Assembly (NCBI GenBank): GCA_016867265.1
Contig: VGJW01000002.1
Span: 124,001-188,000, forward strand
Reading direction: 5' to 3'
Source of the DNA: Candidatus Tanganyikabacteria bacterium
GTDB lineage: Bacteria > Cyanobacteriota > Sericytochromatia > S15B-MN24 > VGJW01
Length of the DNA: 64,000 bases
Each line of letters starts with the position of its first letter. Positions within the stretch are counted from its first letter, which is position 1. The notes beneath the pieces are model-generated. The model searched no databases and had not been told where the DNA came from. It saw only the letters and a program-made list of their open reading frames with translations. Below are positions 1 to 64,000 of the stretch, piece after piece. Both the position numbers and the translations under genes were made by a program.

Positions 1-313
1 CCAGCATGTCGTGCGCGGAAGGCACGCTGCCATTGGGCTCCTCGATGCGGGTCTGGCGACCGTACTCGCTGTAGCCGGACGGTGCGACATGGCCCAGGGC
101 GCGGATGCGCTCGGCCAGATCGTCGCAGGCCGCGAACAGCTTCTCGTACTGCCGCTCGAAGAGCCGGTGAAGGGTGTCGAACTGGGCCCCGGTGACATTC
201 CAGTGGAAGTACTGGGTCTTCATCTGCAGGGTGTAGGTGTCGGCGAGAAGCTTGCAGAGCCCCTCGGATACGGCGGTGTGCTGCTTGACGGCCATGAGTC
301 GGTCGACTGCCAT
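1..313 (-). CDS. dps: Dps-like ferritin/DNA-protection protein (3' end outside window)
   Basis: The first 104 codons are present; the C terminus lies beyond the left edge. The start (MAVDRLMAV) is preceded by a strong AGGAGG site 6 nt upstream. The reading LADTYTLQMK, then YFHWNVTGAQF, then HRLFERQYEKLF is the first-helix signature of Dps proteins. HWN supplies a ferroxidase-site histidine in the family, and the following helix supplies acidic ligands. Dps dodecamers oxidise Fe(II) with peroxide, store the iron and protect DNA in stationary phase or oxidative stress. No clear promoter is visible in the 130 nt upstream. The family call is secure; DNA binding cannot be judged without the rest. 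Confidence 0.9.
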   Translation of the reverse strand, partial: MAVDRLMAVKQHTAVSEGLCKLLADTYTLQMKTQYFHWNVTGAQFDTLHRLFERQYEKLFAACDDLAERIRALGHVAPSGYSEYGRQTRIEEPNGSVPSAHDML

Positions 314-442
314 GGAATTCCTCCTGGTTGGTTGGGGCCTTGGGGTGGTTCGGCGCGCGAAGGCACGCACCGGACACCTCTCAAGGATGCCGCCAGGCAA
401 CCGGGCCGGCCTCGTCCGGCGTGACCAGCGTCCGTTGGCCGG

Positions 443-2236
443 TTACGCGTCTTGATCGTCCCGACGACGACGCCACCGCCAGACGGCAAGCCCTCCCCAT
501 ACGCCGGCGAGCAGCATGGCCTCGCCCCGGCCGGCATCGGGCATGCCTGCCGTCTGCACCGGATTGCTGCAGCCGCAGCCCGGCTGGCTTTGCACGACGC
601 CGGCAATGGTCTTGAGGGACTCTGCGATTCGTGCAAGGTTGTCCACGACGATCTCGGCATCACGATCCTCGAAGAGGCGTTCGATCCGGGCTGCGGCCGG
701 CATGGTTCCCAAGGGCACGACGCGTCGGGCACTCGTCAGGGTGAAGACTTGCCCGTTGGCCAGCGTGACCCGGATGGGCGCCTCGTCAAAGGTGATCTGG
801 TCCGAACAGAGGCGTTCCCCTTTCGCCAGATGGTCCGACGCCACGCCCGCCATGCCGGGGTGGAAGGTGAACGTGGGGTCTTCCGTCATCTGCTCCGGGG
901 ACATCGTCGTGTAGAACCGCGTCATCGTCGGATTGCGGCGGATCAGCGTCGCCGCGTCCCGCATGGGCGTGATGTAGGTCTCATCAAGATCGGCAACGAA
1001 GGCGGCGGTCGAGAATCCCGGGGGCACGGCTGCGGGTTCCTGGCCACCGGACACCTCCGGCACGCCGAAGCCGGCAGGGGCGACCGTCACGCCATTGCCC
1101 GACGTGACGAAACCGTACCAGGCCCAGTAGCGATCCTCGGTCCAACCCGCCGCCGCGAGTTCCCCGGGCAGGGGCAGGTGGCGTCGCAGGAGGCCTTGCA
1201 GCGCAGAGCCCGGCAGGCCGACGCGCGCAAGCGCGAACGCAAGGTCCCGGGGGCCCGGCAGGGTCAGGAGGCGGGCCTTGTCGACGCCGGGGTCGGCGTC
1301 GACGCCCAGATTGGCCGTGGGGCCGGCCTTCTCGGTGATCCAGCCGTTGCCCCCCGCCTCGGCAATGGCCTGGCTGACGACGGCATCATAGTTGGGTGCC
1401 GGGGCCGCAAAGGGGGCCTGAGGCATCGTGTTCGCCATCGAAGAGGCACCCTGCCAGTCGATGAGGGCTTCGTTGAGGTGGACGTGCCGGTAATTCCGGG
1501 GGATGGCGCGCCCCTCTCCGAAGACCCACAAGGTAATCGGCATATTGGGGGTGGCGGCCACGGCCGTAAGTCGGATGGGCACGCAGGGGTACGTCTCCCT
1601 CATCTTGAGGGTGATGGGTTGCAGGTCGCCCGTGCTGCGGTCCTTCTTGAGGCGAAGCGCCACGAAAAGATGGCGGCTGCGGATGTAGGGCGCGAGCAGC
1701 GGATCAAGGGTCTCGGGAATCTGGTAGCCGTTGGTCCGCAACCACGTGGCGAGGGCCTCGGGATCGTCGGATCTGAGGGTGACGGTTTCATAGGGGCCGA
1801 CTGCTGTCTGGGCGACGACCGTGACGCCGGTGGCGGCTTCCATGGCCAGCTTGGGCGCGGGAGCGGCTGACACGTTCGCATCTCCGAATCCGAAGAAGCC
1901 ACGGGAGGCGACCTTGCAGGAGCCAGTGGTCGCGACCTCGAGCTGGTACGTCGGGCGCGTGGCCGTGCCCAGTCGGGCGAAGAGGGCTTCGCTGCCGACA
2001 CCCACCTTGGGCTCCACCGGCACGGGGATGACCCAGGCGAACTCCTCCGCGGGCCCCTGGTACTGGACTTGCACGATGGCCGTGACCTCATCGCCATCCA
2101 CCGCGAAGACCACCCGCTCTCCCGCCTGGTCGACGGGCACGCGCGTGCAGAAGAAACCGCCGCACGCCCGTGCGGGAGTGGTGTTGGCCAGCCAAAGGAG
2201 ACCGGCCAACACAAGCCGGAGGGACTTCGGAATCAC
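443..2236 (-). CDS. DUF2330 secreted protein with MYXO-CTERM-like tail
   Basis: The protein is about 597 residues. A TTG 18 nt further upstream is possible, but GTG at 2236 has GAGG 8 nt before it and begins a clean signal peptide ending near PARA. Directly after it comes CGGFFC and PVDQAGERVVFA, the opening signature of DUF2330 proteins, with FAWVIPVP shortly downstream. The family is extracytoplasmic and of unknown function. The C terminus has GCGCSNP, a spacer, a short hydrophobic stretch and an RWRRRR tail. That layout resembles the Cys-containing MYXO-CTERM sorting signal. It follows the E1 beta gene on the same strand after 60 nt, with no evident functional link. Confidence 0.75.
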   Translation of the reverse strand: MIPKSLRLVLAGLLWLANTTPARACGGFFCTRVPVDQAGERVVFAVDGDEVTAIVQVQYQGPAEEFAWVIPVPVEPKVGVGSEALFARLGTATRPTYQLEVATTGSCKVASRGFFGFGDANVSAAPAPKLAMEAATGVTVVAQTAVGPYETVTLRSDDPEALATWLRTNGYQIPETLDPLLAPYIRSRHLFVALRLKKDRSTGDLQPITLKMRETYPCVPIRLTAVAATPNMPITLWVFGEGRAIPRNYRHVHLNEALIDWQGASSMANTMPQAPFAAPAPNYDAVVSQAIAEAGGNGWITEKAGPTANLGVDADPGVDKARLLTLPGPRDLAFALARVGLPGSALQGLLRRHLPLPGELAAAGWTEDRYWAWYGFVTSGNGVTVAPAGFGVPEVSGGQEPAAVPPGFSTAAFVADLDETYITPMRDAATLIRRNPTMTRFYTTMSPEQMTEDPTFTFHPGMAGVASDHLAKGERLCSDQITFDEAPIRVTLANGQVFTLTSARRVVPLGTMPAAARIERLFEDRDAEIVVDNLARIAESLKTIAGVVQSQPGCGCSNPVQTAGMPDAGRGEAMLLAGVWGGLAVWRWRRRRDDQDA

Positions 2237-2296
2237 GGCGTGCGCCTCAAGCAAGCGTCGGGGACATGGGGCCCATACCCCCGGGAACGAGACGCC

Positions 2297-3406
2297 TCAG
2301 CGTCGGCCGAAGACCGTCTCGGGCAGCAGCGGCCATTCCCCCGTCGTGCCGCGTCCGGGTTGGGTGGCCACGTCCCGCATCGTGTCCAGCACATCGCGGT
2401 ACTGGGGCACGCTGGCTTCCTCGAGGGGAATCGAGATGCCGACGCCCGGCACGTTCACGCCGGCAAGAAGGCGTGGCGCCACCTGGAGGTCGAAGAAGAA
2501 CTCCTCCGTCAGCTTGCGGATGAGGTGCTCGCCGTAGTTCGTGACCTCGGTGTCCTCATTGACGACAAGCACCCTGCCGGTCTTGGCGACGCTGCGCCGC
2601 AAGGTGGGCCAATCCACCGGGAAGAGGGTCCGCAGGTCGATGACCTCGCACGAGATGCCTTCGCCCCTCAGCTGGTCCGCGGCGCGGGCGCACTCCAGCA
2701 CGTGGCGGCTGTAGGTGATGACCGTGAGGTCCGAGCCCTCGCGGACCACGGATGCCTTGCCGATCGGCACGCGGTAATCCTCGACGGCCGGCCAGTCCGG
2801 CACCCACTTGCTGCGGTCGCCGATAGGCGCGTTGATCCGCTTGTTGAGCTCGGCAAGGTCACCGGGTTCACCCGGAATCAGATGTTCGCTCTTGACGCGC
2901 ATCAGGGCCTTGGACTTGAGGTACATCACCGGATCGGGATCGACGATGGACGACAGCATCAGGCCGTAAGCGTCCAGCGCATTGGAAGGGGCGACGATCT
3001 TGAAGCCCGGGATGTGGGTGGCCATGCTCTCGAACGAGTGCGAGTGGTAGATGGACCCGTGGATGCCTGCGCCGACCGGCGTCATGATCACGAGGGGGAC
3101 GCCGTAGTTGCCGTAGCTGGACCAACGCAGGTTCCCGGCCAGCTTGAGCATGTCGATGGTGTTGAAGATGTAGTCGGCAAACTGGATCTCGGCCACGGGG
3201 CGGCCGCCGGCCAGGGCGATGCCGATGGCCATGCCGATGATGCCTCGCTCGTCGAGGGGCGAGTTCCATGCGCATTTGATGCCCTGAGTGGCGGTGAACA
3301 CCCCGCCCAGCGGGGGGCCGACGTCTTCGCCGAAGACGTCGGTCAGGCCGAGGTTCTCTTCGGCGTAGTGAAGTGCGAGGCGGATGCCCTGCGCGTAGGT
3401 GGCCAT
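2297..3406 (-). CDS. 2-oxoacid dehydrogenase E1 component, beta subunit
   Basis: A 369-residue transketolase-like pyrimidine-binding plus C-terminal domain protein, full length for E1 beta. The start MATYAQGIRLAL follows GGAG 8 nt upstream. Family hallmarks are FGEDVG near residue 25, GGVFTATQGI, NSPLDERGIIG, EIQFADYIF, GVPLVIMTPVGAG and the C-terminal EVIDLRTLFPVD. With the alpha subunit 19 nt upstream it forms the thiamine-diphosphate E1 heterotetramer. E1 decarboxylates a 2-oxoacid and acylates the lipoyl group of E2. Whether the substrate is pyruvate or a branched-chain oxoacid cannot be settled; the sequence looks closer to branched-chain or acetoin-type beta subunits. No E2 or E3 gene is in the window. 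Confidence 0.88.
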   Translation of the reverse strand: MATYAQGIRLALHYAEENLGLTDVFGEDVGPPLGGVFTATQGIKCAWNSPLDERGIIGMAIGIALAGGRPVAEIQFADYIFNTIDMLKLAGNLRWSSYGNYGVPLVIMTPVGAGIHGSIYHSHSFESMATHIPGFKIVAPSNALDAYGLMLSSIVDPDPVMYLKSKALMRVKSEHLIPGEPGDLAELNKRINAPIGDRSKWVPDWPAVEDYRVPIGKASVVREGSDLTVITYSRHVLECARAADQLRGEGISCEVIDLRTLFPVDWPTLRRSVAKTGRVLVVNEDTEVTNYGEHLIRKLTEEFFFDLQVAPRLLAGVNVPGVGISIPLEEASVPQYRDVLDTMRDVATQPGRGTTGEWPLLPETVFGRR

Positions 3407-3425
3407 GAGGTACGCTCCCTGAGAA

Positions 3426-4394
3426 TCAGACGGTGGCGGGTTCGGCGAAGACGTGGCGCCAGATGTCGGCACCATCGGGCAGCGGTTCCTGTCGGACCTG
3501 CGCCAGACACTCCTTCAGGTGCTCCTTCCACTTCTTCCAGACGGCGTCGACCTCGGTGCGGGTCATGATGCCGTCCTTGATCAGCTTGTCCTCGAAGGCC
3601 GTGATGCAGTCGACCTCGGGCACCCGGTTGGCCCCGGTCGCGGAGGAGTGACCGAAGATGCGGCTGACATTGGCCTGCAGGCAATAGGGCTTGCGCTCCT
3701 TGCGGATGTAGGCGATGGCTTCCTCGAGCGCAGCCCAGATGGCCTCGACATCGTTCCCGTCGTGGATCGAGTTGCGGATGCCGAACGGCTCGGCCTGGCG
3801 ATTGAGCTCATTCGAGGCCTGGACCTGGCTGGAGGGGGTGCTGATGCCGAACCTGTTGTGGGTGACGATGATCAGGAGGGGCAGTTCTTCACCTGGCCGG
3901 CTGGCCCAGTTGAGGCAGCAATGGAAATCGCCCTCGGCCGTGCCGGCGTCGCCGCCCGTCACGACCGTGATGCCTTCGCCGCCGAACCGTCGCTGGACGT
4001 GCGCCGTTCCGGGGGCCATCAGGTACTGCGTCTCGATGGTGGGCGTGACGGGGACGATGTTCCACTCGGGGATGGCAAAGTGCTCCACGAATTGGCGGCC
4101 GCCCGAATAGCGGTCCGTCGCGGTGGCCCTCATCTGCCGGATCTGGTCGATGGGCTCGGTACCCATGGCCATGGCGATGGGCGCACCGCGGTAGTGGAGA
4201 TGCAGGTAGTCGTAGGCGGGGCCCTGGCCCTTGCGGATCTGCAGGCCCAGCGACACCCCGAAGGCCTCTTCTCCGGCCCCGCCGATCCAGAAGAAGCCCT
4301 CACCCTGCTTGTTCATCGAGATCGCGGTCTCTTCGGTACACCGCGTCTTGACCATCAGGTCGTGAATCTTGATTTTCGTGGCGCGATCGAGCAT
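3426..4394 (-). CDS. 2-oxoacid dehydrogenase E1 component, alpha subunit
   Basis: A 322-residue thiamine-diphosphate enzyme subunit. Longer upstream starts exist in frame, but MLDRATKIKIHDL at 4394 has a purine-rich AGGGGG site 7 nt before it and matches the usual N terminus. GDAGTAEGDFH with the later THNRFGIST forms the ThDP/Mg binding motif. HYRGAPIAMAMG and the preceding SLGLQIRKG are typical of branched-chain-type alpha subunits. It is transcribed just ahead of the beta subunit gene and surely co-expressed with it. The last 60 residues (WKKWKEHLKECL) are helical, as in the family. Specificity is not assignable from sequence alone. Confidence 0.88.
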   Translation of the reverse strand: MLDRATKIKIHDLMVKTRCTEETAISMNKQGEGFFWIGGAGEEAFGVSLGLQIRKGQGPAYDYLHLHYRGAPIAMAMGTEPIDQIRQMRATATDRYSGGRQFVEHFAIPEWNIVPVTPTIETQYLMAPGTAHVQRRFGGEGITVVTGGDAGTAEGDFHCCLNWASRPGEELPLLIIVTHNRFGISTPSSQVQASNELNRQAEPFGIRNSIHDGNDVEAIWAALEEAIAYIRKERKPYCLQANVSRIFGHSSATGANRVPEVDCITAFEDKLIKDGIMTRTEVDAVWKKWKEHLKECLAQVRQEPLPDGADIWRHVFAEPATV

Positions 4395-4581
4395 CTGCGA
4401 ACCCCCTGTCGCTCCCCATGGTAAGGACTTGCGGCCGAAGTTGTCGACCATGGCGCCCACGGAAGCTCGCCCGGGTCCGGGCGGAGTTGCCCAGCCGTCC
4501 CCGGGATGCGTAACATGGCAAGGACGGGCGCGAATCTCGCCTTGATCCCGTTTCCTCGCCCCGTAAGCAGCCCCCGGAGAG

Positions 4582-5631
4582 ATGGCAGGACTGTCTACCC
4601 GCCCAGCCGCGCCGTCGACGCCGTTGCGGCCAGCCCGGCGTGGCCCGGGCGTCTTGGGTTGGGTGTTGCGGATCCTGGCGATTCCGCTGGTCGCCGGAAA
4701 CTTCTTCCTGGTCGGGGCGGGCGCCGGCGTCATCTGGAAGAGGCTCATTCCCGAGCCTCCGGAAATCGTGGCGCGTCTCGCCGACGAGCCGGGCAAGGGC
4801 GTACGTATCGTCGAGGACAACGGCGTGCTCAAGGCCGATGTGTCCACACGGAAGGTCCGCATCGACCTCGCGCGCGGTTGGACGGTCGAGCAGCTGGCCT
4901 TCCAGGACACCAACGCCCTGCTTTACTTCACGGGCCCGTTCTTCGAGGAAGAGGGCGGAACCGATTACGACGCCAAGGTCATCGGGGATCTCTACTTCTA
5001 CGGCGAGCTCATCCCGGCCTCCAAGGAGAGCCGCGGGTTCGCCAACCGGCGCTACTTCATGGCCCAGACCAAGCGCGGCAACATCCGTTTCGGCTTCGGT
5101 GGCTGGCAGGAGGGCGACGAGGACAACTACCGGGTCTTCATCGGAGGCCTAGGCTATCTCTACAACAGCTACGGTCCCCGCCCCGAGTATTCCGATCCGT
5201 ATTCGGGCCTGAAGCAGCGCCTGCACGATGCCATCCCGCGCGAGCGCCTGATCGTGGGCCGTGCGGCGAACGATCACCTGATTGTCATGAAGACGCCGCC
5301 TCGGACCCGCGAAGAGGCCGTGCGCATCGCGCAGAACGAGGGCCTCGAGGAAGCCTACTACGTCGACCAGGGCAACAAGGCCCGGTTCATCGTGCCCTCC
5401 CAGATCAACGACCGGCCGCGCTTCAACCTGCCTTACATGCTCCGTATCGCCGAGAAGGACCACGTCTGGGTGGCTTCCCAGTCCGTTTCCCCGGGAGCCG
5501 CTGCCGGCGTGGCCAAGGAGCGACCCCGGCGCAAGAAGCGGAAGCGTCCTCGCCCTGCGGACCAGGTTCCGCCGCCCCCGCCGCCGTTGGATGCCGATGG
5601 TGCCGGTCCGGTCGCGCCGGCAGGCGACTGA
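4582..5631 (+). CDS. Membrane-anchored hypothetical protein with basic/proline tail
   Basis: A 349-residue protein I do not recognise securely. Residues about 25-50 (VLRILAIPLVAGNFFLVG) form one membrane segment without a cleavage site, so the bulk is probably extracytoplasmic. The central 230 residues are beta-rich, with aromatic motifs ALLYFTGPFF, RRYFMAQTK and NIRFGFGGW. These recall the Asn/Phe-rich core of phosphodiester-glycosidase (NAGPA-like) domains, but the match is weak. The C terminus is strongly basic (RPRRKKRKRPRP), then proline-rich (PPPPPPLD). The start has GGAG only 2 nt upstream. It diverges from the E1 operon. Confidence 0.6.
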   Translation: MAGLSTRPAAPSTPLRPARRGPGVLGWVLRILAIPLVAGNFFLVGAGAGVIWKRLIPEPPEIVARLADEPGKGVRIVEDNGVLKADVSTRKVRIDLARGWTVEQLAFQDTNALLYFTGPFFEEEGGTDYDAKVIGDLYFYGELIPASKESRGFANRRYFMAQTKRGNIRFGFGGWQEGDEDNYRVFIGGLGYLYNSYGPRPEYSDPYSGLKQRLHDAIPRERLIVGRAANDHLIVMKTPPRTREEAVRIAQNEGLEEAYYVDQGNKARFIVPSQINDRPRFNLPYMLRIAEKDHVWVASQSVSPGAAAGVAKERPRRKKRKRPRPADQVPPPPPPLDADGAGPVAPAGD

Positions 5632-5673
5632 CCCGGACCTGCTTCACGGCAAGGGCTTGGCCCGGAACCCGTT

Positions 5674-6300
5674 TCAGGGCCGTGGCGCTTGCAAGGGGCC
5701 GTCCAATCGGTCGCACTGCAGCAAGGGGGGGTGGCCAGGGTCTCCCTGCAGGCCCGTTGCCCGGATCCAGTCCCCCAGGGCCGTTCCCTTCAGGTCAGGT
5801 CGTACCTGTCGCGCAAGGGCCGCCGCACCCGAGACGTGGGCCGCCGCCATGCTGGTTCCCGCCAAGCCTTGCCACGTCGCGCCCGAAGGGGCCTCGCGGC
5901 TCCGTGTCGACCAGATGAGGTCGTCGGGATCGAGGACCCGCGGGTTGCCGAGCGCATCCTGTTCCAAACCCCCGCCCGGCGCCACCACGCCGGCGAGGCC
6001 GGGGCCATGGTTGGCCCAAGGTGCGAGGCGGGCAAGTGCGTCCAGCCGCTGGTGCGCTCCGCCTCCCCGTCATTCCCCGTGCCCGTGACGACGAGGGCTC
6101 CGAGACGCAACGCCTCCCGCAGTGTCCTGTCCCAGGCCAGCGTGAGGGCGCCCGCCTCGGGCGTGCCCCACGCGAGGCGGGTCCCGATGCTGACGTTGAT
6201 GACGTCGGCGCCCTCGCGCGCCTTTCGCGAGGCCGGCGGTGTTCTCTGGCTGTGCGGCTTAAGACCGGAGGTCCGTGGTGTAGCCGATCTGCTCGGCTTG
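5674..6300 (-). pseudogene. Decayed subtilisin-family (S8) protease remnant
   Basis: Two reading frames together encode the C-terminal half of a subtilase. The upstream frame reads REGADVINVSIGTRL, then ALVVTGTGNDGEAE with the oxyanion-hole Asn. Near 6030-6060 the frame shifts and continues as VVAPGGGLEQDALG, then WQGLAGTSMAAAHVSG with the catalytic Ser, ending at 5674. The Asp and His parts of the triad and any signal peptide are absent. The DNA upstream holds no intact start and runs into the TrmH promoter. This is a truncated, frameshifted relic. The frameshift could be a sequencing error, but the missing N-terminal half could not. Confidence 0.7.
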
Positions 6301-6356
6301 CCCCGGGTGACCCGGGTTCATGAGGATGTCGAGGAGGCCCGTGCCGCGTTGCGGGC

Positions 6357-6365
6357 TGCTACGAT
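6357..6365 (+). promoter_or_regulatory. Extended -10 promoter for the TrmH-family gene
   Basis: TGC followed by TACGAT ends 6 nt before the GTG start at 6372, so transcription would begin at or next to the start codon. There is no convincing -35 and no good Shine-Dalgarno site, which fits a leaderless mRNA driven by an extended -10. Confidence 0.5.
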
Positions 6366-6371
6366 GGCGAG

Positions 6372-7154
6372 GTGAATGGGTCGGTGTTGACAAGCGTCCA
6401 GAACCCCCGGGTCAAGCGGGTACGGCGTCTTCACGACGGCAAGGGACGACGCGATGAGGGGGCCTTTCTCGTCGAGGGCACCCGGCTGCTCGAGGCTCTG
6501 CGGGAAAGCGGCTGGCCCGTCCGCGAGGTGTACGTCCTCGAGGAGCGTCTCGCGGTGGTGCCGCACGAATGGCACGACCGACTCACGGTCGTTGCGCCCC
6601 ACGTCTTCGGGGCCATGAGCACGCTTGATCATCCCGAAGGTGTCCTGGCCGTCGTGGACTTGCCGCAGGCCCCATTCCTGCCCGAAGTCGCGCCCGATGC
6701 CCTCTGGCTGGCTCTGGATGGCTTGCAGGACCCCGGCAACGTCGGGGCCTTGATCCGGACCGCCGACGCGGCGGGTGTCGGGACCATCGTCCTGGGTCCC
6801 GGCTGTGCCGATCCCTTCCAGCCCAAGGTGGTTCGTTCCAGCATGGGTTCGATCTTTCACGTCAGGATGACCCGGGTACCGGATGTCCTCGCCTGTGCCG
6901 CGGCAACCCGCGCCTCGGGCATGCGGTGGATCGCGACCACGCTGGACCGGGCCCAGCCGCTCTGGGACGCTCCGATCGAGGGGCCTGTCTGCTGGTGGAT
7001 CGGACGCGAGGGAACGGGCCTGACCCCCGAGGCCCTCGAGGCAGCCGACATCAGGGTGCATATCCCCATGGCGGGCAGGGCCGAGTCCCTGAATGCTGCC
7101 GCGGCCGCGGCCGTCTGCCTGTTCGAGACGACGCGCCGCAGGCGAATGCCCTGA
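6372..7154 (+). CDS. TrmH/SpoU-family RNA 2'-O-methyltransferase
   Basis: A 260-residue SPOUT methyltransferase. Residues 1-90 form the substrate-binding domain (SVQNPRVKRVRRL, GAFLVEGTRLLEAL). The trefoil-knot domain follows, with motif 1 LDGLQDPGNVGALIRTADA, motif 2 WWIGREGTGLTPE and motif 3 IPMAGRAESLNAAAAAAV. The conserved Asn, Arg and Glu of motif 1 and the Ser-Leu-Asn of motif 3 are all present. Such enzymes methylate the 2'-OH of 23S rRNA or tRNA using SAM; RlmB- and TsnR-like proteins share this layout and the exact target is not inferable. The GTG start sits 6 nt after an extended -10. A GTG at 6384 is an alternative. Confidence 0.88.
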   Translation: MNGSVLTSVQNPRVKRVRRLHDGKGRRDEGAFLVEGTRLLEALRESGWPVREVYVLEERLAVVPHEWHDRLTVVAPHVFGAMSTLDHPEGVLAVVDLPQAPFLPEVAPDALWLALDGLQDPGNVGALIRTADAAGVGTIVLGPGCADPFQPKVVRSSMGSIFHVRMTRVPDVLACAAATRASGMRWIATTLDRAQPLWDAPIEGPVCWWIGREGTGLTPEALEAADIRVHIPMAGRAESLNAAAAAAVCLFETTRRRRMP

Positions 7155-7158
7155 GGGT

Positions 7159-7189
7159 CGAGGCCCGCCAACCTGAGTGACGGGCCTCG
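7159..7189. terminator. Stem-loop between convergent genes
   Basis: A perfect 9-bp inverted repeat (CGAGGCCCG and its complement) with a 13-nt loop lies between the stop codons of the TrmH gene and the convergent esterase. It has no T tract on either strand, so the terminator call rests on position and stem strength. Confidence 0.4.
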
Positions 7190-7198
7190 GGCACCGGG

Positions 7199-8188
7199 CT
7201 ACTGCCCCAGCATCCTCCGGCAGAAGGCCCTGACGAGCGGCGTCACGACACGCTCGCCGGTCTTGCCGACCGCCTCGTTCATCCCGCCGTGGTCATAGCC
7301 GTATGCGCGAATCTCCTGGAAGGCATCCCCGGGTGCTGCGGGATCGGTCTTCAGCGTGGCCAAGTGAAACTTGCGGGCGTGCTGCACGCGGTTCCTCCTG
7401 CCCTGGACGAGGACGAGCATGGGGGCGGTGCCCCGGCCCTCGCGCAGTTGCAGCATCGGGGACGCATCCTCCAGCACGGCGGGGTCGGTTCCGAAGGCAT
7501 TGGCGACCATCCCGCGCACGTCGGGCTCGGGTGCCGTCAGGTCATAGCTGGCTGAGTCATTGGCGACGACTCCCCGGATCGCCGACAGGCCGAGGCCTTG
7601 TTCGGCCAGATAGCCGCCGTGGCTGGCGGCAAGCGTCACCAGGTGCGCGCCGGCCGAATGGCCCATCAGCATGATCTTGCCGGGGTCGCCGCCGTAGTTC
7701 GCCACGTTGCGGCTGACCCAGCCGATGGCGGCAGCGACGTCCCGGATCTGGCAGGGGTGCATCGGGCGCTTGTCGACAGGCAGGCTGGTCCGGGCCAACC
7801 GATAGTTCACGGAAATGAAGACATGGCCCATGGCATTGAAGAAGCGCGGCTTGTCCTGCATGCCGTAGCGCTTGTCGCCCACCTGCCAGCCGCCCCCGTG
7901 CACATAGACCATGACCGGACGCCGGGCTCCGCCGTTACGGAGTCCGTAGATATCGAGACGCTGCTCTCGGTCGCTGCCGTAGGCGATTTCGGTGCCGGCC
8001 GGCTTCCTATAGACGGCACCGAGGCCCTGGACTCCGAACTCCGGCAGGTCGGTCGTTGGCACCTCCATCGTCTCGAGGGACGGCGCCTGTCCGATGTCCT
8101 GCGCGAAGCCGAGGCCAGGGGTGGAACCGCACCCGGCTGCGAGGCTGCAGAGCGTGGCGGCGAGGACAAGGGTCTGACTAAGGCGCAT
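7199..8188 (-). CDS. Alpha/beta-hydrolase esterase lipoprotein
   Basis: A 329-residue protein. The N terminus MRLSQTLVLAATLCSLAAGC is a lipoprotein signal with a clear lipobox (LAAGC), so the enzyme should be lipid-anchored outside the cytoplasmic membrane. The hydrolase core has the oxyanion motif HGGGW near residue 97, the nucleophile elbow GHSAGAH near residue 177, and a C-terminal YDHGGMNE supplying a plausible catalytic His. This is the HSL/carboxylesterase type that hydrolyses short acyl or aryl esters. The start has AGGAGG 9 nt upstream. Substrate is unknown, and no neighbouring pathway gene suggests one. Confidence 0.83.
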   Translation of the reverse strand: MRLSQTLVLAATLCSLAAGCGSTPGLGFAQDIGQAPSLETMEVPTTDLPEFGVQGLGAVYRKPAGTEIAYGSDREQRLDIYGLRNGGARRPVMVYVHGGGWQVGDKRYGMQDKPRFFNAMGHVFISVNYRLARTSLPVDKRPMHPCQIRDVAAAIGWVSRNVANYGGDPGKIMLMGHSAGAHLVTLAASHGGYLAEQGLGLSAIRGVVANDSASYDLTAPEPDVRGMVANAFGTDPAVLEDASPMLQLREGRGTAPMLVLVQGRRNRVQHARKFHLATLKTDPAAPGDAFQEIRAYGYDHGGMNEAVGKTGERVVTPLVRAFCRRMLGQ

Positions 8189-8283
8189 GGGGTGGTTCCT
8201 CCTGACAATTGCGGTTTCAGCAACCGCTGCACCAGGTCAATCGCCAGGACCGCTCACCGTACGCTCACCAACCTCCTGGCCCG

Positions 8284-8328
8284 CAAAAGCGAGGCGACCG
8301 CACCCGGTAAGTCCACGATGCGGTCGCC
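8284..8328 (-). terminator. Rho-independent-like terminator after clpC
   Basis: A perfect 10-bp inverted repeat (GGCGACCGCA at 8293-8302 and its complement at 8319-8328) lies just past the clpC stop codon. On the transcribed strand it is followed by a short T stretch (GCTTTTGC). The T run is modest, as expected in such a GC-rich genome. Confidence 0.55.
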
Positions 8329-8346
8329 AAGAGGCCGGATATGTCC

Positions 8347-10809
8347 TCAGCCGGCGGATTCCTCGGCGGCCGGCGGCGTGGCCGCCACCAAGTCGCGGTT
8401 GCGGAAGCGTACCTTCCCGTCGTCGAGGTAGGCCTCCACGACACCCTCCTTGCGGACGGCGCCCGACAGAATGTCCTCGGCGAGGGGATCCTCGACAAGG
8501 CGCTGGATGGCCCGGCGAAGCGGCCGTGCTCCGTAGGACGGGTTGTAGCCCTCGTCGACCAGCTTCTCCTTGACCTCGGCCGTCACCTCGAGCGTGAACT
8601 CGTTCTCCTTCATCCGGGCATAGACTTCCTTCATCATCACGTCCGCGATCTGGGCCACTTCGGGCTTGGTCAGCGGATGGAAGACGATGATTTCGTCGAT
8701 GCGGTTCAGGAACTCTGGCCGGAAGGCCTGCTTGAGCTCGTCCATCACCAGATCCTTCATCTTTCCGTAGCGCTGGTCGGCGCCACCGGTCTGGAAGCCC
8801 AGGGACGAACCCTTCTCGATGGCCCGGGCGCCGATGTTGGACGTCAGGATGACAATCGTGTTCTTGAAGTCGACGGTACGCCCCTTGGCATCCGTCAGGC
8901 GTCCGTCCTCGAGAATCTGGAGAAGGATGTTGAACGCGTCCGGATGGGCCTTCTCGATCTCGTCGAAAAGCACCACGCTGTAGGGCTTGCGCCTCACGGC
9001 TTCCGTAAGCTGGCCGCCTTCGTTGTAGCCGACATAGCCCGGAGGAGAGCCGATCATCTTGGAGACGGCATGCTTCTCCATGTACTCGGACATGTCGACC
9101 CGGATGAGCGCGTCCTCCTGCCCGAAGAAGTACGAGGACAGCGCCTTGGCCACCTCGGTCTTGCCGACGCCCGTGGGCCCGCTGAAGATGAACGAGCCAA
9201 TCGGCCGCTTGGGATTTTTGAGGCCGACCCGGGCGCGCCGCACGGCCTTGCAGATCATCTCGATGGCCTCGTGCTGGCCGATGACCCGCTCGTGCATCAC
9301 CTCTTCCATCTTCAGGAGCTTTTGGGTCTCGCCCTCGGTGATCTTCGAGACCGGGATGCCGGTCCACGCTGCCACGATGGCGGCGATCTCTTCCTCGTCG
9401 ACGACGGGTGCGGCGACATCGCCTCGCTCCTGACGCCATTCGGAGGCCATCTCCTTGATGCGCTCGCGAAGAACCTGCTCCTGGTCGCGAACCTGGCTGG
9501 CCTTCTCGAACTCCTGGTTACGGATATGCTGTTCTTTGTCCTTGGTGTACTGCCGCAGCTCCTTTTCGAGCTCCTTGGCCTTGGGTGGCAGGCTGCTCGA
9601 GCGCAGGCGCACCCGGGAGGCGGCCTCGTCCATCAGGTCGATGGCCTTGTCCGGCAGGTAGCGGTCCGAGATGTAGCGGTCCGCCAGCTTCGCCGAGGCA
9701 ACGAGCGCGTCGTCCGAAATGGTCAGGCGGTGGTGGCTCTCGTAGCGCTCGCGCAGGCCACGCAGGATCTCGATGGTCTCGTCGACGCTGGGCTCGCCCA
9801 CCATGACAGGCTGGAAACGACGCTCGAGGGCGGCATCCCGCTCGATGTGCTTGCGGTACTCGTCGAGCGTCGTCGCGCCGATGCACTGCAACTCGCCGCG
9901 GGCAAGCGCCGGCTTGAGGATGTTGGCTGCGTCCACCGCACCCTCGGCGGCACCGGCACCGATCAGGGTGTGGAGCTCGTCGATGACGAGGATGATGTTT
10001 CCGGCACTCCGGATCTCCTCCATGATTTTCTTCAGGCGTTCCTCGAACTCGCCCCGGTACTTGGTTCCGGCGACGAGGCTGCCGATGTCGAGGGTGACGA
10101 CCCGCTTCTCCGAGAGGATGTCCGGCACCTCGCCACTCGAGATCCGAAGCGCTAGGCCCTCGGCGATGGCGGTCTTGCCAACGCCCGGTTCGCCGATGAG
10201 CACGGGGTTGTTCTTGGAGCGGCGGCCCAGGATCTGGATGACGCGCTCGATTTCCTTTTCGCGCCCGACGACAGGGTCGAGACGATGCTCCTCGGCCATG
10301 TGCGTCAGATTGGCGCCGAACTCGTCCAGCGTCGGCGTCTTGGACCGCTGCTGGCCCTGCGTCGCCGGCGCACCCGACTCTCCCAGCAGGCGGATCACGT
10401 TGCTGCGTACCCGGGACAGGTCAACGCCCAGATTCTCGAGGACACGGACGGCTACGCCCTCTCCTTCGCGGATCAGACCAAGCAGCAGGTGCTCGGTACC
10501 GATGTAGTTGTGGCCCAGCTGGCGGGCCTCATCCCACGACAACTCGAGTACGCGCTTGGCGCGTGGCGTGAAGGGAATCTCGACGGCCACGAAGCCGGAG
10601 CCCCGACCGATGATCTTCTCGACCTCGATGCGGGCGTCCTTCAAGGAAACGCCCATGCTTTTGAGCGTCTTCGCGGCGACGCCTGTGCCCTCGCCAATCA
10701 GACCCAGGAGGATCTGCTCGGTGCCCACGAAGTTGTGGCCCAGGCGACGCGCCTCTTCCTGGGCGAGCATGATGACCTTGATCGCCTTCTCGGTGAACCG
10801 TTCGAACAT
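8347..10809 (-). CDS. clpC: ClpC AAA+ unfoldase
   Basis: An 820-residue Hsp100 protein of normal ClpC length. It has two N-terminal Clp repeats ([15 protein letters not shown] and the second copy [17 protein letters not shown]), then AAA1 with Walker [15 protein letters not shown] short middle domain (about 405-455, with a UVR-like [13 protein letters not shown]) follows, then AAA2 with [18 protein letters not shown] tripeptide in AAA2 is compatible with ClpP docking. It unfolds substrates and feeds them to ClpP with adaptors. The first 150 residues are remarkably close to cyanobacterial ClpC as I remember it. The start has GAGGTG 6 nt upstream and a separate promoter at 10854. The heat-shock repressor gene hspR lies immediately upstream. 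Confidence 0.95.
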
Positions 10810-10853
10810 CTTGGCACCTCGTCATCGAAGCGAGCCCGGTGGGTCTCAGGGGA

Positions 10854-10862
10854 ATCCTACCA
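10854..10862 (-). promoter_or_regulatory. Extended -10 promoter for clpC
   Basis: On the minus strand TGG precedes TAGGAT in the 67 nt between hspR and clpC. It gives clpC its own promoter and a leader of roughly 40 nt ending in a good ribosome site. No recognisable -35 is present. Confidence 0.45.
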
Positions 10863-10876
10863 CGCGCCTCGAAACC

Positions 10877-11281
10877 CTATCCCCCACCCTCCGGACCTTC
10901 TTCGAGCGCGCCGTGCAAACGCGCCTGCAGGTCCGCGATCTCGCCCTGTCGGACGCGTTTCATGGCTTCCAGTTGGGTCAGTCGGTCCTGGATGTCGCGC
11001 AACTCGGCTTCCTTGAGCGCCTTCATCTGATCCAACTCGTTCTGGAGGCGGATGATACGTTCGACGCCTGCCAGATTGATGCCCAATTCCTGAGTCAGGT
11101 TCTGGATGTAGACCAGTCGCTCGATGTCCCGCTGGCTGTAGAGACGGTTCTTGCCCTGCCGCTTGGGCTGGACGAGGCCCCGACGTTCGTAGAGCCGCAG
11201 CGTCTGGGGGTGCATGTTCACGAGTTCGGCGGCCACGCTGATGATGTAGAGCGGGCGATCCTTGGCCCCGGGATCGAGCAT
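10877..11281 (-). CDS. hspR: HspR-like MerR-family heat-shock repressor
   Basis: A 134-residue protein. The start at 11281 ([20 protein letters not shown]) has GGAGGT about 5 nt upstream; longer starts lack support. The MerR helix-turn-helix reads [15 protein letters not shown], followed by the wing [11 protein letters not shown]. The [16 protein letters not shown] segment is typical of HspR and distinguishes it from metal- or drug-sensing MerR proteins. A coiled coil ([16 protein letters not shown]) serves dimerisation. HspR proteins repress dnaK/clpB-type operons by binding HAIR elements. Here the gene sits directly before clpC, which makes ClpC a plausible target. The divergent region carries an inverted repeat unlike HAIR. 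Confidence 0.85.
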
Positions 11282-11348
11282 CGGCACCTCCGTGTGGCGC
11301 CAGGCGGACGGTTCCGGCCCGGTCGACGTGGGACTTCCGTGTTCCCAG

Positions 11349-11386
11349 CTAACATAATTTAGTGTCGGCTTGTCAAATGATGTTAG
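11349..11386. promoter_or_regulatory. Inverted-repeat operator between hspR and the pseudopilin gene
   Basis: The arms CTAACATAATTT (11349-11360) and AAATGATGTTAG (11375-11386) form a 12-bp inverted repeat with one mismatch and a 14-nt spacer. It overlaps a TTGACA-like -35 on the minus strand (11371-11376). It is markedly AT-rich against its surroundings. Autoregulation by HspR is a reasonable guess, but the sequence does not match the HAIR consensus. Confidence 0.5.
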
Positions 11387-11398
11387 TGCCAATAGGGG

Positions 11399-11426
11399 TT
11401 GCCGCTTGTCCCTTGCGGGGTACATA
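11399..11426 (+). promoter_or_regulatory. Promoter of the pseudopilin gene
   Basis: TTGCCG, a 16-nt spacer and TACATA end 6 nt before the ATG at 11433. The predicted transcript is essentially leaderless, in agreement with the weak Shine-Dalgarno sequence there. Confidence 0.4.
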
Positions 11427-11432
11427 ACAGGC

Positions 11433-12149
11433 ATGCCCTCCCGAACCTTCTCCCGTCACCTCCCTGCGGCCTCGGCCTTCACGTTGGTCGAGACGATTCT
11501 CGTCACGGTCGTGGGCGTGGTGCTCCTGGCCAGCGCCACCTATGTTTACCAGGTGGCCAAATCAAGCGCCGGTACCTCCAAGGCCAAGCAGAAGGTCGTC
11601 GCCCTGCAGGCTGTGGTCGAGGAACTGGCCACGGTCAACGCCCGTGCCTATCCGGACATCCTCGCGCTGTCCGTGACTTGGTTGCAGAAGCGATTCGACG
11701 CGGGTGCCAGTCCGTGGGGCGGTACGATCTCGACCGGGCTCGACCGGCGTGAGGTGACGTCCGCGGTCATCTCGGGCTTCGACGACAACGATTCCATTTG
11801 CCAGGGCATCGATGGACGCGGAGGGCCTTTGACCTTTCCTGCCCATCGGCGTGACCTGCCGTCCGGTCGCTTCGACGGTGAGCCCTCGCCCATCATGACC
11901 CCCAATCCCACCGTGGAGGGCTATGTTGGCATGATGCAGTATGCCCGCGTGGCCAGGGGTCAGAGTGTCGTCATGATGGATATGGCCATCCAGATACCGG
12001 TCGAGGTCTCGGGTTACATCGTCGGCGTCACCGGTGAGCGGGGGCATCTGCAATTTCTTGCGGGCGGCGTCGACTCCCGTTCGCTGCTCAACGGCGTCGG
12101 TTCCGCCGGTGCGTCCGGTGGCAGCATCGGCGGCGTCGTGCGCGACTAA
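11433..12149 (+). CDS. Type IV pilin-like / pseudopilin protein
   Basis: A 238-residue protein. The N terminus has a short basic leader, then [18 protein letters not shown]. This is a class III prepilin signal with cleavage expected before Phe, the invariant Glu at mature position 5, and a hydrophobic assembly helix. The globular part (about 190 residues) is not recognised. Glycines cluster near the end ([12 protein letters not shown]). Such proteins are assembled by type IV pilus or type II secretion machinery after PilD processing. No pilus assembly genes are in the window, so this is an orphan minor pilin. The next gene starts 9 nt later, suggesting co-transcription. Confidence 0.75.
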
Positions 12150-12157
12150 CGCCCGGG

Positions 12158-14344
12158 GTGGCGGCAATCGTTCAAGCCGATGCGACCCCGGCAACCTCGT
12201 CACCGTGGGTCGTCGAGGCGCGCCTCGAGGTGGAACGGGGCGTCCTGGTCGGCCACTTTCGCGGCCTGCCGGAGCCCACGACTCCTGCCGTCATCGGCTG
12301 GCCCCCGGCTTCGTGGGCCTTGCGCCAGGCCGCCGAAATTCGTTACGGCTCGGACGTGACATGCCGCAGTGAGCCCTGTACGCGGGAGGCGACGTGGTCG
12401 GTGGGACGCGATGCGTCGGGCACCGCCTGGTCCTTCGTGGTGCCGATCGATGATCGCAGCGGCAATCCGGGTCGGCGCGACGATGCTTGGCTGCTCGCGG
12501 GTGCCATGCCTTGTCGGGTGCTGCCTGCCGGTCCGGGCGACCCGACCTGGGAGCCTGTGGCGTCGTGGCAGCAGCCTGTCCACGCCACGCTGGACCTGCC
12601 GGAGTCCTTCGAACCCGTTACGGGCGGCGAGGCCGTCTCGGGGCCGTTGGTCGAGGGGCGGCGCGTCTGGAAGGTGACGGGTGGCCACGGTGGTGGAGCG
12701 CTGGGCTTGGCGCGTCCCGTCGGCTTGTGGCGCGAAGTCATGGTGGGGGATACCCGCCTGAGGGTGGCTGCTCCGTCGGGCGAGGTCCGAAGGACCGAGG
12801 CCGTACTGGCCAGGGCAACGCCCATGGTGCGCTGGCTGCATGCCCGCTACGGTCCGCCGACCGGCGGTACGCTGACCTTGGCTTGGACGGGCGTGACCAC
12901 GCTGGCCCGAGAGATCGTGGCACCTGGGCTCGTCATCCTGCCGGCGGTGATGCTTGCGCAAGAGGAGTTGCTCGGTGGTCTCGGCAGCCTTTCCGGCCTC
13001 GAGTTCGTGCTTGCGCGCGGACTTGCGCGACAGTGGTTTCCTCCCGGACAGCAGGATGGTGGCAGTCCTTGGCTGGATGAGACCTTGCCGCAATGGGTCG
13101 CGGGAGGCTGGCTCAGGGAGACGCGGCCCGGCGGGCGTGTGGCCCGCGCGTGGCTTGACCCGGCATGGGCGTGGCTGGATCCCCTGCGTATCCTGACGGC
13201 CGGCCTTCCCGAAGAAGAGGCAGACGCCGTCGCCTATCAGGAAGCGATGGGCGAAGAGGCGCCGTTGGCTCGGCTCGATGTCGCCGATCGGATGGCTCGG
13301 CCCCGCCTTTGGGCCAGCCGGGGTCCTCGTGTCCTTGAGGAATTCCGTATGCGCCTGCCCTCCGGGGCTTTCGCGTCATGGATCGCGGCTGTCCGGAACG
13401 ACATGGTGCGTGGGTTGGCTACCACGGAGTCGGCCCTCGCGCACGCGGCCATCGCCGATCCCGGCGCTGCCGCGTGGCTCGAGGCGCAGGTGCTGGGTGC
13501 GGGAGAGGCGCACGGTCAGGGCGCGTCGCCCCCACGGCTCTCGGCTCCGGCAGTGGGCTGGCACGCGGATGTCGGGGGCCTCTTCCGGCCGCAGCCGTGG
13601 TTCTTCGGGCTGGGTGCCTACCCCTGGGCGGCGACATGGGCGAGCCGCAACGACACGTTCATCGGTGACCTGCGCATGAACTTCATCGGGGGCCATCCTC
13701 CCGGCGAGGGCCTCGTGCCCTATGTCCGGCCCGGCATACGGGCCTTGGTCGAGAGGGGTGTGGCTCGAGGGGTGCCGCGCATCGATGGCGGGATGGCGTG
13801 GGTACCGGAGCCCGAACTGGGTGTGCGGCCTCGGGGCGTGCTCTTCCGGGTCGGGGCCGAGGGGCTTCCCGGTCAGCCGGAGTCGGCCGTGGCCGATGCC
13901 GAGGTGGTCTGGCACCGGGAACTGGGTTGGCGGCGACGACTGTCCCTGCGGGCGTGGACCGGCGTGGCGACGGATCAAGGGCGCTCGATGCTGGATCTGG
14001 GCCACGAGGGCCTGACGCAGTGGGACCCCGTGGGCGCCGTACGGTGGGGGACGACCGTCGGGGCCGAAGGCGTCATGCCGCTCGGTGGGACGTGGCAGTT
14101 GCCTTGGCTGTCCTTCGAGGGCTGGACGCTGGGCACGGCCTTTCTCAACCATGCCTGGTACGGACGCCCGCTGGCCTCGGGGGGGGCGGCCGGCACGCTG
14201 ACGGAAACGGGGCTCGGCCTCGTCATCGGTTTGCCCGGACTTGGTTTTCCAAGCATCCTTGGCGTCTTCGTCCCGATCTGGACCCAGCCGCAGGGCGGGG
14301 CATTCGTCCCCGTGTTGCGGGCCGGTTCGGCCTTCCGGTTCTGA
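12158..14344 (+). CDS. M1-peptidase-like protein without zinc site, fused to a predicted outer-membrane barrel
   Basis: A 728-residue protein starting at GTG 9 nt after the pseudopilin stop. Residues 1-210 resemble the beta-rich N-terminal domain of M1 aminopeptidases. Residues about 220-440 resemble the catalytic domain: EFVLARGLARQWF at 282-294 aligns with the HELAH helix, and SPWLDETLPQW with the WLNEG segment. The zinc motif HExxH is replaced by RGLAR (287-291), while the distal Glu survives. Residues about 470-728 are beta-rich and end in FRF, as outer-membrane barrels do. No signal peptide is visible, so the true start may be missed. A non-catalytic surface protein is the best reading. 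Confidence 0.6.
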   Translation: MAAIVQADATPATSSPWVVEARLEVERGVLVGHFRGLPEPTTPAVIGWPPASWALRQAAEIRYGSDVTCRSEPCTREATWSVGRDASGTAWSFVVPIDDRSGNPGRRDDAWLLAGAMPCRVLPAGPGDPTWEPVASWQQPVHATLDLPESFEPVTGGEAVSGPLVEGRRVWKVTGGHGGGALGLARPVGLWREVMVGDTRLRVAAPSGEVRRTEAVLARATPMVRWLHARYGPPTGGTLTLAWTGVTTLAREIVAPGLVILPAVMLAQEELLGGLGSLSGLEFVLARGLARQWFPPGQQDGGSPWLDETLPQWVAGGWLRETRPGGRVARAWLDPAWAWLDPLRILTAGLPEEEADAVAYQEAMGEEAPLARLDVADRMARPRLWASRGPRVLEEFRMRLPSGAFASWIAAVRNDMVRGLATTESALAHAAIADPGAAAWLEAQVLGAGEAHGQGASPPRLSAPAVGWHADVGGLFRPQPWFFGLGAYPWAATWASRNDTFIGDLRMNFIGGHPPGEGLVPYVRPGIRALVERGVARGVPRIDGGMAWVPEPELGVRPRGVLFRVGAEGLPGQPESAVADAEVVWHRELGWRRRLSLRAWTGVATDQGRSMLDLGHEGLTQWDPVGAVRWGTTVGAEGVMPLGGTWQLPWLSFEGWTLGTAFLNHAWYGRPLASGGAAGTLTETGLGLVIGLPGLGFPSILGVFVPIWTQPQGGAFVPVLRAGSAFRF

Positions 14345-14348
14345 GGAA

Positions 14349-14367
14349 CGGGGCCCGCGGGGTCCCG
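14349..14367. terminator. Compact stem-loop between convergent genes
   Basis: An 8-bp GC stem (one G-T pair) with a 3-nt loop lies exactly between the stop codons of the barrel fusion and polA. There is no T run. It could serve both directions. Confidence 0.35.
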
Positions 14368-14368
14368 A

Positions 14369-17221
14369 TTACTTGGCCGAGCCCCAGTCCGGTCCGGCGT
14401 GGAGGGTGACCTCGAGCGGCACCGAGAGGGTCAAGGCACCCGTCATCTCGCGCACGAGGAGGGCCTCGACAGCCGGCACCTCGGCCGGGGGTACTTCGAG
14501 GACCAATTCGTCATGGACCTGTAGGACCATCCGTGCGGCGAGGCCTTCCTGCGCCAGCGCCGCGTCGACCCGCAGCATGGCCACCTTGATCAGGTCGGCG
14601 GCCGTACCCTGGATGGGGGCGTTGATGGCCGCGCGTTCGGCAAGGTCACGCTCTTGGCGCAAGCCTGAGCGCAGGCCCGGCAGGACACGGCGCCGCCCCA
14701 TCAGTGTCTCGACCCAACCGTTCTGGTGGGCCCGGGCGATGGTCTCGACCATGTACCGCTGGATACCGGGGTAGCGTGCACGATAGGCATCGATGAAGGC
14801 CTTGGCCTCTTTCTGAGGAATGGCCAGTTGACGTGCCAACCCGAAAGCCGTCTGGCCGTAGACGACCCCGAAGTTGACGGCCTTGGCCCGACGGCGCATG
14901 TCGGCATCCACGGCCTCGGCCGGTACCCCGAAGATCTCGGACGCTGTCGCCGTGTGGATGTCCTGGCCCTTGGCAAAGGCCTCGAGGAAGGCCTCGTCCC
15001 GCGCGATGTGGGCCAGCAGGCGCAGCTCGATCTGCGAGTAGTCGGCCGCAACCATGACGTTGCCCGGATCCCGCGGGAGGAAGGCGCTGCGGATCTCCCG
15101 GCCCAGTTCCCCGCGCACGGGAATGTTCTGCAGGTTGGGATTGTCCGAGGACAGGCGGCCGGTTGCCGCGACGTGCTGGTTGTAGGATGTGTGCAGACAG
15201 CCTGTCTCGGGGTGGATGTAGTCCGGCAGGGCATCCAGGTAGGTGCCCTTGAGCTTGCTCAGTTGGCGGTGCTCGAGCAGCAGACGGACCAGCGGGTGGG
15301 CGTCCTGGAGCTCCTCGAGGACCGCGGCTTCGGTCGAGCGGCCGGTCTTGGTGCGTCGCGGCGCCGGAAGGCCCAGGTCGTCGAAGAGGATGGTCTCAAG
15401 CTGGCGCGGGCTGGCGAGGTTGAAGGGACGGCCCATCAGGCCGTGGGCCTCGGCTTCGAGGGCCACGAGGCGTTCGCCGAGTCGGGCGCTGATGGTGGCC
15501 AATCTTGCGCGGTCGAGGCGGACGCCGTGGCGCTCCATCCGCGCAAGGACCTGCAGCAGGGGCAGTTCGAGATCCCGGTAGAGGCGTTCCTGGCCGGCTA
15601 CTGCGAGAAGGTCGCGGTAGCGGTGATGCAGCGCCAACGTGGCCGCGGCATCGGCGGCCGCATAGCCTGCGGCCTTCTCGGCCGGAACGCGATCCATCGT
15701 GATCTGCTTGCGTCCCGTGCCGATCAGGTCCTCGATGGGCGTCATCGCGAACCCGAGGACCCTGCGCGTGAGTTCCTTGAGCCCGACACGTCCTTGGCCA
15801 CCCTCGGCCATGAAGGCCGCCAGCATGCTGTCCTCGATTTGCCCGGCCACGGCCAGGCCGGCCCGGTCGAGCACGTGCAGGTCGAACTTGGCGTTGTGGG
15901 CGACCTTGGGCCTGTCGGACGCGAGCAGGGGACCCAGAATCTCGCGCACGAGTTCGGGCGGGACCGTGGGGCCCTCTGCATGACCGATCGGCACATAGGC
16001 TGTTGCGCACTGGTCAGGCGCACCCGGACCCCACGCCAGGGACAAGCCCACGATCCGGCATCGCAGGGGAAACAGGCCGTCCGTCTCGGTGTCGAAGGCC
16101 AAGGGACCTTCCGCAGCCTCGATGGTCCGTCTCAGGGCTTCGAGGCCGGCCCGGTCGACAGGCATCAAGGGAGTCGGGAGCAACGGGACCTCGACGGGCG
16201 TGGGGGATTCAGGAACGGCCTCGGCGAAGAGTGCGCCCTGGCCGACGGGCGCCGCGCCGTGAGCGGTCCCTCCCGGCGCTGGGGCAGGCGGCAGACCTGC
16301 CTCGCCCGGCAAGAAGTCACCGAGGAGGCGTGGCAGGTTGCGCAGCAGGCCTTTGAAGTCCAGGCGCTCGAACAGTCGGGTCAGGGGCGCTAGGTCGGGG
16401 ATTTCCAGACGGCAGCGGTGCCAGTCGAGGTCATCGAGAGGCACGTTGACGTCGATGGTGGCCAGTTGCCGGGAGATTCGGGCCAGCTCCTGGTGTTCGG
16501 CCAGGTTCTGCCGCAGCTTGGGCTTGCCGACAGTATCCAACCCGGCAAAGATGGCTTCGAAGCTGCCAAAGGTCCGCAACAGGTCGACCGCGGTCTTCTC
16601 GCCCACGCCCGGTACGCCCGGGATGTTGTCCGACGTATCCCCGGCGAGTCCCTTGTAATCGACGATCCGCGATGGGGGCAGCCCCATCCGTTCCTCGACC
16701 CCCGCAGCGTCGAAGAAGTCGAGGTCGCCGACGCCCTTGCCCGGCATCACGACGTGAATGCGTTCATCCACCAACTGGAAGGTATCGCGGTCTCCCGTCA
16801 GGATGCGGACGTGCCAGCCCTCGGCAGCGGCGCCCGTGGCAATCGTGCCCAAGACGTCGTCGGCCTCGTAGCCGGGCCGGTCATACAGCGGAATGCCCAG
16901 CACGCCGACGAGTTCCCGCATCAGGTCGATCTGCGGGACAAGGTCGTCCGGCATCGGTTTGCGATTGGCCTTGTAGGCCTCGAAGGCCTCGTGCCTGAAG
17001 GTTGGTTCGGGAAGGTCGAAGGCGACGGCGACGCCCGCGGGCTTGAGGCGGCTGATGGCCGAGAACAGGATGCTGGCGAAGCCGTAGACGGCCCAGGTAG
17101 GTGTGCCGTCCTTGGCCCTGAGGCCTTGGCGCATGAGGGCGTAATGGGCCCGGTAGGCCATGGCGTGGCCATCGACCAGCAACAGGACGCCACCCGGTGC
17201 GGCAGGCAGTGGCGCGGTCAT
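14369..17221 (-). CDS. polA: DNA polymerase I with intact proofreading domain
   Basis: A 950-residue full-length enzyme. Residues 1-300 form the 5'-3' flap exonuclease (LLVDGHAMAYRAHYAL, then ILTGDRDTFQLV and GDTSDNIPGVPGVGEKT). A proline/alanine linker follows. The 3'-5' exonuclease keeps all three motifs (FDTETDG, AHNAKFDLHVL, YAAADAAATLAL), so proofreading should be active, unlike Taq polymerase. The polymerase domain has motif A VAADYSQIELRLLAH, motif B RRRAKAVNFGVVYGQ and motif C LQVHDELVLEVP. It fills gaps and removes RNA primers. The start overlaps the rsmI stop as ATGA, so the two are translationally coupled. Confidence 0.97.
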   Translation of the reverse strand: MTAPLPAAPGGVLLLVDGHAMAYRAHYALMRQGLRAKDGTPTWAVYGFASILFSAISRLKPAGVAVAFDLPEPTFRHEAFEAYKANRKPMPDDLVPQIDLMRELVGVLGIPLYDRPGYEADDVLGTIATGAAAEGWHVRILTGDRDTFQLVDERIHVVMPGKGVGDLDFFDAAGVEERMGLPPSRIVDYKGLAGDTSDNIPGVPGVGEKTAVDLLRTFGSFEAIFAGLDTVGKPKLRQNLAEHQELARISRQLATIDVNVPLDDLDWHRCRLEIPDLAPLTRLFERLDFKGLLRNLPRLLGDFLPGEAGLPPAPAPGGTAHGAAPVGQGALFAEAVPESPTPVEVPLLPTPLMPVDRAGLEALRRTIEAAEGPLAFDTETDGLFPLRCRIVGLSLAWGPGAPDQCATAYVPIGHAEGPTVPPELVREILGPLLASDRPKVAHNAKFDLHVLDRAGLAVAGQIEDSMLAAFMAEGGQGRVGLKELTRRVLGFAMTPIEDLIGTGRKQITMDRVPAEKAAGYAAADAAATLALHHRYRDLLAVAGQERLYRDLELPLLQVLARMERHGVRLDRARLATISARLGERLVALEAEAHGLMGRPFNLASPRQLETILFDDLGLPAPRRTKTGRSTEAAVLEELQDAHPLVRLLLEHRQLSKLKGTYLDALPDYIHPETGCLHTSYNQHVAATGRLSSDNPNLQNIPVRGELGREIRSAFLPRDPGNVMVAADYSQIELRLLAHIARDEAFLEAFAKGQDIHTATASEIFGVPAEAVDADMRRRAKAVNFGVVYGQTAFGLARQLAIPQKEAKAFIDAYRARYPGIQRYMVETIARAHQNGWVETLMGRRRVLPGLRSGLRQERDLAERAAINAPIQGTAADLIKVAMLRVDAALAQEGLAARMVLQVHDELVLEVPPAEVPAVEALLVREMTGALTLSVPLEVTLHAGPDWGSAK

Positions 17222-17970
17222 CGGCGGTTCCTCTCCCGGCGGCCGGGACGATGGGTTGTGGCTTCGGGAGGCGAGGGCACCTCCGGTCCGCCGGTGGCTC
17301 CGGCAACCAGCAGCGTGACCTCACCCCGGGGCGGATCGGCGGCGAAGCGATGGATGGCCTCGGACAGGCGGCCCCTGAAGACTTCCTCGTGCAACTTGGT
17401 CAATTCGCGGCCGAGGACCACGCGGCGATCTCCCCACAGCGCCAGCAGGTCGGCAAGGGTGTCGTCCAGGCGATGCGGGCCCTCGAAGAATACCGTCGGC
17501 CTGGCTTCTTCCGTCATCGTGCGAAGCAGGCGCCGCCGGGCCTTGCCCTCCCGTGGGAGGAAGCCCTCGAAGACGAATCGCTCGGCCGGCACGTCCGCCA
17601 CAGAAAGCAGCGTCGTGAGGGCGCTGGCACCGGGTATGGGCACGATCGCCACGCCGCGCTCCAGCGAGAGTCTCACCAATTCGTGGCCCGGGTCCGAAAT
17701 GCCCGGCGTACCTGCATCGCTGACAAAGGCCAGGCGCTCGCCGGCAGCCATCGCGTCGGCCAAGGCCACAAGGCGCGGCCCCGCCGAATGGGCGTGGCAG
17801 GAGACCAGCGGTTTGTCGATGGCGTGTCGGTCCAGCAGCTTGCGGGCCACGCGGGTATCTTCGGCGGCGATGCGATCCACCCCGGACAAAACGGAGAGTG
17901 CGCGCAGCGTGATGTCCTCGAGGTTGCCGATGGGGGTCGCCACGAGGTACAGGCATCCGCTGCCAGCCAT
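17218..17970 (-). CDS. rsmI: 16S rRNA (cytidine-1402-2'-O)-methyltransferase
   Basis: A 250-residue tetrapyrrole-methylase-fold enzyme. The diagnostic N terminus is LYLVATPIGNLEDITLRAL, followed by AEDTRVARKLL and FVSDAGTPGISDPGHELV. With RsmH it makes N4,2'-O-dimethylcytidine at position 1402 in the decoding centre. I place the start at the ATG at 17970, not the one at 17982, because an extended -10 (TGC then TATGCT at 17978-17986) ends 7 nt before it and overlaps the upstream codon. The C-terminal 30 residues are basic and Pro/Thr-rich. It overlaps polA by 4 nt. Confidence 0.93.
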   Translation of the reverse strand: MAGSGCLYLVATPIGNLEDITLRALSVLSGVDRIAAEDTRVARKLLDRHAIDKPLVSCHAHSAGPRLVALADAMAAGERLAFVSDAGTPGISDPGHELVRLSLERGVAIVPIPGASALTTLLSVADVPAERFVFEGFLPREGKARRRLLRTMTEEARPTVFFEGPHRLDDTLADLLALWGDRRVVLGRELTKLHEEVFRGRLSEAIHRFAADPPRGEVTLLVAGATGGPEVPSPPEATTHRPGRRERNRR

Positions 17971-17977
17971 GCCAGCA

Positions 17978-17986
17978 AGCATAGCA
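17978..17986 (-). promoter_or_regulatory. Extended -10 promoter for rsmI-polA
   Basis: On the minus strand TGC precedes TATGCT, ending 7 nt before the ATG at 17970. It overlaps the alternative upstream start, supporting the shorter reading and a leaderless transcript. Confidence 0.5.
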
Positions 17987-18094
17987 ACACCGCGAAGATT
18001 TGGCCCGAAAGCCTGCTATGGCTTGGCCTTGGCCGGGTAAGACATCAGAAGGGCGCAGCGGTCGTCCCCGAGGTGCCCGCCAGGGAGCTCTCCC

Positions 18095-18574
18095 GTGATG
18101 CAGGTCCTCGTCCTGTCGACCACTTACCAACCCCTCTATACCGTGGGGGTCGAAAAGGCCATCACGATGCTCTACCAGGGCCGTGCCGTGTCGGTTCGCG
18201 ATACCGAGGACGTTGTCCGTTCACCCTCGACCGAGATTCGCGTGCCGTATGCGATTCGCCTGCTGGTTCGCGTGGTGGCCAGATACACCCTCGAGAGCAT
18301 GAAGCCCTCTCGGCAGGCCCTGTTCCGGCGTGACCGGCAGGCCTGCCAGTACTGTGGGCGCAAGGGCGGCGACCTGACGGTCGATCACGTGATGCCCAAG
18401 TCGCGAGGCGGCGAGGACTCGTGGGAAAACCTTGTCGCGGCCTGCCTGCGCTGCAACAACCGGAAGGGAGACCGTACGCCTGACGAGGCCCGCATGCCCT
18501 TGCTCAAGGCACCCCGGGCGCCTCGTTCCATCGAACTGGCCAGCGATCTCTGGGCCCGCCTGATGGGCTGGTGA
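18095..18574 (+). CDS. HNH endonuclease domain protein
   Basis: A 159-residue protein. Residues 1-75 form an N-terminal domain (VLVLSTTYQPLYTVGVEKAI). The HNH module follows: CQYCGRKGGDL, VDHVMPKSRGG, WENLVAACLRCNNRKGDRTP. Two CxxC pairs bind structural zinc, and DH plus N and the last H-equivalent belong to the metal-binding beta-beta-alpha fold. Proteins of exactly this layout are widespread and single-copy-like in cyanobacteria and related phyla, usually outside restriction systems; their role is not established. A GTG start has GGAG 7 nt upstream. It diverges from rsmI, and no methyltransferase partner is adjacent. Confidence 0.85.
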   Translation: MMQVLVLSTTYQPLYTVGVEKAITMLYQGRAVSVRDTEDVVRSPSTEIRVPYAIRLLVRVVARYTLESMKPSRQALFRRDRQACQYCGRKGGDLTVDHVMPKSRGGEDSWENLVAACLRCNNRKGDRTPDEARMPLLKAPRAPRSIELASDLWARLMGW

Positions 18575-18575
18575 T

Positions 18576-19559
18576 TCAGGACTCGGCCAGCCAAGCCGCC
18601 GCTTCGAGGGCGTGATACGTCAGGATCAGGTCAGCTCCCGCTCGGCGCAGGCCCGTAAGGAGCTCGAGCACGATGCGGCGCTCGTCGATCCAGCCGGCGC
18701 GTGCCGCGGCCTTGACCATCGCGTACTCCCCGGAGACGTTGTAGGCGGCAAGTGGACGGTCCGTCAGCTCCTTGACCGCACGGATCACGTCCATGTAGGC
18801 CAGCGCGGGCTTGACCATGAGCATGTCGGCACCCTCGGCGAGGTCTTCGGCGGCTTCCTTGAGCGCCTCGCGCACGTTCGCCGGGTCCATCTGGTAGCCC
18901 TTGCGATCGCCGGTCTGGGGCGTGCTGCCCGCCGCGTCGCGAAAGGGGCCGTAAAACGCCGAGGCATACTTGACCGCGTAAGAGAGGATGGGGACCTCTT
19001 CGTGGCCTGCCTCGTCCAGGGCGAAGCGAATGGCCGCGACGCGCCCGTCCATCATGTCGCTGGGCGCGATGATGTCGGCACCGGCATCTGCCAGGCTGAT
19101 GGCGGCCTTTGCCAGCAGGTCGAGCGAGGGGTCGTTGACGACGTGGCCGCCCTCGAGAATGCCGCAATGGCCGTGGTCGGTGTACTCGCACATGCAGACG
19201 TCGGCGATGGTCAGCAGGTCGGGAAGGTCGCGCTTGATGCGCCGCAGGGCCTCCTGCACCGGACCCGCCTCGTCCCACGCCCCGCTTCCCACCGCATCCT
19301 TGCTTGCAGGCAGGCCAAAGAGAATGACGCCTCCGAGGCGTGCTGCATGGGCCTGGCGTGCCGTTTCCAGCAACGTGTCGACGCTCTGCTGGAAGACTCC
19401 GGGCATCGACGGTACCTCGCGCGCGATGCCGGTGCCCGGGCACGCGAAGAGAGGCAGGATAAGGTTCCGGGGTTCGAGGACCGTCTCGCGCACCGCGCGA
19501 CGGACGGCTTCGCTACGTCGCAGCCGCCGTGGCCGGAACTCCGGTGTCGGCAGGTTCAT
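18576..19559 (-). CDS. hemB: Porphobilinogen synthase (delta-aminolevulinate dehydratase)
   Basis: A 327-residue enzyme of usual length. It condenses two 5-aminolevulinate molecules to porphobilinogen in tetrapyrrole synthesis. Both active-site lysines are visible, in [15 protein letters not shown] and in [11 protein letters not shown]. The cysteine-rich segment [15 protein letters not shown] carries the three cysteines that bind catalytic zinc, so this is the zinc-dependent form and not the Mg-type with aspartates. The ATG overlaps the glmS stop codon as ATGA. It therefore appears to be expressed behind glmS, an unusual pairing of haem and amino-sugar synthesis. Confidence 0.96.
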
Positions 19560-21397
19560 TCCACCGTCACCGACTTGGCCAAATTGCGCGGCTGGTCGAT
19601 GTCCTTGCCCAGAATCCGGGCGATATCGTATGCCAGCAACTGCAGCGGGATGGCGTTGATGATCGGGGACAGCAGTTCGGGGCAGTCCGGCACGAAGAGC
19701 ACCCTGTCGACATGGTGGGCAATCTGGATGTCGCCTTCCGTGGCCACGGCAATCACGGTGCCCATGGCCGAACCCTTCCGCGAGCGTGCCTCCTGGATGT
19801 TACTGACCATCTTATCGTAGGTCGCGCTGCGTGTCGCGATGGCCAGGACAGGCATCGCTTCATTGATGAGGGCGATGGGGCCGTGCTTCATTTCGCCGGC
19901 GGCGTAGGCCTCGGCGTGGATGTAGGAGATCTCCTTGAGCTTCAGGGCGCCTTCGAGCGCGGTCGGGTAGTTGATGCCGCGACCCAGGAACAGGAAGTTC
20001 TGCGACAGGGCGAAAGCCTCGGCCAGGGCCCGGACCTTGGGAGCCATCTCGAGCGTCTTCGTGACGAGGGCCGGCAGGTGCTTGAGGTCCCGGATGAGCC
20101 CGGCGGCGTCGGCGTCGGACAGTGTGGTGCGAACCTGTCCCAAGTGCACACCAAGGACCAGCATCGCAGCTACCATGCTGGTGTAGGCCTTGGTCGACGC
20201 CACGCTGATCTCGGGGCCCGACTGCAGGGCAAGGACGGCATCTACCTCGCGACCCATGGTCGAGCCTATGGCGTTGATGACGCCCAAAGTGGGACAGCCG
20301 AGGCGCTTGGCTTCGCGGAGCGCCGCAAGGGTGTCGGCGGTCTCGCCGGACTGCGAGATGGCGATTACGAGGGTCTCCGGGTCCAGGACCGGCCGCCGGT
20401 AACGGAACTCGGAGGCCACGTCGACCTCGACGGGCAGGCGGGCCAACTCCTCGAGCACGTATTTGCCGACCAACCCTGCGTAGTAGGCCGTGCCGCAAGC
20501 AACGACGACCACGCGGCGGATGCCGCGCAGGGTGTCTTCCGTAAGGCGCTGGTCGCCCAAGTGGATGCGGTTCGCGGCCTGGTCCAGTCGACCACCCAAG
20601 GTGTTCGTCAGGCTCGCGGGCTGCTCGTGGATTTCCTTGAGCATGAAGTGCTCGAAGCCTGCCTTCTCTGCGGCGGCGGGATTCCAGTCGACCCGGTGCA
20701 CCTCGAGAGGCAGTGCGTTGTCCGCGAGGTCCGAGACGCGGACGCCCTCGGGACCGATCTGCACCAGGTTGCCGTCGTCGAGATAGACGACGGACCGGGT
20801 GTGGTCCAGCAAGGCACTGACGTCGGAGGCGAGGAAGGATTCTTGCTCGCCTACGCCTGCAACGAGCGGGGCTCCGTGGCGGACGCCCACGATGGTGTCG
20901 GGATGGTCCTGGTGCAGGAAGGCCGCCGCATAGGTGCCTTCGACCTGCTGCAGGGCATGGCGCACGGCCGCCGGAAGGTCGCCACCGTAGCAACTGCCGA
21001 CGAGGTGCGCGAGGACCTCGCTGTCGGTATCCGACTGGAAGACGTGACCTGCAGCCTGCAGCTTTTCCTTCAGGGCCATGTAGTTCTCGATGATGCCGTT
21101 GTGCACCACCACGAGGCGTCCCGAGGCGTCCGTATGGGGGTGGGCGTTGTAGGTCGTCGGGCGGCCGTGCGTGGCCCAGCGCGTGTGGCCGATGCCCACG
21201 GAACCCTCGAGCGGGGCACGGCCGAGCCCGTCGGCCAAGGCCTGCAGCTTGCCGACCTCGCGCCGGATATGCAGCGCGCCGCCCGTCAGGACGGCGACGC
21301 CGGCCGAGTCATAGCCGCGGTACTCGAGACGGCGAAGACCGCCCACGAGGACATCCGAGGCCTGCTTGGCCCCCCAATAGCCGACGATGCCGCACAT
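19556..21397 (-). CDS. glmS: Glutamine--fructose-6-phosphate aminotransferase (isomerizing)
   Basis: A 613-residue enzyme. The N-terminal glutaminase begins with Cys2 ([12 protein letters not shown]) and has the [11 protein letters not shown] and GHTRWATHG motifs. Two SIS domains follow ([34 protein letters not shown]), and the C terminus ends LAKSVTVE as expected. It makes glucosamine-6-phosphate, the entry step for peptidoglycan and other amino-sugar polymers. The roughly 100-nt upstream region has a TAGAAT -10 at 21451-21456 but no glmS ribozyme-like element that I can recognise. hemB follows with a 4-nt overlap. Confidence 0.97.
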
Positions 21398-21503
21398 AAG
21401 CGCCTGAGTCTCCGTCTGGAATCCGGAATGGACAGAATGGGAAGCCCCATTCTAGGCCATGGGCCGGCCCCGTGCGTCACGATCCTGTCACGCGGCAGGG
21501 CGT

Positions 21504-22538
21504 TCAGGGCTGGTCGAGGAGTGGCGCCCGCTGGATGAAGGACACGCCCGAAGGACTATCCGTGTTGGCGCCGCCGAGCAGGTAGAGGTTTCGTCCCGTG
21601 ACGATCGTCGCGGCATCCTCGACGCCCACCGCCAGGCGGGGGCCGGCGACCTCCGAGAAGTCGCCGAGGCCGCCGTCATTGAGCGCCGCGCGCAGGATCT
21701 CCGTGCCGTTCATGCCGGTCCAGCCCCCGAAGACATACAGGAAGTCGCCGAGCACGGCGTGGCTGAAACGGGTGCGGGGTGCCGGCAGGACGTTGGCACG
21801 GGCACCATCGGGGGCGCTTGTCATGTTGACGGGCGTGTCCAAGGAGCGGCTGTCGGTGAAGTCGAGCCGTTCGACATCGGCGAGTCTGATCTGGCCGTTG
21901 GTGTCTGCTCCCGAGCCGCCCAGCAGGAAGAAGCGCTTTGCTCTCGGACCCGCGAGGATGCCGGCGCAGCGTTCCTGCAGGAGGGTCGCGTGGGGCTGGA
22001 ACGGACCGATCGTGCCGTCCTTGTTGATGACCGCGCGGACGATGTCGGCACTGAAATCCTGCTCGCGCGGACCGGTCTTGCCCCCGATCGAGAAGAGCCA
22101 GTTGCCGACCTGGGCCAGGGCGATGCAGCCCTTGGGCGCGTCGAGCAGGTCGCCGGCCATCTCGAAGGCTCCCAGGCCATCGCTGGTCAGGATGGCCCTT
22201 TCGACGGACGCGAGCGGGGTACTGGCCTCAGCGTCGGCCATGCCCCCGATGACATAGACGTAGGGAGGGAGGAACACGACGCCGGGACTGTGGCGCGGTA
22301 CGCGCAGCCGGCTGTCGAGCATCCTGAATGCGTCGAGGCGCCCTTGGTCGTCCTCGGTGATCAGCATGACGGAGTCTGTCGCTTGTCGGCTGCCGACGTT
22401 TTGCGACGTCACGCCTCCCAGTAACAGGTGCCGGGGCATCGCGGGGTCAAGGCCTACGGCCGCCATTGCCTCGCGGTCCAAGGTGAGGTGCCCCGCCCTC
22501 TGGAGGGCATGGGGCAGGCTGCCGTCGATGAAGAACAC
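21504..22538 (-). CDS. Kelch-like beta-propeller, probably the C-terminal half of a frameshifted lipoprotein
   Basis: A 344-residue reading of repeated blades such as YVYVIGGMAD, WLFSIGGKTG, RFFLLGGSGAD, FLYVFGGWTG and LYLLGGANTD. The spacing of about 50-60 residues is typical of kelch propellers. The listed start is an internal GTG. The same frame stays open upstream to 22739 and reads as a Pro/Ala/Thr linker (PTPAPAVSPTPT) that continues the linker of the preceding gene in another frame. No signal peptide of its own is present. I therefore read it as the propeller domain of one anchored protein split by a +1 frame change. Its molecular role is unknown. Confidence 0.6.
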   Translation of the reverse strand: MFFIDGSLPHALQRAGHLTLDREAMAAVGLDPAMPRHLLLGGVTSQNVGSRQATDSVMLITEDDQGRLDAFRMLDSRLRVPRHSPGVVFLPPYVYVIGGMADAEASTPLASVERAILTSDGLGAFEMAGDLLDAPKGCIALAQVGNWLFSIGGKTGPREQDFSADIVRAVINKDGTIGPFQPHATLLQERCAGILAGPRAKRFFLLGGSGADTNGQIRLADVERLDFTDSRSLDTPVNMTSAPDGARANVLPAPRTRFSHAVLGDFLYVFGGWTGMNGTEILRAALNDGGLGDFSEVAGPRLAVGVEDAATIVTGRNLYLLGGANTDSPSGVSFIQRAPLLDQP

Positions 22539-23580
22539 GCCTGGTCGCTGGGTCGCCGGAGCCTGAGTCGGTGCAGGTGTGGGAGCAGGCGTGGCGGTGG
22601 GCGTCGGGGAAACCGCTGGGGCGGGGGTGGGAGAGGCGGCTGGGGAGGCCGAAGGCGCCGAAGAGGGTGCAGGCGTCCGTCGGCTCGGGTATCGGTACGG
22701 TCCCCGTCGGACTGGGCGACGGCTTCGGCCTGCCCGTGGTCACGGAACTCGGAATCGCGACCCAGCCCCCCTCCACGGAGGGCCGGATATCCGGAAGAAA
22801 AAGTCCTTCCGAAGTGGCAGGTACCTCGACCATCTCGCCCCATGGCTTGGCTGCACCCAGGATCGGATGCCAGACGATGGGTTGGAAGATCCCGGCGGGC
22901 ACATGCTCGATGAGGAAACTTCCGCTGGCGTCCGGTCGCGCCTTGTAGCCAGAACCGGCGACAAGAATTTCGGTTTCGGTCACGAACACCGGCGCGCCGG
23001 CTCCGGCGGAGGGAGCCGGCATGGCCACGCGGCCCGTGATGCGTCCGGTCGGCAGGGCTCGCAGGACGGTCTCGCCTGACCGCAGGGGCCCCGCGGGCAC
23101 GTTCGCCATCCACGCCTTCACGTTGATGGCGCGCACGGCTTCGAGATTGTAGCGGCCCTCCGGTACCTCGAGCCGGAACGAGCCGCTGGCATCCGTCATG
23201 GCCCGTGCGACGGCCAGTTGCAGGGTCCGGCGGCCGGCGGCATCGTTGGCAACAAGTCCGGCTGCGTTGTTGGCGATGAGGCCGGCTGCGTCGTTCGCCA
23301 CCAGCGAGGCCCGGCTGTCGGGGGGCAGGATGCCGACGGGCCAGGCCAATACGGGCACGCCGGCCAAGGGGTCTCCCGCAGCGTCCACGACACGTCCGGG
23401 CAGGATGAAGGGACCCTGCGCGACGATCTCCGTGGTCGGGCTGCCGGAGGGCTGGACCGAGACGGCTCCGGTCGCCTTGGGCTGGCCGCCGAAGCCCGTG
23501 CGACAACTCGCGAGCAAAACGCCCGCAACCAGGAGCAGCGTCGGCCGGTGCAGTGCGCAGAAACTCATTTGCGGAAACAT
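22447..23580 (-). CDS. Lipoprotein with carboxypeptidase-regulatory-like domain (N-terminal part of a split gene)
   Basis: The N terminus (MFPQMSFCALHR, then LLLVAGVLLASC) is a lipoprotein signal with lipobox LLASC. Residues about 50-190 contain a carboxypeptidase-regulatory-like beta sandwich (PGRVVDAAGDPLAGVPV, DASGSFRLEVPEG). A second similar unit follows at RITGRVAMPAPSAG and DASGSFLIEHVPAG. Near residue 95 is a short repeat of the type VANDAAGL. A Pro/Ser linker begins near residue 290. After PIPEP the frame turns into low-complexity nonsense, while the neighbouring frame continues the linker into the kelch domain. The translation after about 22690 is therefore probably not real. Confidence 0.65.
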   Translation of the reverse strand: MFPQMSFCALHRPTLLLVAGVLLASCRTGFGGQPKATGAVSVQPSGSPTTEIVAQGPFILPGRVVDAAGDPLAGVPVLAWPVGILPPDSRASLVANDAAGLIANNAAGLVANDAAGRRTLQLAVARAMTDASGSFRLEVPEGRYNLEAVRAINVKAWMANVPAGPLRSGETVLRALPTGRITGRVAMPAPSAGAGAPVFVTETEILVAGSGYKARPDASGSFLIEHVPAGIFQPIVWHPILGAAKPWGEMVEVPATSEGLFLPDIRPSVEGGWVAIPSSVTTGRPKPSPSPTGTVPIPEPTDACTLFGAFGLPSRLSHPRPSGFPDAHRHACSHTCTDSGSGDPATRRVLHRRQPAPCPPEGGAPHLGPRGNGGRRP

Positions 23581-23735
23581 ACCCCGCGGCCCCCTTGCTG
23601 CTGTCGATCAAGAGTTAAGAACGGGTAAAAAAACCCTTGTGGTCTTTACTTTCCATTAAGGTTAACGGAATATTAAAGAGTTCGGGTCCGCCCGGCCAAT
23701 CCCCCGCAGCCTCCCGAGGACAGGTCATCCCCGCG

Positions 23736-24752
23736 ATGCAGTTGCATGCCGCTCCCCCGACGCTGCGCGTTCTTCGCGCTGAAACCGTGTCGCTGCCTCT
23801 CCAGCCGGTGCGTGCGCCGTGGCAGCTTTCGCTCCGGACATCGCGTCCGGAACGTTGGGTCGTGCCGATCGCGGCCATGGCGGCCGGTGCCCTCGCCACG
23901 GGCGCTGTACCCTTGTCGGGTATCGGTGCGACGCGATTGGCCTTCGGGGCCTTGCTGTGCGGTCCCCTGATCACCGGGCTGGGCAGTGTCGTCAATGCGA
24001 TCTTCGATCGTGACCTCGATGCCGTGAACCATCCGGAGCGGCCCTTGCCTTCGGGTGCCCTGCCGCTCAACGTCCTTGTGGCGCAGATGGGCCTGATGGG
24101 CATGGTCATGCTTTTCTTCGCCCATCTGCTCGATCACGGGCTCGGTCTGTCCTGGGCGGGCCGGTTCGGCGTCGGCAGCACGGATGGATCGGGCGTTTTC
24201 TACGCCACGCTTGCGACTTCGGCGCTGGTCTTCGCCATGAACGCCCCGCCGCTTTCATTGCGCCGCCAGACGTGGGCTAGCGGCCTCGTCAATGCCCTGT
24301 GCGTCGTCTTCATGCCTTGGCTGGTCGGCGTGATGCTTTTCGCCAAGCCTGCGACGGGCGTTCTCCTGCTCGGCGCAGGCTTTGCCTACGGCGCCGTCGG
24401 TCTCTTTACCCTGGGTACGCTCGGGGATGTCGACGCCCATCGCCGGGTCGGCCTCCGCACACTGGCTGCCTTGCTCGGTCCGGAGATGGGCTTGCTCATC
24501 GGTTCGATGTTGCTGCTGACCTCCCTTGTCGCCGTGGCCATCCTGCTGGGTGTCCGGCATCCTGCGCCGGCCATGGCCATCGCCGTCACGGCCTTGGCGC
24601 AGTTCACGGTCGTTTGGCGCGGGATTCGGGTCGAGCCTGGCCGGCCCGTCTGGTACGGCCTTGCGGTGGGCCTCTTCGCCGCCGCCATGCTTCTGGCGGG
24701 AGCCGTTGGCAGCATGGGGCCGAACTCGGCTCCGGGCTTTACCGTCCCTTGA
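23736..24752 (+). CDS. UbiA-family prenyltransferase resembling (bacterio)chlorophyll synthase
   Basis: A 338-residue integral membrane protein with about eight or nine hydrophobic segments. The first Asp-rich motif reads NAIFDRDLDAVNHPERPLPSG in two parts, matching the DxxxD and N-P-RP-PSG pattern of ChlG/BchG and archaeal lipid prenyltransferases better than haem O synthase or UbiA. The second motif is GDVDAHRRVGLRTLAALLGPE, close to BchG (D-EGDR-G-SLPV-LG). The C terminus PVWYGLAVGLFAAAML also recalls BchG. Family members transfer a prenyl chain to a ring or polar acceptor. The acceptor here is unknown. An earlier TTG at 23637 is possible but adds a non-homologous leader. Confidence 0.75.
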   Translation: MQLHAAPPTLRVLRAETVSLPLQPVRAPWQLSLRTSRPERWVVPIAAMAAGALATGAVPLSGIGATRLAFGALLCGPLITGLGSVVNAIFDRDLDAVNHPERPLPSGALPLNVLVAQMGLMGMVMLFFAHLLDHGLGLSWAGRFGVGSTDGSGVFYATLATSALVFAMNAPPLSLRRQTWASGLVNALCVVFMPWLVGVMLFAKPATGVLLLGAGFAYGAVGLFTLGTLGDVDAHRRVGLRTLAALLGPEMGLLIGSMLLLTSLVAVAILLGVRHPAPAMAIAVTALAQFTVVWRGIRVEPGRPVWYGLAVGLFAAAMLLAGAVGSMGPNSAPGFTVP

Positions 24753-24769
24753 GCCCGTGCTAGCCTTGA

Positions 24770-24798
24770 AAGGTCGGCACCACGGCCGTGTCGACCTT
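24770..24798. terminator. Hairpin downstream of the UbiA-family gene
   Basis: Arms AAGGTCG and CGACCTT enclose a small palindrome (CACGGCCGTG). It follows the UbiA-family stop by 17 nt. No T tract is present, and it could instead be part of the leader of the next gene, since an extended -10 like TGC-TAGCCT lies just before it. Confidence 0.3.
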
Positions 24799-24867
24799 GG
24801 CACCTGATACCAATCTTTGCACTCCTGACCCCGTAGTCAAACTACTTGCCGAGCCTGCCGGGCCGTC

Positions 24868-25638
24868 GTGGGGGTCATTGTGTCCGAACCGCTCGTTCCT
24901 GAAAGCGGTGTTCTGGTTTATGCCACCGTTCCTGATGACGCGCGTGCAGCGGTCGTGGGGCCCAGGTCCCGTGTGCTGGGTATCGGCGCCATGGCACTCG
25001 TGCTCGGGGCACTCGCCAATCTGGCCGGACGTGCGGCAGTTGGCCCTGAAGGCCGCGACTTGCCGGTCCGAGCACCTCGGATCCGAATGGCTTCGGCCCC
25101 GTCTTCGGCGTCCGTCTCCCGCATGCCCGGCGCCCACGAGGCCGAACGTGTGCGGGCCTTCGGCTCTCGCGAGGGCAAGCGTGCGTCGTATCCCTATGCC
25201 GCGCTCATCCGTAGGGTTGCGGATGAACACGGTTTGCCGGCAAGCCTGATCGCGGGCGTCATCCAGATTGAGTCCGAATTCGATCCCAACTGCGTCAGTC
25301 CGGTGGGAGCCGTGGGCCTGATGCAAGTCATGCCTGCCACTGCCCGGGGATTGCGACGCAAGATGGGCATGCGCCGGATCGACCTCTACGATCCCGAACA
25401 GAACGTCCGGGTGGGGACCTACTTCCTCAAGGCCTTGCTCCGCGAGTTCGGCGGCGACCTCGCGATGGCCCTCAGCTACTACAATGCCGGTCGGCGCGGC
25501 ATCATCAGCCGTGGGCGCTACCGAAACGGCCGGTATATCCGGGCGGTCATCGGTTCGTACGATCGCTACCGTCGGCCGGGCACCCGGCCGCTTCAGCCTG
25601 CGGCAGGTGTGGCTGCTCCGAACTCGAGCTCCAGGTAG
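24868..25638 (+). CDS. Lytic transglycosylase, SLT domain, membrane-anchored
   Basis: A 256-residue protein. A hydrophobic segment near residues 36-56 anchors it, leaving a periplasmic catalytic domain. The goose-lysozyme-like SLT core begins at YPYAALIRRVADEHGLP. It has the catalytic Glu135 in IAGVIQIESEFDP, then VGAVGLMQVMPATA, YDPEQNVRVGTYFLK and ALSYYNAG, all diagnostic of family 1 lytic transglycosylases. These cleave the MurNAc-GlcNAc bond to make 1,6-anhydroMurNAc. The start is GTG with no clear ribosome site. The last 46 nt overlap a small opposite-strand gene. No peptidoglycan-binding domain is attached. Confidence 0.88.
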   Translation: MGVIVSEPLVPESGVLVYATVPDDARAAVVGPRSRVLGIGAMALVLGALANLAGRAAVGPEGRDLPVRAPRIRMASAPSSASVSRMPGAHEAERVRAFGSREGKRASYPYAALIRRVADEHGLPASLIAGVIQIESEFDPNCVSPVGAVGLMQVMPATARGLRRKMGMRRIDLYDPEQNVRVGTYFLKALLREFGGDLAMALSYYNAGRRGIISRGRYRNGRYIRAVIGSYDRYRRPGTRPLQPAAGVAAPNSSSR

Positions 25639-25739
25639 GCCATCATTCGGGCAACGGCAGCATCGCGGTCATGGGCCGTGAAGCAGCGAGACAGGGTCGT
25701 GTCATCATCCAGTTCGGCCGTAATCCAGAATTGCTGCAT
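25593..25739 (-). CDS. Small hypothetical protein (48 residues)
   Basis: The reading MQQFWITAELDDDTTLSRCF, then TAHDRDAAVARMMAYLELEF has a protein-like pattern: an amphipathic strand, an acidic turn and a helix. A longer start at 25826 would add low-quality sequence. It overlaps the lytic transglycosylase tail by 46 nt on the opposite strand and lacks a good ribosome site. I do not recognise a family, and expression is uncertain. Confidence 0.4.
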   Translation of the reverse strand: MQQFWITAELDDDTTLSRCFTAHDRDAAVARMMAYLELEFGAATPAAG

Positions 25740-25822
25740 GTCGGTTTCGCCATCACGAGGGAGGATGACCGTCTTGTCGTCCCTTGGTGGCGAAGTTCGG
25801 TAACAAGTGGGTAAAGCTCCGT

Positions 25823-26662
25823 TCAACTTTCGGATAGACCCCGCCAGACCGTGAGGATGCGGGGCAGCTCCCCGGATTCGAGTGCCGACGGTGCCGGTCG
25901 TCGAAGCAAGGGGGGAGCCTCCTGAAGGCTGGCGATGATGTCGAGGGCTGGTTCTTCATAGGCGAAGTTCAGCATGACCACATGGCCCTCGGGGCCCGCG
26001 AGGCGCCGCGCGTGCGTGAAAAGAGCGTCAGGCCGATATTGGCCGAGCGATAGCCCCCAGTCGAGATGCTCTTCTTCGAACATGATGGGCAGGAGCAGCA
26101 GCACCAGGTCCTGGGGTTGGTGGAAATCAAAGGCATCCATGGCCAGATAGCGTGTGCCCGGGCAGGTCGAGGCATGCCAGTGGGCCCAGTCCCATCGCGA
26201 ATGCAGGTCTCGATAGACCCGGAACGCATCAATCTCCACGCCGGTCAGTCGAAGGTCACGCGGGCCACCTCCACGAAGGCGAAGCAGGGCATGGATGCCT
26301 CGGACGTAGTGCCAGGTCTTGGCGCCGACATCGAGCACGCGCAATGGGTTCGGGAGCACCGCGGGCAGGTGCCCGATCGCGACCTCCAGCGCGGCCATCA
26401 GGTCAAGGGCATCCCGAATCCATGCCGCTTCTGCGGACAGTCGGCCAGCGTCGAGGGCCAGTTCGTGCAGCCACGTGTCCAATGTCAGGCTGGCGCGTTC
26501 CGGATCCGAGAGTCCGCGCAGCAGCGCGCCCCTGGATACCGGCGCCACGCTACGGATGTTTCGCCGCCACGCCAGGCGTTCCCGGAACTGCCACGTCACC
26601 CGGTTGGCGGCGCTCCAGATGGAGGCAAGCGGGGTGGGCCGGCCTCCGCCGACCATGGTCAT
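25823..26662 (-). CDS. Putative SAM-dependent methyltransferase-like protein
   Basis: A 279-residue soluble protein. PNPLRVLDVGAKTWHYVRG near residue 107 resembles the glycine-rich SAM-binding motif I, and LTGVEIDAFRVYRDL fits an acidic residue at the end of strand 2. RYLAMDAFDFHQPQDLVLLLL would correspond to the next two strands. The glycine motif is imperfect (DVGAKTW, not DxGxGxG), so SAM binding is likely but unproven. The ATG lies 1 nt after the TGA of the upstream small gene, so the two are coupled. Target unknown. Confidence 0.55.
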   Translation of the reverse strand: MTMVGGGRPTPLASIWSAANRVTWQFRERLAWRRNIRSVAPVSRGALLRGLSDPERASLTLDTWLHELALDAGRLSAEAAWIRDALDLMAALEVAIGHLPAVLPNPLRVLDVGAKTWHYVRGIHALLRLRGGGPRDLRLTGVEIDAFRVYRDLHSRWDWAHWHASTCPGTRYLAMDAFDFHQPQDLVLLLLPIMFEEEHLDWGLSLGQYRPDALFTHARRLAGPEGHVVMLNFAYEEPALDIIASLQEAPPLLRRPAPSALESGELPRILTVWRGLSES

Positions 26663-26663
26663 G

Positions 26664-26978
26664 TCAGGTCCTGAAGAAGCCACGGGGGCCCGAAGCTACG
26701 CCCGCGTCTCCGAAGGCCTGTTCCACCTTGTGGTACAGGCGATCCACCGGACGAAGATCCAGGAAGACCACCTTGGCCCCTAAGAGGTGGCGTACGGTGT
26801 AGACCACCGCCTCGAGGGGGACGGGATAAGGCCGCGGTGAACGTCCAAGGAATTTGCGGATGACGGTTTCCGGGCAGACCGCCGGGTCTGCGGCAAGAAC
26901 CGCGAAATGGCGCCACTCGGTTTCGTCCGGCTCGATTTCGGCCAGAGCTTGGCGAATCAGTCGTTCCCGATCGTCCAT
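26664..26978 (-). CDS. Small hypothetical protein (104 residues)
   Basis: The protein starts MDDRERLIRQALAEIEPDE. It is predicted helical with a central VRKFLG-like basic stretch (VIRKFLGRSPRPYPVP) and a strand VVFLDLRPVD. It has no signal peptide or metal motif. The start overlaps the end of the AAA/TPR gene by 22 nt, and the methyltransferase-like gene follows immediately, so the three form one operon. I do not recognise a family. Coupled translation argues that it is a real gene. Confidence 0.55.
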   Translation of the reverse strand: MDDRERLIRQALAEIEPDETEWRHFAVLAADPAVCPETVIRKFLGRSPRPYPVPLEAVVYTVRHLLGAKVVFLDLRPVDRLYHKVEQAFGDAGVASGPRGFFRT

Positions 26979-29900
26979 GCCGGCATGCTAGCATCCCACG
27001 CGTCGAACGGCTCGGGGCCATCCTCGACCACGCTGCTCAACTCGCTCCGCAGCATGGTCCAGTAGGGCTCGAGCGTCATCGGCAGGCGAACCTGACTGGC
27101 CCGGACGGAAAGGTCCTCGGGCAGGAAGGGCAGCGGGCTGCCGAGTGTCTGGAGGCTGATGCCGTAGACGATGTCGAACCAGAGGGACCAGACAGGGTGC
27201 GCAGGAGTCGGCAGCACCGTTCGTGCCTCTCTAAGGTGACGCACGGCGGTCTCGTAGTCGCCGGCCACGAAGGCGACGTGACCTGCTGCGCCCTGCGCCA
27301 GAGCCCGGGCCAGCGTCGTTGAGCCCTCGGCCGCCGTTGCTTGCTGCAGGGCGTGGCGCACGGCCAGGCGCGCACCTGCCATGTCGTCCGACTCGGACTT
27401 GTTGATGGCCTGGATGGCGTGCAGGACGGCAAGGTCATCCGGTCGTCCCTCGAAGGGGCCCTCCAAGTGGATCCGCACGAGGTCCCGCATGCCGGCAAAG
27501 AGCCATGCGCTGCCCAGCAGCAGGTGTTCCTTGCCCAGGCGTCCGGCTCCGGCGGCCTGTAGCCAATCATCGTCGAGTTCGAGCACGGTGGGCGTATCGC
27601 CCTCCTCGAGGGCGAAGTTCGCCAGCATCAGGGCCAGTTCCCGGGCGACGGTCGTATCTCGTGCCGATTGCATGGCTTGCCTGAGGCTGCGCTGGGCCTG
27701 GGTGGCATTGCCCGAGGCTCGGTGTGCCCATGCAATGAGTTGAAAGGCCTCGGCCATGGCGTCGCTTTCCCGGTGGGCCTCGTACAGGTCAAGGGCCGCC
27801 CGACCTGCCGCCAGGGCTTCCGCATGCCGTCCCGCGCGCAACTGCAATTTGCCTTCCAGCACGAGCATATCCCCGGCATCCTTCTGCTGGCTGTCCGGAG
27901 GAATCAGGCTCCGAACCCGCTTGCAGGCCGATTCGGCGATATCCCAGCGTTCCTGACGGGTGGCCAGCAGTCCCAACTCGATCAGGAACCGGATCTGGTT
28001 GCCTGCCTCGCCCAGCAATTCGGCGACGGCGAGGCCTTCCTCCGCAAACGCGAGGGCTTGGTCGAAGTCGCCGCGCATGCCGGCTATTCGGGCCAATTGC
28101 GTGCGGGCCTCGTGCCGCTTGGTGATGGGAGCCATGTCGTGCAAGGTCTGCCACAGACGTTCCGCCTCGGCCACGCTGCCGACCTGCAACTCGAGCGACG
28201 CGACGTCTTGGGTCGCACGCTCCAGGTCTTCCGGCGCTGTCTCCGGCAGGGTCTTGGCCAAGCGAAGGATCTGGTGGGCCCTGCGCAGGGCCTCCCCGGG
28301 TTCCTGGCGGTCGGTGGCCAACGCCATCGCCTTCTGGGCCCAGCTGGCAGCCTCGTCCAGGGCCCCGCCCTCTTCGAGCAAGTCCGCGATCCGACCGTCC
28401 AGTTCCTCCATTTGTTCCTGCTGCCGGGTCATCAGGCGATTGGCCAATTGGCGCCGCACCGTCTGTCTCTGGTCCTCCGACATCGAGGCGGCGGTCAGGG
28501 TTCTCAGGGCTTCCTGCCTGAAGCAGACTTCGTGGCCTTCCACGGCAAGGAGGCCGGCATCGACAAGCGTTTGCAGGATCTCGGGCAGGACTTCGCGGCC
28601 GACGAGATCCCCCAGGTCGTCCCACGCAAATCGGGAACCGATGACGGCTGCCGTGGCCAAGGTTTGCCGTGCCGCAGGGGGAAGGCGCGCCTCCTTGGCG
28701 CGCAGCAGGGCGGAGAGGCTCTCGGGGACGAGGGTCTCCCCGGGCGCCCGCTCGCGAGCACGCCAGCCCTCCGGACCATAGGTCACCGTGCCGGTCGCCA
28801 GCAGGTCGAAAGCCAGTTCGCGCAGGAATAGGGGATTGCCGCCCGCGTGGCGTACCCCTTCGCGCAGGACGGGCAGGATCTCGGCTGGCCACGTCTCCTG
28901 GCCCTGATCAAGCCCCAGGGCACTGGCGAGGCAACTCAAGGATTCGGCCTCCGGAAGTGGTTGCAGGTTGGTGACCGTGAGGTCGAGGCCCGTTTCCGGC
29001 AGGATGAAACGCTGCGTGCTGGTCAGGATGATCCAGAGCCGATGGCCGGATGAGGGCGTCGCCTGCAGGAACTGTTGCCACCAGCTCCACGAGAGGGCAT
29101 CCGTCCACTCGAGGTTGTCCACGGCAAGCAGCAGGGGACGATGCCGCGTTGCTTCCCAGAGGAATCGCGTCAGATGTGGCAGGACCTGCTGGACCTGCTC
29201 CGGGGAAGGACTTTCCAACTGGGCCAGGTTCCGGAGGATGGGCCAGAGGAATTCGGCGTGGGCATCAGGCCACTGTTTCCCGAAGGCCGCCGCCGATGGC
29301 CATGGGCTACCGGTGTCGGGGGCGGCCAGAATCTGGTGGATCAGGTCCCGGACGAGCCCGTAATTGCGGTCGGGGGAGAGGCTGTGAACCCGGATCAGGA
29401 TCAGACGTGACAGGGCCTCGCGGTTCGTCTGTGCTTGTGCCTCCACGACAAGCCGCGATTTGCCCGAGCCCTCCGGGCCCGTGACGATCCACAGTTGGGG
29501 GTGTCCTGCAATGCAAGCCGTCACCATCCCCTCGATTTTCCGGCGCTCGGCCTGTCGTCCGTGCAGCGTGGCGACACGGTCCGGATCGAGGCGACGCTGG
29601 CCGGGCTCCAGCCAGTGGATATCCCCGGCGTCGTCCTGCCGGGTATCGAAGTTCGCCTCGACCAACCGGGCCGTGCGGGCCGGCATGCCGATGCGGCCGT
29701 CCAGGACACGGTCCAGCGCGAGCAAGGCTTCCCGGCCGAGCGGGGTGTCGGCAATGGATGTGCTGACCCGCGGCAGGCTGCCGTTGACGAGATAGGCCTT
29801 GGGCTCGCCGATTTCGCAGCGTGATTTGCGCGCCATCAGGTCCAACGCCGCGGCAGCTGCCCGTCGCAGGTCATCTTCCCGGGGATGAGGACGCCCGAAC

Positions 29901-30157
29901 GAGGCCAGGATGCGCCCATCCAGCGAGGCTTCCATCGTTCCGCCCCAGAGGCCCAGGACGTGTGCTGCCTCGTGGATGCTGAAGGCGTCGGGCCAGTAGA
30001 CGGCGAGCAGGGTTAGCGGGCTCTGGTCCGCGGCACGGCGGGCGTGTTGGCCCGAGGTTGCCAACTTCCGGCCGCAATGCCCGCAGAAGGCAGCGGTCGG
30101 GACATGGGGCGTCTGGCAGCCCGGGCAGACCATGCCCTGATCTTGCCCCGTTCGCAT
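26957..30157 (-). CDS. Zinc-ribbon / degenerate class III cyclase / AAA ATPase / TPR protein
   Basis: A 1066-residue multidomain protein. A double CxxC zinc ribbon (CPGCQTP, CGHCGRK) comes first. Residues about 48-190 resemble a nucleotidyl cyclase domain (LTLLAVYWPDAFSIHE, GGTMEASLDGRILASFG, EDDLRRAAAAALDL), but the metal-binding aspartates of FADI and GD are replaced by YWPD and LDG. An AAA/NTPase domain follows, with Walker A GPEGSGKS near residue 230 and Walker B LLLAVDNLEW. From about residue 560 there are TPR-like helix pairs (ARTQLARIAGMRGDFDQALAF). Such cyclase-ATPase-TPR proteins act as large signalling or transcription-associated ATPases. A GTG at 30166 and an ATG at 30133 are alternative starts. 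Confidence 0.7.
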   Translation of the reverse strand: MRTGQDQGMVCPGCQTPHVPTAAFCGHCGRKLATSGQHARRAADQSPLTLLAVYWPDAFSIHEAAHVLGLWGGTMEASLDGRILASFGRPHPREDDLRRAAAAALDLMARKSRCEIGEPKAYLVNGSLPRVSTSIADTPLGREALLALDRVLDGRIGMPARTARLVEANFDTRQDDAGDIHWLEPGQRRLDPDRVATLHGRQAERRKIEGMVTACIAGHPQLWIVTGPEGSGKSRLVVEAQAQTNREALSRLILIRVHSLSPDRNYGLVRDLIHQILAAPDTGSPWPSAAAFGKQWPDAHAEFLWPILRNLAQLESPSPEQVQQVLPHLTRFLWEATRHRPLLLAVDNLEWTDALSWSWWQQFLQATPSSGHRLWIILTSTQRFILPETGLDLTVTNLQPLPEAESLSCLASALGLDQGQETWPAEILPVLREGVRHAGGNPLFLRELAFDLLATGTVTYGPEGWRARERAPGETLVPESLSALLRAKEARLPPAARQTLATAAVIGSRFAWDDLGDLVGREVLPEILQTLVDAGLLAVEGHEVCFRQEALRTLTAASMSEDQRQTVRRQLANRLMTRQQEQMEELDGRIADLLEEGGALDEAASWAQKAMALATDRQEPGEALRRAHQILRLAKTLPETAPEDLERATQDVASLELQVGSVAEAERLWQTLHDMAPITKRHEARTQLARIAGMRGDFDQALAFAEEGLAVAELLGEAGNQIRFLIELGLLATRQERWDIAESACKRVRSLIPPDSQQKDAGDMLVLEGKLQLRAGRHAEALAAGRAALDLYEAHRESDAMAEAFQLIAWAHRASGNATQAQRSLRQAMQSARDTTVARELALMLANFALEEGDTPTVLELDDDWLQAAGAGRLGKEHLLLGSAWLFAGMRDLVRIHLEGPFEGRPDDLAVLHAIQAINKSESDDMAGARLAVRHALQQATAAEGSTTLARALAQGAAGHVAFVAGDYETAVRHLREARTVLPTPAHPVWSLWFDIVYGISLQTLGSPLPFLPEDLSVRASQVRLPMTLEPYWTMLRSELSSVVEDGPEPFDAWDASMPAWTIGND

Positions 30158-30190
30158 GGCTTTCACACGCGAGTCGGGCCTCAGCGGGGC

Positions 30191-30219
30191 TTGAAGAAGC
30201 AGTTAAGATGGGGTAAAGT
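30191..30219 (+). promoter_or_regulatory. Promoter of the 30226 lipoprotein gene
   Basis: TTGAAG, a 17-nt spacer and TAAAGT end 6 nt before the ATG at 30226. This predicts a leaderless mRNA. The core (TTAAGATGGGGTAAAG) resembles sequences at 23618-23634 and 35426-35440 upstream of other accessory genes. Confidence 0.5.
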
Positions 30220-30225
30220 CAACCT

Positions 30226-31110
30226 ATGCGCTGGATGTTTCCTGCCATGGTCTGCTGCGGTGTCGCGGTCGGCTGCGGCCGTGCGTCCGTCTCGCCAGTG
30301 GCGGAACCTGCCGCGGTGTTTGGCGAGGGGGGCGCCTCCGGGCCCGTCTTGCCGCTCGAGTTGGCCGTGACCGTGTCCTCGTCCCCGCAGGCCGCCGTTC
30401 CTGCTGCAGGGAGCGGCGTGCTGCCGGCCTTCCATACGGCCGTTCCCGATCCTGTCCTGGATCTGTATCGCACCCTGCGCCGCGAGGAAGCGGGTGGGCT
30501 CATCCGGTTTCCGGAGGAAGCGGCTGGAGACGAGCCGGATCGCCGGGTGCAAGTGAGACCCGCGCAAAGCCAGGTACGTGCCACGGCTGTTGCTCGGGCG
30601 TGGCATCGGGATGCGCGCCAGGTCTACGTGGCCTGGGGTTTCAAGGGCCTCAAGTCCCTGTCCGAAGTCCAGCACGTGCATTATTCGCCGGCCGTGCGTC
30701 GCAGCTTGGTCCAAGCCTTCAAGTTGCAGCCTTGGACCAGTCGCAACCACGAGGAGATAAGCCGGCGGATGGACCGCGGGTCCCCCTTTCTCCAAGGCGT
30801 GCAGGATGACTTCGGTATCGATGCCCACGAGGCCTATACCATCGCGCGCCGCGCCGGCTACACCGGCGAGGGTGTCACGCGAGCCGCGGTGCTGATTCGG
30901 CCGCTTGTCATCGGCCCGGTCTGGGCGTTCCTGGATGGCTTGGATACGCAGATGACCGTCATCGCCGTCGACGCCATCAGTGGTGAGGTGATCCGCGCCG
31001 GACTCAAGCTCGCAGTCATCCGCTACATCGTCGAGCCTGTGCCCGAGGAGCCCCCCATCATCCTGCCGTCGCCGGCTCCTCCACCCGAAAATCCGGGCGA
31101 CGACAGCTGA
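30226..31110 (+). CDS. Hypothetical lipoprotein
   Basis: A 294-residue protein. MRWMFPAMVCCGVAVGC is a lipoprotein signal with lipobox AVGC. The mature part starts with an Ala/Ser/Pro-rich tether of about 60 residues. A mixed alpha/beta domain follows (WGFKGLKSLSEVQHVHYSP, then HEEISRRMDRGSPFLQGVQ) and a C-terminal Pro/Glu tail. No enzyme motif is recognised. The histidine-rich HVHYSP and NHEEI segments might be metal-binding, but there is no family support. It is convergent with rplT, with a strong hairpin between. Confidence 0.6.
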   Translation: MRWMFPAMVCCGVAVGCGRASVSPVAEPAAVFGEGGASGPVLPLELAVTVSSSPQAAVPAAGSGVLPAFHTAVPDPVLDLYRTLRREEAGGLIRFPEEAAGDEPDRRVQVRPAQSQVRATAVARAWHRDARQVYVAWGFKGLKSLSEVQHVHYSPAVRRSLVQAFKLQPWTSRNHEEISRRMDRGSPFLQGVQDDFGIDAHEAYTIARRAGYTGEGVTRAAVLIRPLVIGPVWAFLDGLDTQMTVIAVDAISGEVIRAGLKLAVIRYIVEPVPEEPPIILPSPAPPPENPGDDS

Positions 31111-31132
31111 TTGCGCGCGGCCTGCTCAAGAC

Positions 31133-31165
31133 GACGCCCCCCTGCACCGCGTGCAGAGGGGCGTC
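31133..31165. terminator. Bidirectional hairpin between the 30226 lipoprotein gene and rplT
   Basis: A 14-bp stem with a single mismatch (GACGCCCC and CTGCA arms) and a 5-nt loop sits between two convergent stop codons. It has no long T run in either direction. Stem stability and position argue for termination of both transcripts. Confidence 0.6.
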
Positions 31166-31183
31166 TTGCCTGTCCGGCGTTTG

Positions 31184-31555
31184 TCAGGCGGTCTTGAGCG
31201 CCGCGGCACGTGCCTCGCGGGCCCGATTGGCCAAGGTCGTGAAGGCCCCGGCGTCGTTGAGCGCCAGGTCCGCCAGCATCTTGCGGTTGACCGTGATTTC
31301 GGCCAGCTTGAGGCCGTGAATCATCTGGCTGTAGCTGAGGCCGTTGATGCGGGCAGCAGCATTGATGCGTTGGATCCAGAGGCTGCGGAAGTCGCTCTTG
31401 CGCTCCCGGCGATGCCGGTACATGTACCGCAGCGCCTTCATCATCGCCTGGTTGGCCGTGCGGAACAGCTTGCTCGTGCCGGCGCGGTGGCCGCGGACCA
31501 GCTTCAGGACCTTCTTGTGCTTGCGACGGTTGGCATTGCCACGCTTGACGCGCAT
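31184..31555 (-). CDS. rplT: 50S ribosomal protein L20
   Basis: A 123-residue protein, the normal length. [18 protein letters not shown] is the basic RNA-binding N-terminal extension. The globular domain includes [20 protein letters not shown], which binds 23S rRNA and, in many bacteria, the operon leader. L20 is needed for early 50S assembly and represses its own operon. It is the last gene of infC-rpmI-rplT, 44 nt after rpmI. Confidence 0.97.
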
Positions 31556-31599
31556 GGTCGAGTCTCCTTAGAAAGAAAGCGAGAACAGGAAGAGGGGAA

Positions 31600-31809
31600 T
31601 CAGCGGGTGTACTTGATGTAGGGCAGGGCGCTGCGGACCCGCGGCTCATCGGCCTTGGAGACCTCCTGCTCGTCACCGATACGGCGGAGACGGGCGCCCG
31701 ACTTGTCGACGAGCAAGTGCTTGCGGAACGAGGTGCGCCGCACGATCTTGCCAGACCCCGTGGTCTTGTAGCGCTTCGCGGAGGCGCGGTGAGTCTTCAT
31801 CTTCGGCAT
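31600..31809 (-). CDS. rpmI: 50S ribosomal protein L35
   Basis: A 69-residue basic protein starting MPKMKTHRASAKRYKTTGSG and continuing KIVRRTSFRKHLL, both typical of L35. It lies between infC (24 nt upstream) and rplT. The C-terminal part (EVSKADEPRVRSALPYIKYTR in pieces) is a little longer than in Escherichia coli, as seen in several other phyla. Confidence 0.95.
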   Translation of the reverse strand: MPKMKTHRASAKRYKTTGSGKIVRRTSFRKHLLVDKSGARLRRIGDEQEVSKADEPRVRSALPYIKYTR

Positions 31810-31833
31810 GACATGCTCCGTTGGGAAAAGGGC

Positions 31834-32436
31834 TTAGGGAACAAGGTCCCCTAAGGGACTGGCAGGTGTCGCGGCCTGAACGGCCTTGTCCTGCTTGACG
31901 GCATCGCGCTTCTCGGGCGCGATGCCTTTCTTCGGGGCCAGGATAAGGAAGAGGGTGCGGCCCTCCTGGCGAGGATCGCGCTCGATGGTGCAGATGTCCG
32001 TGAGTTCGCGAGCGAAGCGCATCAGGACATTGACGCCCAGTGCCTGGTGCTGCATTTCGCGGCCCCGGAACCGGATCGTGACCTTGACCTTGTCGCCATC
32101 GAGCAGGAATCGCTGGATGGCCCGGAAGCGGACCTGGTAGTCGTGCTCGCCAATCTTGTAGGACAGCGTGACTTCCTTGAGGCTGACGATGTGCTGCTTG
32201 CGCCGCGCCTCGCGATTTTTTTTCTCCTGCTCGAACTTGTGCCGACCATAATCCATGATCTTGCAGACGGGCGGGTTGGCATCGGCGGCGACAAGCACGA
32301 GGTCCAAGCCCTTCTCTTGGGCAATCCGCAGGGCTTCGCGGGTCACCAGGATGCCGAGCTGCGCGCCATCGTCGTCGATGGTGCGGACCTCACGGGCGCG
32401 GATGCGCTCGTTCAACAGGGTGCTGTCCCTCAGAAT
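31834..32436 (-). CDS. infC: Translation initiation factor IF-3, probable AUU start
   Basis: Read from ATT at 32436 the protein has 200 residues, beginning (M)LRDSTLLNERIRAREVRTID. A conventional call would use TTG at 32415, which has no ribosome site. ATT has GGAG exactly 8 nt upstream and restores the N-terminal residues usually seen before NERIRAREV. The N domain (NERI to VCKIMDYGRHKFEQEKK) and C domain (EVTLSYKIGEHDYQVR, KVKVTIRFRGREMQH) are complete. IF-3 binds 30S subunits, blocks 50S joining and checks start codons. An AUU start is the classical device for IF-3 autoregulation. Confidence 0.93.
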   Translation of the reverse strand: MLRDSTLLNERIRAREVRTIDDDGAQLGILVTREALRIAQEKGLDLVLVAADANPPVCKIMDYGRHKFEQEKKNREARRKQHIVSLKEVTLSYKIGEHDYQVRFRAIQRFLLDGDKVKVTIRFRGREMQHQALGVNVLMRFARELTDICTIERDPRQEGRTLFLILAPKKGIAPEKRDAVKQDKAVQAATPASPLGDLVP

Positions 32437-32567
32437 GGCCGGATCTCCAGAGTTGCGGGGGCGCCAAAAGATAAAGGGCAGGTGGGGACCACCTGCCGAG
32501 CGCGCTATTTCCTGCGGACGGGCCTGGACGACGGTTCGCCAGGCGAGAAGGTGGACCCTCTACTTCA
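32437..32567 (-). promoter_or_regulatory. Structured infC-rpmI-rplT leader, candidate L20-type attenuator
   Basis: About 130 nt separate the predicted transcription start from infC. The 3' part forms the terminator at 32466-32497. An upstream segment (complement of 32549-32560, GAGGGTCCACCT) can pair with the terminator's 5' arm, with one mismatch over ten positions, giving a possible antiterminator. Operons of this gene order are known to be controlled by L20 or IF-3 binding to the leader. The specific mechanism here is inferred. Confidence 0.5.
32466..32497 (-). terminator. Terminator-like hairpin in the infC leader
   Basis: A perfect 9-bp stem (GGCAGGTGG with its complement) and a 3-nt loop are followed on the minus strand by CTTTATCTTTT. 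It lies upstream of the infC coding region on the same strand, where a terminator makes sense only as an attenuator. Confidence 0.65.
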
Positions 32568-32573
32568 CCGAGC

Positions 32574-32603
32574 AGTGTAAAGCCGGGATTCAAAGTCCGT
32601 CAA
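32574..32603 (-). promoter_or_regulatory. Promoter of infC-rpmI-rplT
   Basis: On the minus strand TTGACG (32598-32603), an 18-nt spacer and TACACT (32574-32579) form a good housekeeping-type promoter. It starts transcription near 32567. Confidence 0.6.
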
Positions 32604-32649
32604 GCTCTCCGCTCCGAGCCCCCAGAGGGTTGGCCGGGACATGGAAGGG

Positions 32650-32658
32650 TGCTATCCT
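32650..32658 (+). promoter_or_regulatory. Extended -10 promoter of the M20-like gene
   Basis: TGC precedes TATCCT, 8 nt before the ATG at 32667, whose upstream region lacks a Shine-Dalgarno sequence. It supports starting the M20-like gene at 32667, not at the in-frame GTG at 32649. Confidence 0.45.
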
Positions 32659-32666
32659 CGCCGGAC

Positions 32667-33911
32667 ATGAGCGACGACCTCGGGACCCGGGTGGTTCGGC
32701 GCCTCGAAGGGCGGCGTGAGCGCCTCGCGGCGCTGGCCTCGGACCTTGCGACCATCCCCAGTCCGACGGGGGCGGAGCAGGCTTTGGCTGAGGCGTTGCT
32801 GATCCGTCTTGCGGAGCGCAGGATCGCGGGTGCGACCATCGACGCCGCGGGCAACGTCGTCGCTTGCCTCCGGGGAGAGCGGCCCGGGCCTGCTCTGGTC
32901 CTGGCGACCCATCTCGATACGGCCGTTCCCGGGCCCCTCGAGGCGTGGAGTTTTCCGCCCTTTGCCGGCACGGTCCGCGAGGGCTGGCTGCATGGGCTTG
33001 GGGTCGCGTCTTGCAAGGGGGCGATGGCCGCCCAGGTCGAGGCGTTTGCTGCCTTGGCCGAGGAGGGGTGGCCGGCCGGCGATCTGGTGTTCGCTGCCGT
33101 CGTGCACTCGGAGCGGGCCGGTTGCCTGGGCTCGCAGCATCTGCTCGACCACACGCTGCCGGCGATGGGAATAAGACCGACTGTCGTCGTGCTGGGCGAT
33201 CCGACGAGTCTTGCCGTGCACCTGGGGCATCGCGGACGCGCCGAACTGGAGATCGAGACCTATGGGCGGACGGCCCATGCGAGCGTGCCGTGGCTGGGCC
33301 AGAATGCGGCCCACAAGATGATGCCCGTCATCGAGGCCGTCGAGGAGCTGCAACGTGCCCTGCCCAGTCATCCCCTGCTCGAGCGCAGTACCGTGGCCCT
33401 CACGGGCTTGGCGACCCGCCCGGCGGATGGCAGCCGCATCCCGGATCGCTGCGTGGCCACGATTGACCGGCGCTACCTGCCAGGTGAGTCGCTGGATGCC
33501 GTGGTCGGGCAGGTGCGGACGATCCTGAGCCAGGTCGCCCAGCGGGATCCGTCGTTCCTCGGAGACGTACGCATCCGGGAGGAGGTCGAGACCACATGGA
33601 CTGGCCTCGTACGCCAGGTGCCCAAGGTCATGGCGCCGTGGCTCACGCGGGAGGACCATCCTGTGGTGCGCCGTGCGCTTGCTGCCCTGCGTGGCGTCGG
33701 CCAGGGGCCGCGACTGGACAAGTGGGCCTTCGGGACCGATGGCTCGTATGCGGCAGGTGCGCTGGGTCTGCCTACCATCGGTTACGGACCCGGCGAGGAG
33801 ACCACGTCGCACACGCCGGGCGAGCGGGTTTCGCTCGAGGCCGTGGCCAAGGCCGCGCACGGGTATGCTGCCCTCGCGCTGGCGCTTTGCGAGGATCGAG
33901 ATGGCGACTGA
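32667..33911 (+). CDS. M20-family metallopeptidase-like protein, catalytic residues altered
   Basis: A 414-residue protein of the ArgE/DapE/YgeY group. The first metal motif ATHLDTAVP (His82) is intact, as are LGDPTSLAVHLGHRGR (Asp178), the dimerisation-domain GRTAHASVPWLGQNA and the C-terminal SHTPGERVS histidine. The bridging-Asp segment, normally GxSDMKG, reads GVASCKG (Ser115). The general-base Glu of the EE pair reads HSER (Ser148). An amidohydrolase working on N-acyl amino acids would be expected, but two key residues are lost, so activity is doubtful. The histidine kinase gene overlaps its end by 11 nt. Confidence 0.72.
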   Translation: MSDDLGTRVVRRLEGRRERLAALASDLATIPSPTGAEQALAEALLIRLAERRIAGATIDAAGNVVACLRGERPGPALVLATHLDTAVPGPLEAWSFPPFAGTVREGWLHGLGVASCKGAMAAQVEAFAALAEEGWPAGDLVFAAVVHSERAGCLGSQHLLDHTLPAMGIRPTVVVLGDPTSLAVHLGHRGRAELEIETYGRTAHASVPWLGQNAAHKMMPVIEAVEELQRALPSHPLLERSTVALTGLATRPADGSRIPDRCVATIDRRYLPGESLDAVVGQVRTILSQVAQRDPSFLGDVRIREEVETTWTGLVRQVPKVMAPWLTREDHPVVRRALAALRGVGQGPRLDKWAFGTDGSYAAGALGLPTIGYGPGEETTSHTPGERVSLEAVAKAAHGYAALALALCEDRDGD

Positions 33912-34917
33912 CGGTCTGTTCCTGCCCCCCCAGATACTGGGTGCCGTCTGCTGGGGGGCGGAAGGCGTGCCCCAGTCCTCGGATGCGGCACGCGACGTGC
34001 TGGCCGCACCGGACGATGCGGACCGCGCAGAGGCCGATAGGCGCCTCGCCGTGCTTCTGGGGCTGCCCGAGGTACGTGCGTTGCTGGATGCCGGCGAAGG
34101 GGCCCTGCAGGTCGTTCCGGACTGGGCCCAGGACCAGGTGCTGTTGCTCTCGCTTTCCCGGCCGGGCGGTTGCGCCGTGCTGGCCCTGACGGACATCGGA
34201 CCCCAGCAGCGCTTGGCCAGCCTCCAGCAAGACTTCGTCGCCAATGTCTCCCACGAGTTGCGTACACCGCTGACCAGCATCCGCATGGCTGCGGAGTCCC
34301 TCCAGATGGGCGCCATGGCCAGCGAGACCCTGCGGACCAAGTTCGCCTCAAATATCCAGCGGGAGGCCGAGCGGCTGACCCGGCTCGTGAACGAGATTCT
34401 CGTCGTGGCCAACCTTCGGGGCAGGCCGGTCCTTCACCTGTCGGAGTTCGCTCCGCTGGACCTTGCGCAGGAGGTCATCGCCACCCTTGAGCCCCACGCG
34501 GCCCTGAATCATGTCGACTTGCGCCTGGAGGCACCTGATGACCTGCCAATGGTGCGCTGGGACAGGGACCGCGTGCACCAGGTGATTCTCAACCTCGTCG
34601 ACAACGCCATCAAATTCACGCCGGCGGAAGGCCGGGTGACGCTGCGTTTCACGGTGCGCGATTCCGGCCTCGAGGTGCGGGTCATCGATACGGGCATCGG
34701 TATCCCCGAGATCGATCGGCCGCGAATCTTCGACAGGTTTTACAGGGTCGACAAGTCCCGCAGCCGGGTCACGGGCGGGGTGGGCCTCGGCCTTTCCATC
34801 GTCAAGGACCTGATCGTCGCCCACAAGGGCACCATCGACGTTGCCTCGGAGATCAACGTCGGGACGGAGTTCATCATCCGGATGCCCCTGCGCGCCGAGA
34901 CGGCCGCTGCGGTCTGA
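33901..34917 (+). CDS. Soluble sensor histidine kinase
   Basis: A 338-residue protein with no membrane segment. Residues 1-105 form a short input domain without a recognisable PAS or GAF motif. The HisKA dimerisation domain has the phosphoacceptor His118 in NVSHELRTPLTSIRM. The HATPase domain shows the N box (NLVDNAIKF), G1 (DTGIGIPE), F (RIFDRFYRVD) and G2 (GVGLGLSIVK) boxes. It should autophosphorylate and pass phosphate to a response regulator, but none is encoded nearby. The ATG lies inside the M20-like gene, and fur follows 10 nt after the stop. The signal is unknown. Confidence 0.85.
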   Translation: MATDGLFLPPQILGAVCWGAEGVPQSSDAARDVLAAPDDADRAEADRRLAVLLGLPEVRALLDAGEGALQVVPDWAQDQVLLLSLSRPGGCAVLALTDIGPQQRLASLQQDFVANVSHELRTPLTSIRMAAESLQMGAMASETLRTKFASNIQREAERLTRLVNEILVVANLRGRPVLHLSEFAPLDLAQEVIATLEPHAALNHVDLRLEAPDDLPMVRWDRDRVHQVILNLVDNAIKFTPAEGRVTLRFTVRDSGLEVRVIDTGIGIPEIDRPRIFDRFYRVDKSRSRVTGGVGLGLSIVKDLIVAHKGTIDVASEINVGTEFIIRMPLRAETAAAV

Positions 34918-34927
34918 AGGCCTGCTG

Positions 34928-35350
34928 ATGCCGGACGCCGAGTTGCTGCGGCAGTCAGGCTTGCGGGTCACGCCGCAACGCCTGGCCATCCTCGAGGAGT
35001 TTGCCGCATTGTCCGCAGGCACCCATCTTTCCGCCGAGGATCTGCACGCCCGTCTGGTACAGCAACGCTCGGGCATCAGCCTCGCCACGACCTACCGGAC
35101 GCTCAACCTGTTGGTTCGACTGGGCCACCTGCGCGAGCACGACTTCACGGAGGGGCACCGGCACTACGAGTGGGTCCGCCACGCCGATCCCCAGCATCAC
35201 CATATCGTCTGCGTCGTTTGCTTGCGGCCGGTCGAGTTCGCGGAGTCTGCCGTCGGGGAGTTGGCCCGGGAGGTCGCTGAACGGCATGGTTTCGCGTTGT
35301 CGGCCTTCGAGTTCGAGGTGCGCGGAGTCTGCGCGACCTGCCAAGGTTAA
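34928..35350 (+). CDS. Fur-family transcriptional regulator
   Basis: A 140-residue protein starting MPDAELLRQSGLRVTPQRLAI with AAGG 7 nt upstream. The winged helix (SLATTYRTLNLLVRLGHL) binds DNA. The dimerisation domain has the HHHIVC metal site and two CxxC pairs (CVVC, CATC) for structural zinc. Fur, PerR and Zur cannot be separated with confidence. The YEWVRH stretch and HHHIVCVVC are compatible with Fur or PerR, and dps at the window edge would be a natural target of either. It is co-transcribed with the histidine kinase and followed by a terminator. Confidence 0.85.
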   Translation: MPDAELLRQSGLRVTPQRLAILEEFAALSAGTHLSAEDLHARLVQQRSGISLATTYRTLNLLVRLGHLREHDFTEGHRHYEWVRHADPQHHHIVCVVCLRPVEFAESAVGELAREVAERHGFALSAFEFEVRGVCATCQG

Positions 35351-35380
35351 GGCGCGGCAAGTCCTCGGAGGAAGCGTTTC

Positions 35381-35406
35381 TCCGGGACTTTCCCGGACCT
35401 TTGTTC
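35381..35406 (+). terminator. Rho-independent-like terminator after fur
   Basis: A perfect 7-bp stem (TCCGGGA, loop CTT, TCCCGGA) 30 nt past the fur stop is followed by CCTTTGTTC. Confidence 0.55.
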
Positions 35407-35636
35407 AGGGGGCTGTCAAGCAGCCGTAAAAATGGGGTATGATGCGTTGGAGAGGCCATGGGCGCTGGCACGCGCGGCATGGTCCGGGAACCCCGCGGTG
35501 GGGTCTTCACCAGAATTTATACGCAAATTCAGGCGACGACCCGTAAGCTTGGTCCCCCTCCCGGCGACAAGACTATGGGGATGCCCTCGTGTCCCCCCCC
35601 TGATCCCGTTCCAAGCCTCGTTGCGAGGAGGTCGTG
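35407..35636 (+). promoter_or_regulatory. Non-coding upstream region of the 996-residue LysM protein gene
   Basis: No gene is visible here. It holds a small hairpin (GGCTG-TCAAG-CAGCC), then GTAAAAATGGGGTATGAT with a plausible -10 (TATGAT at 35439-35444). Further down is a 6-bp inverted repeat GAATTT/AAATTC at 35513-35530 that may be an operator. The region ends with an excellent AGGAGG 5 nt before the ATG at 35637. Confidence 0.4.
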
Positions 35637-38627
35637 ATGTCCGGCGTTTCCAACTCGTCGATCGGTGGTTCCGGTTACGCTGCACGGTCCCTGCCGGAGG
35701 AGCGCTACGACCTTCCTGCCGTCGACCCCGCGCGTCGTCGGGAACTCGAGGAGGACCTGGACTCGGGCTATGTCCGCGAGAAGCAGGGCCGCGGCCTCTT
35801 CGGCCACGTGGCCGATGTGTTTGTCGGTGGCGGCGAAGCCATCTGGGACATGGCCAAAGGCGTCGGCACGATGATTGCCCACCCCATCCAGACCATCAAG
35901 GGCATCGGCTATGCCATCACGCATCCTGCCGCCCTGATCAGTGCGTTCGTCGATCCTTACACCTCGGCCATCAAGGAAGGTCGGCCGGGCAAGGCTCTCG
36001 GTCGTGGCATTGTCGAGATCGGTTCGTTCTTCATCGGCGGCGGCGCCGCTTCCGGCGGGGCCAAGGGCGTGGGTGCGGCCACCAAGGGGGCTGCGACCAC
36101 CACCAATGCGGTCGTCAAAGGTGCTGCGGCGGCCGAGAAGACGGCGACGGTCGCAGGCAAGCTCTCTTATGGCATGCGCCTGACGCGGGGTGTCGACAAG
36201 GTGCTGGGCAAGGCGAAGCTGCTGCAGGATGCCGCCGCTGCCGCCAAGGCCTCCGGCGCCACGGCCAACGCCGCGAAGCTCTCGGCCCAGGCCGCCAAGC
36301 TCACCGAGTACGCAGGTGTCCTGAAGAAGGCCGCCCAGGTCGCGGCCGCTGGTGACACGGCGGCCATTGCCGCCGCCAGGGCAAGCGTTCAGGCCGGCAT
36401 GAAGACCTCGGGCATGGCGGCGGCTTTCAAGGCTTCCTCCGCCCTGCAAGGGGCCAGTCAGGCGGCGGGTCGCGTCGCGGCCGGTGCTGCCAAGGTCGTC
36501 TCGGGTGCCGACAAGGCCGGTGATGCCGGTCGTCTTGCTTCGCGTCTCGCGCAGAAACCCGTGATGACGGGTGCTGCCAAGGCTGCGCTCAAGGAGGCGG
36601 GCATTACCAACAAGCTTGGTTCCGCCGGTCTCGCGGCGGCACACCAGACCTACTGGCAGGCTCGTGCCGCCGGCCAGGCCGTGCCTGCGGCCAAGGCTGC
36701 CGCGGCGGCCAAGGCTGCCGAGGTGATGGGTCTCGCCAAGGATGCCGCGGCGGTCCGCAAGTTGGTGGATAGCGCCCGGTTGACGGGCGCCGCCGCCGAT
36801 GCGTCCAAGTGGTTCACCCGCACGGGTTACGTCGAGCGACCGCTCGTGAACGGTGCGCGGTTCGTTGGCAAGGGTGTCGATCGGGGCATTGCCAGCACCG
36901 TCAAGGTCGGCACCTATCTCGGCAACGAAGTGGCTTCGGCAGCGGGACGAATCGGCAATGTCGTCAGCCAGATCGGTCAGATGACGCTCAAGGATCTCAT
37001 CCTTGCGCCAGTCCGGTTGCCCGGCAAGGTCATCAGATCGGCGGGCGAGGTCCTGCGGAGCGCCGCGGCGACGCTCTCGAGCATCAATGTCGGGCAGATC
37101 GTCACGGCGCCCGTCCGCGCCATCGGCCGTGGCCTGACGGCCGTAGGCTCGATGACGGTCTCCGAGCTCATCCAGTCCATCATCAAGGCACCTGGGACCT
37201 TGGCCGCAGCCGCGCTTGCGGCCCCGGCCTCCCTGTTCGTGCCCGCCCTGGGCGTGGCGGGTCTTGCCAACCGCGTGGGGCAAGGCACGCTGGGTGACGT
37301 CCGTCGCGACTACGACGACCTGTATGTCGACAGGCCCCCGGCCAGTGCGGACCCCGCCGCCAATGCCCCCCTGTCCGAGGATCGCATCCAAGCCGTTGCC
37401 GAGCGTTACGGCCTGCTGCCCACCTCGCGGAATGTCGAGGCGTTCGTCAAGGAGATCCGCAGCTATGAGAAGGATTCCATCGGCCCCGACACCGGAACAC
37501 CCGAGCAGGTCCGCCAGCTTCAGACCGTCCTGCGCGCCTACGGTTACAAGGTTGACCCGTCCGGGACCTTCGACGACGCTACGGCTGAGGCCGTGATCGA
37601 CTTCAAGCAGCGGCACGGCATCACCCAGTCCTACCGGCTGGCCGACGGCCAGCCCGCGGTCAACGAGTACGTCGATGACCGGACTGCCGCCCTCCTCGTC
37701 GAGGCGATGAAGGCTGGCGAGCGTGCGGGGCAGCCCGTCAAGGTCAAGGCCGAGCCGGCGCTCGAAGGTCCCTCCGTGGATGTGCCGTCCGAAGAAGAGC
37801 CTGCGTCGCCTGCTCCCCAGGCCGGCAAGCCCGGTGCGGACAAGCCCGCGGCCAAGGAACCCGCTGCCGAGACCCCGGTCGAGGAGCCCAGAATCGTTGA
37901 TCCTGCCGCCCCTGCCGCGCCTGAGGCTCCCGCGGCGCCCAAGGAACTGACGTATGTTGTGACCAAGGATGATCGGCAGGCGGGCCTGTCGGGGATTGCC
38001 AAGCGCTACCTGGGCAGCGAGTCGCGGTGGCGCGAGATCTACAATCTCAACAAGGACCTGATCGGTGCCAACGCCAACATGATCCACATCAGCCAGACCC
38101 TGAAGATGCCGGCTGACGCCAAGGGCCTCCCGGGGCAGCAGGCAGCTGCGGCGCCCGCAAAGCCTGCCGACAAGCCCCAGGCCGCCCAGCCCGTGGCCCC
38201 GGCGGAAAACCCTCAGGCCTCAAAGCCTGCGGACAAGCCCCAAGCCGCGACGCCTGCCGCTCCGGCAGACAAGCGCCTGACGGACGCCCAGGTTGCCGAG
38301 TACGCCAAGCAGTATGGCCTGAAGGCCGAGCGGGCCAACATCGAGGCCTTCGTTGCCGAGGTGGCCTCGTACCCCGAAGCCGCCGTCGGACCGGACACCG
38401 GTGATGCCGATACCATTCGCAGTCTCCAGCTCGTGCTGGGCAAGCTGGGCTTCAAGGTCGCGGCGAATGGCCAGTTTGACGATGCTACGGCCGAGGCTGT
38501 CATTGCCTTCAAGCAGAGGCAGGGGCTCAAGCAGGCCTACCGCCTGGCGAGCGGCGAATATGCCATCAACGAGTACGTGGACGAAGCCACGGCGGCCCGG
38601 ATGGCCGAGTTGCTGGCCGGCAAGTAG
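35637..38627 (+). CDS. Large Ala-rich protein: toxin-carrier-like N terminus, two peptidoglycan-binding-like domains flanking LysM
   Basis: A 996-residue protein without a classical signal peptide. Residues about 55-135 (FVGGGEAIWDMAKGVGTMI, AHPIQTIKGIGYAITHPAA, GRGIVEIGSFFIGGGAA) resemble the hydrophobic pre-toxin segment of polymorphic or secreted toxins. Residues 140-560 are Ala/Lys-rich helices. A domain at about 578-700 (FDDATAEAVIDFKQRHGI) fits a peptidoglycan-binding fold. LysM follows at about 768-824 (YLGSESRWREIYNLNKDLI). A second copy of the first domain occupies about 878-996, nearly colinear with it. Pro/Ala/Lys linkers separate them. It looks like an envelope- or wall-associated structural or delivery protein. 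No nuclease or other toxin domain is recognised at the C terminus. Confidence 0.7.
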   Translation: MSGVSNSSIGGSGYAARSLPEERYDLPAVDPARRRELEEDLDSGYVREKQGRGLFGHVADVFVGGGEAIWDMAKGVGTMIAHPIQTIKGIGYAITHPAALISAFVDPYTSAIKEGRPGKALGRGIVEIGSFFIGGGAASGGAKGVGAATKGAATTTNAVVKGAAAAEKTATVAGKLSYGMRLTRGVDKVLGKAKLLQDAAAAAKASGATANAAKLSAQAAKLTEYAGVLKKAAQVAAAGDTAAIAAARASVQAGMKTSGMAAAFKASSALQGASQAAGRVAAGAAKVVSGADKAGDAGRLASRLAQKPVMTGAAKAALKEAGITNKLGSAGLAAAHQTYWQARAAGQAVPAAKAAAAAKAAEVMGLAKDAAAVRKLVDSARLTGAAADASKWFTRTGYVERPLVNGARFVGKGVDRGIASTVKVGTYLGNEVASAAGRIGNVVSQIGQMTLKDLILAPVRLPGKVIRSAGEVLRSAAATLSSINVGQIVTAPVRAIGRGLTAVGSMTVSELIQSIIKAPGTLAAAALAAPASLFVPALGVAGLANRVGQGTLGDVRRDYDDLYVDRPPASADPAANAPLSEDRIQAVAERYGLLPTSRNVEAFVKEIRSYEKDSIGPDTGTPEQVRQLQTVLRAYGYKVDPSGTFDDATAEAVIDFKQRHGITQSYRLADGQPAVNEYVDDRTAALLVEAMKAGERAGQPVKVKAEPALEGPSVDVPSEEEPASPAPQAGKPGADKPAAKEPAAETPVEEPRIVDPAAPAAPEAPAAPKELTYVVTKDDRQAGLSGIAKRYLGSESRWREIYNLNKDLIGANANMIHISQTLKMPADAKGLPGQQAAAAPAKPADKPQAAQPVAPAENPQASKPADKPQAATPAAPADKRLTDAQVAEYAKQYGLKAERANIEAFVAEVASYPEAAVGPDTGDADTIRSLQLVLGKLGFKVAANGQFDDATAEAVIAFKQRQGLKQAYRLASGEYAINEYVDEATAARMAELLAGK

Positions 38628-38646
38628 GCCACGGCCAACGTGCTGA

Positions 38647-38672
38647 AGCGGGTCCTCGCAAGAGGACCCGCT
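38647..38672 (+). terminator. Hairpin with GCAA tetraloop after the LysM protein gene
   Basis: A perfect 11-bp stem (AGCGGGTCCTC and its complement) closed by a GCAA tetraloop starts 19 nt past the stop codon. Only a short T run follows (GCGCTTTG), but the stem is very stable. Confidence 0.6.
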
Positions 38673-38697
38673 GGCGCTTTGGGGGGGCCTGTTGGCG

Positions 38698-38706
38698 TGG
38701 TAACAT
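38698..38706 (+). promoter_or_regulatory. Extended -10 promoter of valS
   Basis: TGG precedes TAACAT 30 nt before the valS start, placing the transcript start near 38713. The leader carries a GGGGAGG ribosome site. Confidence 0.45.
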
Positions 38707-38736
38707 GACACCTTGGGCTGGGGCGGGGAGGCCGTG

Positions 38737-41394
38737 ATGGAACAGGTCGAGACCGGTATGGCCAAGGCCTACGAGCCGGGTGCCGTAGAGCCGTTCTGGC
38801 TCGGCAAGTGGCAAGAGCTGGGGGCCTTTTCAAGTCCCGAGTTGCCCGAAGGGCCAACTTGGACCGCGCCCTGTCCACCCCCCAACGTGACGGGCGCCTT
38901 GCACATGGGCCACGCCGTGAACGGCACGCTTCAGGACGTGCTGGCGCGATCGATGCGGATGCGGGGGCACGTCGTCCGCTGGCAACCCGGGACCGACCAT
39001 GCCGGCATCTCCACCCAGATGGTGGTCGAGCGGAAGCTGCACCGCGAGGAGGGCAAGACGCGCCATGATCTGGGACGCGAGGCGTTCCTCGGCCGTGTCT
39101 GGGAATGGAAGGAGGCCTCGGGCAACCAGATCATCAACCAGTTCCGCAGGCTCGGGACCTCACTCGACTTCGACCGATGGCAGTTCACGATGGATCCGGA
39201 ATACAGCCGTGCTGTTCGCACGGCCTTCGTGCGCCTCTTCGACAAGGGCCTGGTCTTCCGGGGCAAGAGGATGATCAACTGGTGCCCGCGTTGCCTGACC
39301 AGTCTGTCCGACCTCGAGGTCAAGCACGAGGAACGCGAAGGCCGGCTTTATCGGGTCCGGTACCTTGCGGAAGACGGCCACGGCGCCATCGAGATTGCGA
39401 CCGTGCGCCCGGAAACGATCCTTGCCGACTCGGCCGTTGCCGTCCATCCCGACGATGCACGACATGCTGCCCTGCTGGGACGCAGGGTTCGGGTACCCCT
39501 TGGGGGGCGCAGCGTGCCCGTCATCGCCGACAGCTATGTCGATCCCGAGTTCGGGACGGGGGGCCTGAAGGTCACCCCGGCTCACGATCCCAATGACTGG
39601 GAGATTGGCCAACGCCACGGGCTCGAGGTCCTCGACCTGCTGACGGCCGACGGTCGCCTTGAGGCCTGGACGGGCGAGCCTTGGGCCGGAAGCGACCGTT
39701 TCGAGGCACGTGCCCGCTTCGTCGAGGCACTCGAACTCGAGGGACTGCTGGTCGCCAGTGAGCCCTACGTGCATCAGGTGGGGACCTGCGAGCGCTGCGC
39801 CACGGTCATCGAGCCGCGCCTGTCCGAGCAGTGGTGGGTCAGGATGTCGGAGCTTGCGGCTCCGGCCATCGCCGCGGCCGAGTCCGGTGACCTGCGCTTC
39901 CACCCCGAGCGCTGGCGGGACGTCTACCTTGATTGGCTCCATCACGTCCGGGATTGGTGCATTTCGCGGCAGCTCTGGTGGGGGCATCGCATCCCGGTCT
40001 TCACCTGCACCGAGGGGCACGTGCGCGCCTCGGTCGATGACCTCGAGGCTTGTCCCGAATGCGGTGCCGGCGTCACGCAGGATCCGGACGTGCTCGATAC
40101 GTGGTTCTCGAGTGCACTATGGCCCTTTGCCACCCAGGGATGGCCCGACCGGACTCCGGCATATGACCGCTACTTCCCTGCGCAACTGCTGTCGACGGCC
40201 CGGGACATCATGGCCCTCTGGGTGGCGCGGATGGTGTTCATGTCCTTGGAGTTGACAGGCAAGCTGCCCTTCCGGGACGTCGTCATCCACGCGACCATCA
40301 TGACCCGTGATGGCAAGCGCATGAGCAAGTCCAAGGGGACGGGCGTGGACCCGCTGGACATGCTGGAGCAGTACGGCACGGATGCATGTCGGTGGTGGAT
40401 GGCCGGCGCCGGGACAGCTGCGCAGGACGTCAACTTCATGCCGGAGAAGATCGAGGCCGCGCGCAATTTCTGCAACAAGGTCTGGAATGCCGCGCGCTTC
40501 TCCATGATGTCCCTGCCGGAAGGCGAGGGCACTTGGCAGCGCCTTCAGGCCGAACCGCCCTCGACCGCACTCGAGGATCGCTGGATCCTGTCGTGCCTGA
40601 GCCGGACGATCCAGCAGGTCGACCGCGCCTTGGAGAGTTATCAGCTTCACTTGGCCACCGAGGCCTTGCAGGGCTTCGCCTGGTCCGAGTTCTGCGACTG
40701 GTGGCTCGAGGCAGCCAAGCCTCGCCTTCGCGCCGGGGAGCCTGCGGCGCAGGCGACCTTGCGCAAGGTGCTTGGCGAGTTGTTGGCCCTTTTGCATCCC
40801 TTTGTTCCTTTCCTGTCGGAAGAGGTTCACGCGCAGATGGTGCGGGCCGGCCTCGCCGAGCCCGTCGACACACTTCTGCGTCGGCACTGGCCCGAGGCGG
40901 CTCCCCGGGACCAGGAAGCCGAGGAGGTATTCGGGCGTGCCATTGAGGTGGTCCGGGCCGTCCGGACCCTGCGGCAGGAGCTCGACGTGCCTCCAGCCAA
41001 GAAGGCCGAGCGCCTGATTCTCGAGGGATCCGAGGCAGACTTGGCGGGTCTTCGCGCCTTGGCCGGCGTGCTGGCCCTGCTGGCGCGCGCCGAGGACCTC
41101 GAGTTCCGTGAGGATCCCTGGTCCGGCAAGGGCAGTGCCTCGGTGGTCGTCCGTGGCCTGACAGTCCATATGCCGCTGGGCGGTTTGCTTGACCTCGACA
41201 AGGAGCGCGAGCGGCTGGCCCAGGCCCTCGAGGCCACCAGGGCCGAGGAGGCGCGCCTTGCGGGGCAGCTTGCCAACGAAGCCTTCGTAGCCAAGGCTCC
41301 TGCGGCCGTGGTCGACAAACTGCGGCAGCGGTCCGCAGAGGTCGCCGAGCAGGAGCGGGCTATTGGCCGGCGCCTGCGCCTGCTGGAGGTCTGA
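38737..41394 (+). CDS. valS: Valyl-tRNA synthetase
   Basis: An 885-residue class I synthetase. The catalytic HIGH motif reads PNVTGALHMGHAVNG. The KMSKS loop reads GKRMSKSKGTG, with Arg for the first Lys. GTDHAGISTQMVVE, NWCPRCLTSLSDLEV and the editing (CP1) domain around HPDDARHAALLGRRV identify ValRS and not Ile- or LeuRS. The C-terminal coiled coil (DLDKERERLAQALEATRAEE) that contacts the tRNA elbow is complete. The start at 38737 is preceded by GGGGAGG; a GTG one codon earlier is possible. namZ follows 4 nt after the stop. Confidence 0.96.
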   Translation: MEQVETGMAKAYEPGAVEPFWLGKWQELGAFSSPELPEGPTWTAPCPPPNVTGALHMGHAVNGTLQDVLARSMRMRGHVVRWQPGTDHAGISTQMVVERKLHREEGKTRHDLGREAFLGRVWEWKEASGNQIINQFRRLGTSLDFDRWQFTMDPEYSRAVRTAFVRLFDKGLVFRGKRMINWCPRCLTSLSDLEVKHEEREGRLYRVRYLAEDGHGAIEIATVRPETILADSAVAVHPDDARHAALLGRRVRVPLGGRSVPVIADSYVDPEFGTGGLKVTPAHDPNDWEIGQRHGLEVLDLLTADGRLEAWTGEPWAGSDRFEARARFVEALELEGLLVASEPYVHQVGTCERCATVIEPRLSEQWWVRMSELAAPAIAAAESGDLRFHPERWRDVYLDWLHHVRDWCISRQLWWGHRIPVFTCTEGHVRASVDDLEACPECGAGVTQDPDVLDTWFSSALWPFATQGWPDRTPAYDRYFPAQLLSTARDIMALWVARMVFMSLELTGKLPFRDVVIHATIMTRDGKRMSKSKGTGVDPLDMLEQYGTDACRWWMAGAGTAAQDVNFMPEKIEAARNFCNKVWNAARFSMMSLPEGEGTWQRLQAEPPSTALEDRWILSCLSRTIQQVDRALESYQLHLATEALQGFAWSEFCDWWLEAAKPRLRAGEPAAQATLRKVLGELLALLHPFVPFLSEEVHAQMVRAGLAEPVDTLLRRHWPEAAPRDQEAEEVFGRAIEVVRAVRTLRQELDVPPAKKAERLILEGSEADLAGLRALAGVLALLARAEDLEFREDPWSGKGSASVVVRGLTVHMPLGGLLDLDKERERLAQALEATRAEEARLAGQLANEAFVAKAPAAVVDKLRQRSAEVAEQERAIGRRLRLLEV

Positions 41395-41398
41395 GTCC

Positions 41399-42685
41399 TT
41401 GGCAGCAGGCCTCCGCTTCGCTTGGTGCCCCATCCTGGCGCTGATGGCCGGCTTGCTGCTCCTGCCGGTTGCTCCGGCTGCGGCGGTCAGGGATGTCAGG
41501 ACCGGGGCCGAGCGCATTCTCGACGGTACGTGGCCCCAGCCCCAGGGCCTCAAGGTGGGACTCGTCACGCACGGTGCTGCCGTGACCCGGACCGGGGAGC
41601 GGGACGTCGAGGCGCTTGTCGCGCGCGGGCCTTGGCAGGTCGTTCGCCTCTTCACGCCGGAGCATGGTCTGGATGCGGCCCTTCAGGGGCGTATCCAGGA
41701 TGGCCGTGTCGAGATGCATACGCCGGAGGGAACCCGGTCGCTGCCTGTACGCAGCTTGTATGGCGCCCGCCTGAAGCCCGTGGCGGAGGATCTGGAGGGT
41801 CTGGACGCCCTGGTGTTCGATCTTCAGGATGTCGGTGCGCGCTTCTATACCTATGGGTCGACGCTGAAGAAGGTCATGGAGGCGGCCGCCGAGCACGGGC
41901 TGCGAACCATCGTGCTGGACAGGCCGAATCCGCTGGGGGGAGAGGTCCTCGAGGGGGGGGTGCTCGATCCGGCTTTCCTCTCATTCACGGGACCGGCAGC
42001 CGTTGCCGTTCGCCATGGGCTGACCATGGGCGAGTTGGCGCAATGGTTCCACGGGACGGTCGGCGGCAACCTCGAGGTCGTCCCCGTGGCTGGTTTGCAC
42101 CGCCGAGACATGTGGCAGGATCTTGACCGGACCTGGACCGCCCCCAGCCCGGCCATGACCTCTCTCGAATCGGCATGGCTCTACCCCGGCGCGTGTTTCT
42201 TCGAGGCCACGAGCGTCGATGTCCGCGTGGGCGAACGCCCCTTCACCACTTGGGCCGCCCCTTGGCTGGATGCCCGTGGACTCGCCGCCCATCTGGCCGC
42301 GCTCGGCTTGCCGGGTGTCGCCGTCAGCTCGCGTGTCATGCCCATGGGCACAATCCGGACGCGGGACCTCTGGGAGCGCCACGAGGGACCGCGTACGCTC
42401 GGCCGCACGTCCGGATCGGATCCCTTTCCCGCAGTCGTCCTCGAGGTCACGGATCCCGCGGCCTTCCGTCCCGTGACGCTGGCTGTTCATGCGCTGGTCT
42501 GGATCCGCAAGCATCACGGTGCCTCGATGGCACTGGAGCCCAAGGGGTTCGACCGGATGGCCGGGACGGACCGCCTGCGGTTGGGGTTGCTCGAGGGACG
42601 GGACGCCGAGACCCTGCTGACGGATTGGACTTCGGGCCTGAACGGACACGCGCCGTTGTGGCGGAAGGTCCACCTCTATCGCTGA
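41399..42685 (+). CDS. NamZ-like exo-beta-N-acetylmuramidase (DUF1343), secreted
   Basis: A 428-residue protein. The TTG start has GGAGG 9 nt upstream, inside the valS stop region, and opens a signal peptide (ILALMAGLLLLPVAPAAA). Family motifs are GLKVGLVTHGAAVTRTG, VVRLFTPEHGLDAALQG, FDLQDVGARFYTYGSTL, IVLDRPNPLGGEVLEG and VRHGLTMGELAQWFHG. DUF1343 was shown to be an exo-acting muramidase that releases terminal N-acetylmuramic acid from peptidoglycan fragments, so cell-wall recycling is the likely role. It appears coupled to valS and to the following barrel-like gene (ATGA-type overlap). Confidence 0.87.
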   Translation: MAAGLRFAWCPILALMAGLLLLPVAPAAAVRDVRTGAERILDGTWPQPQGLKVGLVTHGAAVTRTGERDVEALVARGPWQVVRLFTPEHGLDAALQGRIQDGRVEMHTPEGTRSLPVRSLYGARLKPVAEDLEGLDALVFDLQDVGARFYTYGSTLKKVMEAAAEHGLRTIVLDRPNPLGGEVLEGGVLDPAFLSFTGPAAVAVRHGLTMGELAQWFHGTVGGNLEVVPVAGLHRRDMWQDLDRTWTAPSPAMTSLESAWLYPGACFFEATSVDVRVGERPFTTWAAPWLDARGLAAHLAALGLPGVAVSSRVMPMGTIRTRDLWERHEGPRTLGRTSGSDPFPAVVLEVTDPAAFRPVTLAVHALVWIRKHHGASMALEPKGFDRMAGTDRLRLGLLEGRDAETLLTDWTSGLNGHAPLWRKVHLYR

Positions 42686-43641
42686 TGGCCTTCGATCTTC
42701 AGCCGATGGCCCGTCTCGACATGGGCTACCTGTCACTGCCGCCCTCGCCCGGCACGGCATCCCATGCCCCTGAAGTCCTGACGCCAGCCTTGCGAGGTGG
42801 TCTGGGCGTCAATCTCCTGCCTGGGGTCGATGCTCGCCTCGTGCTGGGCGTCATGCCGGCCGAAGCTGCCGGACGCCGGGGGGTGGGACTCCGCGAGGCG
42901 GCCGTGACGTGGCAGCCTGCCGGTGGACTCAGGCTTTCGGGCGGGCAGTTGCGGCTGCCTTGGCAGGAGCTGGAGGACAGGACCTCGTTCGGCCAGTGGT
43001 TTCAGGGTGGCCTGATGGGCACCGCGGGCTTCCTCGAGCCGGCCGGACTCGGCGGCGGCGCGTCGCTGGACTGGGGTGATGAGGACGTGGAGGGGGGTGT
43101 GGCGCTTGCCGCCGTGGCGTCGGAGGGCTGGCTGGGTGGAGCGGGCACACGCTCCGGGCCACTCGTGCCCGCGTTCTGGGGTCGGGGCCCCGCCGTTCAG
43201 GGACATCTGCGGACACGTTTGCCGTGGCTGGGCAACTGGGCACTTGGTGGCCGTTACAACCTGGCCGACGACCAGCAGGTGATGGCGATGGGCCACGGGC
43301 ACGCCGGCCCGATGGCGTGGTTGGCTGCGGCCGGTGCCTCGTCCTCTGCCGCCGTCGGCGTGGACCTCGCGGCCCAGGCTGAGGTTCGCTGGTGGTGGAC
43401 AGGCGATGCCTCGCCACAGGCCACGGGGTCTTGGCTGGTGCTCTCCGGTCGTGGCCAGCGCAATACGGCTGTTTCCGAAGTCGCGTCTGCATCCTGGGAA
43501 GTGGGCCTTGGCGTGGGCGCGGCACCTGACGACCACACCTACGCCGTCACGGGCTTGTCGTGGCGCAAACGTCCGGGCGCCTCGGAACCGGAGTGGTGGT
43601 GGCGGACGGCCGTGTCTTGGCGCCTGCGGGAAGAGGATTGA
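42685..43641 (+). CDS. Putative beta-barrel outer-membrane protein
   Basis: A 318-residue protein. Its ATG overlaps the namZ stop by one base. The sequence is rich in alternating aromatic/hydrophobic and small residues (LRLSGGQLRLPWQEL, FGQWFQGGLMG, WLGNWALGGRYNLAD), compatible with a porin-like barrel; the end (WWWRTAVSWRLREED) lacks a terminal Phe. No signal peptide is visible at this start, which weakens the case. It may be an outer-membrane partner for muropeptide processing, inferred from its position after namZ. Confidence 0.45.
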   Translation: MAFDLQPMARLDMGYLSLPPSPGTASHAPEVLTPALRGGLGVNLLPGVDARLVLGVMPAEAAGRRGVGLREAAVTWQPAGGLRLSGGQLRLPWQELEDRTSFGQWFQGGLMGTAGFLEPAGLGGGASLDWGDEDVEGGVALAAVASEGWLGGAGTRSGPLVPAFWGRGPAVQGHLRTRLPWLGNWALGGRYNLADDQQVMAMGHGHAGPMAWLAAAGASSSAAVGVDLAAQAEVRWWWTGDASPQATGSWLVLSGRGQRNTAVSEVASASWEVGLGVGAAPDDHTYAVTGLSWRKRPGASEPEWWWRTAVSWRLREED

Positions 43642-43644
43642 GCG

Positions 43645-43914
43645 TCAGAAGCCCGTGGTCAGCAAGCGGCGCAGGACTTGGTAAATCACCTGGTAAGCCG
43701 CCATCGCGATGAGCGGCGAGATGTCGATCGGACCCATGCCCGGGACCAGCTTGCGGAAGGGCGCCAACGCCGGTTCGACGAGCCTGCTGATCCCGTTCAC
43801 GAGGGGATGGCTGCGGTCCATATTGGGGATCCAGCTCATCACCACCCAGACGAGCAGCAACAGGCTCCAGACGTTGTAGGCGAGATCGAGCAGGTCGACG
43901 AGCATGGCCGTCAT
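43645..43914 (-). CDS. YggT-family membrane protein
   Basis: An 89-residue protein with two hydrophobic helices. The first contains LLLLVWVVMSWIPNMDRSHP and the second PLIAMAAYQVIYQVL. PLVNGISRLVEPALAPFRKLVP is the conserved YggT/YlmG signature. In cyanobacteria and plastids the family affects nucleoid or thylakoid organisation; in Gram-positives it sits in the division cluster. The start overlaps the proC stop as ATGA. It is the last gene of the yggS-sepF-proC-yggT run. Confidence 0.88.
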   Translation of the reverse strand: MTAMLVDLLDLAYNVWSLLLLVWVVMSWIPNMDRSHPLVNGISRLVEPALAPFRKLVPGMGPIDISPLIAMAAYQVIYQVLRRLLTTGF

Positions 43915-44735
43915 CGGGCAGCCTCCTGTCCCAGGGTCTTCGAGCGTTCGGTGGCGGCTTTGACGGCGAGGCAGAAGGTTGCGCGGACTGCGGCCTCTTC
44001 AAGCACCTGCAAGCCGGCCGCCGTCGTCCCGGCGGGCGTGACGACCTGGTCCTTGAGCTCTGCCGGATGCATGCCGGACGCCTTGACCATGAGGGCAGCC
44101 CCGGCTACCGTCTGGCATACCAGCTCCCGACTGATGCGCCGTGGCAAGCCTTGCTGCACACCGGCGTCGATCAGCGCTTCGATGATGAGCGTCACATAGG
44201 CGGGGCCACTGCCGGACAGGCCTGTCACGGCATCAAAGTAGGCTTCGGGCAACTCGACCGTTTCCCCCACGCTGTCGAAGATGGCACGGGCTGCCTGCTG
44301 GATGGTCTCACCCGCCGCGCTGTTCCACGCCACGGACGTGATGCTTTGGCCGATGGTCGCGCAGGTATTGGGCATGGCCCGGACCAGTGGAGGGAACGTT
44401 CCGGGGAAGAAGGCTGCAAGCTGATCAAGCCGCGCACCCGCCACGATCGACAGGCCCGGCACCCCGTCCGGCCAGTGGGGGGCCAGCTGTTGCATCACCA
44501 CCGGCAGTTGGGCCGGCTTGACCGCCAGCAGGACGGCATCGGCACGCAGGCAGTCGCGGTTGTCCTGGGTCGTGGCGACGCCATAGGTCTGGGCGAGGTG
44601 CGCCAGCCTGCTCGGCAGGGGGTCGGCGACCAGCAAGCGGGCGGGTTCGTGGACGCCACGGGCGACAAGGCCCTTGACGAGGGCCTCGGCCATCGTGCCG
44701 CCACCCACGAAGGCCAGATGCCACGGGCCGTTCAC
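43911..44735 (-). CDS. proC: Pyrroline-5-carboxylate reductase
   Basis: A 274-residue NAD(P)H-dependent enzyme making proline. The start is GTG at 44735 (VNGPWHLAFVGGGTMAEAL), with GGAGG 8 nt upstream; an earlier GTG at 44750 includes the ribosome site and is less likely. The Rossmann motif FVGGGTMAEALV, LLAVKPAQL, VRAMPNTCATIGQS and the C-terminal signature DAVTGLSGSGPAYVTLIIEAL are all present. A -10-like TATGCT lies at 44760-44765. sepF is about 80 nt upstream on the same strand. Confidence 0.95.
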   Translation of the reverse strand: MNGPWHLAFVGGGTMAEALVKGLVARGVHEPARLLVADPLPSRLAHLAQTYGVATTQDNRDCLRADAVLLAVKPAQLPVVMQQLAPHWPDGVPGLSIVAGARLDQLAAFFPGTFPPLVRAMPNTCATIGQSITSVAWNSAAGETIQQAARAIFDSVGETVELPEAYFDAVTGLSGSGPAYVTLIIEALIDAGVQQGLPRRISRELVCQTVAGAALMVKASGMHPAELKDQVVTPAGTTAAGLQVLEEAAVRATFCLAVKAATERSKTLGQEAAR

Positions 44736-44818
44736 GCGTGCTTCCTCCACATAGGGTCAAGCATACACCAGGGCCGGCCGCTCCCTGCTGGGAACCGGCC
44801 GGCCCTGGCGAGACGACG

Positions 44819-45289
44819 TCAGACGGCGTTGTGCACGTAGTGCGGCGGGACCTGCTGGCCCAGGCCGGCCTGCGGTGCCTGGTTCCAGGTCTGCTGGCCG
44901 CGCGGGGCGGCCGCGAGATTCACGTTCGAGGGGACGAAGGTGAAGATGTCCTTGCTGATGCGCTGGCTCTGGCCGTCGAGGGCGACGATGGCACCTGTCA
45001 GCAGGTCGACGAGACGCTGGTGCTGGTCGGCGGGCATCTGATGCAGGTTGATCAGAATCGTGCGACGGTTCTTGATTTCGGCGATCAGGGCAGGAGCCTC
45101 CTCGAAGGAGAGGGGCTCCACGACGAGCATCTCGTGGTCCACCCTACGAGCGAGCGCACGGATGTCGGTCACCTTGGTCGGACCAACGAACTCGCGGGGT
45201 GTGTGGTCGCCTTCCACTTCGACGGGCTTATCATCCTTATCATCCCAACCGAGAATTTCGTAGACGAAGTTCCTGATCTGTTCACCCAT
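44819..45289 (-). CDS. sepF: Cell division protein SepF
   Basis: A 156-residue protein starting MGEQIRNFVYEILGWDDKDD, a membrane-binding amphipathic helix as in other SepF proteins. The core domain reads MLVVEPLSFEEAPALIAEIK, then NRRTILINLHQMP and GAIVALDGQSQRISKDIFTF, the FtsZ-binding and dimerisation fold. The C terminus (PRGQQTWNQAPQAGLGQ) is flexible. SepF polymers tether FtsZ filaments to the membrane. The start lies 8 nt inside the yggS gene. Confidence 0.93.
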   Translation of the reverse strand: MGEQIRNFVYEILGWDDKDDKPVEVEGDHTPREFVGPTKVTDIRALARRVDHEMLVVEPLSFEEAPALIAEIKNRRTILINLHQMPADQHQRLVDLLTGAIVALDGQSQRISKDIFTFVPSNVNLAAAPRGQQTWNQAPQAGLGQQVPPHYVHNAV

Positions 45290-45995
45290 GATGCGCGTCA
45301 GCCTCCTGCTGTGATGTGGGCCGCTGCCCGAAGATGCCACTGCCGATGCGCAGGTGGGTTGCCCCCTCCTGAATCGCCAGTTCGAAATCGCCCGACATGC
45401 CCATCGAGAGGATGGACCCTTCGGGCGCGAGGTGGTCGCGCAGTTCGCGCAAGTCACGGAAGGTCCTGCGGACCTCCGTTTCGGATGCGTCCTGGGACGC
45501 AAGGGTCATGAAGCCATCGAGGGCCACGCCCTCTGTCTCCCGGGCCAGGCGGATGGCGGCCTCGGCCTCCTCGGGAGGCAGGCCGGCCTTTCGCGGGTCG
45601 CGGGCCGTGTTGATCTGGAGGAGCAGGCGTTGCGTCAGGCCCAACTGGGTGGCTCTGCGGCCAATCCGGGTCACCAACTCGGGACTGTCGATGCCGTGCA
45701 GCAGAGCGAACCGACCGACGACCCGGTTGACCTTGTTGCTCTGGAGCGGCCCTATCAGGTGCCACTCGGGAACGCTGTCCCCGAGGACCTCCTGCTTGAG
45801 GCAAGCTTCCTGCACCCTGTTCTCCCCGAAGCTGCGGATACCGCAGTACAAAGCCTCGCGTATCCTGTCGACGTCAACGCCCTTCGTTACGGCCACGATC
45901 GTGAGCGCTCCGGGATCACGACCAGCTTCTGCGGCCGCACGGGCTATCCGGGCACGGAGGTGCCCGGTGGCTGTGGCCACCGCAGTCGAGGTCAT
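45282..45995 (-). CDS. YggS-family PLP homeostasis protein
   Basis: A 237-residue protein of the PLPBP family, related to the N domain of alanine racemase. The PLP lysine is Lys38 in IVAVTKGVDVDRI. FGENRVQEACLKQE, WHLIGPLQSNKV, GLPPEEAE and the phosphate-binding SMGMSGDFELAIQEGATHLRIG follow the family order. It has no enzyme activity but buffers pyridoxal phosphate and affects amino-acid metabolism. It is the first gene of the sepF-proC-yggT cluster, the arrangement also seen as ylmE-ylmF-ylmG. Confidence 0.94.
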   Translation of the reverse strand: MTSTAVATATGHLRARIARAAAEAGRDPGALTIVAVTKGVDVDRIREALYCGIRSFGENRVQEACLKQEVLGDSVPEWHLIGPLQSNKVNRVVGRFALLHGIDSPELVTRIGRRATQLGLTQRLLLQINTARDPRKAGLPPEEAEAAIRLARETEGVALDGFMTLASQDASETEVRRTFRDLRELRDHLAPEGSILSMGMSGDFELAIQEGATHLRIGSGIFGQRPTSQQEADAHHG

Positions 45996-46150
45996 GAAGG
46001 AGGCTCGGCGGCCGTGGGTCGGGAACGCCGGACTGACTGGAGGTTACCTGCCCGTGTCTCTTCTGCTCGGTGGTTTGCGTCACTCCGGGCAGGTCGGCCG
46101 AGGAAATTTGTCAACGACGGTCTAAGGGCTCCGAAGGCACCGGTGCGACG

Positions 46151-46405
46151 ATGCCTCCTTGGAGGGCACGCGCCGTGGAGCTCGGCTTCCTGTTGCGTTT
46201 GGTCCGGGCCGTCCTGCCTGGCGGTGCGATGGTCCTTGCGGCCACCGCCTGTGGGGTAGGCGTGCCGTCCGGGGGCGGGCTGGACGGCGTCCGGGGCGGG
46301 GCCTTCGGGTCCCGTCCCGGGGATCGCTGGACCTTGGCCGGGCAGTGGGTATCGGCCGACTTCGGCGAGCCCTGCCGCCGTGGTGCCGTTGGCTGGAACC
46401 TCTAG
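46151..46405 (+). pseudogene. N-terminal signal/propeptide fragment of the following subtilase, ended by in-frame TAG
   Basis: MPPWRARAVELGFLLRLVRA, then LPGGAMVLAATAC, reads as a lipoprotein or export signal. About 40 further residues (WTLAGQWVSADFGEP) run up to TAG at 46403-46405. The next codon is the ATG of the subtilase gene in the same frame, so one nonsense codon splits a single gene. No ribosome site precedes that ATG. Confidence 0.55.
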
Positions 46406-47143
46406 ATGCGCGGCATGTTCGAGGCAGAGTGCGCAGCGACTAGCAGATTCAAGGGGCCTGTCGTCATTGGCGTTCTTGATACTGGGGTCGATGCCCGACA
46501 CCATTCTCTGGCCGGGGTGCTGGCCTCCGGACTCGACTTCGTCGGTGAGGACGACCGCATCGCCCGAGCGGTCGATGCCGCGCGGAAATGGCAGGGTTCG
46601 GCCGGTGAGCGAGTGCGTATCCTCAACCTTTCCATCGGTGGTCGCACGCTTTCGGAGCGCCTGGGTGGCGCGCTCAGGGCGGCGCATGCCGCGGGCATCA
46701 CCATCGTGGCCGCGTTTGGCAATCGCGGGCGGGGCCTCGACTTCCCGGCCTGCCTCCCCGAGGTGTTGGCCGTCGGTGCCACCACGGCGGACGAGGGCCT
46801 TGCTGCCTGCTCCAACCGTGGCCCGGGCTTGGCCTTCGTGGCGCCTGGCGGCGACGTCAACGTGCCCGTCTGGTCGGCCTGGCCGATTCACGTCGGGGCG
46901 TCGGACCTGGGCGTGGCGCAACCCCAGACCCGCGATGGCGGCATGATGGGCACATCGATGGCCGCTCCGCATGTCGCGGGTTTGGCCGCACGCCTGCTCG
47001 CCCGCCGGCCGGATCTGGGGCAGGCCGAGCTCAGGCGCGAGTTGGGGCGCTATCTCGTCGATTTGGGGCCGCCCGGACCTGATGCGTGGTTCGGGGCCGG
47101 ATTGCCACTCTGGAGCCATGTCCCGGCTGACGGAAGGCGCTAG
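46406..47143 (+). CDS. Subtilase (S8) domain lacking the catalytic histidine segment
   Basis: A 245-residue protease-like domain. The Asp motif (VVIGVLDTGVD), the substrate groove (RILNLSIGG), the oxyanion Asn (VAAFGNRGRG) and the Ser motif (MMGTSMAAPHVAGLAA) are present. The stretch between LDFVGEDD and the NLSIG strand is only about 30 residues, and the GHGTHVAG segment with the catalytic His is missing. The protein therefore cannot have a normal triad. Its export signal lies upstream behind an in-frame TAG. An internal deletion plus a nonsense mutation is the simplest account, making this a decaying gene. Confidence 0.6.
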   Translation: MRGMFEAECAATSRFKGPVVIGVLDTGVDARHHSLAGVLASGLDFVGEDDRIARAVDAARKWQGSAGERVRILNLSIGGRTLSERLGGALRAAHAAGITIVAAFGNRGRGLDFPACLPEVLAVGATTADEGLAACSNRGPGLAFVAPGGDVNVPVWSAWPIHVGASDLGVAQPQTRDGGMMGTSMAAPHVAGLAARLLARRPDLGQAELRRELGRYLVDLGPPGPDAWFGAGLPLWSHVPADGRR

Positions 47144-47188
47144 AATAGATTATGCTCTGGCCTGCCGATCAACGCTGACGGTCCGACG

Positions 47189-49018
47189 ATGTCCGACCCA
47201 ACGCGCACGGCCAGGCAGGCTTCCGGCCCCCCGAATGCCAACCAGCGTCGGGCCGAGATTGCCTCGACGCTGGCCCGCTATGGCTGGGACGTGCTCCTTC
47301 TGCGCCTGTCCCTGCTCGAGGTGTTGCCGGCAGGCTTGCGTCAGCAGATTCAGATGTCGTCCTTTTTGGTGCGTCGCCAGCGGGAAGAAGACGAGGGCGA
47401 GGGCGAGCCCGAGCATGACCCTACGCTGCCCCTGCCCTCGGTCCTGCGGCAGATCCTGATCGAACTCGGGCCCACCTACGTCAAGCTTGGTCAGGTCCTC
47501 TCGACACGGGCCGACCTGCTGCCCCAGCCCTACATCGACGAGTTGTCCAAGCTCCAGGAGCAGGTGCCACCTGCACCTTGGCGCGAGATCGAGCAGGTCA
47601 TCATCGAGGAGTGGATGGCGCTGCATCCCGATGGACCGAAACCTCGGACCGTCCATGACATCTTCCCGACATTTGATACGACACCCATCGCGTGTGGCTC
47701 GCTGGGGCAGGTCTATCGCGCCACCGTGACCGAGCAAGGGCGCCTGCTGCCTGTGATCGTCAAGGTCCAGCGTCCCGGCATCGACGTGATGGTCGAGGCC
47801 GACATGGCCGTGCTTCAGGATTTCGCCCGGTTGATCGCCGCGCGGACGCGGTGGGGCCAGTGGAATGATGTCGAGGGTCTTGCCGCCGAGTTCGCCGCCG
47901 TGCTGATGGCCGAGTTGGACTTCACCAAGGAGGCGGCCAATACCGAGGAGATCGGCCGAAACCTGGCCGAGACCGGCGAAGATGTCCGGACGCCGCGTAT
48001 CATCCACGCCTATACTTCCCGCCGCCTGCAGGCTCAGGAGTTCCTTACGGGAGCCAAGGTCTCTGTCCTCTTCCCTCGGGCGGACGGTGCGCCTGCCGAC
48101 GTGGCGATGCCCCTCGATCAGCGGCGTCGGCTGGCGTCCCTGATCACGACGTGCTTCCTGCGGCAGATCTTCGTCGATGGTCTCTTCCATGCGGATCCCC
48201 ATCCCGGCAACGTGATGTTCGCCGACCGGGGTGCGGGGCGTCTGTCGGGCCTGCTCCTGATTGACTTCGGCATGGTCGGCCGTACCGACCCGCGGTCGCG
48301 CGAGATCCTTGTGGACTTCTTCCTCGCGATGATCCAGTTCGATGCGGCGCGCGCCACGGATCGGATCTTGGAGTACGGCCATCCCCAGGGTCGCGTCGAT
48401 CGGCAGGCGCTCACGGTGTCGCTGGACCACCTGTTGCGCGAGTTCCTCGGGCGGCCGTCGGCCGAGGTGCAGATGGGCAAGCTCATGCAGCGGGTGCTCG
48501 AACTGATGGGTCGCTACCGAGTCCGGATGCCGACCAGTTTCCTGCTGATCAGCCGCGTGCTCGTGACGCTCGAGGGCATATGCCGTCAGCTGGATCCAGA
48601 CTACATGCTGGTCAAGGTTGCCGAGCCGTTCATCCGGGGCATCGTCCGCGGCCAGTTCACCGGCCTGCTCAAGGGGCCCGAGTTCATGCGCTTCGCGCTG
48701 GACGTGCGCAATGTCCTCGTGCGCAGTCCGCGGCGCCTCGATGATCTGCTGGCTCAGCTCAACTCCGGCCAGATCCGCATCGAGACGGATGTCCGGGACA
48801 TGCGTCGCTTCGAGCGGACGCTCACGGGCATCGGCAATCGCCTGACCATGGCCTGGCTCGTGGCCGGCCTCCTGATTGCCGGGGCCGGCCTTGCAGGGCT
48901 TGAACACGGTCCCCGCATCCTTGGCCTGCCTGCCTTGTCCTTCGTGACATTCGGGGCTGCAGGGGTACTGGGAACATGGCTACTCGTGCTGCTGTCGCGC
49001 AGCAGTGCCCCGAAGTGA
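47189..49018 (+). CDS. ABC1/UbiB-family atypical kinase
   Basis: A 609-residue protein of the length seen in cyanobacterial ABC1 proteins. KLGQVLSTRADLLP is the KxGQ motif that blocks the active site. CGSLGQVYRA is the Ala/Gly-rich nucleotide loop, VKVQRPG holds the kinase Lys, and HADPHPGNVMF and LIDFGMVGR are the catalytic and metal loops. Two C-terminal hydrophobic helices (MAWLVAGLLIAGAGLAGL and a second before SSAPK) anchor it in the membrane. Members support quinone or isoprenoid-lipid metabolism through ATPase activity. The hydrolase gene starts 6 nt after its stop. Confidence 0.88.
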   Translation: MSDPTRTARQASGPPNANQRRAEIASTLARYGWDVLLLRLSLLEVLPAGLRQQIQMSSFLVRRQREEDEGEGEPEHDPTLPLPSVLRQILIELGPTYVKLGQVLSTRADLLPQPYIDELSKLQEQVPPAPWREIEQVIIEEWMALHPDGPKPRTVHDIFPTFDTTPIACGSLGQVYRATVTEQGRLLPVIVKVQRPGIDVMVEADMAVLQDFARLIAARTRWGQWNDVEGLAAEFAAVLMAELDFTKEAANTEEIGRNLAETGEDVRTPRIIHAYTSRRLQAQEFLTGAKVSVLFPRADGAPADVAMPLDQRRRLASLITTCFLRQIFVDGLFHADPHPGNVMFADRGAGRLSGLLLIDFGMVGRTDPRSREILVDFFLAMIQFDAARATDRILEYGHPQGRVDRQALTVSLDHLLREFLGRPSAEVQMGKLMQRVLELMGRYRVRMPTSFLLISRVLVTLEGICRQLDPDYMLVKVAEPFIRGIVRGQFTGLLKGPEFMRFALDVRNVLVRSPRRLDDLLAQLNSGQIRIETDVRDMRRFERTLTGIGNRLTMAWLVAGLLIAGAGLAGLEHGPRILGLPALSFVTFGAAGVLGTWLLVLLSRSSAPK

Positions 49019-49023
49019 AACCC

Positions 49024-49932
49024 ATGCAAGCGCTCTTTCCCGACCTGTCGAGTCGTCCCCTTGCCGTTGCCGGCGAACCTATCCTGTCGGCGGCCTATCA
49101 TCGTCCTCGAGGAGATGGTCCCTTCCCTGGTGTCGTCCTGGTGCACGGGCTGCTGTCGGCCAAGGAAGAGTATGCCGACCTCGGCCACGCCTTTGCCCAG
49201 CGGGGCGTTGCGGCCCTTTCCTTTGATTTCCGGGGCCATGGGGCTTCGGCGGGTACACGCAGCCTGGTGGTCGGGGACCAGCAGCTGGATGACCTCGATC
49301 GGGCTCTGGGCCTCATCGAGACGCAGGGAGACGTCGATCCGGGACGCCTGATGCTCGTCGGCCATAGCCTCGGAACGGTATCGGTGCTTCGCATGCTTGC
49401 TGCGCATCCGGGGCGCTTTGCCGGTGCCATCCTGCTGGCGCCTCCCTCGGTGCCCGCGAAGACCCAGTCCCCGCCCATGCGCGCCATCTACCGCACGGCC
49501 TACCAAGCGGCCAAGGTCGTTCATGACTGGTCAGGCCAGCATGTGCATGTCCCCTATCCCTACAGCTACCGGGACTTGTTCACCGATCCTTCGGCACGAC
49601 GCCGCGCCGAGGCGCTGGGTTTCCTCCAGCGGACGCTCAGCCTGATGGGGTATCCGTACCTGTTCGAGGAGATCGACAATCCCTCCGTGGCACGCAAGGT
49701 CCGCGTGCCGACGCTGGTGGTGGCGGCCAGCGAGGACAGGGTCATTGCCAATGGCCATAGTCGTGAGGTCTATGACGCCTTGGCCAGCGAGGACAAGGAG
49801 TGGGTGCGCGTCGTGGGTGCCGGCCACAGCATGATGGCGGACCGGGGCCATGAGGAGTTGACGGCGCTGCTGGTGTCGTGGGCCGCTGAGCGGCTCGGGC
49901 TCGGGGCTTCCGGCGAGCGCACGCCGGCTTGA
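49024..49932 (+). CDS. Alpha/beta hydrolase (serine aminopeptidase/lipase-like)
   Basis: A 302-residue cytosolic hydrolase starting MQALFPDLSSRPLAV. GVVLVHGLLSAKEEY forms the oxyanion region. FDFRGHGASAG is a family landmark, LVGHSLGTVSVLRML is the nucleophile elbow, ASEDRVI supplies the acid and GAGHSMMADRG the histidine. The triad is thus complete. It resembles the serine-aminopeptidase S33/monoglyceride-lipase-like group. It is close behind ubiB and overlaps the acylphosphatase-like gene, forming a five-gene run, but the substrate is unknown. Confidence 0.83.
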   Translation: MQALFPDLSSRPLAVAGEPILSAAYHRPRGDGPFPGVVLVHGLLSAKEEYADLGHAFAQRGVAALSFDFRGHGASAGTRSLVVGDQQLDDLDRALGLIETQGDVDPGRLMLVGHSLGTVSVLRMLAAHPGRFAGAILLAPPSVPAKTQSPPMRAIYRTAYQAAKVVHDWSGQHVHVPYPYSYRDLFTDPSARRRAEALGFLQRTLSLMGYPYLFEEIDNPSVARKVRVPTLVVAASEDRVIANGHSREVYDALASEDKEWVRVVGAGHSMMADRGHEELTALLVSWAAERLGLGASGERTPA

Positions 49933-50210
49933 TGGCGGATCGTCGCTTGCATGTCCGCGTCGACGGTGAAGTCGGACGTGCCTGGGCGGCTCCGGCGTTG
50001 CGGGATCAGGCTCTGCGCCTGGGGGTCAGGGGCTGGGCGCGTCGGTTGTCGGACACGCGTTTCGAGTGCGTCGCGGAGGGGGCACCTGAGGCGTTGGAGG
50101 CTTTGCTCGCCTGGTGTCGTGGCGGTCCGCCCATGGCGACGGTGACGTCGGTCGACGCCCGGTGGTTTGACGCGACGGGGGATTTCAGGAGGTTCGACGT
50201 CCGCTCATGA
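49932..50210 (+). CDS. Acylphosphatase-fold protein lacking catalytic Arg and Asn
   Basis: A 92-residue protein that aligns along its length with acylphosphatase (RLHVRVDGEVG, LGVRGWARRLSDTRFE, ECVAEGAPEALEALLAWCRGGPP). In active enzymes the GVGFR loop supplies the phosphate-binding Arg and the RN-PDG turn the Asn. Here these read RAWAAPALR, with Ala in the Arg position, and ARRLSDT, with Arg for Asn. The fold is retained but not the chemistry. The ATG overlaps the hydrolase stop, and the next gene overlaps its own stop, so translation is coupled. Confidence 0.75.
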   Translation: MADRRLHVRVDGEVGRAWAAPALRDQALRLGVRGWARRLSDTRFECVAEGAPEALEALLAWCRGGPPMATVTSVDARWFDATGDFRRFDVRS

Positions 50211-50641
50211 AGGCTGCACCATCCGGCATGGTCGTCCAGACCATCCTGTTCCAGAATGTCGTCACCGATCCGAGGACGCAGGTCCAAGCCTTCGTCAATC
50301 CTGTCCAAGGCTACCTTGCCGAGTCCTTTCCGATGGCTTGCGGCCTGGTGGCGCTTACGGCGATCTCCGGTGCCCCTCGCGGTGCCGTCGCGTTGATTCA
50401 CCGCATTCTCGTGGATGGCCAGGAGGTCTCTGTGCATCAGCACCAACCGGCGGCTGTTACGGTCGCGGGCATGGGGCTCTCGTTCCGCCTCGAATTGCAG
50501 GAACTGCAGATTGCCCAACCGTGTGTCCTCACGATCCAGGCCGAGGTGCCCGGAGGCCCTCGGGGTGCGGATGTCTCACTCGTGGTGGCGGCTCAGGAGG
50601 TACTCCGTACGGGCAGGCCTGGCGGGGGATGGAAGGCGTGA
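50207..50641 (+). CDS. Hypothetical beta-rich protein
   Basis: A 144-residue protein (TILFQNVVTDPRTQVQAFVN, then PMACGLVALTAISGAPRGAV and LTIQAEVPGGPRG). Strands alternate throughout, suggesting a single beta-sandwich. The layout recalls the DUF6941 type of small bacterial beta proteins, but I would not press this. No signal peptide is present. It overlaps the acylphosphatase-like gene (ATGA) and the ferredoxin gene (GTGA) and is probably translated with both. Confidence 0.5.
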   Translation: MKAAPSGMVVQTILFQNVVTDPRTQVQAFVNPVQGYLAESFPMACGLVALTAISGAPRGAVALIHRILVDGQEVSVHQHQPAAVTVAGMGLSFRLELQELQIAQPCVLTIQAEVPGGPRGADVSLVVAAQEVLRTGRPGGGWKA

Positions 50642-50862
50642 CGTCTGAGGCACCCGGCGGGGAGCCGATTGCCGCCGTCACCGTGAATGCCCGGACGTGC
50701 ATCGGTTGCGGCCGTTGCGTCGGAACCGTCCCCGAGGTTTTCCGGATGCGCAAGGGCAAGAGCCAAGTGCGCGAGGGTCCGGACCTTGCGCAAGCCGACG
50801 CCATTCTGCAGGCCGAGCGTCAGTGCCCCAGCAAGTCGATCCGGACAAGCAAGACCCCCTGA
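50638..50862 (+). CDS. Single-cluster [4Fe-4S] ferredoxin
   Basis: A 74-residue protein. The N-terminal 20 residues are a linker. The cluster ligands are CIGCGRC (positions typical of mono-cluster ferredoxins) and the distal QCPSKSI cysteine. VPEVFRMRKGKSQV is the usual sequence between them. It shuttles single electrons at low potential. The GTG overlaps the previous stop as GTGA; an ATG at 50629 is an alternative. Neighbouring nrdJ is convergent, so co-function with it is not implied. Confidence 0.83.
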   Translation: MTSEAPGGEPIAAVTVNARTCIGCGRCVGTVPEVFRMRKGKSQVREGPDLAQADAILQAERQCPSKSIRTSKTP

Positions 50863-50890
50863 AGCCGGTGGGCTCCAAGGGGTCTTGCTT
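50847..50890. terminator. Bidirectional terminator between the ferredoxin gene and nrdJ
   Basis: A perfect 12-bp inverted repeat (AAGCAAGACCCC at 50847-50858 and its complement at 50879-50890) surrounds a 20-nt loop that itself has a small AGCC/GGCT stem. The ferredoxin stop codon lies in the loop. Both flanking genes converge on it. Confidence 0.65.
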
Positions 50891-50904
50891 GATGCGTCAG
50901 GTCC

Positions 50905-53319
50905 TCATCCGCACTTGCTGTAGCCGCAGGAACGACAGGTGGAGCAGCCTTCGCCGAACTCGAGCGTGCCGCCGCAGTCCGGGCAGTCAGGGCTCTTGCC
51001 GTAGACCAGCGTAGCGTACAGGCGTGCGTCCTGCTCCCCGGCCGCGATCAGCGCAGGAGACGCCGTGACTTCGACGGTCTCGGCAAGGCCGCCGGGCATG
51101 CCGGCCAAGATCGGGCCGAGGCCGCGTGGGGCTTCCCGCAGCACCTTGCCGAGGGCGTCCGGGATCGACAGGACCTGGTTGCGGCCGAAGCCGACCGGGT
51201 TGGCGCCACGGATGCCGATCAGGCTGTTGGCGATGTCCTCGACGGGCACGCCGTGCTGGAGCGAGAGGCTCACCATCCGGCCCAGCGCCTCGGAAAGGCT
51301 GAACAGCGTGCCGCCGGAACGACCCACGACGGTGAAGACCTCGCGGATCCCCTGCTCATCGTAGTTGATGGTGGTGTACAGCTTGCCGTCGCCCGTCGCG
51401 GTGCAGCGGGTGAACCCGTAGAGGTCCTCCGAGCGGCGGCGTGCGCTCGGCCTGACGGCGCCTGCCTGGGACAGGGCCGGTTCGGCATGGACGACGGCAC
51501 GCTCGGCCGGAGCTGCCTTCTCGTCCTTCTTGGGGACCGACAGGGGCTGGAAGGCGCGGCTGTTGTTGCGGTACACCGTGATGCCCTTGCAGCCGGTCCT
51601 GTAAGCCAGCTCGTAGGCAACCTGCACGTCTTCGACCGAGGCATGCTCGCTGAAGTTGATGGTCTTGCTGGTGGCCGAGTCGTTGTAGTGCTGGAAGGCG
51701 GCCTGAATCAGCACGTGGTCCTCGGGCCGGATATCGTGGGCCGTCACATAGACCTCGCGGACCCACTCGGGCACGCTGAAATCATCCAGTCCGACGAGGC
51801 TGCCGTGGTTGGCTTCGAGGGCCTCGAAGAAGGCCTCGGATGCAAAGCCTTCGCGCTCGGCCACGACCCGGAAGGGCTGGTCGACGTCAATCATGTGGGT
51901 GTCGGCTTGGAAGCGGCGGAACGCGAGGGCGAACATCGGCTCTACGCCGCCCGAGGTGTCGGCGATGATCGACAACGTGCCCGTCGGCGCCACCGTCGTG
52001 GTGCAGGCGTTGCGGATGCCGTACTCCTGCATCAACGGGATCAGCGAGGCGTAATCGGCGTCGGGATGGCGCTCGGCCTGAGCGTGGCGCTGCTGCCAGA
52101 GATGTGCGTAGCGATTGTCCTTGCGGTAGGCGGGGAACGGACCGCGCTTGCGGGCCAGCTGGATGCTGGCGGCCTTCGACTCGTAGTCGATGAAGCTCAT
52201 GACCTGCTCGGCGATGCGCCGACCTTCCTCGGTGTGGTAGCCGACCTGCAACTCGCAGAGCATGCGGGCAAAGCCCATGACGCCAAGGCCGATCTTGCGG
52301 GTCGACTTGGTCATCTGACGGATGCTGTCGATGGGATACCGGTTGGCATCGATGACGTTGTCGAGCATGTGCGTGGCGATGTGGATCGTCTCGCGGAGCA
52401 GGTCCCAGTCGATGACCGTCGCGCCGTCGGCCGCCCGGGTCAGCATGCGCTCGAGGTTGATCGAGCCCAGGTTGCAGCTCTCGTAGGGCAGCAGGGGCTG
52501 CTCGCCACAGGGATTGGTCGACTCGATGTCGCCCAGCCAGGGCGTCGGATGCTCGGCGTTGATCCGATCGATGAAGATCAGGCCCGGCTCGCCGGTGCTG
52601 TGGGCACGCTGGACGATCGTGCGGAACACCGTGCGGGCGTCACGCTGTCCGACAACGGCTCCGGTCCGGGGGTTGAGCAGGTTGTAGGAGGTACCTTCCT
52701 CGACGGCCTTCATGAAGGCGTCCGTCGCGGCCACCGAGATGTTGAAGTTGGTCAGCTTCGCCAGGTCTTCCTTGTGGCTGATGAAGATCTCGATGTCCGG
52801 ATGGTCGACGCGCAGGATGCCCATGTTGGCGCCCCGGCGCATGCCGCCCTGCTTGATGCTCTCCGTGGCGGCATTGAACACGTCCATGAAGCTGACAGGA
52901 CCGCTGCTGACGCCCTTCGTGGATCCCACGATGTCGCCGCTGGGCCGCAGCCGGCTGAACGAGAAGCCGGTCCCACCACCCGTCTGGTGGATCAGCGCGG
53001 CGTCGCGGATGGACTCGAAGATGCCACCCAGATCATCGGGCACGGGCAGCACGAAGCAGGCCGACAGCTGGCCGGTCCGCGCGCCGGCGTTGGCCAGGGT
53101 CGGGCTGTTCGGCAGGAAGCCGAGGGTGGTCAGGATGCGCATGAACCGCTCGTTGGTCCTGCGGATCTCGAGGTCGTCGGCGCCGTATTCGCGATCGACC
53201 GCCGCGAGGGTGCCCGCTACTCGTGCGAACATCTCGAGCGGGGTTTCCGCGACTTCTCCCTGTTCATCCTTGCGCAGGTAGCGCTTCTCGAGGACGGTCA
53301 GGGCGTTCTTGCTGAGCAT
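50905..53319 (-). CDS. nrdJ: Adenosylcobalamin-dependent (class II) ribonucleotide reductase
   Basis: An 804-residue enzyme. The start MLSKNALTVLEKRYL has AAGGAG 4 nt upstream. SACFVLPVPDD holds one redox cysteine, NPCGEQPLLPYESCN the thiyl-radical Cys with Asn and Glu, and CTTTVAPTGTLSIIA the phosphate-binding and active-site loop. HQTGGGTGFSFSRLRP is typical of B12-dependent reductases. The C terminus has a zinc finger-like set (CPDCGG, CSTCRSCGYSKCG) with the redox-shuttle cysteines. It reduces ribonucleotides without oxygen. No cobalamin riboswitch is evident, but paired NrdR-like boxes precede it. Confidence 0.95.
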   Translation of the reverse strand: MLSKNALTVLEKRYLRKDEQGEVAETPLEMFARVAGTLAAVDREYGADDLEIRRTNERFMRILTTLGFLPNSPTLANAGARTGQLSACFVLPVPDDLGGIFESIRDAALIHQTGGGTGFSFSRLRPSGDIVGSTKGVSSGPVSFMDVFNAATESIKQGGMRRGANMGILRVDHPDIEIFISHKEDLAKLTNFNISVAATDAFMKAVEEGTSYNLLNPRTGAVVGQRDARTVFRTIVQRAHSTGEPGLIFIDRINAEHPTPWLGDIESTNPCGEQPLLPYESCNLGSINLERMLTRAADGATVIDWDLLRETIHIATHMLDNVIDANRYPIDSIRQMTKSTRKIGLGVMGFARMLCELQVGYHTEEGRRIAEQVMSFIDYESKAASIQLARKRGPFPAYRKDNRYAHLWQQRHAQAERHPDADYASLIPLMQEYGIRNACTTTVAPTGTLSIIADTSGGVEPMFALAFRRFQADTHMIDVDQPFRVVAEREGFASEAFFEALEANHGSLVGLDDFSVPEWVREVYVTAHDIRPEDHVLIQAAFQHYNDSATSKTINFSEHASVEDVQVAYELAYRTGCKGITVYRNNSRAFQPLSVPKKDEKAAPAERAVVHAEPALSQAGAVRPSARRRSEDLYGFTRCTATGDGKLYTTINYDEQGIREVFTVVGRSGGTLFSLSEALGRMVSLSLQHGVPVEDIANSLIGIRGANPVGFGRNQVLSIPDALGKVLREAPRGLGPILAGMPGGLAETVEVTASPALIAAGEQDARLYATLVYGKSPDCPDCGGTLEFGEGCSTCRSCGYSKCG

Positions 53320-53387
53320 GGGGCTCCTTGGATGGCACGGTGGCCGGAAAATCGGACGAGGCGTCAGGTGGACGAGGGAAATTGGGT

Positions 53388-53446
53388 GGCCCATATCTAG
53401 CGTGAATGGGACACGTTAAGACACTAGCTGCCGCTAGATATGCTGT
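53388..53446 (-). promoter_or_regulatory. Paired NrdR-box-like inverted repeats upstream of nrdJ
   Basis: CATATCTAGCG (53392-53402) and its exact complement CGCTAGATATG (53432-53442) form an 11-bp inverted repeat. Each core (CCATATCTAG, CTAGATATGC) resembles the palindromic NrdR consensus CwAtATaTwG, and the centres are 43 bp apart, about four helical turns. A TTGACC/TATGGA pair with a 19-nt spacer lies just upstream on the minus strand, so the boxes would overlap the transcript start and leader. The remaining DNA up to 53626 holds no gene. Confidence 0.6.
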
Positions 53447-53626
53447 CCATACCGCACAGTCATAAAAAGTGGTCAAGTGCATAAGTCGCATTTTCCGGTG
53501 AACAACTGATGATGGTGCGGGGGAAATCTGGAGGATATCTGCCGTGCTTCTTGGGGAAATCCCAAGAGGGGTGCTCGGGGACAACAGGTGGTGGAAAAGC
53601 CTTGCAAGGTCTTGCGACCGGGTACG

Positions 53627-54187
53627 ATGCCCCTCGTGAGACATTGTCCCGGATGTGGCTCCCGGGTGCGCCGGGAGGTGCCCCCGGGCGACAATCGCCC
53701 GCGGGCGGTCTGCCCTGCTTGTTCGGTGGTGCACTACGAGAACCCCCGCATCGTCGTCGGTGCGGTCTGCCATGACGGACCCCGACTGGTGTTGTGCCGC
53801 AGGGCGATACCCCCCCGGATCGGTTTCTGGACGTTCCCCGCCGGTTTCATGGAACTGGGGGAGACGGCGGAGGAGGGGGCTGCCCGGGAGGCCTTCGAGG
53901 AGGCCGGTGTCCACGTCGACATCGACCGCCTGTTGGGGGTGTACAGCGTGCCCCAGCGGGGCCAGGTCCACCTGCTTTATGAGGCGAGGATGCGCGACGC
54001 CCGCCACGCGGCCGGGGAGGAAAGCCTTGAGGTGGTGATGCGCGACTGGGAAGACATACCCTGGGAGGATCTTGCCTTCCCCTCCATCCGCTGGGGATTG
54101 GAGTTGGCCTTCGAGGCGCGCCAGCAGTCCCTCTGGGTACCCAGGATGACCTCTTCGTCGGCCCCTGCCGGCACGGACGCCAACTAG
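53627..54187 (+). CDS. NUDIX hydrolase with zinc ribbon
   Basis: A 186-residue protein. An N-terminal zinc ribbon (HCPGCGSRV, VCPACSVVHYENP) precedes the NUDIX fold. The NUDIX box reads GFMELGETAEEGAAREAFEEAGV, split here as GFMELGETAEEG and AAREAFEEAGV, with all required Gly, Glu and Arg-Glu-x-x-Glu-Glu residues. FWTFPAGF precedes it as usual. It probably hydrolyses a nucleoside diphosphate derivative; zinc-ribbon members include NADH pyrophosphatase-like and ADP-ribose types. A GTG at 53636, 7 nt after a TACGAT, could be the real start. The end overlaps the convergent 54184 gene by 4 nt. Confidence 0.85.
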   Translation: MPLVRHCPGCGSRVRREVPPGDNRPRAVCPACSVVHYENPRIVVGAVCHDGPRLVLCRRAIPPRIGFWTFPAGFMELGETAEEGAAREAFEEAGVHVDIDRLLGVYSVPQRGQVHLLYEARMRDARHAAGEESLEVVMRDWEDIPWEDLAFPSIRWGLELAFEARQQSLWVPRMTSSSAPAGTDAN

Positions 54188-55197
54188 CGTCCGCGGGGTG
54201 GTCCGGAGCGGTCGACGGACTCGATGGTCCGCACGAGGACTCCGCTGATGGCCCGGATGGCGCTGATGGCCCACCGGGCCGGCACGCGTCCGAGGCCCAC
54301 GAGGGCCAATACCGTGCGGTCGAAGGCCCCGACGGCCTGATCGACACCCTGTCCCGCCATCTGGCTCCATTGCCACGCCCCGACTCGAGCCGCCCGGGCC
54401 CGCCGCGCCATGTCGCTGTTGCGGAGCGAGGCCTCGACCCGGGTCATCGCCTTGCCCAGTTCTTCGGTAAACGTCCCTGTGGCCGGACGCGCTGCCGCTT
54501 CACGCGCCCGCGGGATCGCGGCCTCGAAGGTCCGTGCGATCTGGTCGAGCACCGATGGGGATGGTTGCCGGATGCTCGTCTGCAGGTAGAGCACGTGGGG
54601 CCGACTGGTCGCTTGTTGCCCGTAGCTCGCGACGATGCCCGCCGTCGCCCCCTCCCCGCTGGGGAAGTAGTAAAGCGCGATGCGTTCGAGCCTGGGCGGC
54701 GCACCGAACATCTGCGCGGCCTGCTCAAGCAGGTGGGGCGGCACGAGCGCTCGGAAGACCAACTCATGGTCGCGTCCGACCGGTCTCAGGATGGCGCCGG
54801 TCGGGGCCTGGGCCTCCTGATCGGCCAACTGGCGAAAGGGCGTGGCTTGGCCGACGGGCGTCATGATGAGATCGGGAGCGAAGCCGGCGCGCCACGTGAT
54901 GCCTTGGACCGAGAACGTCAGGCTGCGGGCCCATTTGGCGGTCTTGCGAAGCAGCAGGGCATCCGTCCGGTCGCCGGTCTCCGGAGGCGTCCGCGGGCCG
55001 GGCATCAGGTCCGAAGTACCCACCGTGGTCCTCGCGTAGGCGGCTTGCACCACGCTGTCCCCGGGGCCGATCCTGGCGTCGCCGACCTCATCGGGCTTGA
55101 TGGGACGGGTCAGTTGCTGGGGTTGGACGCGCTGGGGCAAGCCCTGGGCCGGCGGGCCCTGTGGCTGCCTGTCCTTGTCGCCTCGCCCCCTGCGCAT
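54184..55197 (-). CDS. Hypothetical protein with basic N terminus
   Basis: A 337-residue protein I do not recognise. The first 35 residues are basic and Gln/Pro-rich (RRGRGDKDRQPQGPPAQG). The middle is mixed alpha/beta (LTFSVQGITWRAGFAPDLIM, LERIALYYFPSGEGATAG, HVLYLQTSIRQPSPSV) and the C terminus long-helical (AMTRVEASLRNSDMARRARA). There is no signal peptide or certain membrane segment. It starts 39 nt after the ftsX stop and may be the last gene of that operon; a TAGAAC 6 nt before the ATG could also start it independently. Confidence 0.55.
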   Translation of the reverse strand: MRRGRGDKDRQPQGPPAQGLPQRVQPQQLTRPIKPDEVGDARIGPGDSVVQAAYARTTVGTSDLMPGPRTPPETGDRTDALLLRKTAKWARSLTFSVQGITWRAGFAPDLIMTPVGQATPFRQLADQEAQAPTGAILRPVGRDHELVFRALVPPHLLEQAAQMFGAPPRLERIALYYFPSGEGATAGIVASYGQQATSRPHVLYLQTSIRQPSPSVLDQIARTFEAAIPRAREAAARPATGTFTEELGKAMTRVEASLRNSDMARRARAARVGAWQWSQMAGQGVDQAVGAFDRTVLALVGLGRVPARWAISAIRAISGVLVRTIESVDRSGPPRGR

Positions 55198-55236
55198 GGC
55201 ATGGTTCTACCCGGACGGATGCCCGGGGTCTCCGGC

Positions 55237-56130
55237 CTAGCCCGAGGAGAGGTGGCGCTTCACCGAGACCAGGCTGCCGAGCGCACCGACGCCGACGCCG
55301 ACGAGCAAGAGGTTCGCGAGCAGGCGCACCGTGCCCATGGAGTCGGCCTCGATGGGCACGAAGGGGAACAGCTCCTGCAGGCGCTGGATGACGAAGGTGC
55401 GCCACGAGACAAGCAGCGGGCTGCTGATGAGCGTGCCCAAGGCCCCGAAGAGCATGCCCTCGAGCAGGAAAGGCCAGTGGATGAATCCATTCGACGCCCC
55501 GACCAACTGCATGATCTCGATTTCGCGGCGTCGGGTCTGAACCGTCAGGCGGATGGTGTTGACCGTGACAGCCAGCGTGGCCACCAGCAGGCAGCCGACG
55601 ATGATGGCCCCTGCGGCCTGGATGAACGCGGCAATCTGCTGCAGTTTCGCGAGCAGATCCCTGCCGTAATTGATGTCCTCGACACCGTCCAGCTGGCGGA
55701 TGCGATCGGCTACGGGCGTGACTTGGTCCGGTCCGTCGACCTTGACGCGGATGGTGTCGGGTAGCGGGTTGTCGTCGAGCAGATTCTCGAAGGACAACTC
55801 GCTGCGCATGTCCCGTTGCAGCTGGGTCCACGCTTCGTCGCGGGTGATGACGACCGTGGTGGTCACGCCCGGGAACTGCCGGATGGCCGCCGAGAGCCGC
55901 GCCGCGTCCGAGCCCTCGCGCACGAAGGTCATGATTTCGACCTTGCCGCCGATGGCCCGGGACAGTCCGTAGATATCGTCCGACAACTGCCAGATGCCGC
56001 CCAGGATCAGCAGCGAGACGGACATCGTCAGGATGACGACCCCGCTCATCCATCCCTGACGGCTGATTGAGGCGACGGCCTCCTCGAGGACGAACCCGAC
56101 CTGACGCCAGAACCGCCTAACCGACTCCAA
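55237..56130 (-). CDS. ftsX: Cell division protein FtsX
   Basis: A 297-residue permease-like protein with four membrane helices: one near residues 30-50 (VVILTMSVSLLILGGIW), an extracytoplasmic domain of about 120 residues, then three helices (GAIIVGCLLVATLAVTV, LLEGMLFGALGTLISS, LLANLLLVGVGVGALG). TRRREIEIMQLVGASNGFI is the FtsX signature. The TTG start has AGGAGG 8 nt upstream and overlaps ftsE by 14 nt. With FtsE it transmits ATP hydrolysis to periplasmic peptidoglycan hydrolases at the division site. Confidence 0.94.
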   Translation of the reverse strand: MESVRRFWRQVGFVLEEAVASISRQGWMSGVVILTMSVSLLILGGIWQLSDDIYGLSRAIGGKVEIMTFVREGSDAARLSAAIRQFPGVTTTVVITRDEAWTQLQRDMRSELSFENLLDDNPLPDTIRVKVDGPDQVTPVADRIRQLDGVEDINYGRDLLAKLQQIAAFIQAAGAIIVGCLLVATLAVTVNTIRLTVQTRRREIEIMQLVGASNGFIHWPFLLEGMLFGALGTLISSPLLVSWRTFVIQRLQELFPFVPIEADSMGTVRLLANLLLVGVGVGALGSLVSVKRHLSSG

Positions 56131-56806
56131 CGGGGTAACCTCCTCGGGCGATGTCCTGGACGATCCGGCCCCCGTCGAGTGCCACCACGCGCCGGCGCAT
56201 CGAGTCGACGATGTGCTTGTTGTGCGTCGCCACCAGGACCGTCGTCCCGTGCTGGTTGATGCGGGTGAGGAGCCTCATGATGTCCCACGAGGTATCCGGG
56301 TCGAGGTTGCCGGTCGGCTCGTCGCAGAGCAGCAGGGGCGGCGTGTTGACGATGGCCCGGGCGAGGCACACGCGCTGTTGCTGGCCTCCGGACAACTGGC
56401 CGGGCATCAGGTCGCTGTATTCGCGCAGGTTCACGAGGTCGAGCGCGCTGCGGGTACGCTTGTCGACCTCGCTGCGGCTGGTGCCCAGGACCTTCAGGGC
56501 GAAGGCCACGTTCTCGAAGACCGTGCGCTGAGGCAGCAGCTTGTAGTCCTGGAACACCACGCCGATGCGGCGACGCAGCACAGGTAACTGGCCTCGGGAA
56601 AGGCGTCCGATGTCCGTGCCCGAGACCAGGACCGATCCGGAGGTCGCGGTCTCGGCACGGTACATCAGCTTGAGCAGGGTGCTCTTGCCCGCGCCGGAGA
56701 GACCCACGAGGAAGACGAACTCCCCCTTCTCGACGTCCAGATTGGCACCGGTGACCGCACGGACGCCGCTGGGGTAGATCTTGCTGACCTGCTTGAGCCG
56801 GATCAT
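56117..56806 (-). CDS. ftsE: Cell division ATP-binding protein FtsE
   Basis: A 229-residue ABC ATPase. Walker A is LVGLSGAGKSTLLKL, the Q loop is VVFQDYKLLP (diagnostic of FtsE), the signature is LSGGQQQRVCLARAI, Walker B is LLLCDEPTGNLD and the switch His is in VATHNKHIV. It binds cytoplasmic loops of FtsX. The ATG overlaps the tagA stop as ATGA, so division and glycopolymer genes are translated together. Confidence 0.96.
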   Translation of the reverse strand: MIRLKQVSKIYPSGVRAVTGANLDVEKGEFVFLVGLSGAGKSTLLKLMYRAETATSGSVLVSGTDIGRLSRGQLPVLRRRIGVVFQDYKLLPQRTVFENVAFALKVLGTSRSEVDKRTRSALDLVNLREYSDLMPGQLSGGQQQRVCLARAIVNTPPLLLCDEPTGNLDPDTSWDIMRLLTRINQHGTTVLVATHNKHIVDSMRRRVVALDGGRIVQDIARGGYPVGVG

Positions 56807-57594
56807 GCCGGGTCGTGCCTCCGTCCGTCCCGGGGGGCGTCGCTGCCAGTGTAGCGCTCACGACTTTCCGAGGCGATGGCCGCGCGAACGAAGCGGGGCA
56901 AGAGGGACGCCATGCGCTTCCAGCGCCAGGGTTCCTGGACGAGCCTGTAGAGCCACTCGAGATGCAGCCGTATCATCAAGCCGGGCGCGCGTTGCAGGCG
57001 ACCCGAGATCACGTCGAAGCTCCCGCCCACGCCCATGGCGACCCGGATGCCCAGCGCGGCGCCGTGGCGGCTGATCCAGACCTCCTGCCGCGGCACCCCG
57101 AGGGCGACGAGCAGGGCACCTGCCCCCGACTCACGGATGGTCGCGAGCACCTCGGGTTCCGTTTCCGGGGCAAAGTAGCCATCCCGGATGCCGGCGATGG
57201 CGAGTTCCGGATATCGGGCCTGCAGGACCTCGGCGGCGGCGGCGGCAACGCCCGGGGCGGCCCCGAGCAGGTACAGGCTGCGCCGGTTGGCGACGCAGGC
57301 ACGTGCGATGGCCTCGACGAACGCCACGCCGGCCATCTTGCGCACCGGGCGCCCCCGGCGTGCCGCTGCCCAAACGACGCCGGACCCGTCCGCCAGCACC
57401 AGGCCAGCCGCACGGATGATCGCGGCGAGATCCGCGTTGTCGGCAGCTTGGATGGCCATCTCGGCATTCATGGTGACGATGTGCAGGCATGCGCCCTGAC
57501 CGGCCAGATGGTCCCGGACCTGCGCTTCCGCCCAGTCCCCGTCACCGGTGTCGAGGGGCAGGCCCGTGACGGTGATGCGGGTTCCCCCGGTCAT
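56803..57594 (-). CDS. WecG/TagA/CpsF-family glycosyltransferase (GT26)
   Basis: A 263-residue enzyme starting MTGGTRITVTGLPLDTGD with GAGGTG 5 nt upstream. HIVTMNAEMAIQA, LVLADGSGVVWAAARRG, LYLLGAAPGVAAAAAE and VALGVPRQEVWISRHG follow the GT26 order, and the C-terminal LEWLYRLVQEPWRWKRM is the membrane-association tail. Members transfer ManNAc or a ManNAc-type sugar to GlcNAc-PP-undecaprenol in teichoic-acid, enterobacterial-common-antigen or exopolysaccharide synthesis. It overlaps csaB upstream and ftsE downstream by 4 nt each. Confidence 0.92.
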   Translation of the reverse strand: MTGGTRITVTGLPLDTGDGDWAEAQVRDHLAGQGACLHIVTMNAEMAIQAADNADLAAIIRAAGLVLADGSGVVWAAARRGRPVRKMAGVAFVEAIARACVANRRSLYLLGAAPGVAAAAAEVLQARYPELAIAGIRDGYFAPETEPEVLATIRESGAGALLVALGVPRQEVWISRHGAALGIRVAMGVGGSFDVISGRLQRAPGLMIRLHLEWLYRLVQEPWRWKRMASLLPRFVRAAIASESRERYTGSDAPRDGRRHDPA

Positions 57595-58736
57595 GGACGC
57601 ACCTCGGCCGTCAACCCGGCCACCTCGCGCGCGAGGCTGAAGTTGCGCAGGGCGGCGTCGACCTCTGTCGGACGTCGGGCGCGAAGGGCCTCGGCGAGGC
57701 TCCCGCGCTGCGACCAAAGGGCTTCGATGCGCTTGCCGAAGGCCTCGAAGTCGTCGAGGTCACCCAACTCCTGGGCCATGGGGGCTTCCCATCGGGCGCA
57801 ATGCTGGCGGACTTTCTCGTCGTAGGCGAGGCCGAAGAACGGTACGCCCGTGGCCGCGGCCATTATCAACGCATGCAGGCGCATGCCCACGACCATTTCG
57901 CAGTGCCCCACGATGCCCATGAGCTCGGCCGGGGTACAGGGGTGGTCCAGCACCGTCACGCCGGGACGATGCCCCTCGGGGCGGGTTTCGGCACACAGGG
58001 CGAACTCGCGGGAAATCCAGAGGTCTTCGGGGTGCTGGAAGGGCAGGACCAGCAACCGTGCGCCGGTCCGGGCGGCCAGTTGGCCGAGTGTTGCGGACAG
58101 GCTCTTGAAACGGCGCTCGAACCATTGGGGCCATTGGCGCAAGGCTACGGCCACGATGGGTGGCCCATCGGGTTCGATGCCCGTACCGGTCAGGATGGCG
58201 CGCGTCCGGTCGGCCGTGGCCGGCCGCAGGGCCAGAACCGGATCAGCCGTGAGATGGACCCGATCAGCTGGCAGGCCGAGGGCTTTCATCAGGGCGACTG
58301 ATCCGGCATCGCGGACGACAAGGGCTGAACAACTCCCGAGCGCCCAGCCCGCAAGGGCGCGTGAGGCGAGGCGATTGAGCGGTCCGAGGCCGATGCCCAG
58401 TGTCATCGACCGCGTCCCGGCAAGGCGTGCAAGGCGCAGCAGGCCTCCGTAATAGGGGACGGAACCCATGCCCGTCACGTCCTGCATCAGGCCACCACCA
58501 CCTGAGATGAAGAGGGCTGCGCCACGAATGGCCGGCCATATGTGGCGCAAATCCATTCGTGGAATGGCCGCGACACCGTGGTCGCGGGCCGTGGCCGCGG
58601 GATCCGCAGACAGTACCGTGAGGTCCGCCCACGTGCCCAATTCCTGCACGAGCGTCGCGAGGATCGCCTCGTCGCCGGCATTCCCGAATCCGTAATAGCC
58701 CGAGACGACGACGCGCGGGCGGACGCCAGCCGTCAC
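57591..58736 (-). CDS. csaB: Polysaccharide pyruvyl transferase CsaB
   Basis: A 381-residue protein. The GTG start at 58736 shares one base with the upstream stop (TAGTG) and gives the canonical N terminus (VVVSGYYGFGNAGDEAILA). LFISGGGGLMQDVTG, LGIGLGPLNR, LVVRDAGSVALMKALG, HPCTPAELMGIVGHCEMVVG and MRLHALIMAAATGVPFFGLAYD are typical of CsaB. The enzyme puts a ketal-linked pyruvate from phosphoenolpyruvate on wall-bound polysaccharide, the ligand for SLH domains of S-layer and envelope proteins. No SLH protein is in the window. tagA follows with a 4-nt overlap. Confidence 0.92.
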   Translation of the reverse strand: MTAGVRPRVVVSGYYGFGNAGDEAILATLVQELGTWADLTVLSADPAATARDHGVAAIPRMDLRHIWPAIRGAALFISGGGGLMQDVTGMGSVPYYGGLLRLARLAGTRSMTLGIGLGPLNRLASRALAGWALGSCSALVVRDAGSVALMKALGLPADRVHLTADPVLALRPATADRTRAILTGTGIEPDGPPIVAVALRQWPQWFERRFKSLSATLGQLAARTGARLLVLPFQHPEDLWISREFALCAETRPEGHRPGVTVLDHPCTPAELMGIVGHCEMVVGMRLHALIMAAATGVPFFGLAYDEKVRQHCARWEAPMAQELGDLDDFEAFGKRIEALWSQRGSLAEALRARRPTEVDAALRNFSLAREVAGLTAEVRP

Positions 58737-59479
58737 TAGGGGGCTTCGGGGTCCCGCGCCCCGTCCACGAGCTGGGCCTGAAGCGCCCGGCCCAACTGCT
58801 CGAGCGAGCAGATGCCCGAGCCGACCAGGATCTCCCCCAGCAGCTGGCCCGTGACGGCTTGGCGCACCAGCGCGTCCTCGAGTTGATCCTTGGTCACGAT
58901 CCCTTGCGTGACCAGGATGGTGCCCAGCCTCGACTCCTGAGTCTGGAAGCTCAGATTCTCGTCGACCTGCTCCGGCGTCAGCGAACCCTGCTGCACGAGG
59001 ATGTCCGCCAAGTGGGATTCGGGGTGGTTGCCCAGCGTGACCATGGCCCGATCGAGGTCTTCGCTGGTAATCAGGCGACGCTTGATCAGAAAGGCACCCA
59101 GCCGCTTCTCCTGACGTTGCTGGGCGAGTGCCCACGACACTTCGTCGGCCGTGGCCACGCCCAGCCGGACCAAGGTCTCGCCGAGCAGCCCCGCCTCGAC
59201 GGCCTGCACTTCGAGGGCGCGTTCCAGATCCGCTTCCGCGAGGGTCCCGCGCCGGACCAGGATCTGGCCGAGCCGTGCGTCCTGCAGTTGGGTCCGCAGG
59301 ATCTCGCGCAACTGGGACGGGGTAACGGCGCCTTGCGCGACCAGAATCTCGCCCAGAGGTCTGGCGTCGTCCGCCTGCTGGACGCGCAAAGCATCCTCGA
59401 GGTCCTCGGCCGAGATAAGGCCCTGCTGGATCAACATCTGGCCCAGCCGGCCTTCTTGGGGCAATTTAGCAGTCGTCAT
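58736..59479 (-). CDS. Tandem MshEN-like repeat protein, putative c-di-GMP sensor
   Basis: A 247-residue soluble protein made almost wholly of eight 28-30-residue half-repeats. They alternate between an RLG type (RLGQMLIQQGLIS, RLGQILVRRGTLA, RLGAFLIKRRLIT, RLGTILVTQGIVT) and an LGE type (PLGEILVAQGAVT, LLGETLVRLGVAT, HLADILVQQGSLT, LLGEILVGSGICS). Each half has a following LxxAL-xQ helix. One RLG plus one LGE half reproduces the two-part c-di-GMP motif of MshEN/GspE-N domains, so four such modules are present, the third being less well kept. No ATPase domain is attached, unlike in MshE or GspE. It is the first gene of the csaB-tagA-ftsEX operon. Confidence 0.75.
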   Translation of the reverse strand: MTTAKLPQEGRLGQMLIQQGLISAEDLEDALRVQQADDARPLGEILVAQGAVTPSQLREILRTQLQDARLGQILVRRGTLAEADLERALEVQAVEAGLLGETLVRLGVATADEVSWALAQQRQEKRLGAFLIKRRLITSEDLDRAMVTLGNHPESHLADILVQQGSLTPEQVDENLSFQTQESRLGTILVTQGIVTKDQLEDALVRQAVTGQLLGEILVGSGICSLEQLGRALQAQLVDGARDPEAP

Positions 59480-59488
59480 GACCCCCGA

Positions 59489-59508
59489 ATCGTACCACAT
59501 GGTACGAT
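59489..59508. promoter_or_regulatory. Palindromic bidirectional extended -10 promoter
   Basis: The arms ATCGTACCA and TGGTACGAT flank CA. Each strand therefore reads TGG then TACGAT, an extended -10 element, pointing outwards. The minus-strand -10 ends 9 nt before the MshEN-array start at 59479; the plus-strand one lies 24 nt before the 59533 gene, which has a GAGGAGAG ribosome site. A repressor bound to the palindrome would shut both genes. Confidence 0.6.
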
Positions 59509-59532
59509 GCCAACCTCGAGGAGAGACCGTCC

Positions 59533-60828
59533 ATGGCGCGTCGTGCGCGTCCAGCCTTGGCTGGCCTGCTGGCGGGCGCGCTGACGGCCCTTCCGGCGAC
59601 GCCCGACGTCGCGGTGCCGCAGGATGAGCGGCCGGCACTCTACCGCCGGTTCGCCATCGAGTACGTGCCCGACGGGGAGAGTTACCGCCTGCTCAGGGAT
59701 GGCGTCCAGGTTCCCGACGGGGTCCTGGCGACCTTGCCCGGGGAGCAGGATCTGGCGGATGGACTGCGGGCACGCGAGACCTGGTCCACGCTGTGGCGCT
59801 TGGGCGGAGGCCTCGTGTTGCTGCCTCTCGGGGCGCTTGTCGGCGTCGACAACTTCTTCGGGAATCGCAAGGAGGAGACTCGGCTCGGGGCCATCACGCT
59901 GCCGCCTTCGCAGGTTGCTCCCTACGAGCCCGGACATGCCGTGACGGGGCTGCTGCTGGGCACGGGCGTCCTTATGGCGGGCTGGGGCCTGGGCTTGCTC
60001 GTGGCCCAGGCGGGCATCTGGGCGGGCTGGACGATACCGCGATCGCTGGACCCCGAACGGGCGGCCGAGGCCGCGGAACGCCAGCGTCAGACCTTGCTCG
60101 GGCGCCTCAACCTGGCTGCCCCGCCCCCGACGCCCAGTCCGACGCCCGTGCCGGATCCGTCGGCGAGGCCGGCGCCGCCCGAGCCTGTGCTGGATGCGGA
60201 CTTTCCCGAAGGTGTCGATGGCTCGGCGGCCTGGGCCATCCGGCAGGCCCTCGCTTCCGTCGGTACGGGCCAGTGGGCACCCTTCCTCGCGTGGACGGAC
60301 GACATGGACGACCTCGAGAGCGGCACCTTGGCGAGGGGCGCCTGGCAGGTCATGGTTCGCAAACAATCCCTGCGGCCCGATCCGGCGGTGCCCTACGGTC
60401 TGGCCCCCGAGGTCGCAGCCGGGCTGGAGCCCCCCACGGACGACGTGCGCGAAGTGTCGGTGCCCCGGCATGGGGGCGCCGTGTCGTGGCGCTCGGGAGC
60501 CTTGCCGTACCGGGTGTATCGCGGGGGGAGCGAGGCCTTCCGCCGGGTTCGCGTGGACTCGCCGGAAGCCTTGCCCCGAATGTTGGCCGCCCTGCGCGAC
60601 ATGGGGCGGGCCGCGTGGTGGCGACCGGGGATGCGCGTGGTCCTGCAGCCGTTCCGTGGAAGAACGGTCGGGCCGATGTGGCTGCTGCTGCCGTCGTCAG
60701 GCGAACCGGCGCTTGCACTCGATGCCGAGAGGGCCCGGCTTATCAGCCTGCCCGGGAGATCTCGGCCAGGCATCGGGCCAACTGCACCAGGCCAGGCGCC
60801 AGGCGATCCGATGGGGCCAGCAGACTGA
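59533..60828 (+). CDS. Hypothetical exported membrane protein
   Basis: A 431-residue protein. A signal-like N terminus (RPALAGLLAGALTALPA) precedes a short domain (YRRFAIEYVPDGESYRLL). Two membrane helices follow, near 100-120 (LGGGLVLLPLGALVG) and 140-165 (TGLLLGTGVLMAGWGLGLLV). A Pro/Thr linker (PPPTPSPTPVPDPSARP) leads to a C-terminal domain with SAAWAIRQALASVGTG and ALPRMLAALRDMGRAAWW. No family is recognised. It is divergent from the MshEN-array operon and shares its palindromic promoter, so joint control is likely. The last 86 nt overlap the convergent dapC. Confidence 0.55.
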   Translation: MARRARPALAGLLAGALTALPATPDVAVPQDERPALYRRFAIEYVPDGESYRLLRDGVQVPDGVLATLPGEQDLADGLRARETWSTLWRLGGGLVLLPLGALVGVDNFFGNRKEETRLGAITLPPSQVAPYEPGHAVTGLLLGTGVLMAGWGLGLLVAQAGIWAGWTIPRSLDPERAAEAAERQRQTLLGRLNLAAPPPTPSPTPVPDPSARPAPPEPVLDADFPEGVDGSAAWAIRQALASVGTGQWAPFLAWTDDMDDLESGTLARGAWQVMVRKQSLRPDPAVPYGLAPEVAAGLEPPTDDVREVSVPRHGGAVSWRSGALPYRVYRGGSEAFRRVRVDSPEALPRMLAALRDMGRAAWWRPGMRVVLQPFRGRTVGPMWLLLPSSGEPALALDAERARLISLPGRSRPGIGPTAPGQAPGDPMGPAD

Positions 60829-61879
60829 TACGCAACCATCCCTCCGCTGCAAAGGCGGCTCCGGGGATGGTGACGATGCGTGCGCGCTCGAGCACAGCGT
60901 GTGCCGCCGCATCCGAGTCCGCGAGGGCGCCTTCGGTCGGCTGGACCAAGGTGAAGAAACCGCCGTCCGGCACGATATGACGCAGTCCTGAATGGACGAG
61001 CGCAGGCTCGGCCATCTGCCAGCGGTCCCGCGACGCCCCCGAGGAGCGTTGCCACGCCTCGCGGTGGCAAACGGCCTCGAGCAGGCGTTGTCCGGGAATC
61101 CCGGTCGACGTGACCAGCAACTGGTGGAGACGACCCGCGCCAGCCAGGACATCCGGCGGGCCCAGCAACCAACCGATTCGCCAACCTGTCGCGGCGTGCG
61201 ACTTGGACAGGCTGCCCGCGACCAGCACGCGCGCACCGTGGTCGATGGCCGTGGGCAGGGACGCGCGTGCGGCCGGCAAGTCGCGGTAGACCTCGTCCGA
61301 AAGCAGCCACGGTCTTGCCTCGTGGCGTTCAAGGCCGCGACACAGCATCTCGAGGCCCGGCTCATCGAGCGCGCGCCCCGTGGGGTTGCCGGGTTGTCCG
61401 AGCACGACGAGTCGGGTCTTCGGGCCCACCGCGCGCAGGATGCGTTCGGGGTCGGGTGCGAAGCCGGTGGCAGCGGGCATCGCCACGGTCCGGCACGAGA
61501 TGCCGAGCCATTCGGCCAAACGCTGGTAGAGCGGATAGGCGGGGGTGACCACCAGCAGTTCGTCACCCGGGGCCAGAAGAGTGCCCATGGCCGTGGCAAC
61601 GGCCTCCTGGGCCCCTACGGTCAAGATGGCCGCTGCTGCGCCCCGGTCCTGCCAGTGCCCTCCGCGGGCCCTTGCGAGGGCTTCGCGAACTTCGGCGAGG
61701 CCGGCGTTCGGACCATAAGCGGTGCCCAGGCGCCTTACGGCATCCAGCGCCACGTCCACCAGGTCCTCCGGTACGGGCCAAGTCGGCTCTCCGAGGCCCA
61801 GGTCCATATCGCCGGGCTGCTTGAGCTGGTTCATGCGTCGGATGGGCGACGGCGCCATCTCGGCCAGCACGGGGTTCAA
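60743..61879 (-). CDS. dapC: Class I/II aminotransferase, probable succinyldiaminopimelate aminotransferase
   Basis: A 378-residue fold-type I PLP enzyme. The PLP lysine lies in AGSLSKSHAATGWRIGW. TVGAQEAVATAMG is the cofactor-phosphate segment, VVLGQPGNPTGRAL holds the conserved Asn-Pro, LLSDEVYRDL the pyridine-ring Asp and ring-stacking Tyr, and GWLRISLLA the substrate-carboxylate Arg. Placement behind dapD and dapE, with a TTG start overlapping the dapE stop, makes the DapC role the likely one: amination of N-succinyl-2-amino-6-oxopimelate. GTG at 61870 or ATG at 61858 are alternative starts. Confidence 0.82.
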   Translation of the reverse strand: MNPVLAEMAPSPIRRMNQLKQPGDMDLGLGEPTWPVPEDLVDVALDAVRRLGTAYGPNAGLAEVREALARARGGHWQDRGAAAAILTVGAQEAVATAMGTLLAPGDELLVVTPAYPLYQRLAEWLGISCRTVAMPAATGFAPDPERILRAVGPKTRLVVLGQPGNPTGRALDEPGLEMLCRGLERHEARPWLLSDEVYRDLPAARASLPTAIDHGARVLVAGSLSKSHAATGWRIGWLLGPPDVLAGAGRLHQLLVTSTGIPGQRLLEAVCHREAWQRSSGASRDRWQMAEPALVHSGLRHIVPDGGFFTLVQPTEGALADSDAAAHAVLERARIVTIPGAAFAAEGWLRISLLAPSDRLAPGLVQLARCLAEISRAG

Positions 61880-62955
61880 GGAGTGCCTGCCAGGTCGTCG
61901 AGCAACAGCCAGGAGCGCACGAGGGCCTCGATGGCGACGGACTCGCGGGCCTGATGGGCCTCGGCAGGGTCTCCCGGGCCGAAGTTGATGGCCGGGATCC
62001 CGGCCGCCGTCAACTGGGCGACATCCGTCCACGCCTGCTTGGGGCGGACCTCGAGGTCATGCCGGCGCAGCCACGGACCCAGAAGGGGCGCGTCCGTGCA
62101 GACTTCGCCTGCCGGTGCCCGGTCCGTGATTTCAAAGGACCAGGGAAGGGTCAGGCCGCAATCGGCCAGCCACTGGTTCAGCCAGGCCTCGGCGTCCTCG
62201 CAGGTCTCGTCGGGCGTGAACCGCAAGTTGAGGTTGAGGGTGAGGCGATCCGGCACGACATTGCGGCCATTGTTCGTGGCGGCCGTCGTCGCCGACAGCA
62301 CCCGTCGATAGGCAAGGCCTCCGACCTGCCGCTCTTCCGGCGCGAGGTTGTCCAACGCCCGCAGCAGGGGCCAGATGGCCTGCAGGGCGTTGATGCCCTG
62401 CCACGGACGGGCGCTGTGGGCCCGGCGACCCTGCAGCGTCAGGGTCGCGTGCAGGTTGCCGAGGCATCCGGCCTCGATGGCATTGGCCGTGGGCTCCATG
62501 ACGAGGGCGGTCCGTGCGGCCGGCAGCAGGCCCTGTGCCCGAAGCATCGCGAGCCCGTTGTCGGCGTAAGGGCCCTCCTCGCGGTCGTACAGGAGTGCTG
62601 CAAGGGACAAGCGGGACGGCTGGCAGAGGCGATCGAAGATGACGGCGAGCGCCCCTTTCATATCGCTGGCTCCACAGCCAAAGACCCGATCGCCGAAGAT
62701 GCCCTCGGGTTGGTCCGCGGCACGCGGCACGGTATCCAGGTGCCCGACCAGCAGGACATCGGCCACGTCGCCCGCCGCCTGCGGGTGCAGGATCAGGCAA
62801 TCGCGATGACGGACCACCCGGAGGCCGGCGTCGCGGGCCTCGATCGCGATCGCACCGGCCAAGGCGGCCTCGTGGCCCGTTGGCGACGGTACGCGGCACC
62901 AGGCATCCGTCCGGCGGGCCAGGCGCTCGGCGAGGTCAGGCGTCTGGGGCCTCAT
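61876..62955 (-). CDS. dapE: Succinyl-diaminopimelate desuccinylase, actinobacterial-type
   Basis: A 359-residue M20 enzyme with all catalytic residues: VGHLDTVPRA, CGASDMKGALAV (bridging Asp), YDREEGPYADNGL (general-base Glu pair), VMEPTANAIEAGCLGN and the dimerisation-domain RAHSARPWQGINALQ. AGIPAINFGPGDPAEAHQARE near the end is characteristic of the DapE form in actinobacteria, not the Escherichia coli form. It removes succinate to give LL-diaminopimelate for lysine and peptidoglycan. It is coupled to dapD (ATGA) and dapC (TTGA). Confidence 0.92.
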   Translation of the reverse strand: MRPQTPDLAERLARRTDAWCRVPSPTGHEAALAGAIAIEARDAGLRVVRHRDCLILHPQAAGDVADVLLVGHLDTVPRAADQPEGIFGDRVFGCGASDMKGALAVIFDRLCQPSRLSLAALLYDREEGPYADNGLAMLRAQGLLPAARTALVMEPTANAIEAGCLGNLHATLTLQGRRAHSARPWQGINALQAIWPLLRALDNLAPEERQVGGLAYRRVLSATTAATNNGRNVVPDRLTLNLNLRFTPDETCEDAEAWLNQWLADCGLTLPWSFEITDRAPAGEVCTDAPLLGPWLRRHDLEVRPKQAWTDVAQLTAAGIPAINFGPGDPAEAHQARESVAIEALVRSWLLLDDLAGTP

Positions 62956-63797
62956 ACGGGAACGTCGAAGCCCCGCAGCGCGTCGTTGAGTGATGTCTTG
63001 AGGTCGGTGCCGGCGTGGCGTTGGCCCACGATCAGGGCGCACGGCACATGGTAGGTGCCGGCGGGATAGGTCTTGGGGCGCATCCCCGGGATGACGACGG
63101 AGCGCGCGGGCACCCGGCCCTTGTAGGTGACGGGCTCGGGACCGGTCACGTCGATGATGGGTGTCGACGCCGTCAGAACCACGCCGGCGCCCAGAACCGC
63201 CTCCTGCTCGACCAGCACGCCTTCGACGACGATGCAGCGCGAGCCGACGAAGACGCCATCCTCGATGATGACCGGGCGTGCCGATGGGGGCTCGAGAACC
63301 CCGCCGATGCCGACGCCACCTGAAAGGTGCACGTGGGCGCCGATTTGCGCGCAGGATCCCACCGTGGCCCAGGTGTCCACCATGGTTCCGGTTCCGACCC
63401 GGGCGCCGATGTTGACGTAGCCCGGCATCAGGATGACGCCGGGTTCCAGATGGCTGCCGTGCCGTGCGACCCCCGGCGGGACCACACGCACGCCTTCGAG
63501 GCGGGTTTTGGGGCGGATCTTGTCGAGGAAACGCAAATCCCCGGCCTCGATGGGCGCATTGGGTTGCATGCCGAACCACAGGAGGATGGCCTGCTTGGTC
63601 CACGCGTGGACCTCCCATGTGCCGTCAACCTTGGTCGCCACGCGTATCGAGCCGTCGTCCAGGCCCTCGATTGCGGCCGTCACGGCTTGCCGGACGGCAG
63701 GGTCGGCGAGGGCAGAGGCACGGTCCGGTGCGGCCCATGCCGTCGCGATGACGGCTTCCATGGAGCCGGGGGCCTGTCGTACGGTCGTTTCGTTCAC
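62952..63797 (-). CDS. dapD: Tetrahydrodipicolinate N-succinyltransferase
   Basis: A 281-residue trimeric acyltransferase. The N-terminal helical part (AIEGLDDGSIRVATKVDGTW, then TKQAILLWFGM) and the left-handed beta helix (GVILMPGYVNIGARVGTGTM, then VDTWATVGSCAQIGAHVHLS) match DapD of the proteobacterial type. GGVGIGGVLEPPSARPVIIED completes the active-site region in two parts. It succinylates tetrahydrodipicolinate with succinyl-CoA. The GTG start lies 6 nt after an extended -10 (TGC then TACACT), so the operon message appears leaderless. It leads dapD-dapE-dapC. Confidence 0.95.
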   Translation of the reverse strand: MNETTVRQAPGSMEAVIATAWAAPDRASALADPAVRQAVTAAIEGLDDGSIRVATKVDGTWEVHAWTKQAILLWFGMQPNAPIEAGDLRFLDKIRPKTRLEGVRVVPPGVARHGSHLEPGVILMPGYVNIGARVGTGTMVDTWATVGSCAQIGAHVHLSGGVGIGGVLEPPSARPVIIEDGVFVGSRCIVVEGVLVEQEAVLGAGVVLTASTPIIDVTGPEPVTYKGRVPARSVVIPGMRPKTYPAGTYHVPCALIVGQRHAGTDLKTSLNDALRGFDVPV

Positions 63798-63803
63798 GTG
63801 GCG

Positions 63804-63812
63804 AGTGTAGCA
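63804..63812 (-). promoter_or_regulatory. Extended -10 promoter of dapD-dapE-dapC
   Basis: On the minus strand TGC precedes TACACT, ending 6 nt before the GTG of dapD. There is no Shine-Dalgarno sequence in between. Confidence 0.55.
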
Positions 63813-63821
63813 TCATGGGGC

Positions 63822-64000
63822 ATGCCGCTTCACCTGGTCCGCCTCGCAGGGATGCTCCTGCTGCTTTTCTGCATCGGCCCGAGGGCGGCGTGGGCCCATG
63901 AAGGCCCCCACGGTGGGGAGGAGCCGCCGGCGCCGGCCGCGATCCGCCCCGGCGAGCGCATGACGGCCTCGGATGACCGGATCGACGCGACCGTGGTGCT
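63822..64000 (+). CDS. Secreted hypothetical protein (3' end outside window)
   Basis: The first 59 codons are visible. MPLHLVRLAGMLLLLFCIGP followed by RAAWA is a classic signal peptide with cleavage before HEGPHGGEEPP. The mature start is His/Glu-rich, then Pro/Ala-rich (PAPAAIRPGERM), then ASDDRIDATVV, possibly the first beta strand of an FixH-, CopC- or YtkA-like domain, but too little is present to say. It diverges from dapD, and the intergenic DNA is only 24 nt, so the promoters interleave. Confidence 0.6.
   Translation, partial: MPLHLVRLAGMLLLLFCIGPRAAWAHEGPHGGEEPPAPAAIRPGERMTASDDRIDATVV

Follow-up and report, generated by a model that had tools for sequence, protein, structure and literature searches.

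The analysed window (64,000 nucleotides of Candidatus Tanganyikabacteria DNA) encodes a stand-alone array of four c-di-GMP-binding-type (MshEN_N) modules, one of them degenerate, at the head of an operon comprising csaB, tagA, ftsE and ftsX. Four-module orthologues of this protein were confined to the slot ahead of csaB, in two families, among 194 sampled genomes of the phylum, and the content of that slot was found to vary by family, being a four-module array, a two-module array, a CHASE2-cyclase, or nothing. We read the array as a c-di-GMP-reading cytoplasmic adaptor that may act in trans on the synthesis of a pyruvylated wall glycopolymer, with a probability of roughly 0.4. The five genes are:

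58736..59479, minus strand: stand-alone MshEN_N array, 247 aa, ATG start, four modules, no effector domain
57591..58736, minus strand: csaB, polysaccharide pyruvyl transferase, GTG start (TIGR03609, 2.6e-85, 286.4 bits against a cut-off of 213.1)
56803..57594, minus strand: tagA/wecG-family glycosyltransferase (PF03808, 3e-58; TIGR00696 above cut-off)
56117..56806, minus strand: ftsE (TIGR02673, 6e-84, 281 bits against a cut-off of 264.85)
55237..56130, minus strand: ftsX (NF038347, 4.9e-67, 226.4 bits against a cut-off of 225; PF18075, PF02687)

The coordinates bear out the original prediction that the array heads this gene order with overlaps of 1 to 14 nt: the array and csaB share 1 nt (TAG/GTG), csaB and tagA 4 nt (ATG at 57594), tagA and ftsE 4 nt, and ftsE and ftsX 14 nt. 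Stoichiometric synthesis from this tight operon and a coupling of the envelope genes to division by the array, both proposed in that prediction, are conjectural, and the gap between array and csaB in a second family (f3, below) does not favour them. By its profile matches the tagA product is a member of the WecG/TagA/CpsF superfamily, an assignment that holds at superfamily level, its score against the TarA equivalog NF041710 (139.5 bits) lying well under the cut-off of 350. The operon is flanked by a gene after ftsX (54184-55197, minus strand), without Pfam match and kept near ftsX in genomes of families f1, f2 and f3, and by a divergent gene (59533-60828, plus strand), 53 nt from the array start and likewise without Pfam match. 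Seven genomes, among them the array-less G005, keep this divergent gene beside either the array or csaB.

Earlier inspection had described the array protein as eight alternating half-repeats with no effector domain, and both features were recovered. The half-motifs (n=8), each 24 residues long, start at residues 11, 41, 69, 98, 126, 156, 184 and 213, with RLG-type motifs alternating with LGE/LLG-type motifs along the array, and they pair into four 53-residue c-di-GMP-binding-type units:

Module I, aa 11-64, 59288..59449, minus strand: intact RLG...Q / PLG...Q; NF053729 61.7 bits
Module II, aa 69-121, 59117..59275, minus strand: intact RLG...Q / LLG...Q; NF053729 49.9 bits
Module III, aa 126-179, 58943..59104, minus strand: degenerate; weak partial NF053729 match, 30.3 bits
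Module IV, aa 184-236, 58772..58930, minus strand: intact RLG...Q / LLG...Q; NF053729 59.6 bits

Against the NCBIfam profile NF053729 (c-di-GMP_motif) the whole array scored 189.6 bits (cut-off 38, E 4.7e-57), with five of its stretches passing individually, which puts the repeat match far beyond chance. When compared to solved structures using phmmer, the array matched Thermus PilF (9.9e-19) and MshE (1.6e-5). Of the Pfam names, only DUF4388 exceeded its cut-off (53 bits, spread over short pieces), with FumaraseC_C, nitrile hydratase and other Pfam names below theirs; all were taken as repeat cross-matches, because the NF053729 and solved-structure matches are far more specific. PF05157, the search model originally proposed, gave no match to the array and was rejected as a diagnostic model; it does match three further proteins encoded in this genome. 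In a pilus-ATPase-like protein of this genome the matching stretch comes directly after an NF053729 unit, and PF05157 thus marks the C-terminal subdomain, MshEN_C, which is absent from the array.

An AlphaFold2 model of the array, built from four sequences, was all helical (pLDDT 82, pTM 0.67), with predicted helices at residues 54-77, 111-133 and 169-191 each spanning the junction of two successive units. The best Foldseek matches in the PDB were c-di-GMP-bound PilF GSPII-B and MshE (51-53 residues, 0.8-1.0 Å rmsd, 41-49% identity), with the structures 8PDK, 8PFA and 5HTL superposing on single array units; the whole-query E-values were non-significant (best 0.65) because only one unit aligns. 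In this model the array units share an MshEN_N-like four-helix-bundle fold, so that the check set earlier, for a non-MshEN fold, came out on the MshEN side, and the relative placement of the modules is uncertain at this pTM.

Retention of the motif residues was scored in five sequences: the array protein itself and four orthologues that share 44-56% identity with it. In module I the LG, Leu, Leu and Gln positions are retained at 96% and in modules II and IV at 100%, as compared to 56% in module III. In the first half of module III, Leu replaces the motif Gln in all five sequences and Arg or Lys replaces the motif Gly in four, and in its second half LG has become LA, LS or LT. Modules I, II and IV accordingly agree with the two-motif pattern (24-residue motifs and a spacer of about 5 residues; here 5-6), from which module III departs. 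As the same three modules are conserved and the same one is degenerate throughout, the array appears to hold three probable sites, its remaining unit having degenerated long ago, and the predicted four modules are correct as architecture and incorrect as four binding sites; by the same token, the motif residues expected to persist in homologues are kept in I, II and IV and lost in III. Since the binding residues of the three modules are retained while the remainder of the protein diverges, c-di-GMP binding by the array protein is likely on motif grounds. A helical scaffold that has lost c-di-GMP binding would fit the disappearance of the module III motif from all orthologues, and non-binding relatives are known in XpsE and GSPII-A (PMC5013675, PMC11731258), but the ligand-contacting residues of the other three modules are kept selectively amid divergence, and we consider such a scaffold very improbable.

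The Vibrio cholerae MshE unit (5HTL; PMC5013675) resembles an array unit in its two 24-residue motifs, four-helix bundle and Leu/Gly/Gln positions (1.0 Å over 51 residues, 41% identity), and isolated MshEN_N binds c-di-GMP with a KD of 0.35 µM, binding being good without MshEN_C (PMC5013675); unlike MshE, the array consists of four tandem units with neither MshEN_C nor ATPase. The earlier statement that MshEN domains sit singly does not hold, as Thermus PilF has three units (PMC11731258), an (MshEN_N)2 arrangement had already been noted (PMC5013675), and many arrays occur in the class studied here. PilF (GSPII-A/B/C; 8PDK, 0.8-0.9 Å and 46-49% identity to an array unit) shares with the array a tandem in which one member, GSPII-A, is non-binding, a role that module III would take by its motif; in PilF, however, each unit carries a C-terminal subdomain and is fused to an ATPase, whereas the array units are bare and lie on a free protein (PMC11731258). 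PilF GSPII-B binds at 6 nM and its second motif starts LLG, and a hydrophobic first motif residue has been proposed to predict tight c-di-GMP binding (PMC11731258). The second motifs of modules II and IV likewise start LLG, although the first motifs of the array retain Arg. The effector-less tandem units of (MshEN_N)2 and the small MshEN_N proteins matched by NF053729 are similar to the array, which differs in having four units and a fixed place heading csaB-tagA-ftsEX.

The adjacency of array and operon, which the original prediction proposed to survey, was found to be kept in six genomes: the order array-csaB-tagA-ftsE-ftsX is complete in five (G000, G001, G002, G006 and G009) and retained in G004 up to the contig edge, inside ftsE. 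These six, four from the window's family (f1) and two from a second family (f3), belong to one Sericytochromatia-related order; in f3 the array and csaB do not overlap and are separated by about 110-260 nt. In two genomes of a third family (G007 and G008) a two-module array occupies the slot before csaB, and in G005 (f2) the core operon is kept with the slot empty, which shows that the array is not essential to the operon. Beyond these families, the core operon is complete in G010-G013 and G016 (f5 and f6), and the contig of G014 stops after tagA. Most of the class thus has the core operon, with a variable slot in front of it. A phylum-wide operon was rejected, as none of the 13 csaB loci outside the class had tagA or ftsE within 1.5 kb of csaB and two class genomes of f7 also lacked these neighbours. 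The neighbourhoods come from few genomes, which are related to each other and partly incomplete. When the four core genes were placed in an unrooted tree, f4 clustered with f5 and f6; with the placing of f2 and f3 weak (46-62), acquisition of the array by the ancestor of the order and a single loss in f2 is simply the most economical reading.

In the other families, csaB is overlapped by a few nt by a CHASE2-guanylate/adenylate-cyclase gene (PF00211 and PF05226 scored) in four genomes (G010, G012, G013 and G014) and probably in a fifth, G011, where the upstream ORF has CHASE2 and a matching N-terminus; the slot of G016 falls beyond the contig edge and is outside this count. CHASE2 gave no match in the window's genome. 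The overlapping genes are:

L083:5446-7140, L084:5706-7505 and L085:5511-7232: CHASE2-cyclase overlapping csaB
L087:5707-7434: CHASE2 gene, putative cyclase, overlapping csaB
L089:1855-4998: CHASE2-cyclase overlapping csaB, joined in one ORF with a MurF-like part (G014), through fusion or an assembly effect

The position ahead of csaB therefore repeatedly hosts a second-messenger protein. A doubtful but conceivable extension is that the core operon serves as an envelope-and-division module whose second-messenger input gene is interchangeable, either a CHASE2-cyclase or an MshEN_N array.

MshEN_N units are encoded by about 11 genes of the window's genome, and effector-less arrays are numerous both there and in the class. 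A second conserved stand-alone array of about 128 aa and two modules is present in the window's genome and two f3 genomes, and a third, of three modules and about 186-214 aa (207 in an f6 protein), in f6 and f7:

L109:2863-3249, L139:1290-1673 and L140:1205-1591: two-module array of about 128 aa
L127:1658-2281, L128:1546-2190, L129:1727-2350, L130:1506-2066 and L040:6286-6903: three-module array
L107:910-2760 (three modules) and L108:187-2013 (two modules): longer MshEN_N proteins of the window's genome

Inspected by eye, the three-module array in L127 and L040 has a lipoprotein-like and a RuvB-like gene nearby. No envelope genes were visible beside the class's other stand-alone arrays in the contexts examined. 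With effector-less arrays commonplace in the lineage, the protein itself is less novel and its operon linkage is the notable part. Their abundance in contexts without common envelope genes, together with the genomes in which the core operon lacks an array, would suit a general-purpose c-di-GMP buffer or adaptor with a partner outside the operon (e.g. a pilus or polysaccharide-export protein), its operon place serving expression only. We regard this as unlikely, if the least so of the alternatives, as against it the orthologues hold the same slot in two families, a third family has a related array of two modules there, and the full four-module protein is found nowhere else: it occurs in six of the 194 genomes (E 2.3e-107 or better), always at csaB, the next best match being 3.2e-41.

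The window's genome contains three proteins with SLH matches and seven GGDEF (diguanylate-cyclase-type) matches, three of which have a recognisable GGEEF or GGDDF motif in a crude motif search. The protein OmpM carries an SLH domain. In Terrabacteria diderms, OmpM serves as an outer-membrane tether (PMC10628300). SLH domains bind a pyruvylated ManNAc epitope, and TagO and TagA produce the lipid-linked disaccharide whose ManNAc is pyruvylated by CsaB (PMC6801904). In Paenibacillus alvei, csaB and tagA lie in one cluster, which similarly provides a pyruvylated polymer for SLH proteins; in contrast to the window, neither a c-di-GMP receptor nor ftsEX is described for this cluster in that review (PMC6801904). 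A precedent for c-di-GMP input is the E. coli glycosyltransferase NfrB, whose MshEN domain is tied to envelope-polysaccharide synthesis requiring c-di-GMP and a ManNAc precursor (PMC8669472), although in NfrB the domain is fused in cis to the enzyme and the array is a separate operon gene. From the roles of CsaB, TagA and SLH domains, the OmpM tether and the NfrB precedent we infer a free c-di-GMP adaptor on the TagA-CsaB step.

In the proposed mechanism, the protein would be a cytoplasmic c-di-GMP receptor made of MshEN_N units only, three of them binding and one serving as a structural spacer, with long helices connecting successive units into a rod. Binding of c-di-GMP would alter the shape or stability of the array and thereby act on the enzymes of the adjoining genes. 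The likeliest target would be the TagA-CsaB step, in which the lipid-linked wall glycopolymer is built and pyruvylated to give the epitope gripped by SLH-domain envelope proteins; control of CsaB/TagA has, in our view, a little under an even chance. Co-translation with ftsEX could further subject the attachment of the envelope and the hydrolysis of the septal wall to a single control, and control of FtsEX by the array is speculative. A version in which the array regulates FtsEX rather than the glycopolymer enzymes, with c-di-GMP gating hydrolysis of the septal wall by way of a contact between array and FtsE in the cytoplasm, is in keeping with the presence of ftsE and ftsX after csaB-tagA in all class genomes with enough contig, save f7, and with ftsE being the most conserved operon gene (69-83% identity among array-bearing genomes). 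The array adjoins csaB rather than ftsE, however, G005 keeps ftsEX though its slot is empty, and in a small literature sample no title or abstract was found linking c-di-GMP directly to FtsEX, which makes this version improbable. The adaptor acting on glycopolymer synthesis is favoured by the retained motif residues of three modules, the operon order kept in relatives, the recurrence of a second-messenger gene ahead of csaB and the presence of GGDEF and SLH proteins; counting against it are the absence of the array in G005 and the intergenic gap in f3, the lack of visible envelope neighbours for the class's other arrays, and a four-sequence structural model with uncertain module placement and non-significant Foldseek E-values.

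The Sericytochromatia belong to the Cyanobacteriota/Melainabacteria group, and the setting is a deeply branching, non-photosynthetic lineage within the cyanobacterial phylum. From its location at the operon head, the array suggests that c-di-GMP may control the envelope in these bacteria. If the adaptor reading is true, a c-di-GMP receptor would here be a free adaptor with several sites, working on the pathway of a wall glycopolymer beside FtsEX, and if the input gene ahead of csaB is indeed interchangeable, nucleotide signalling would jointly control the attachment of the outer envelope and the splitting of the septal wall.
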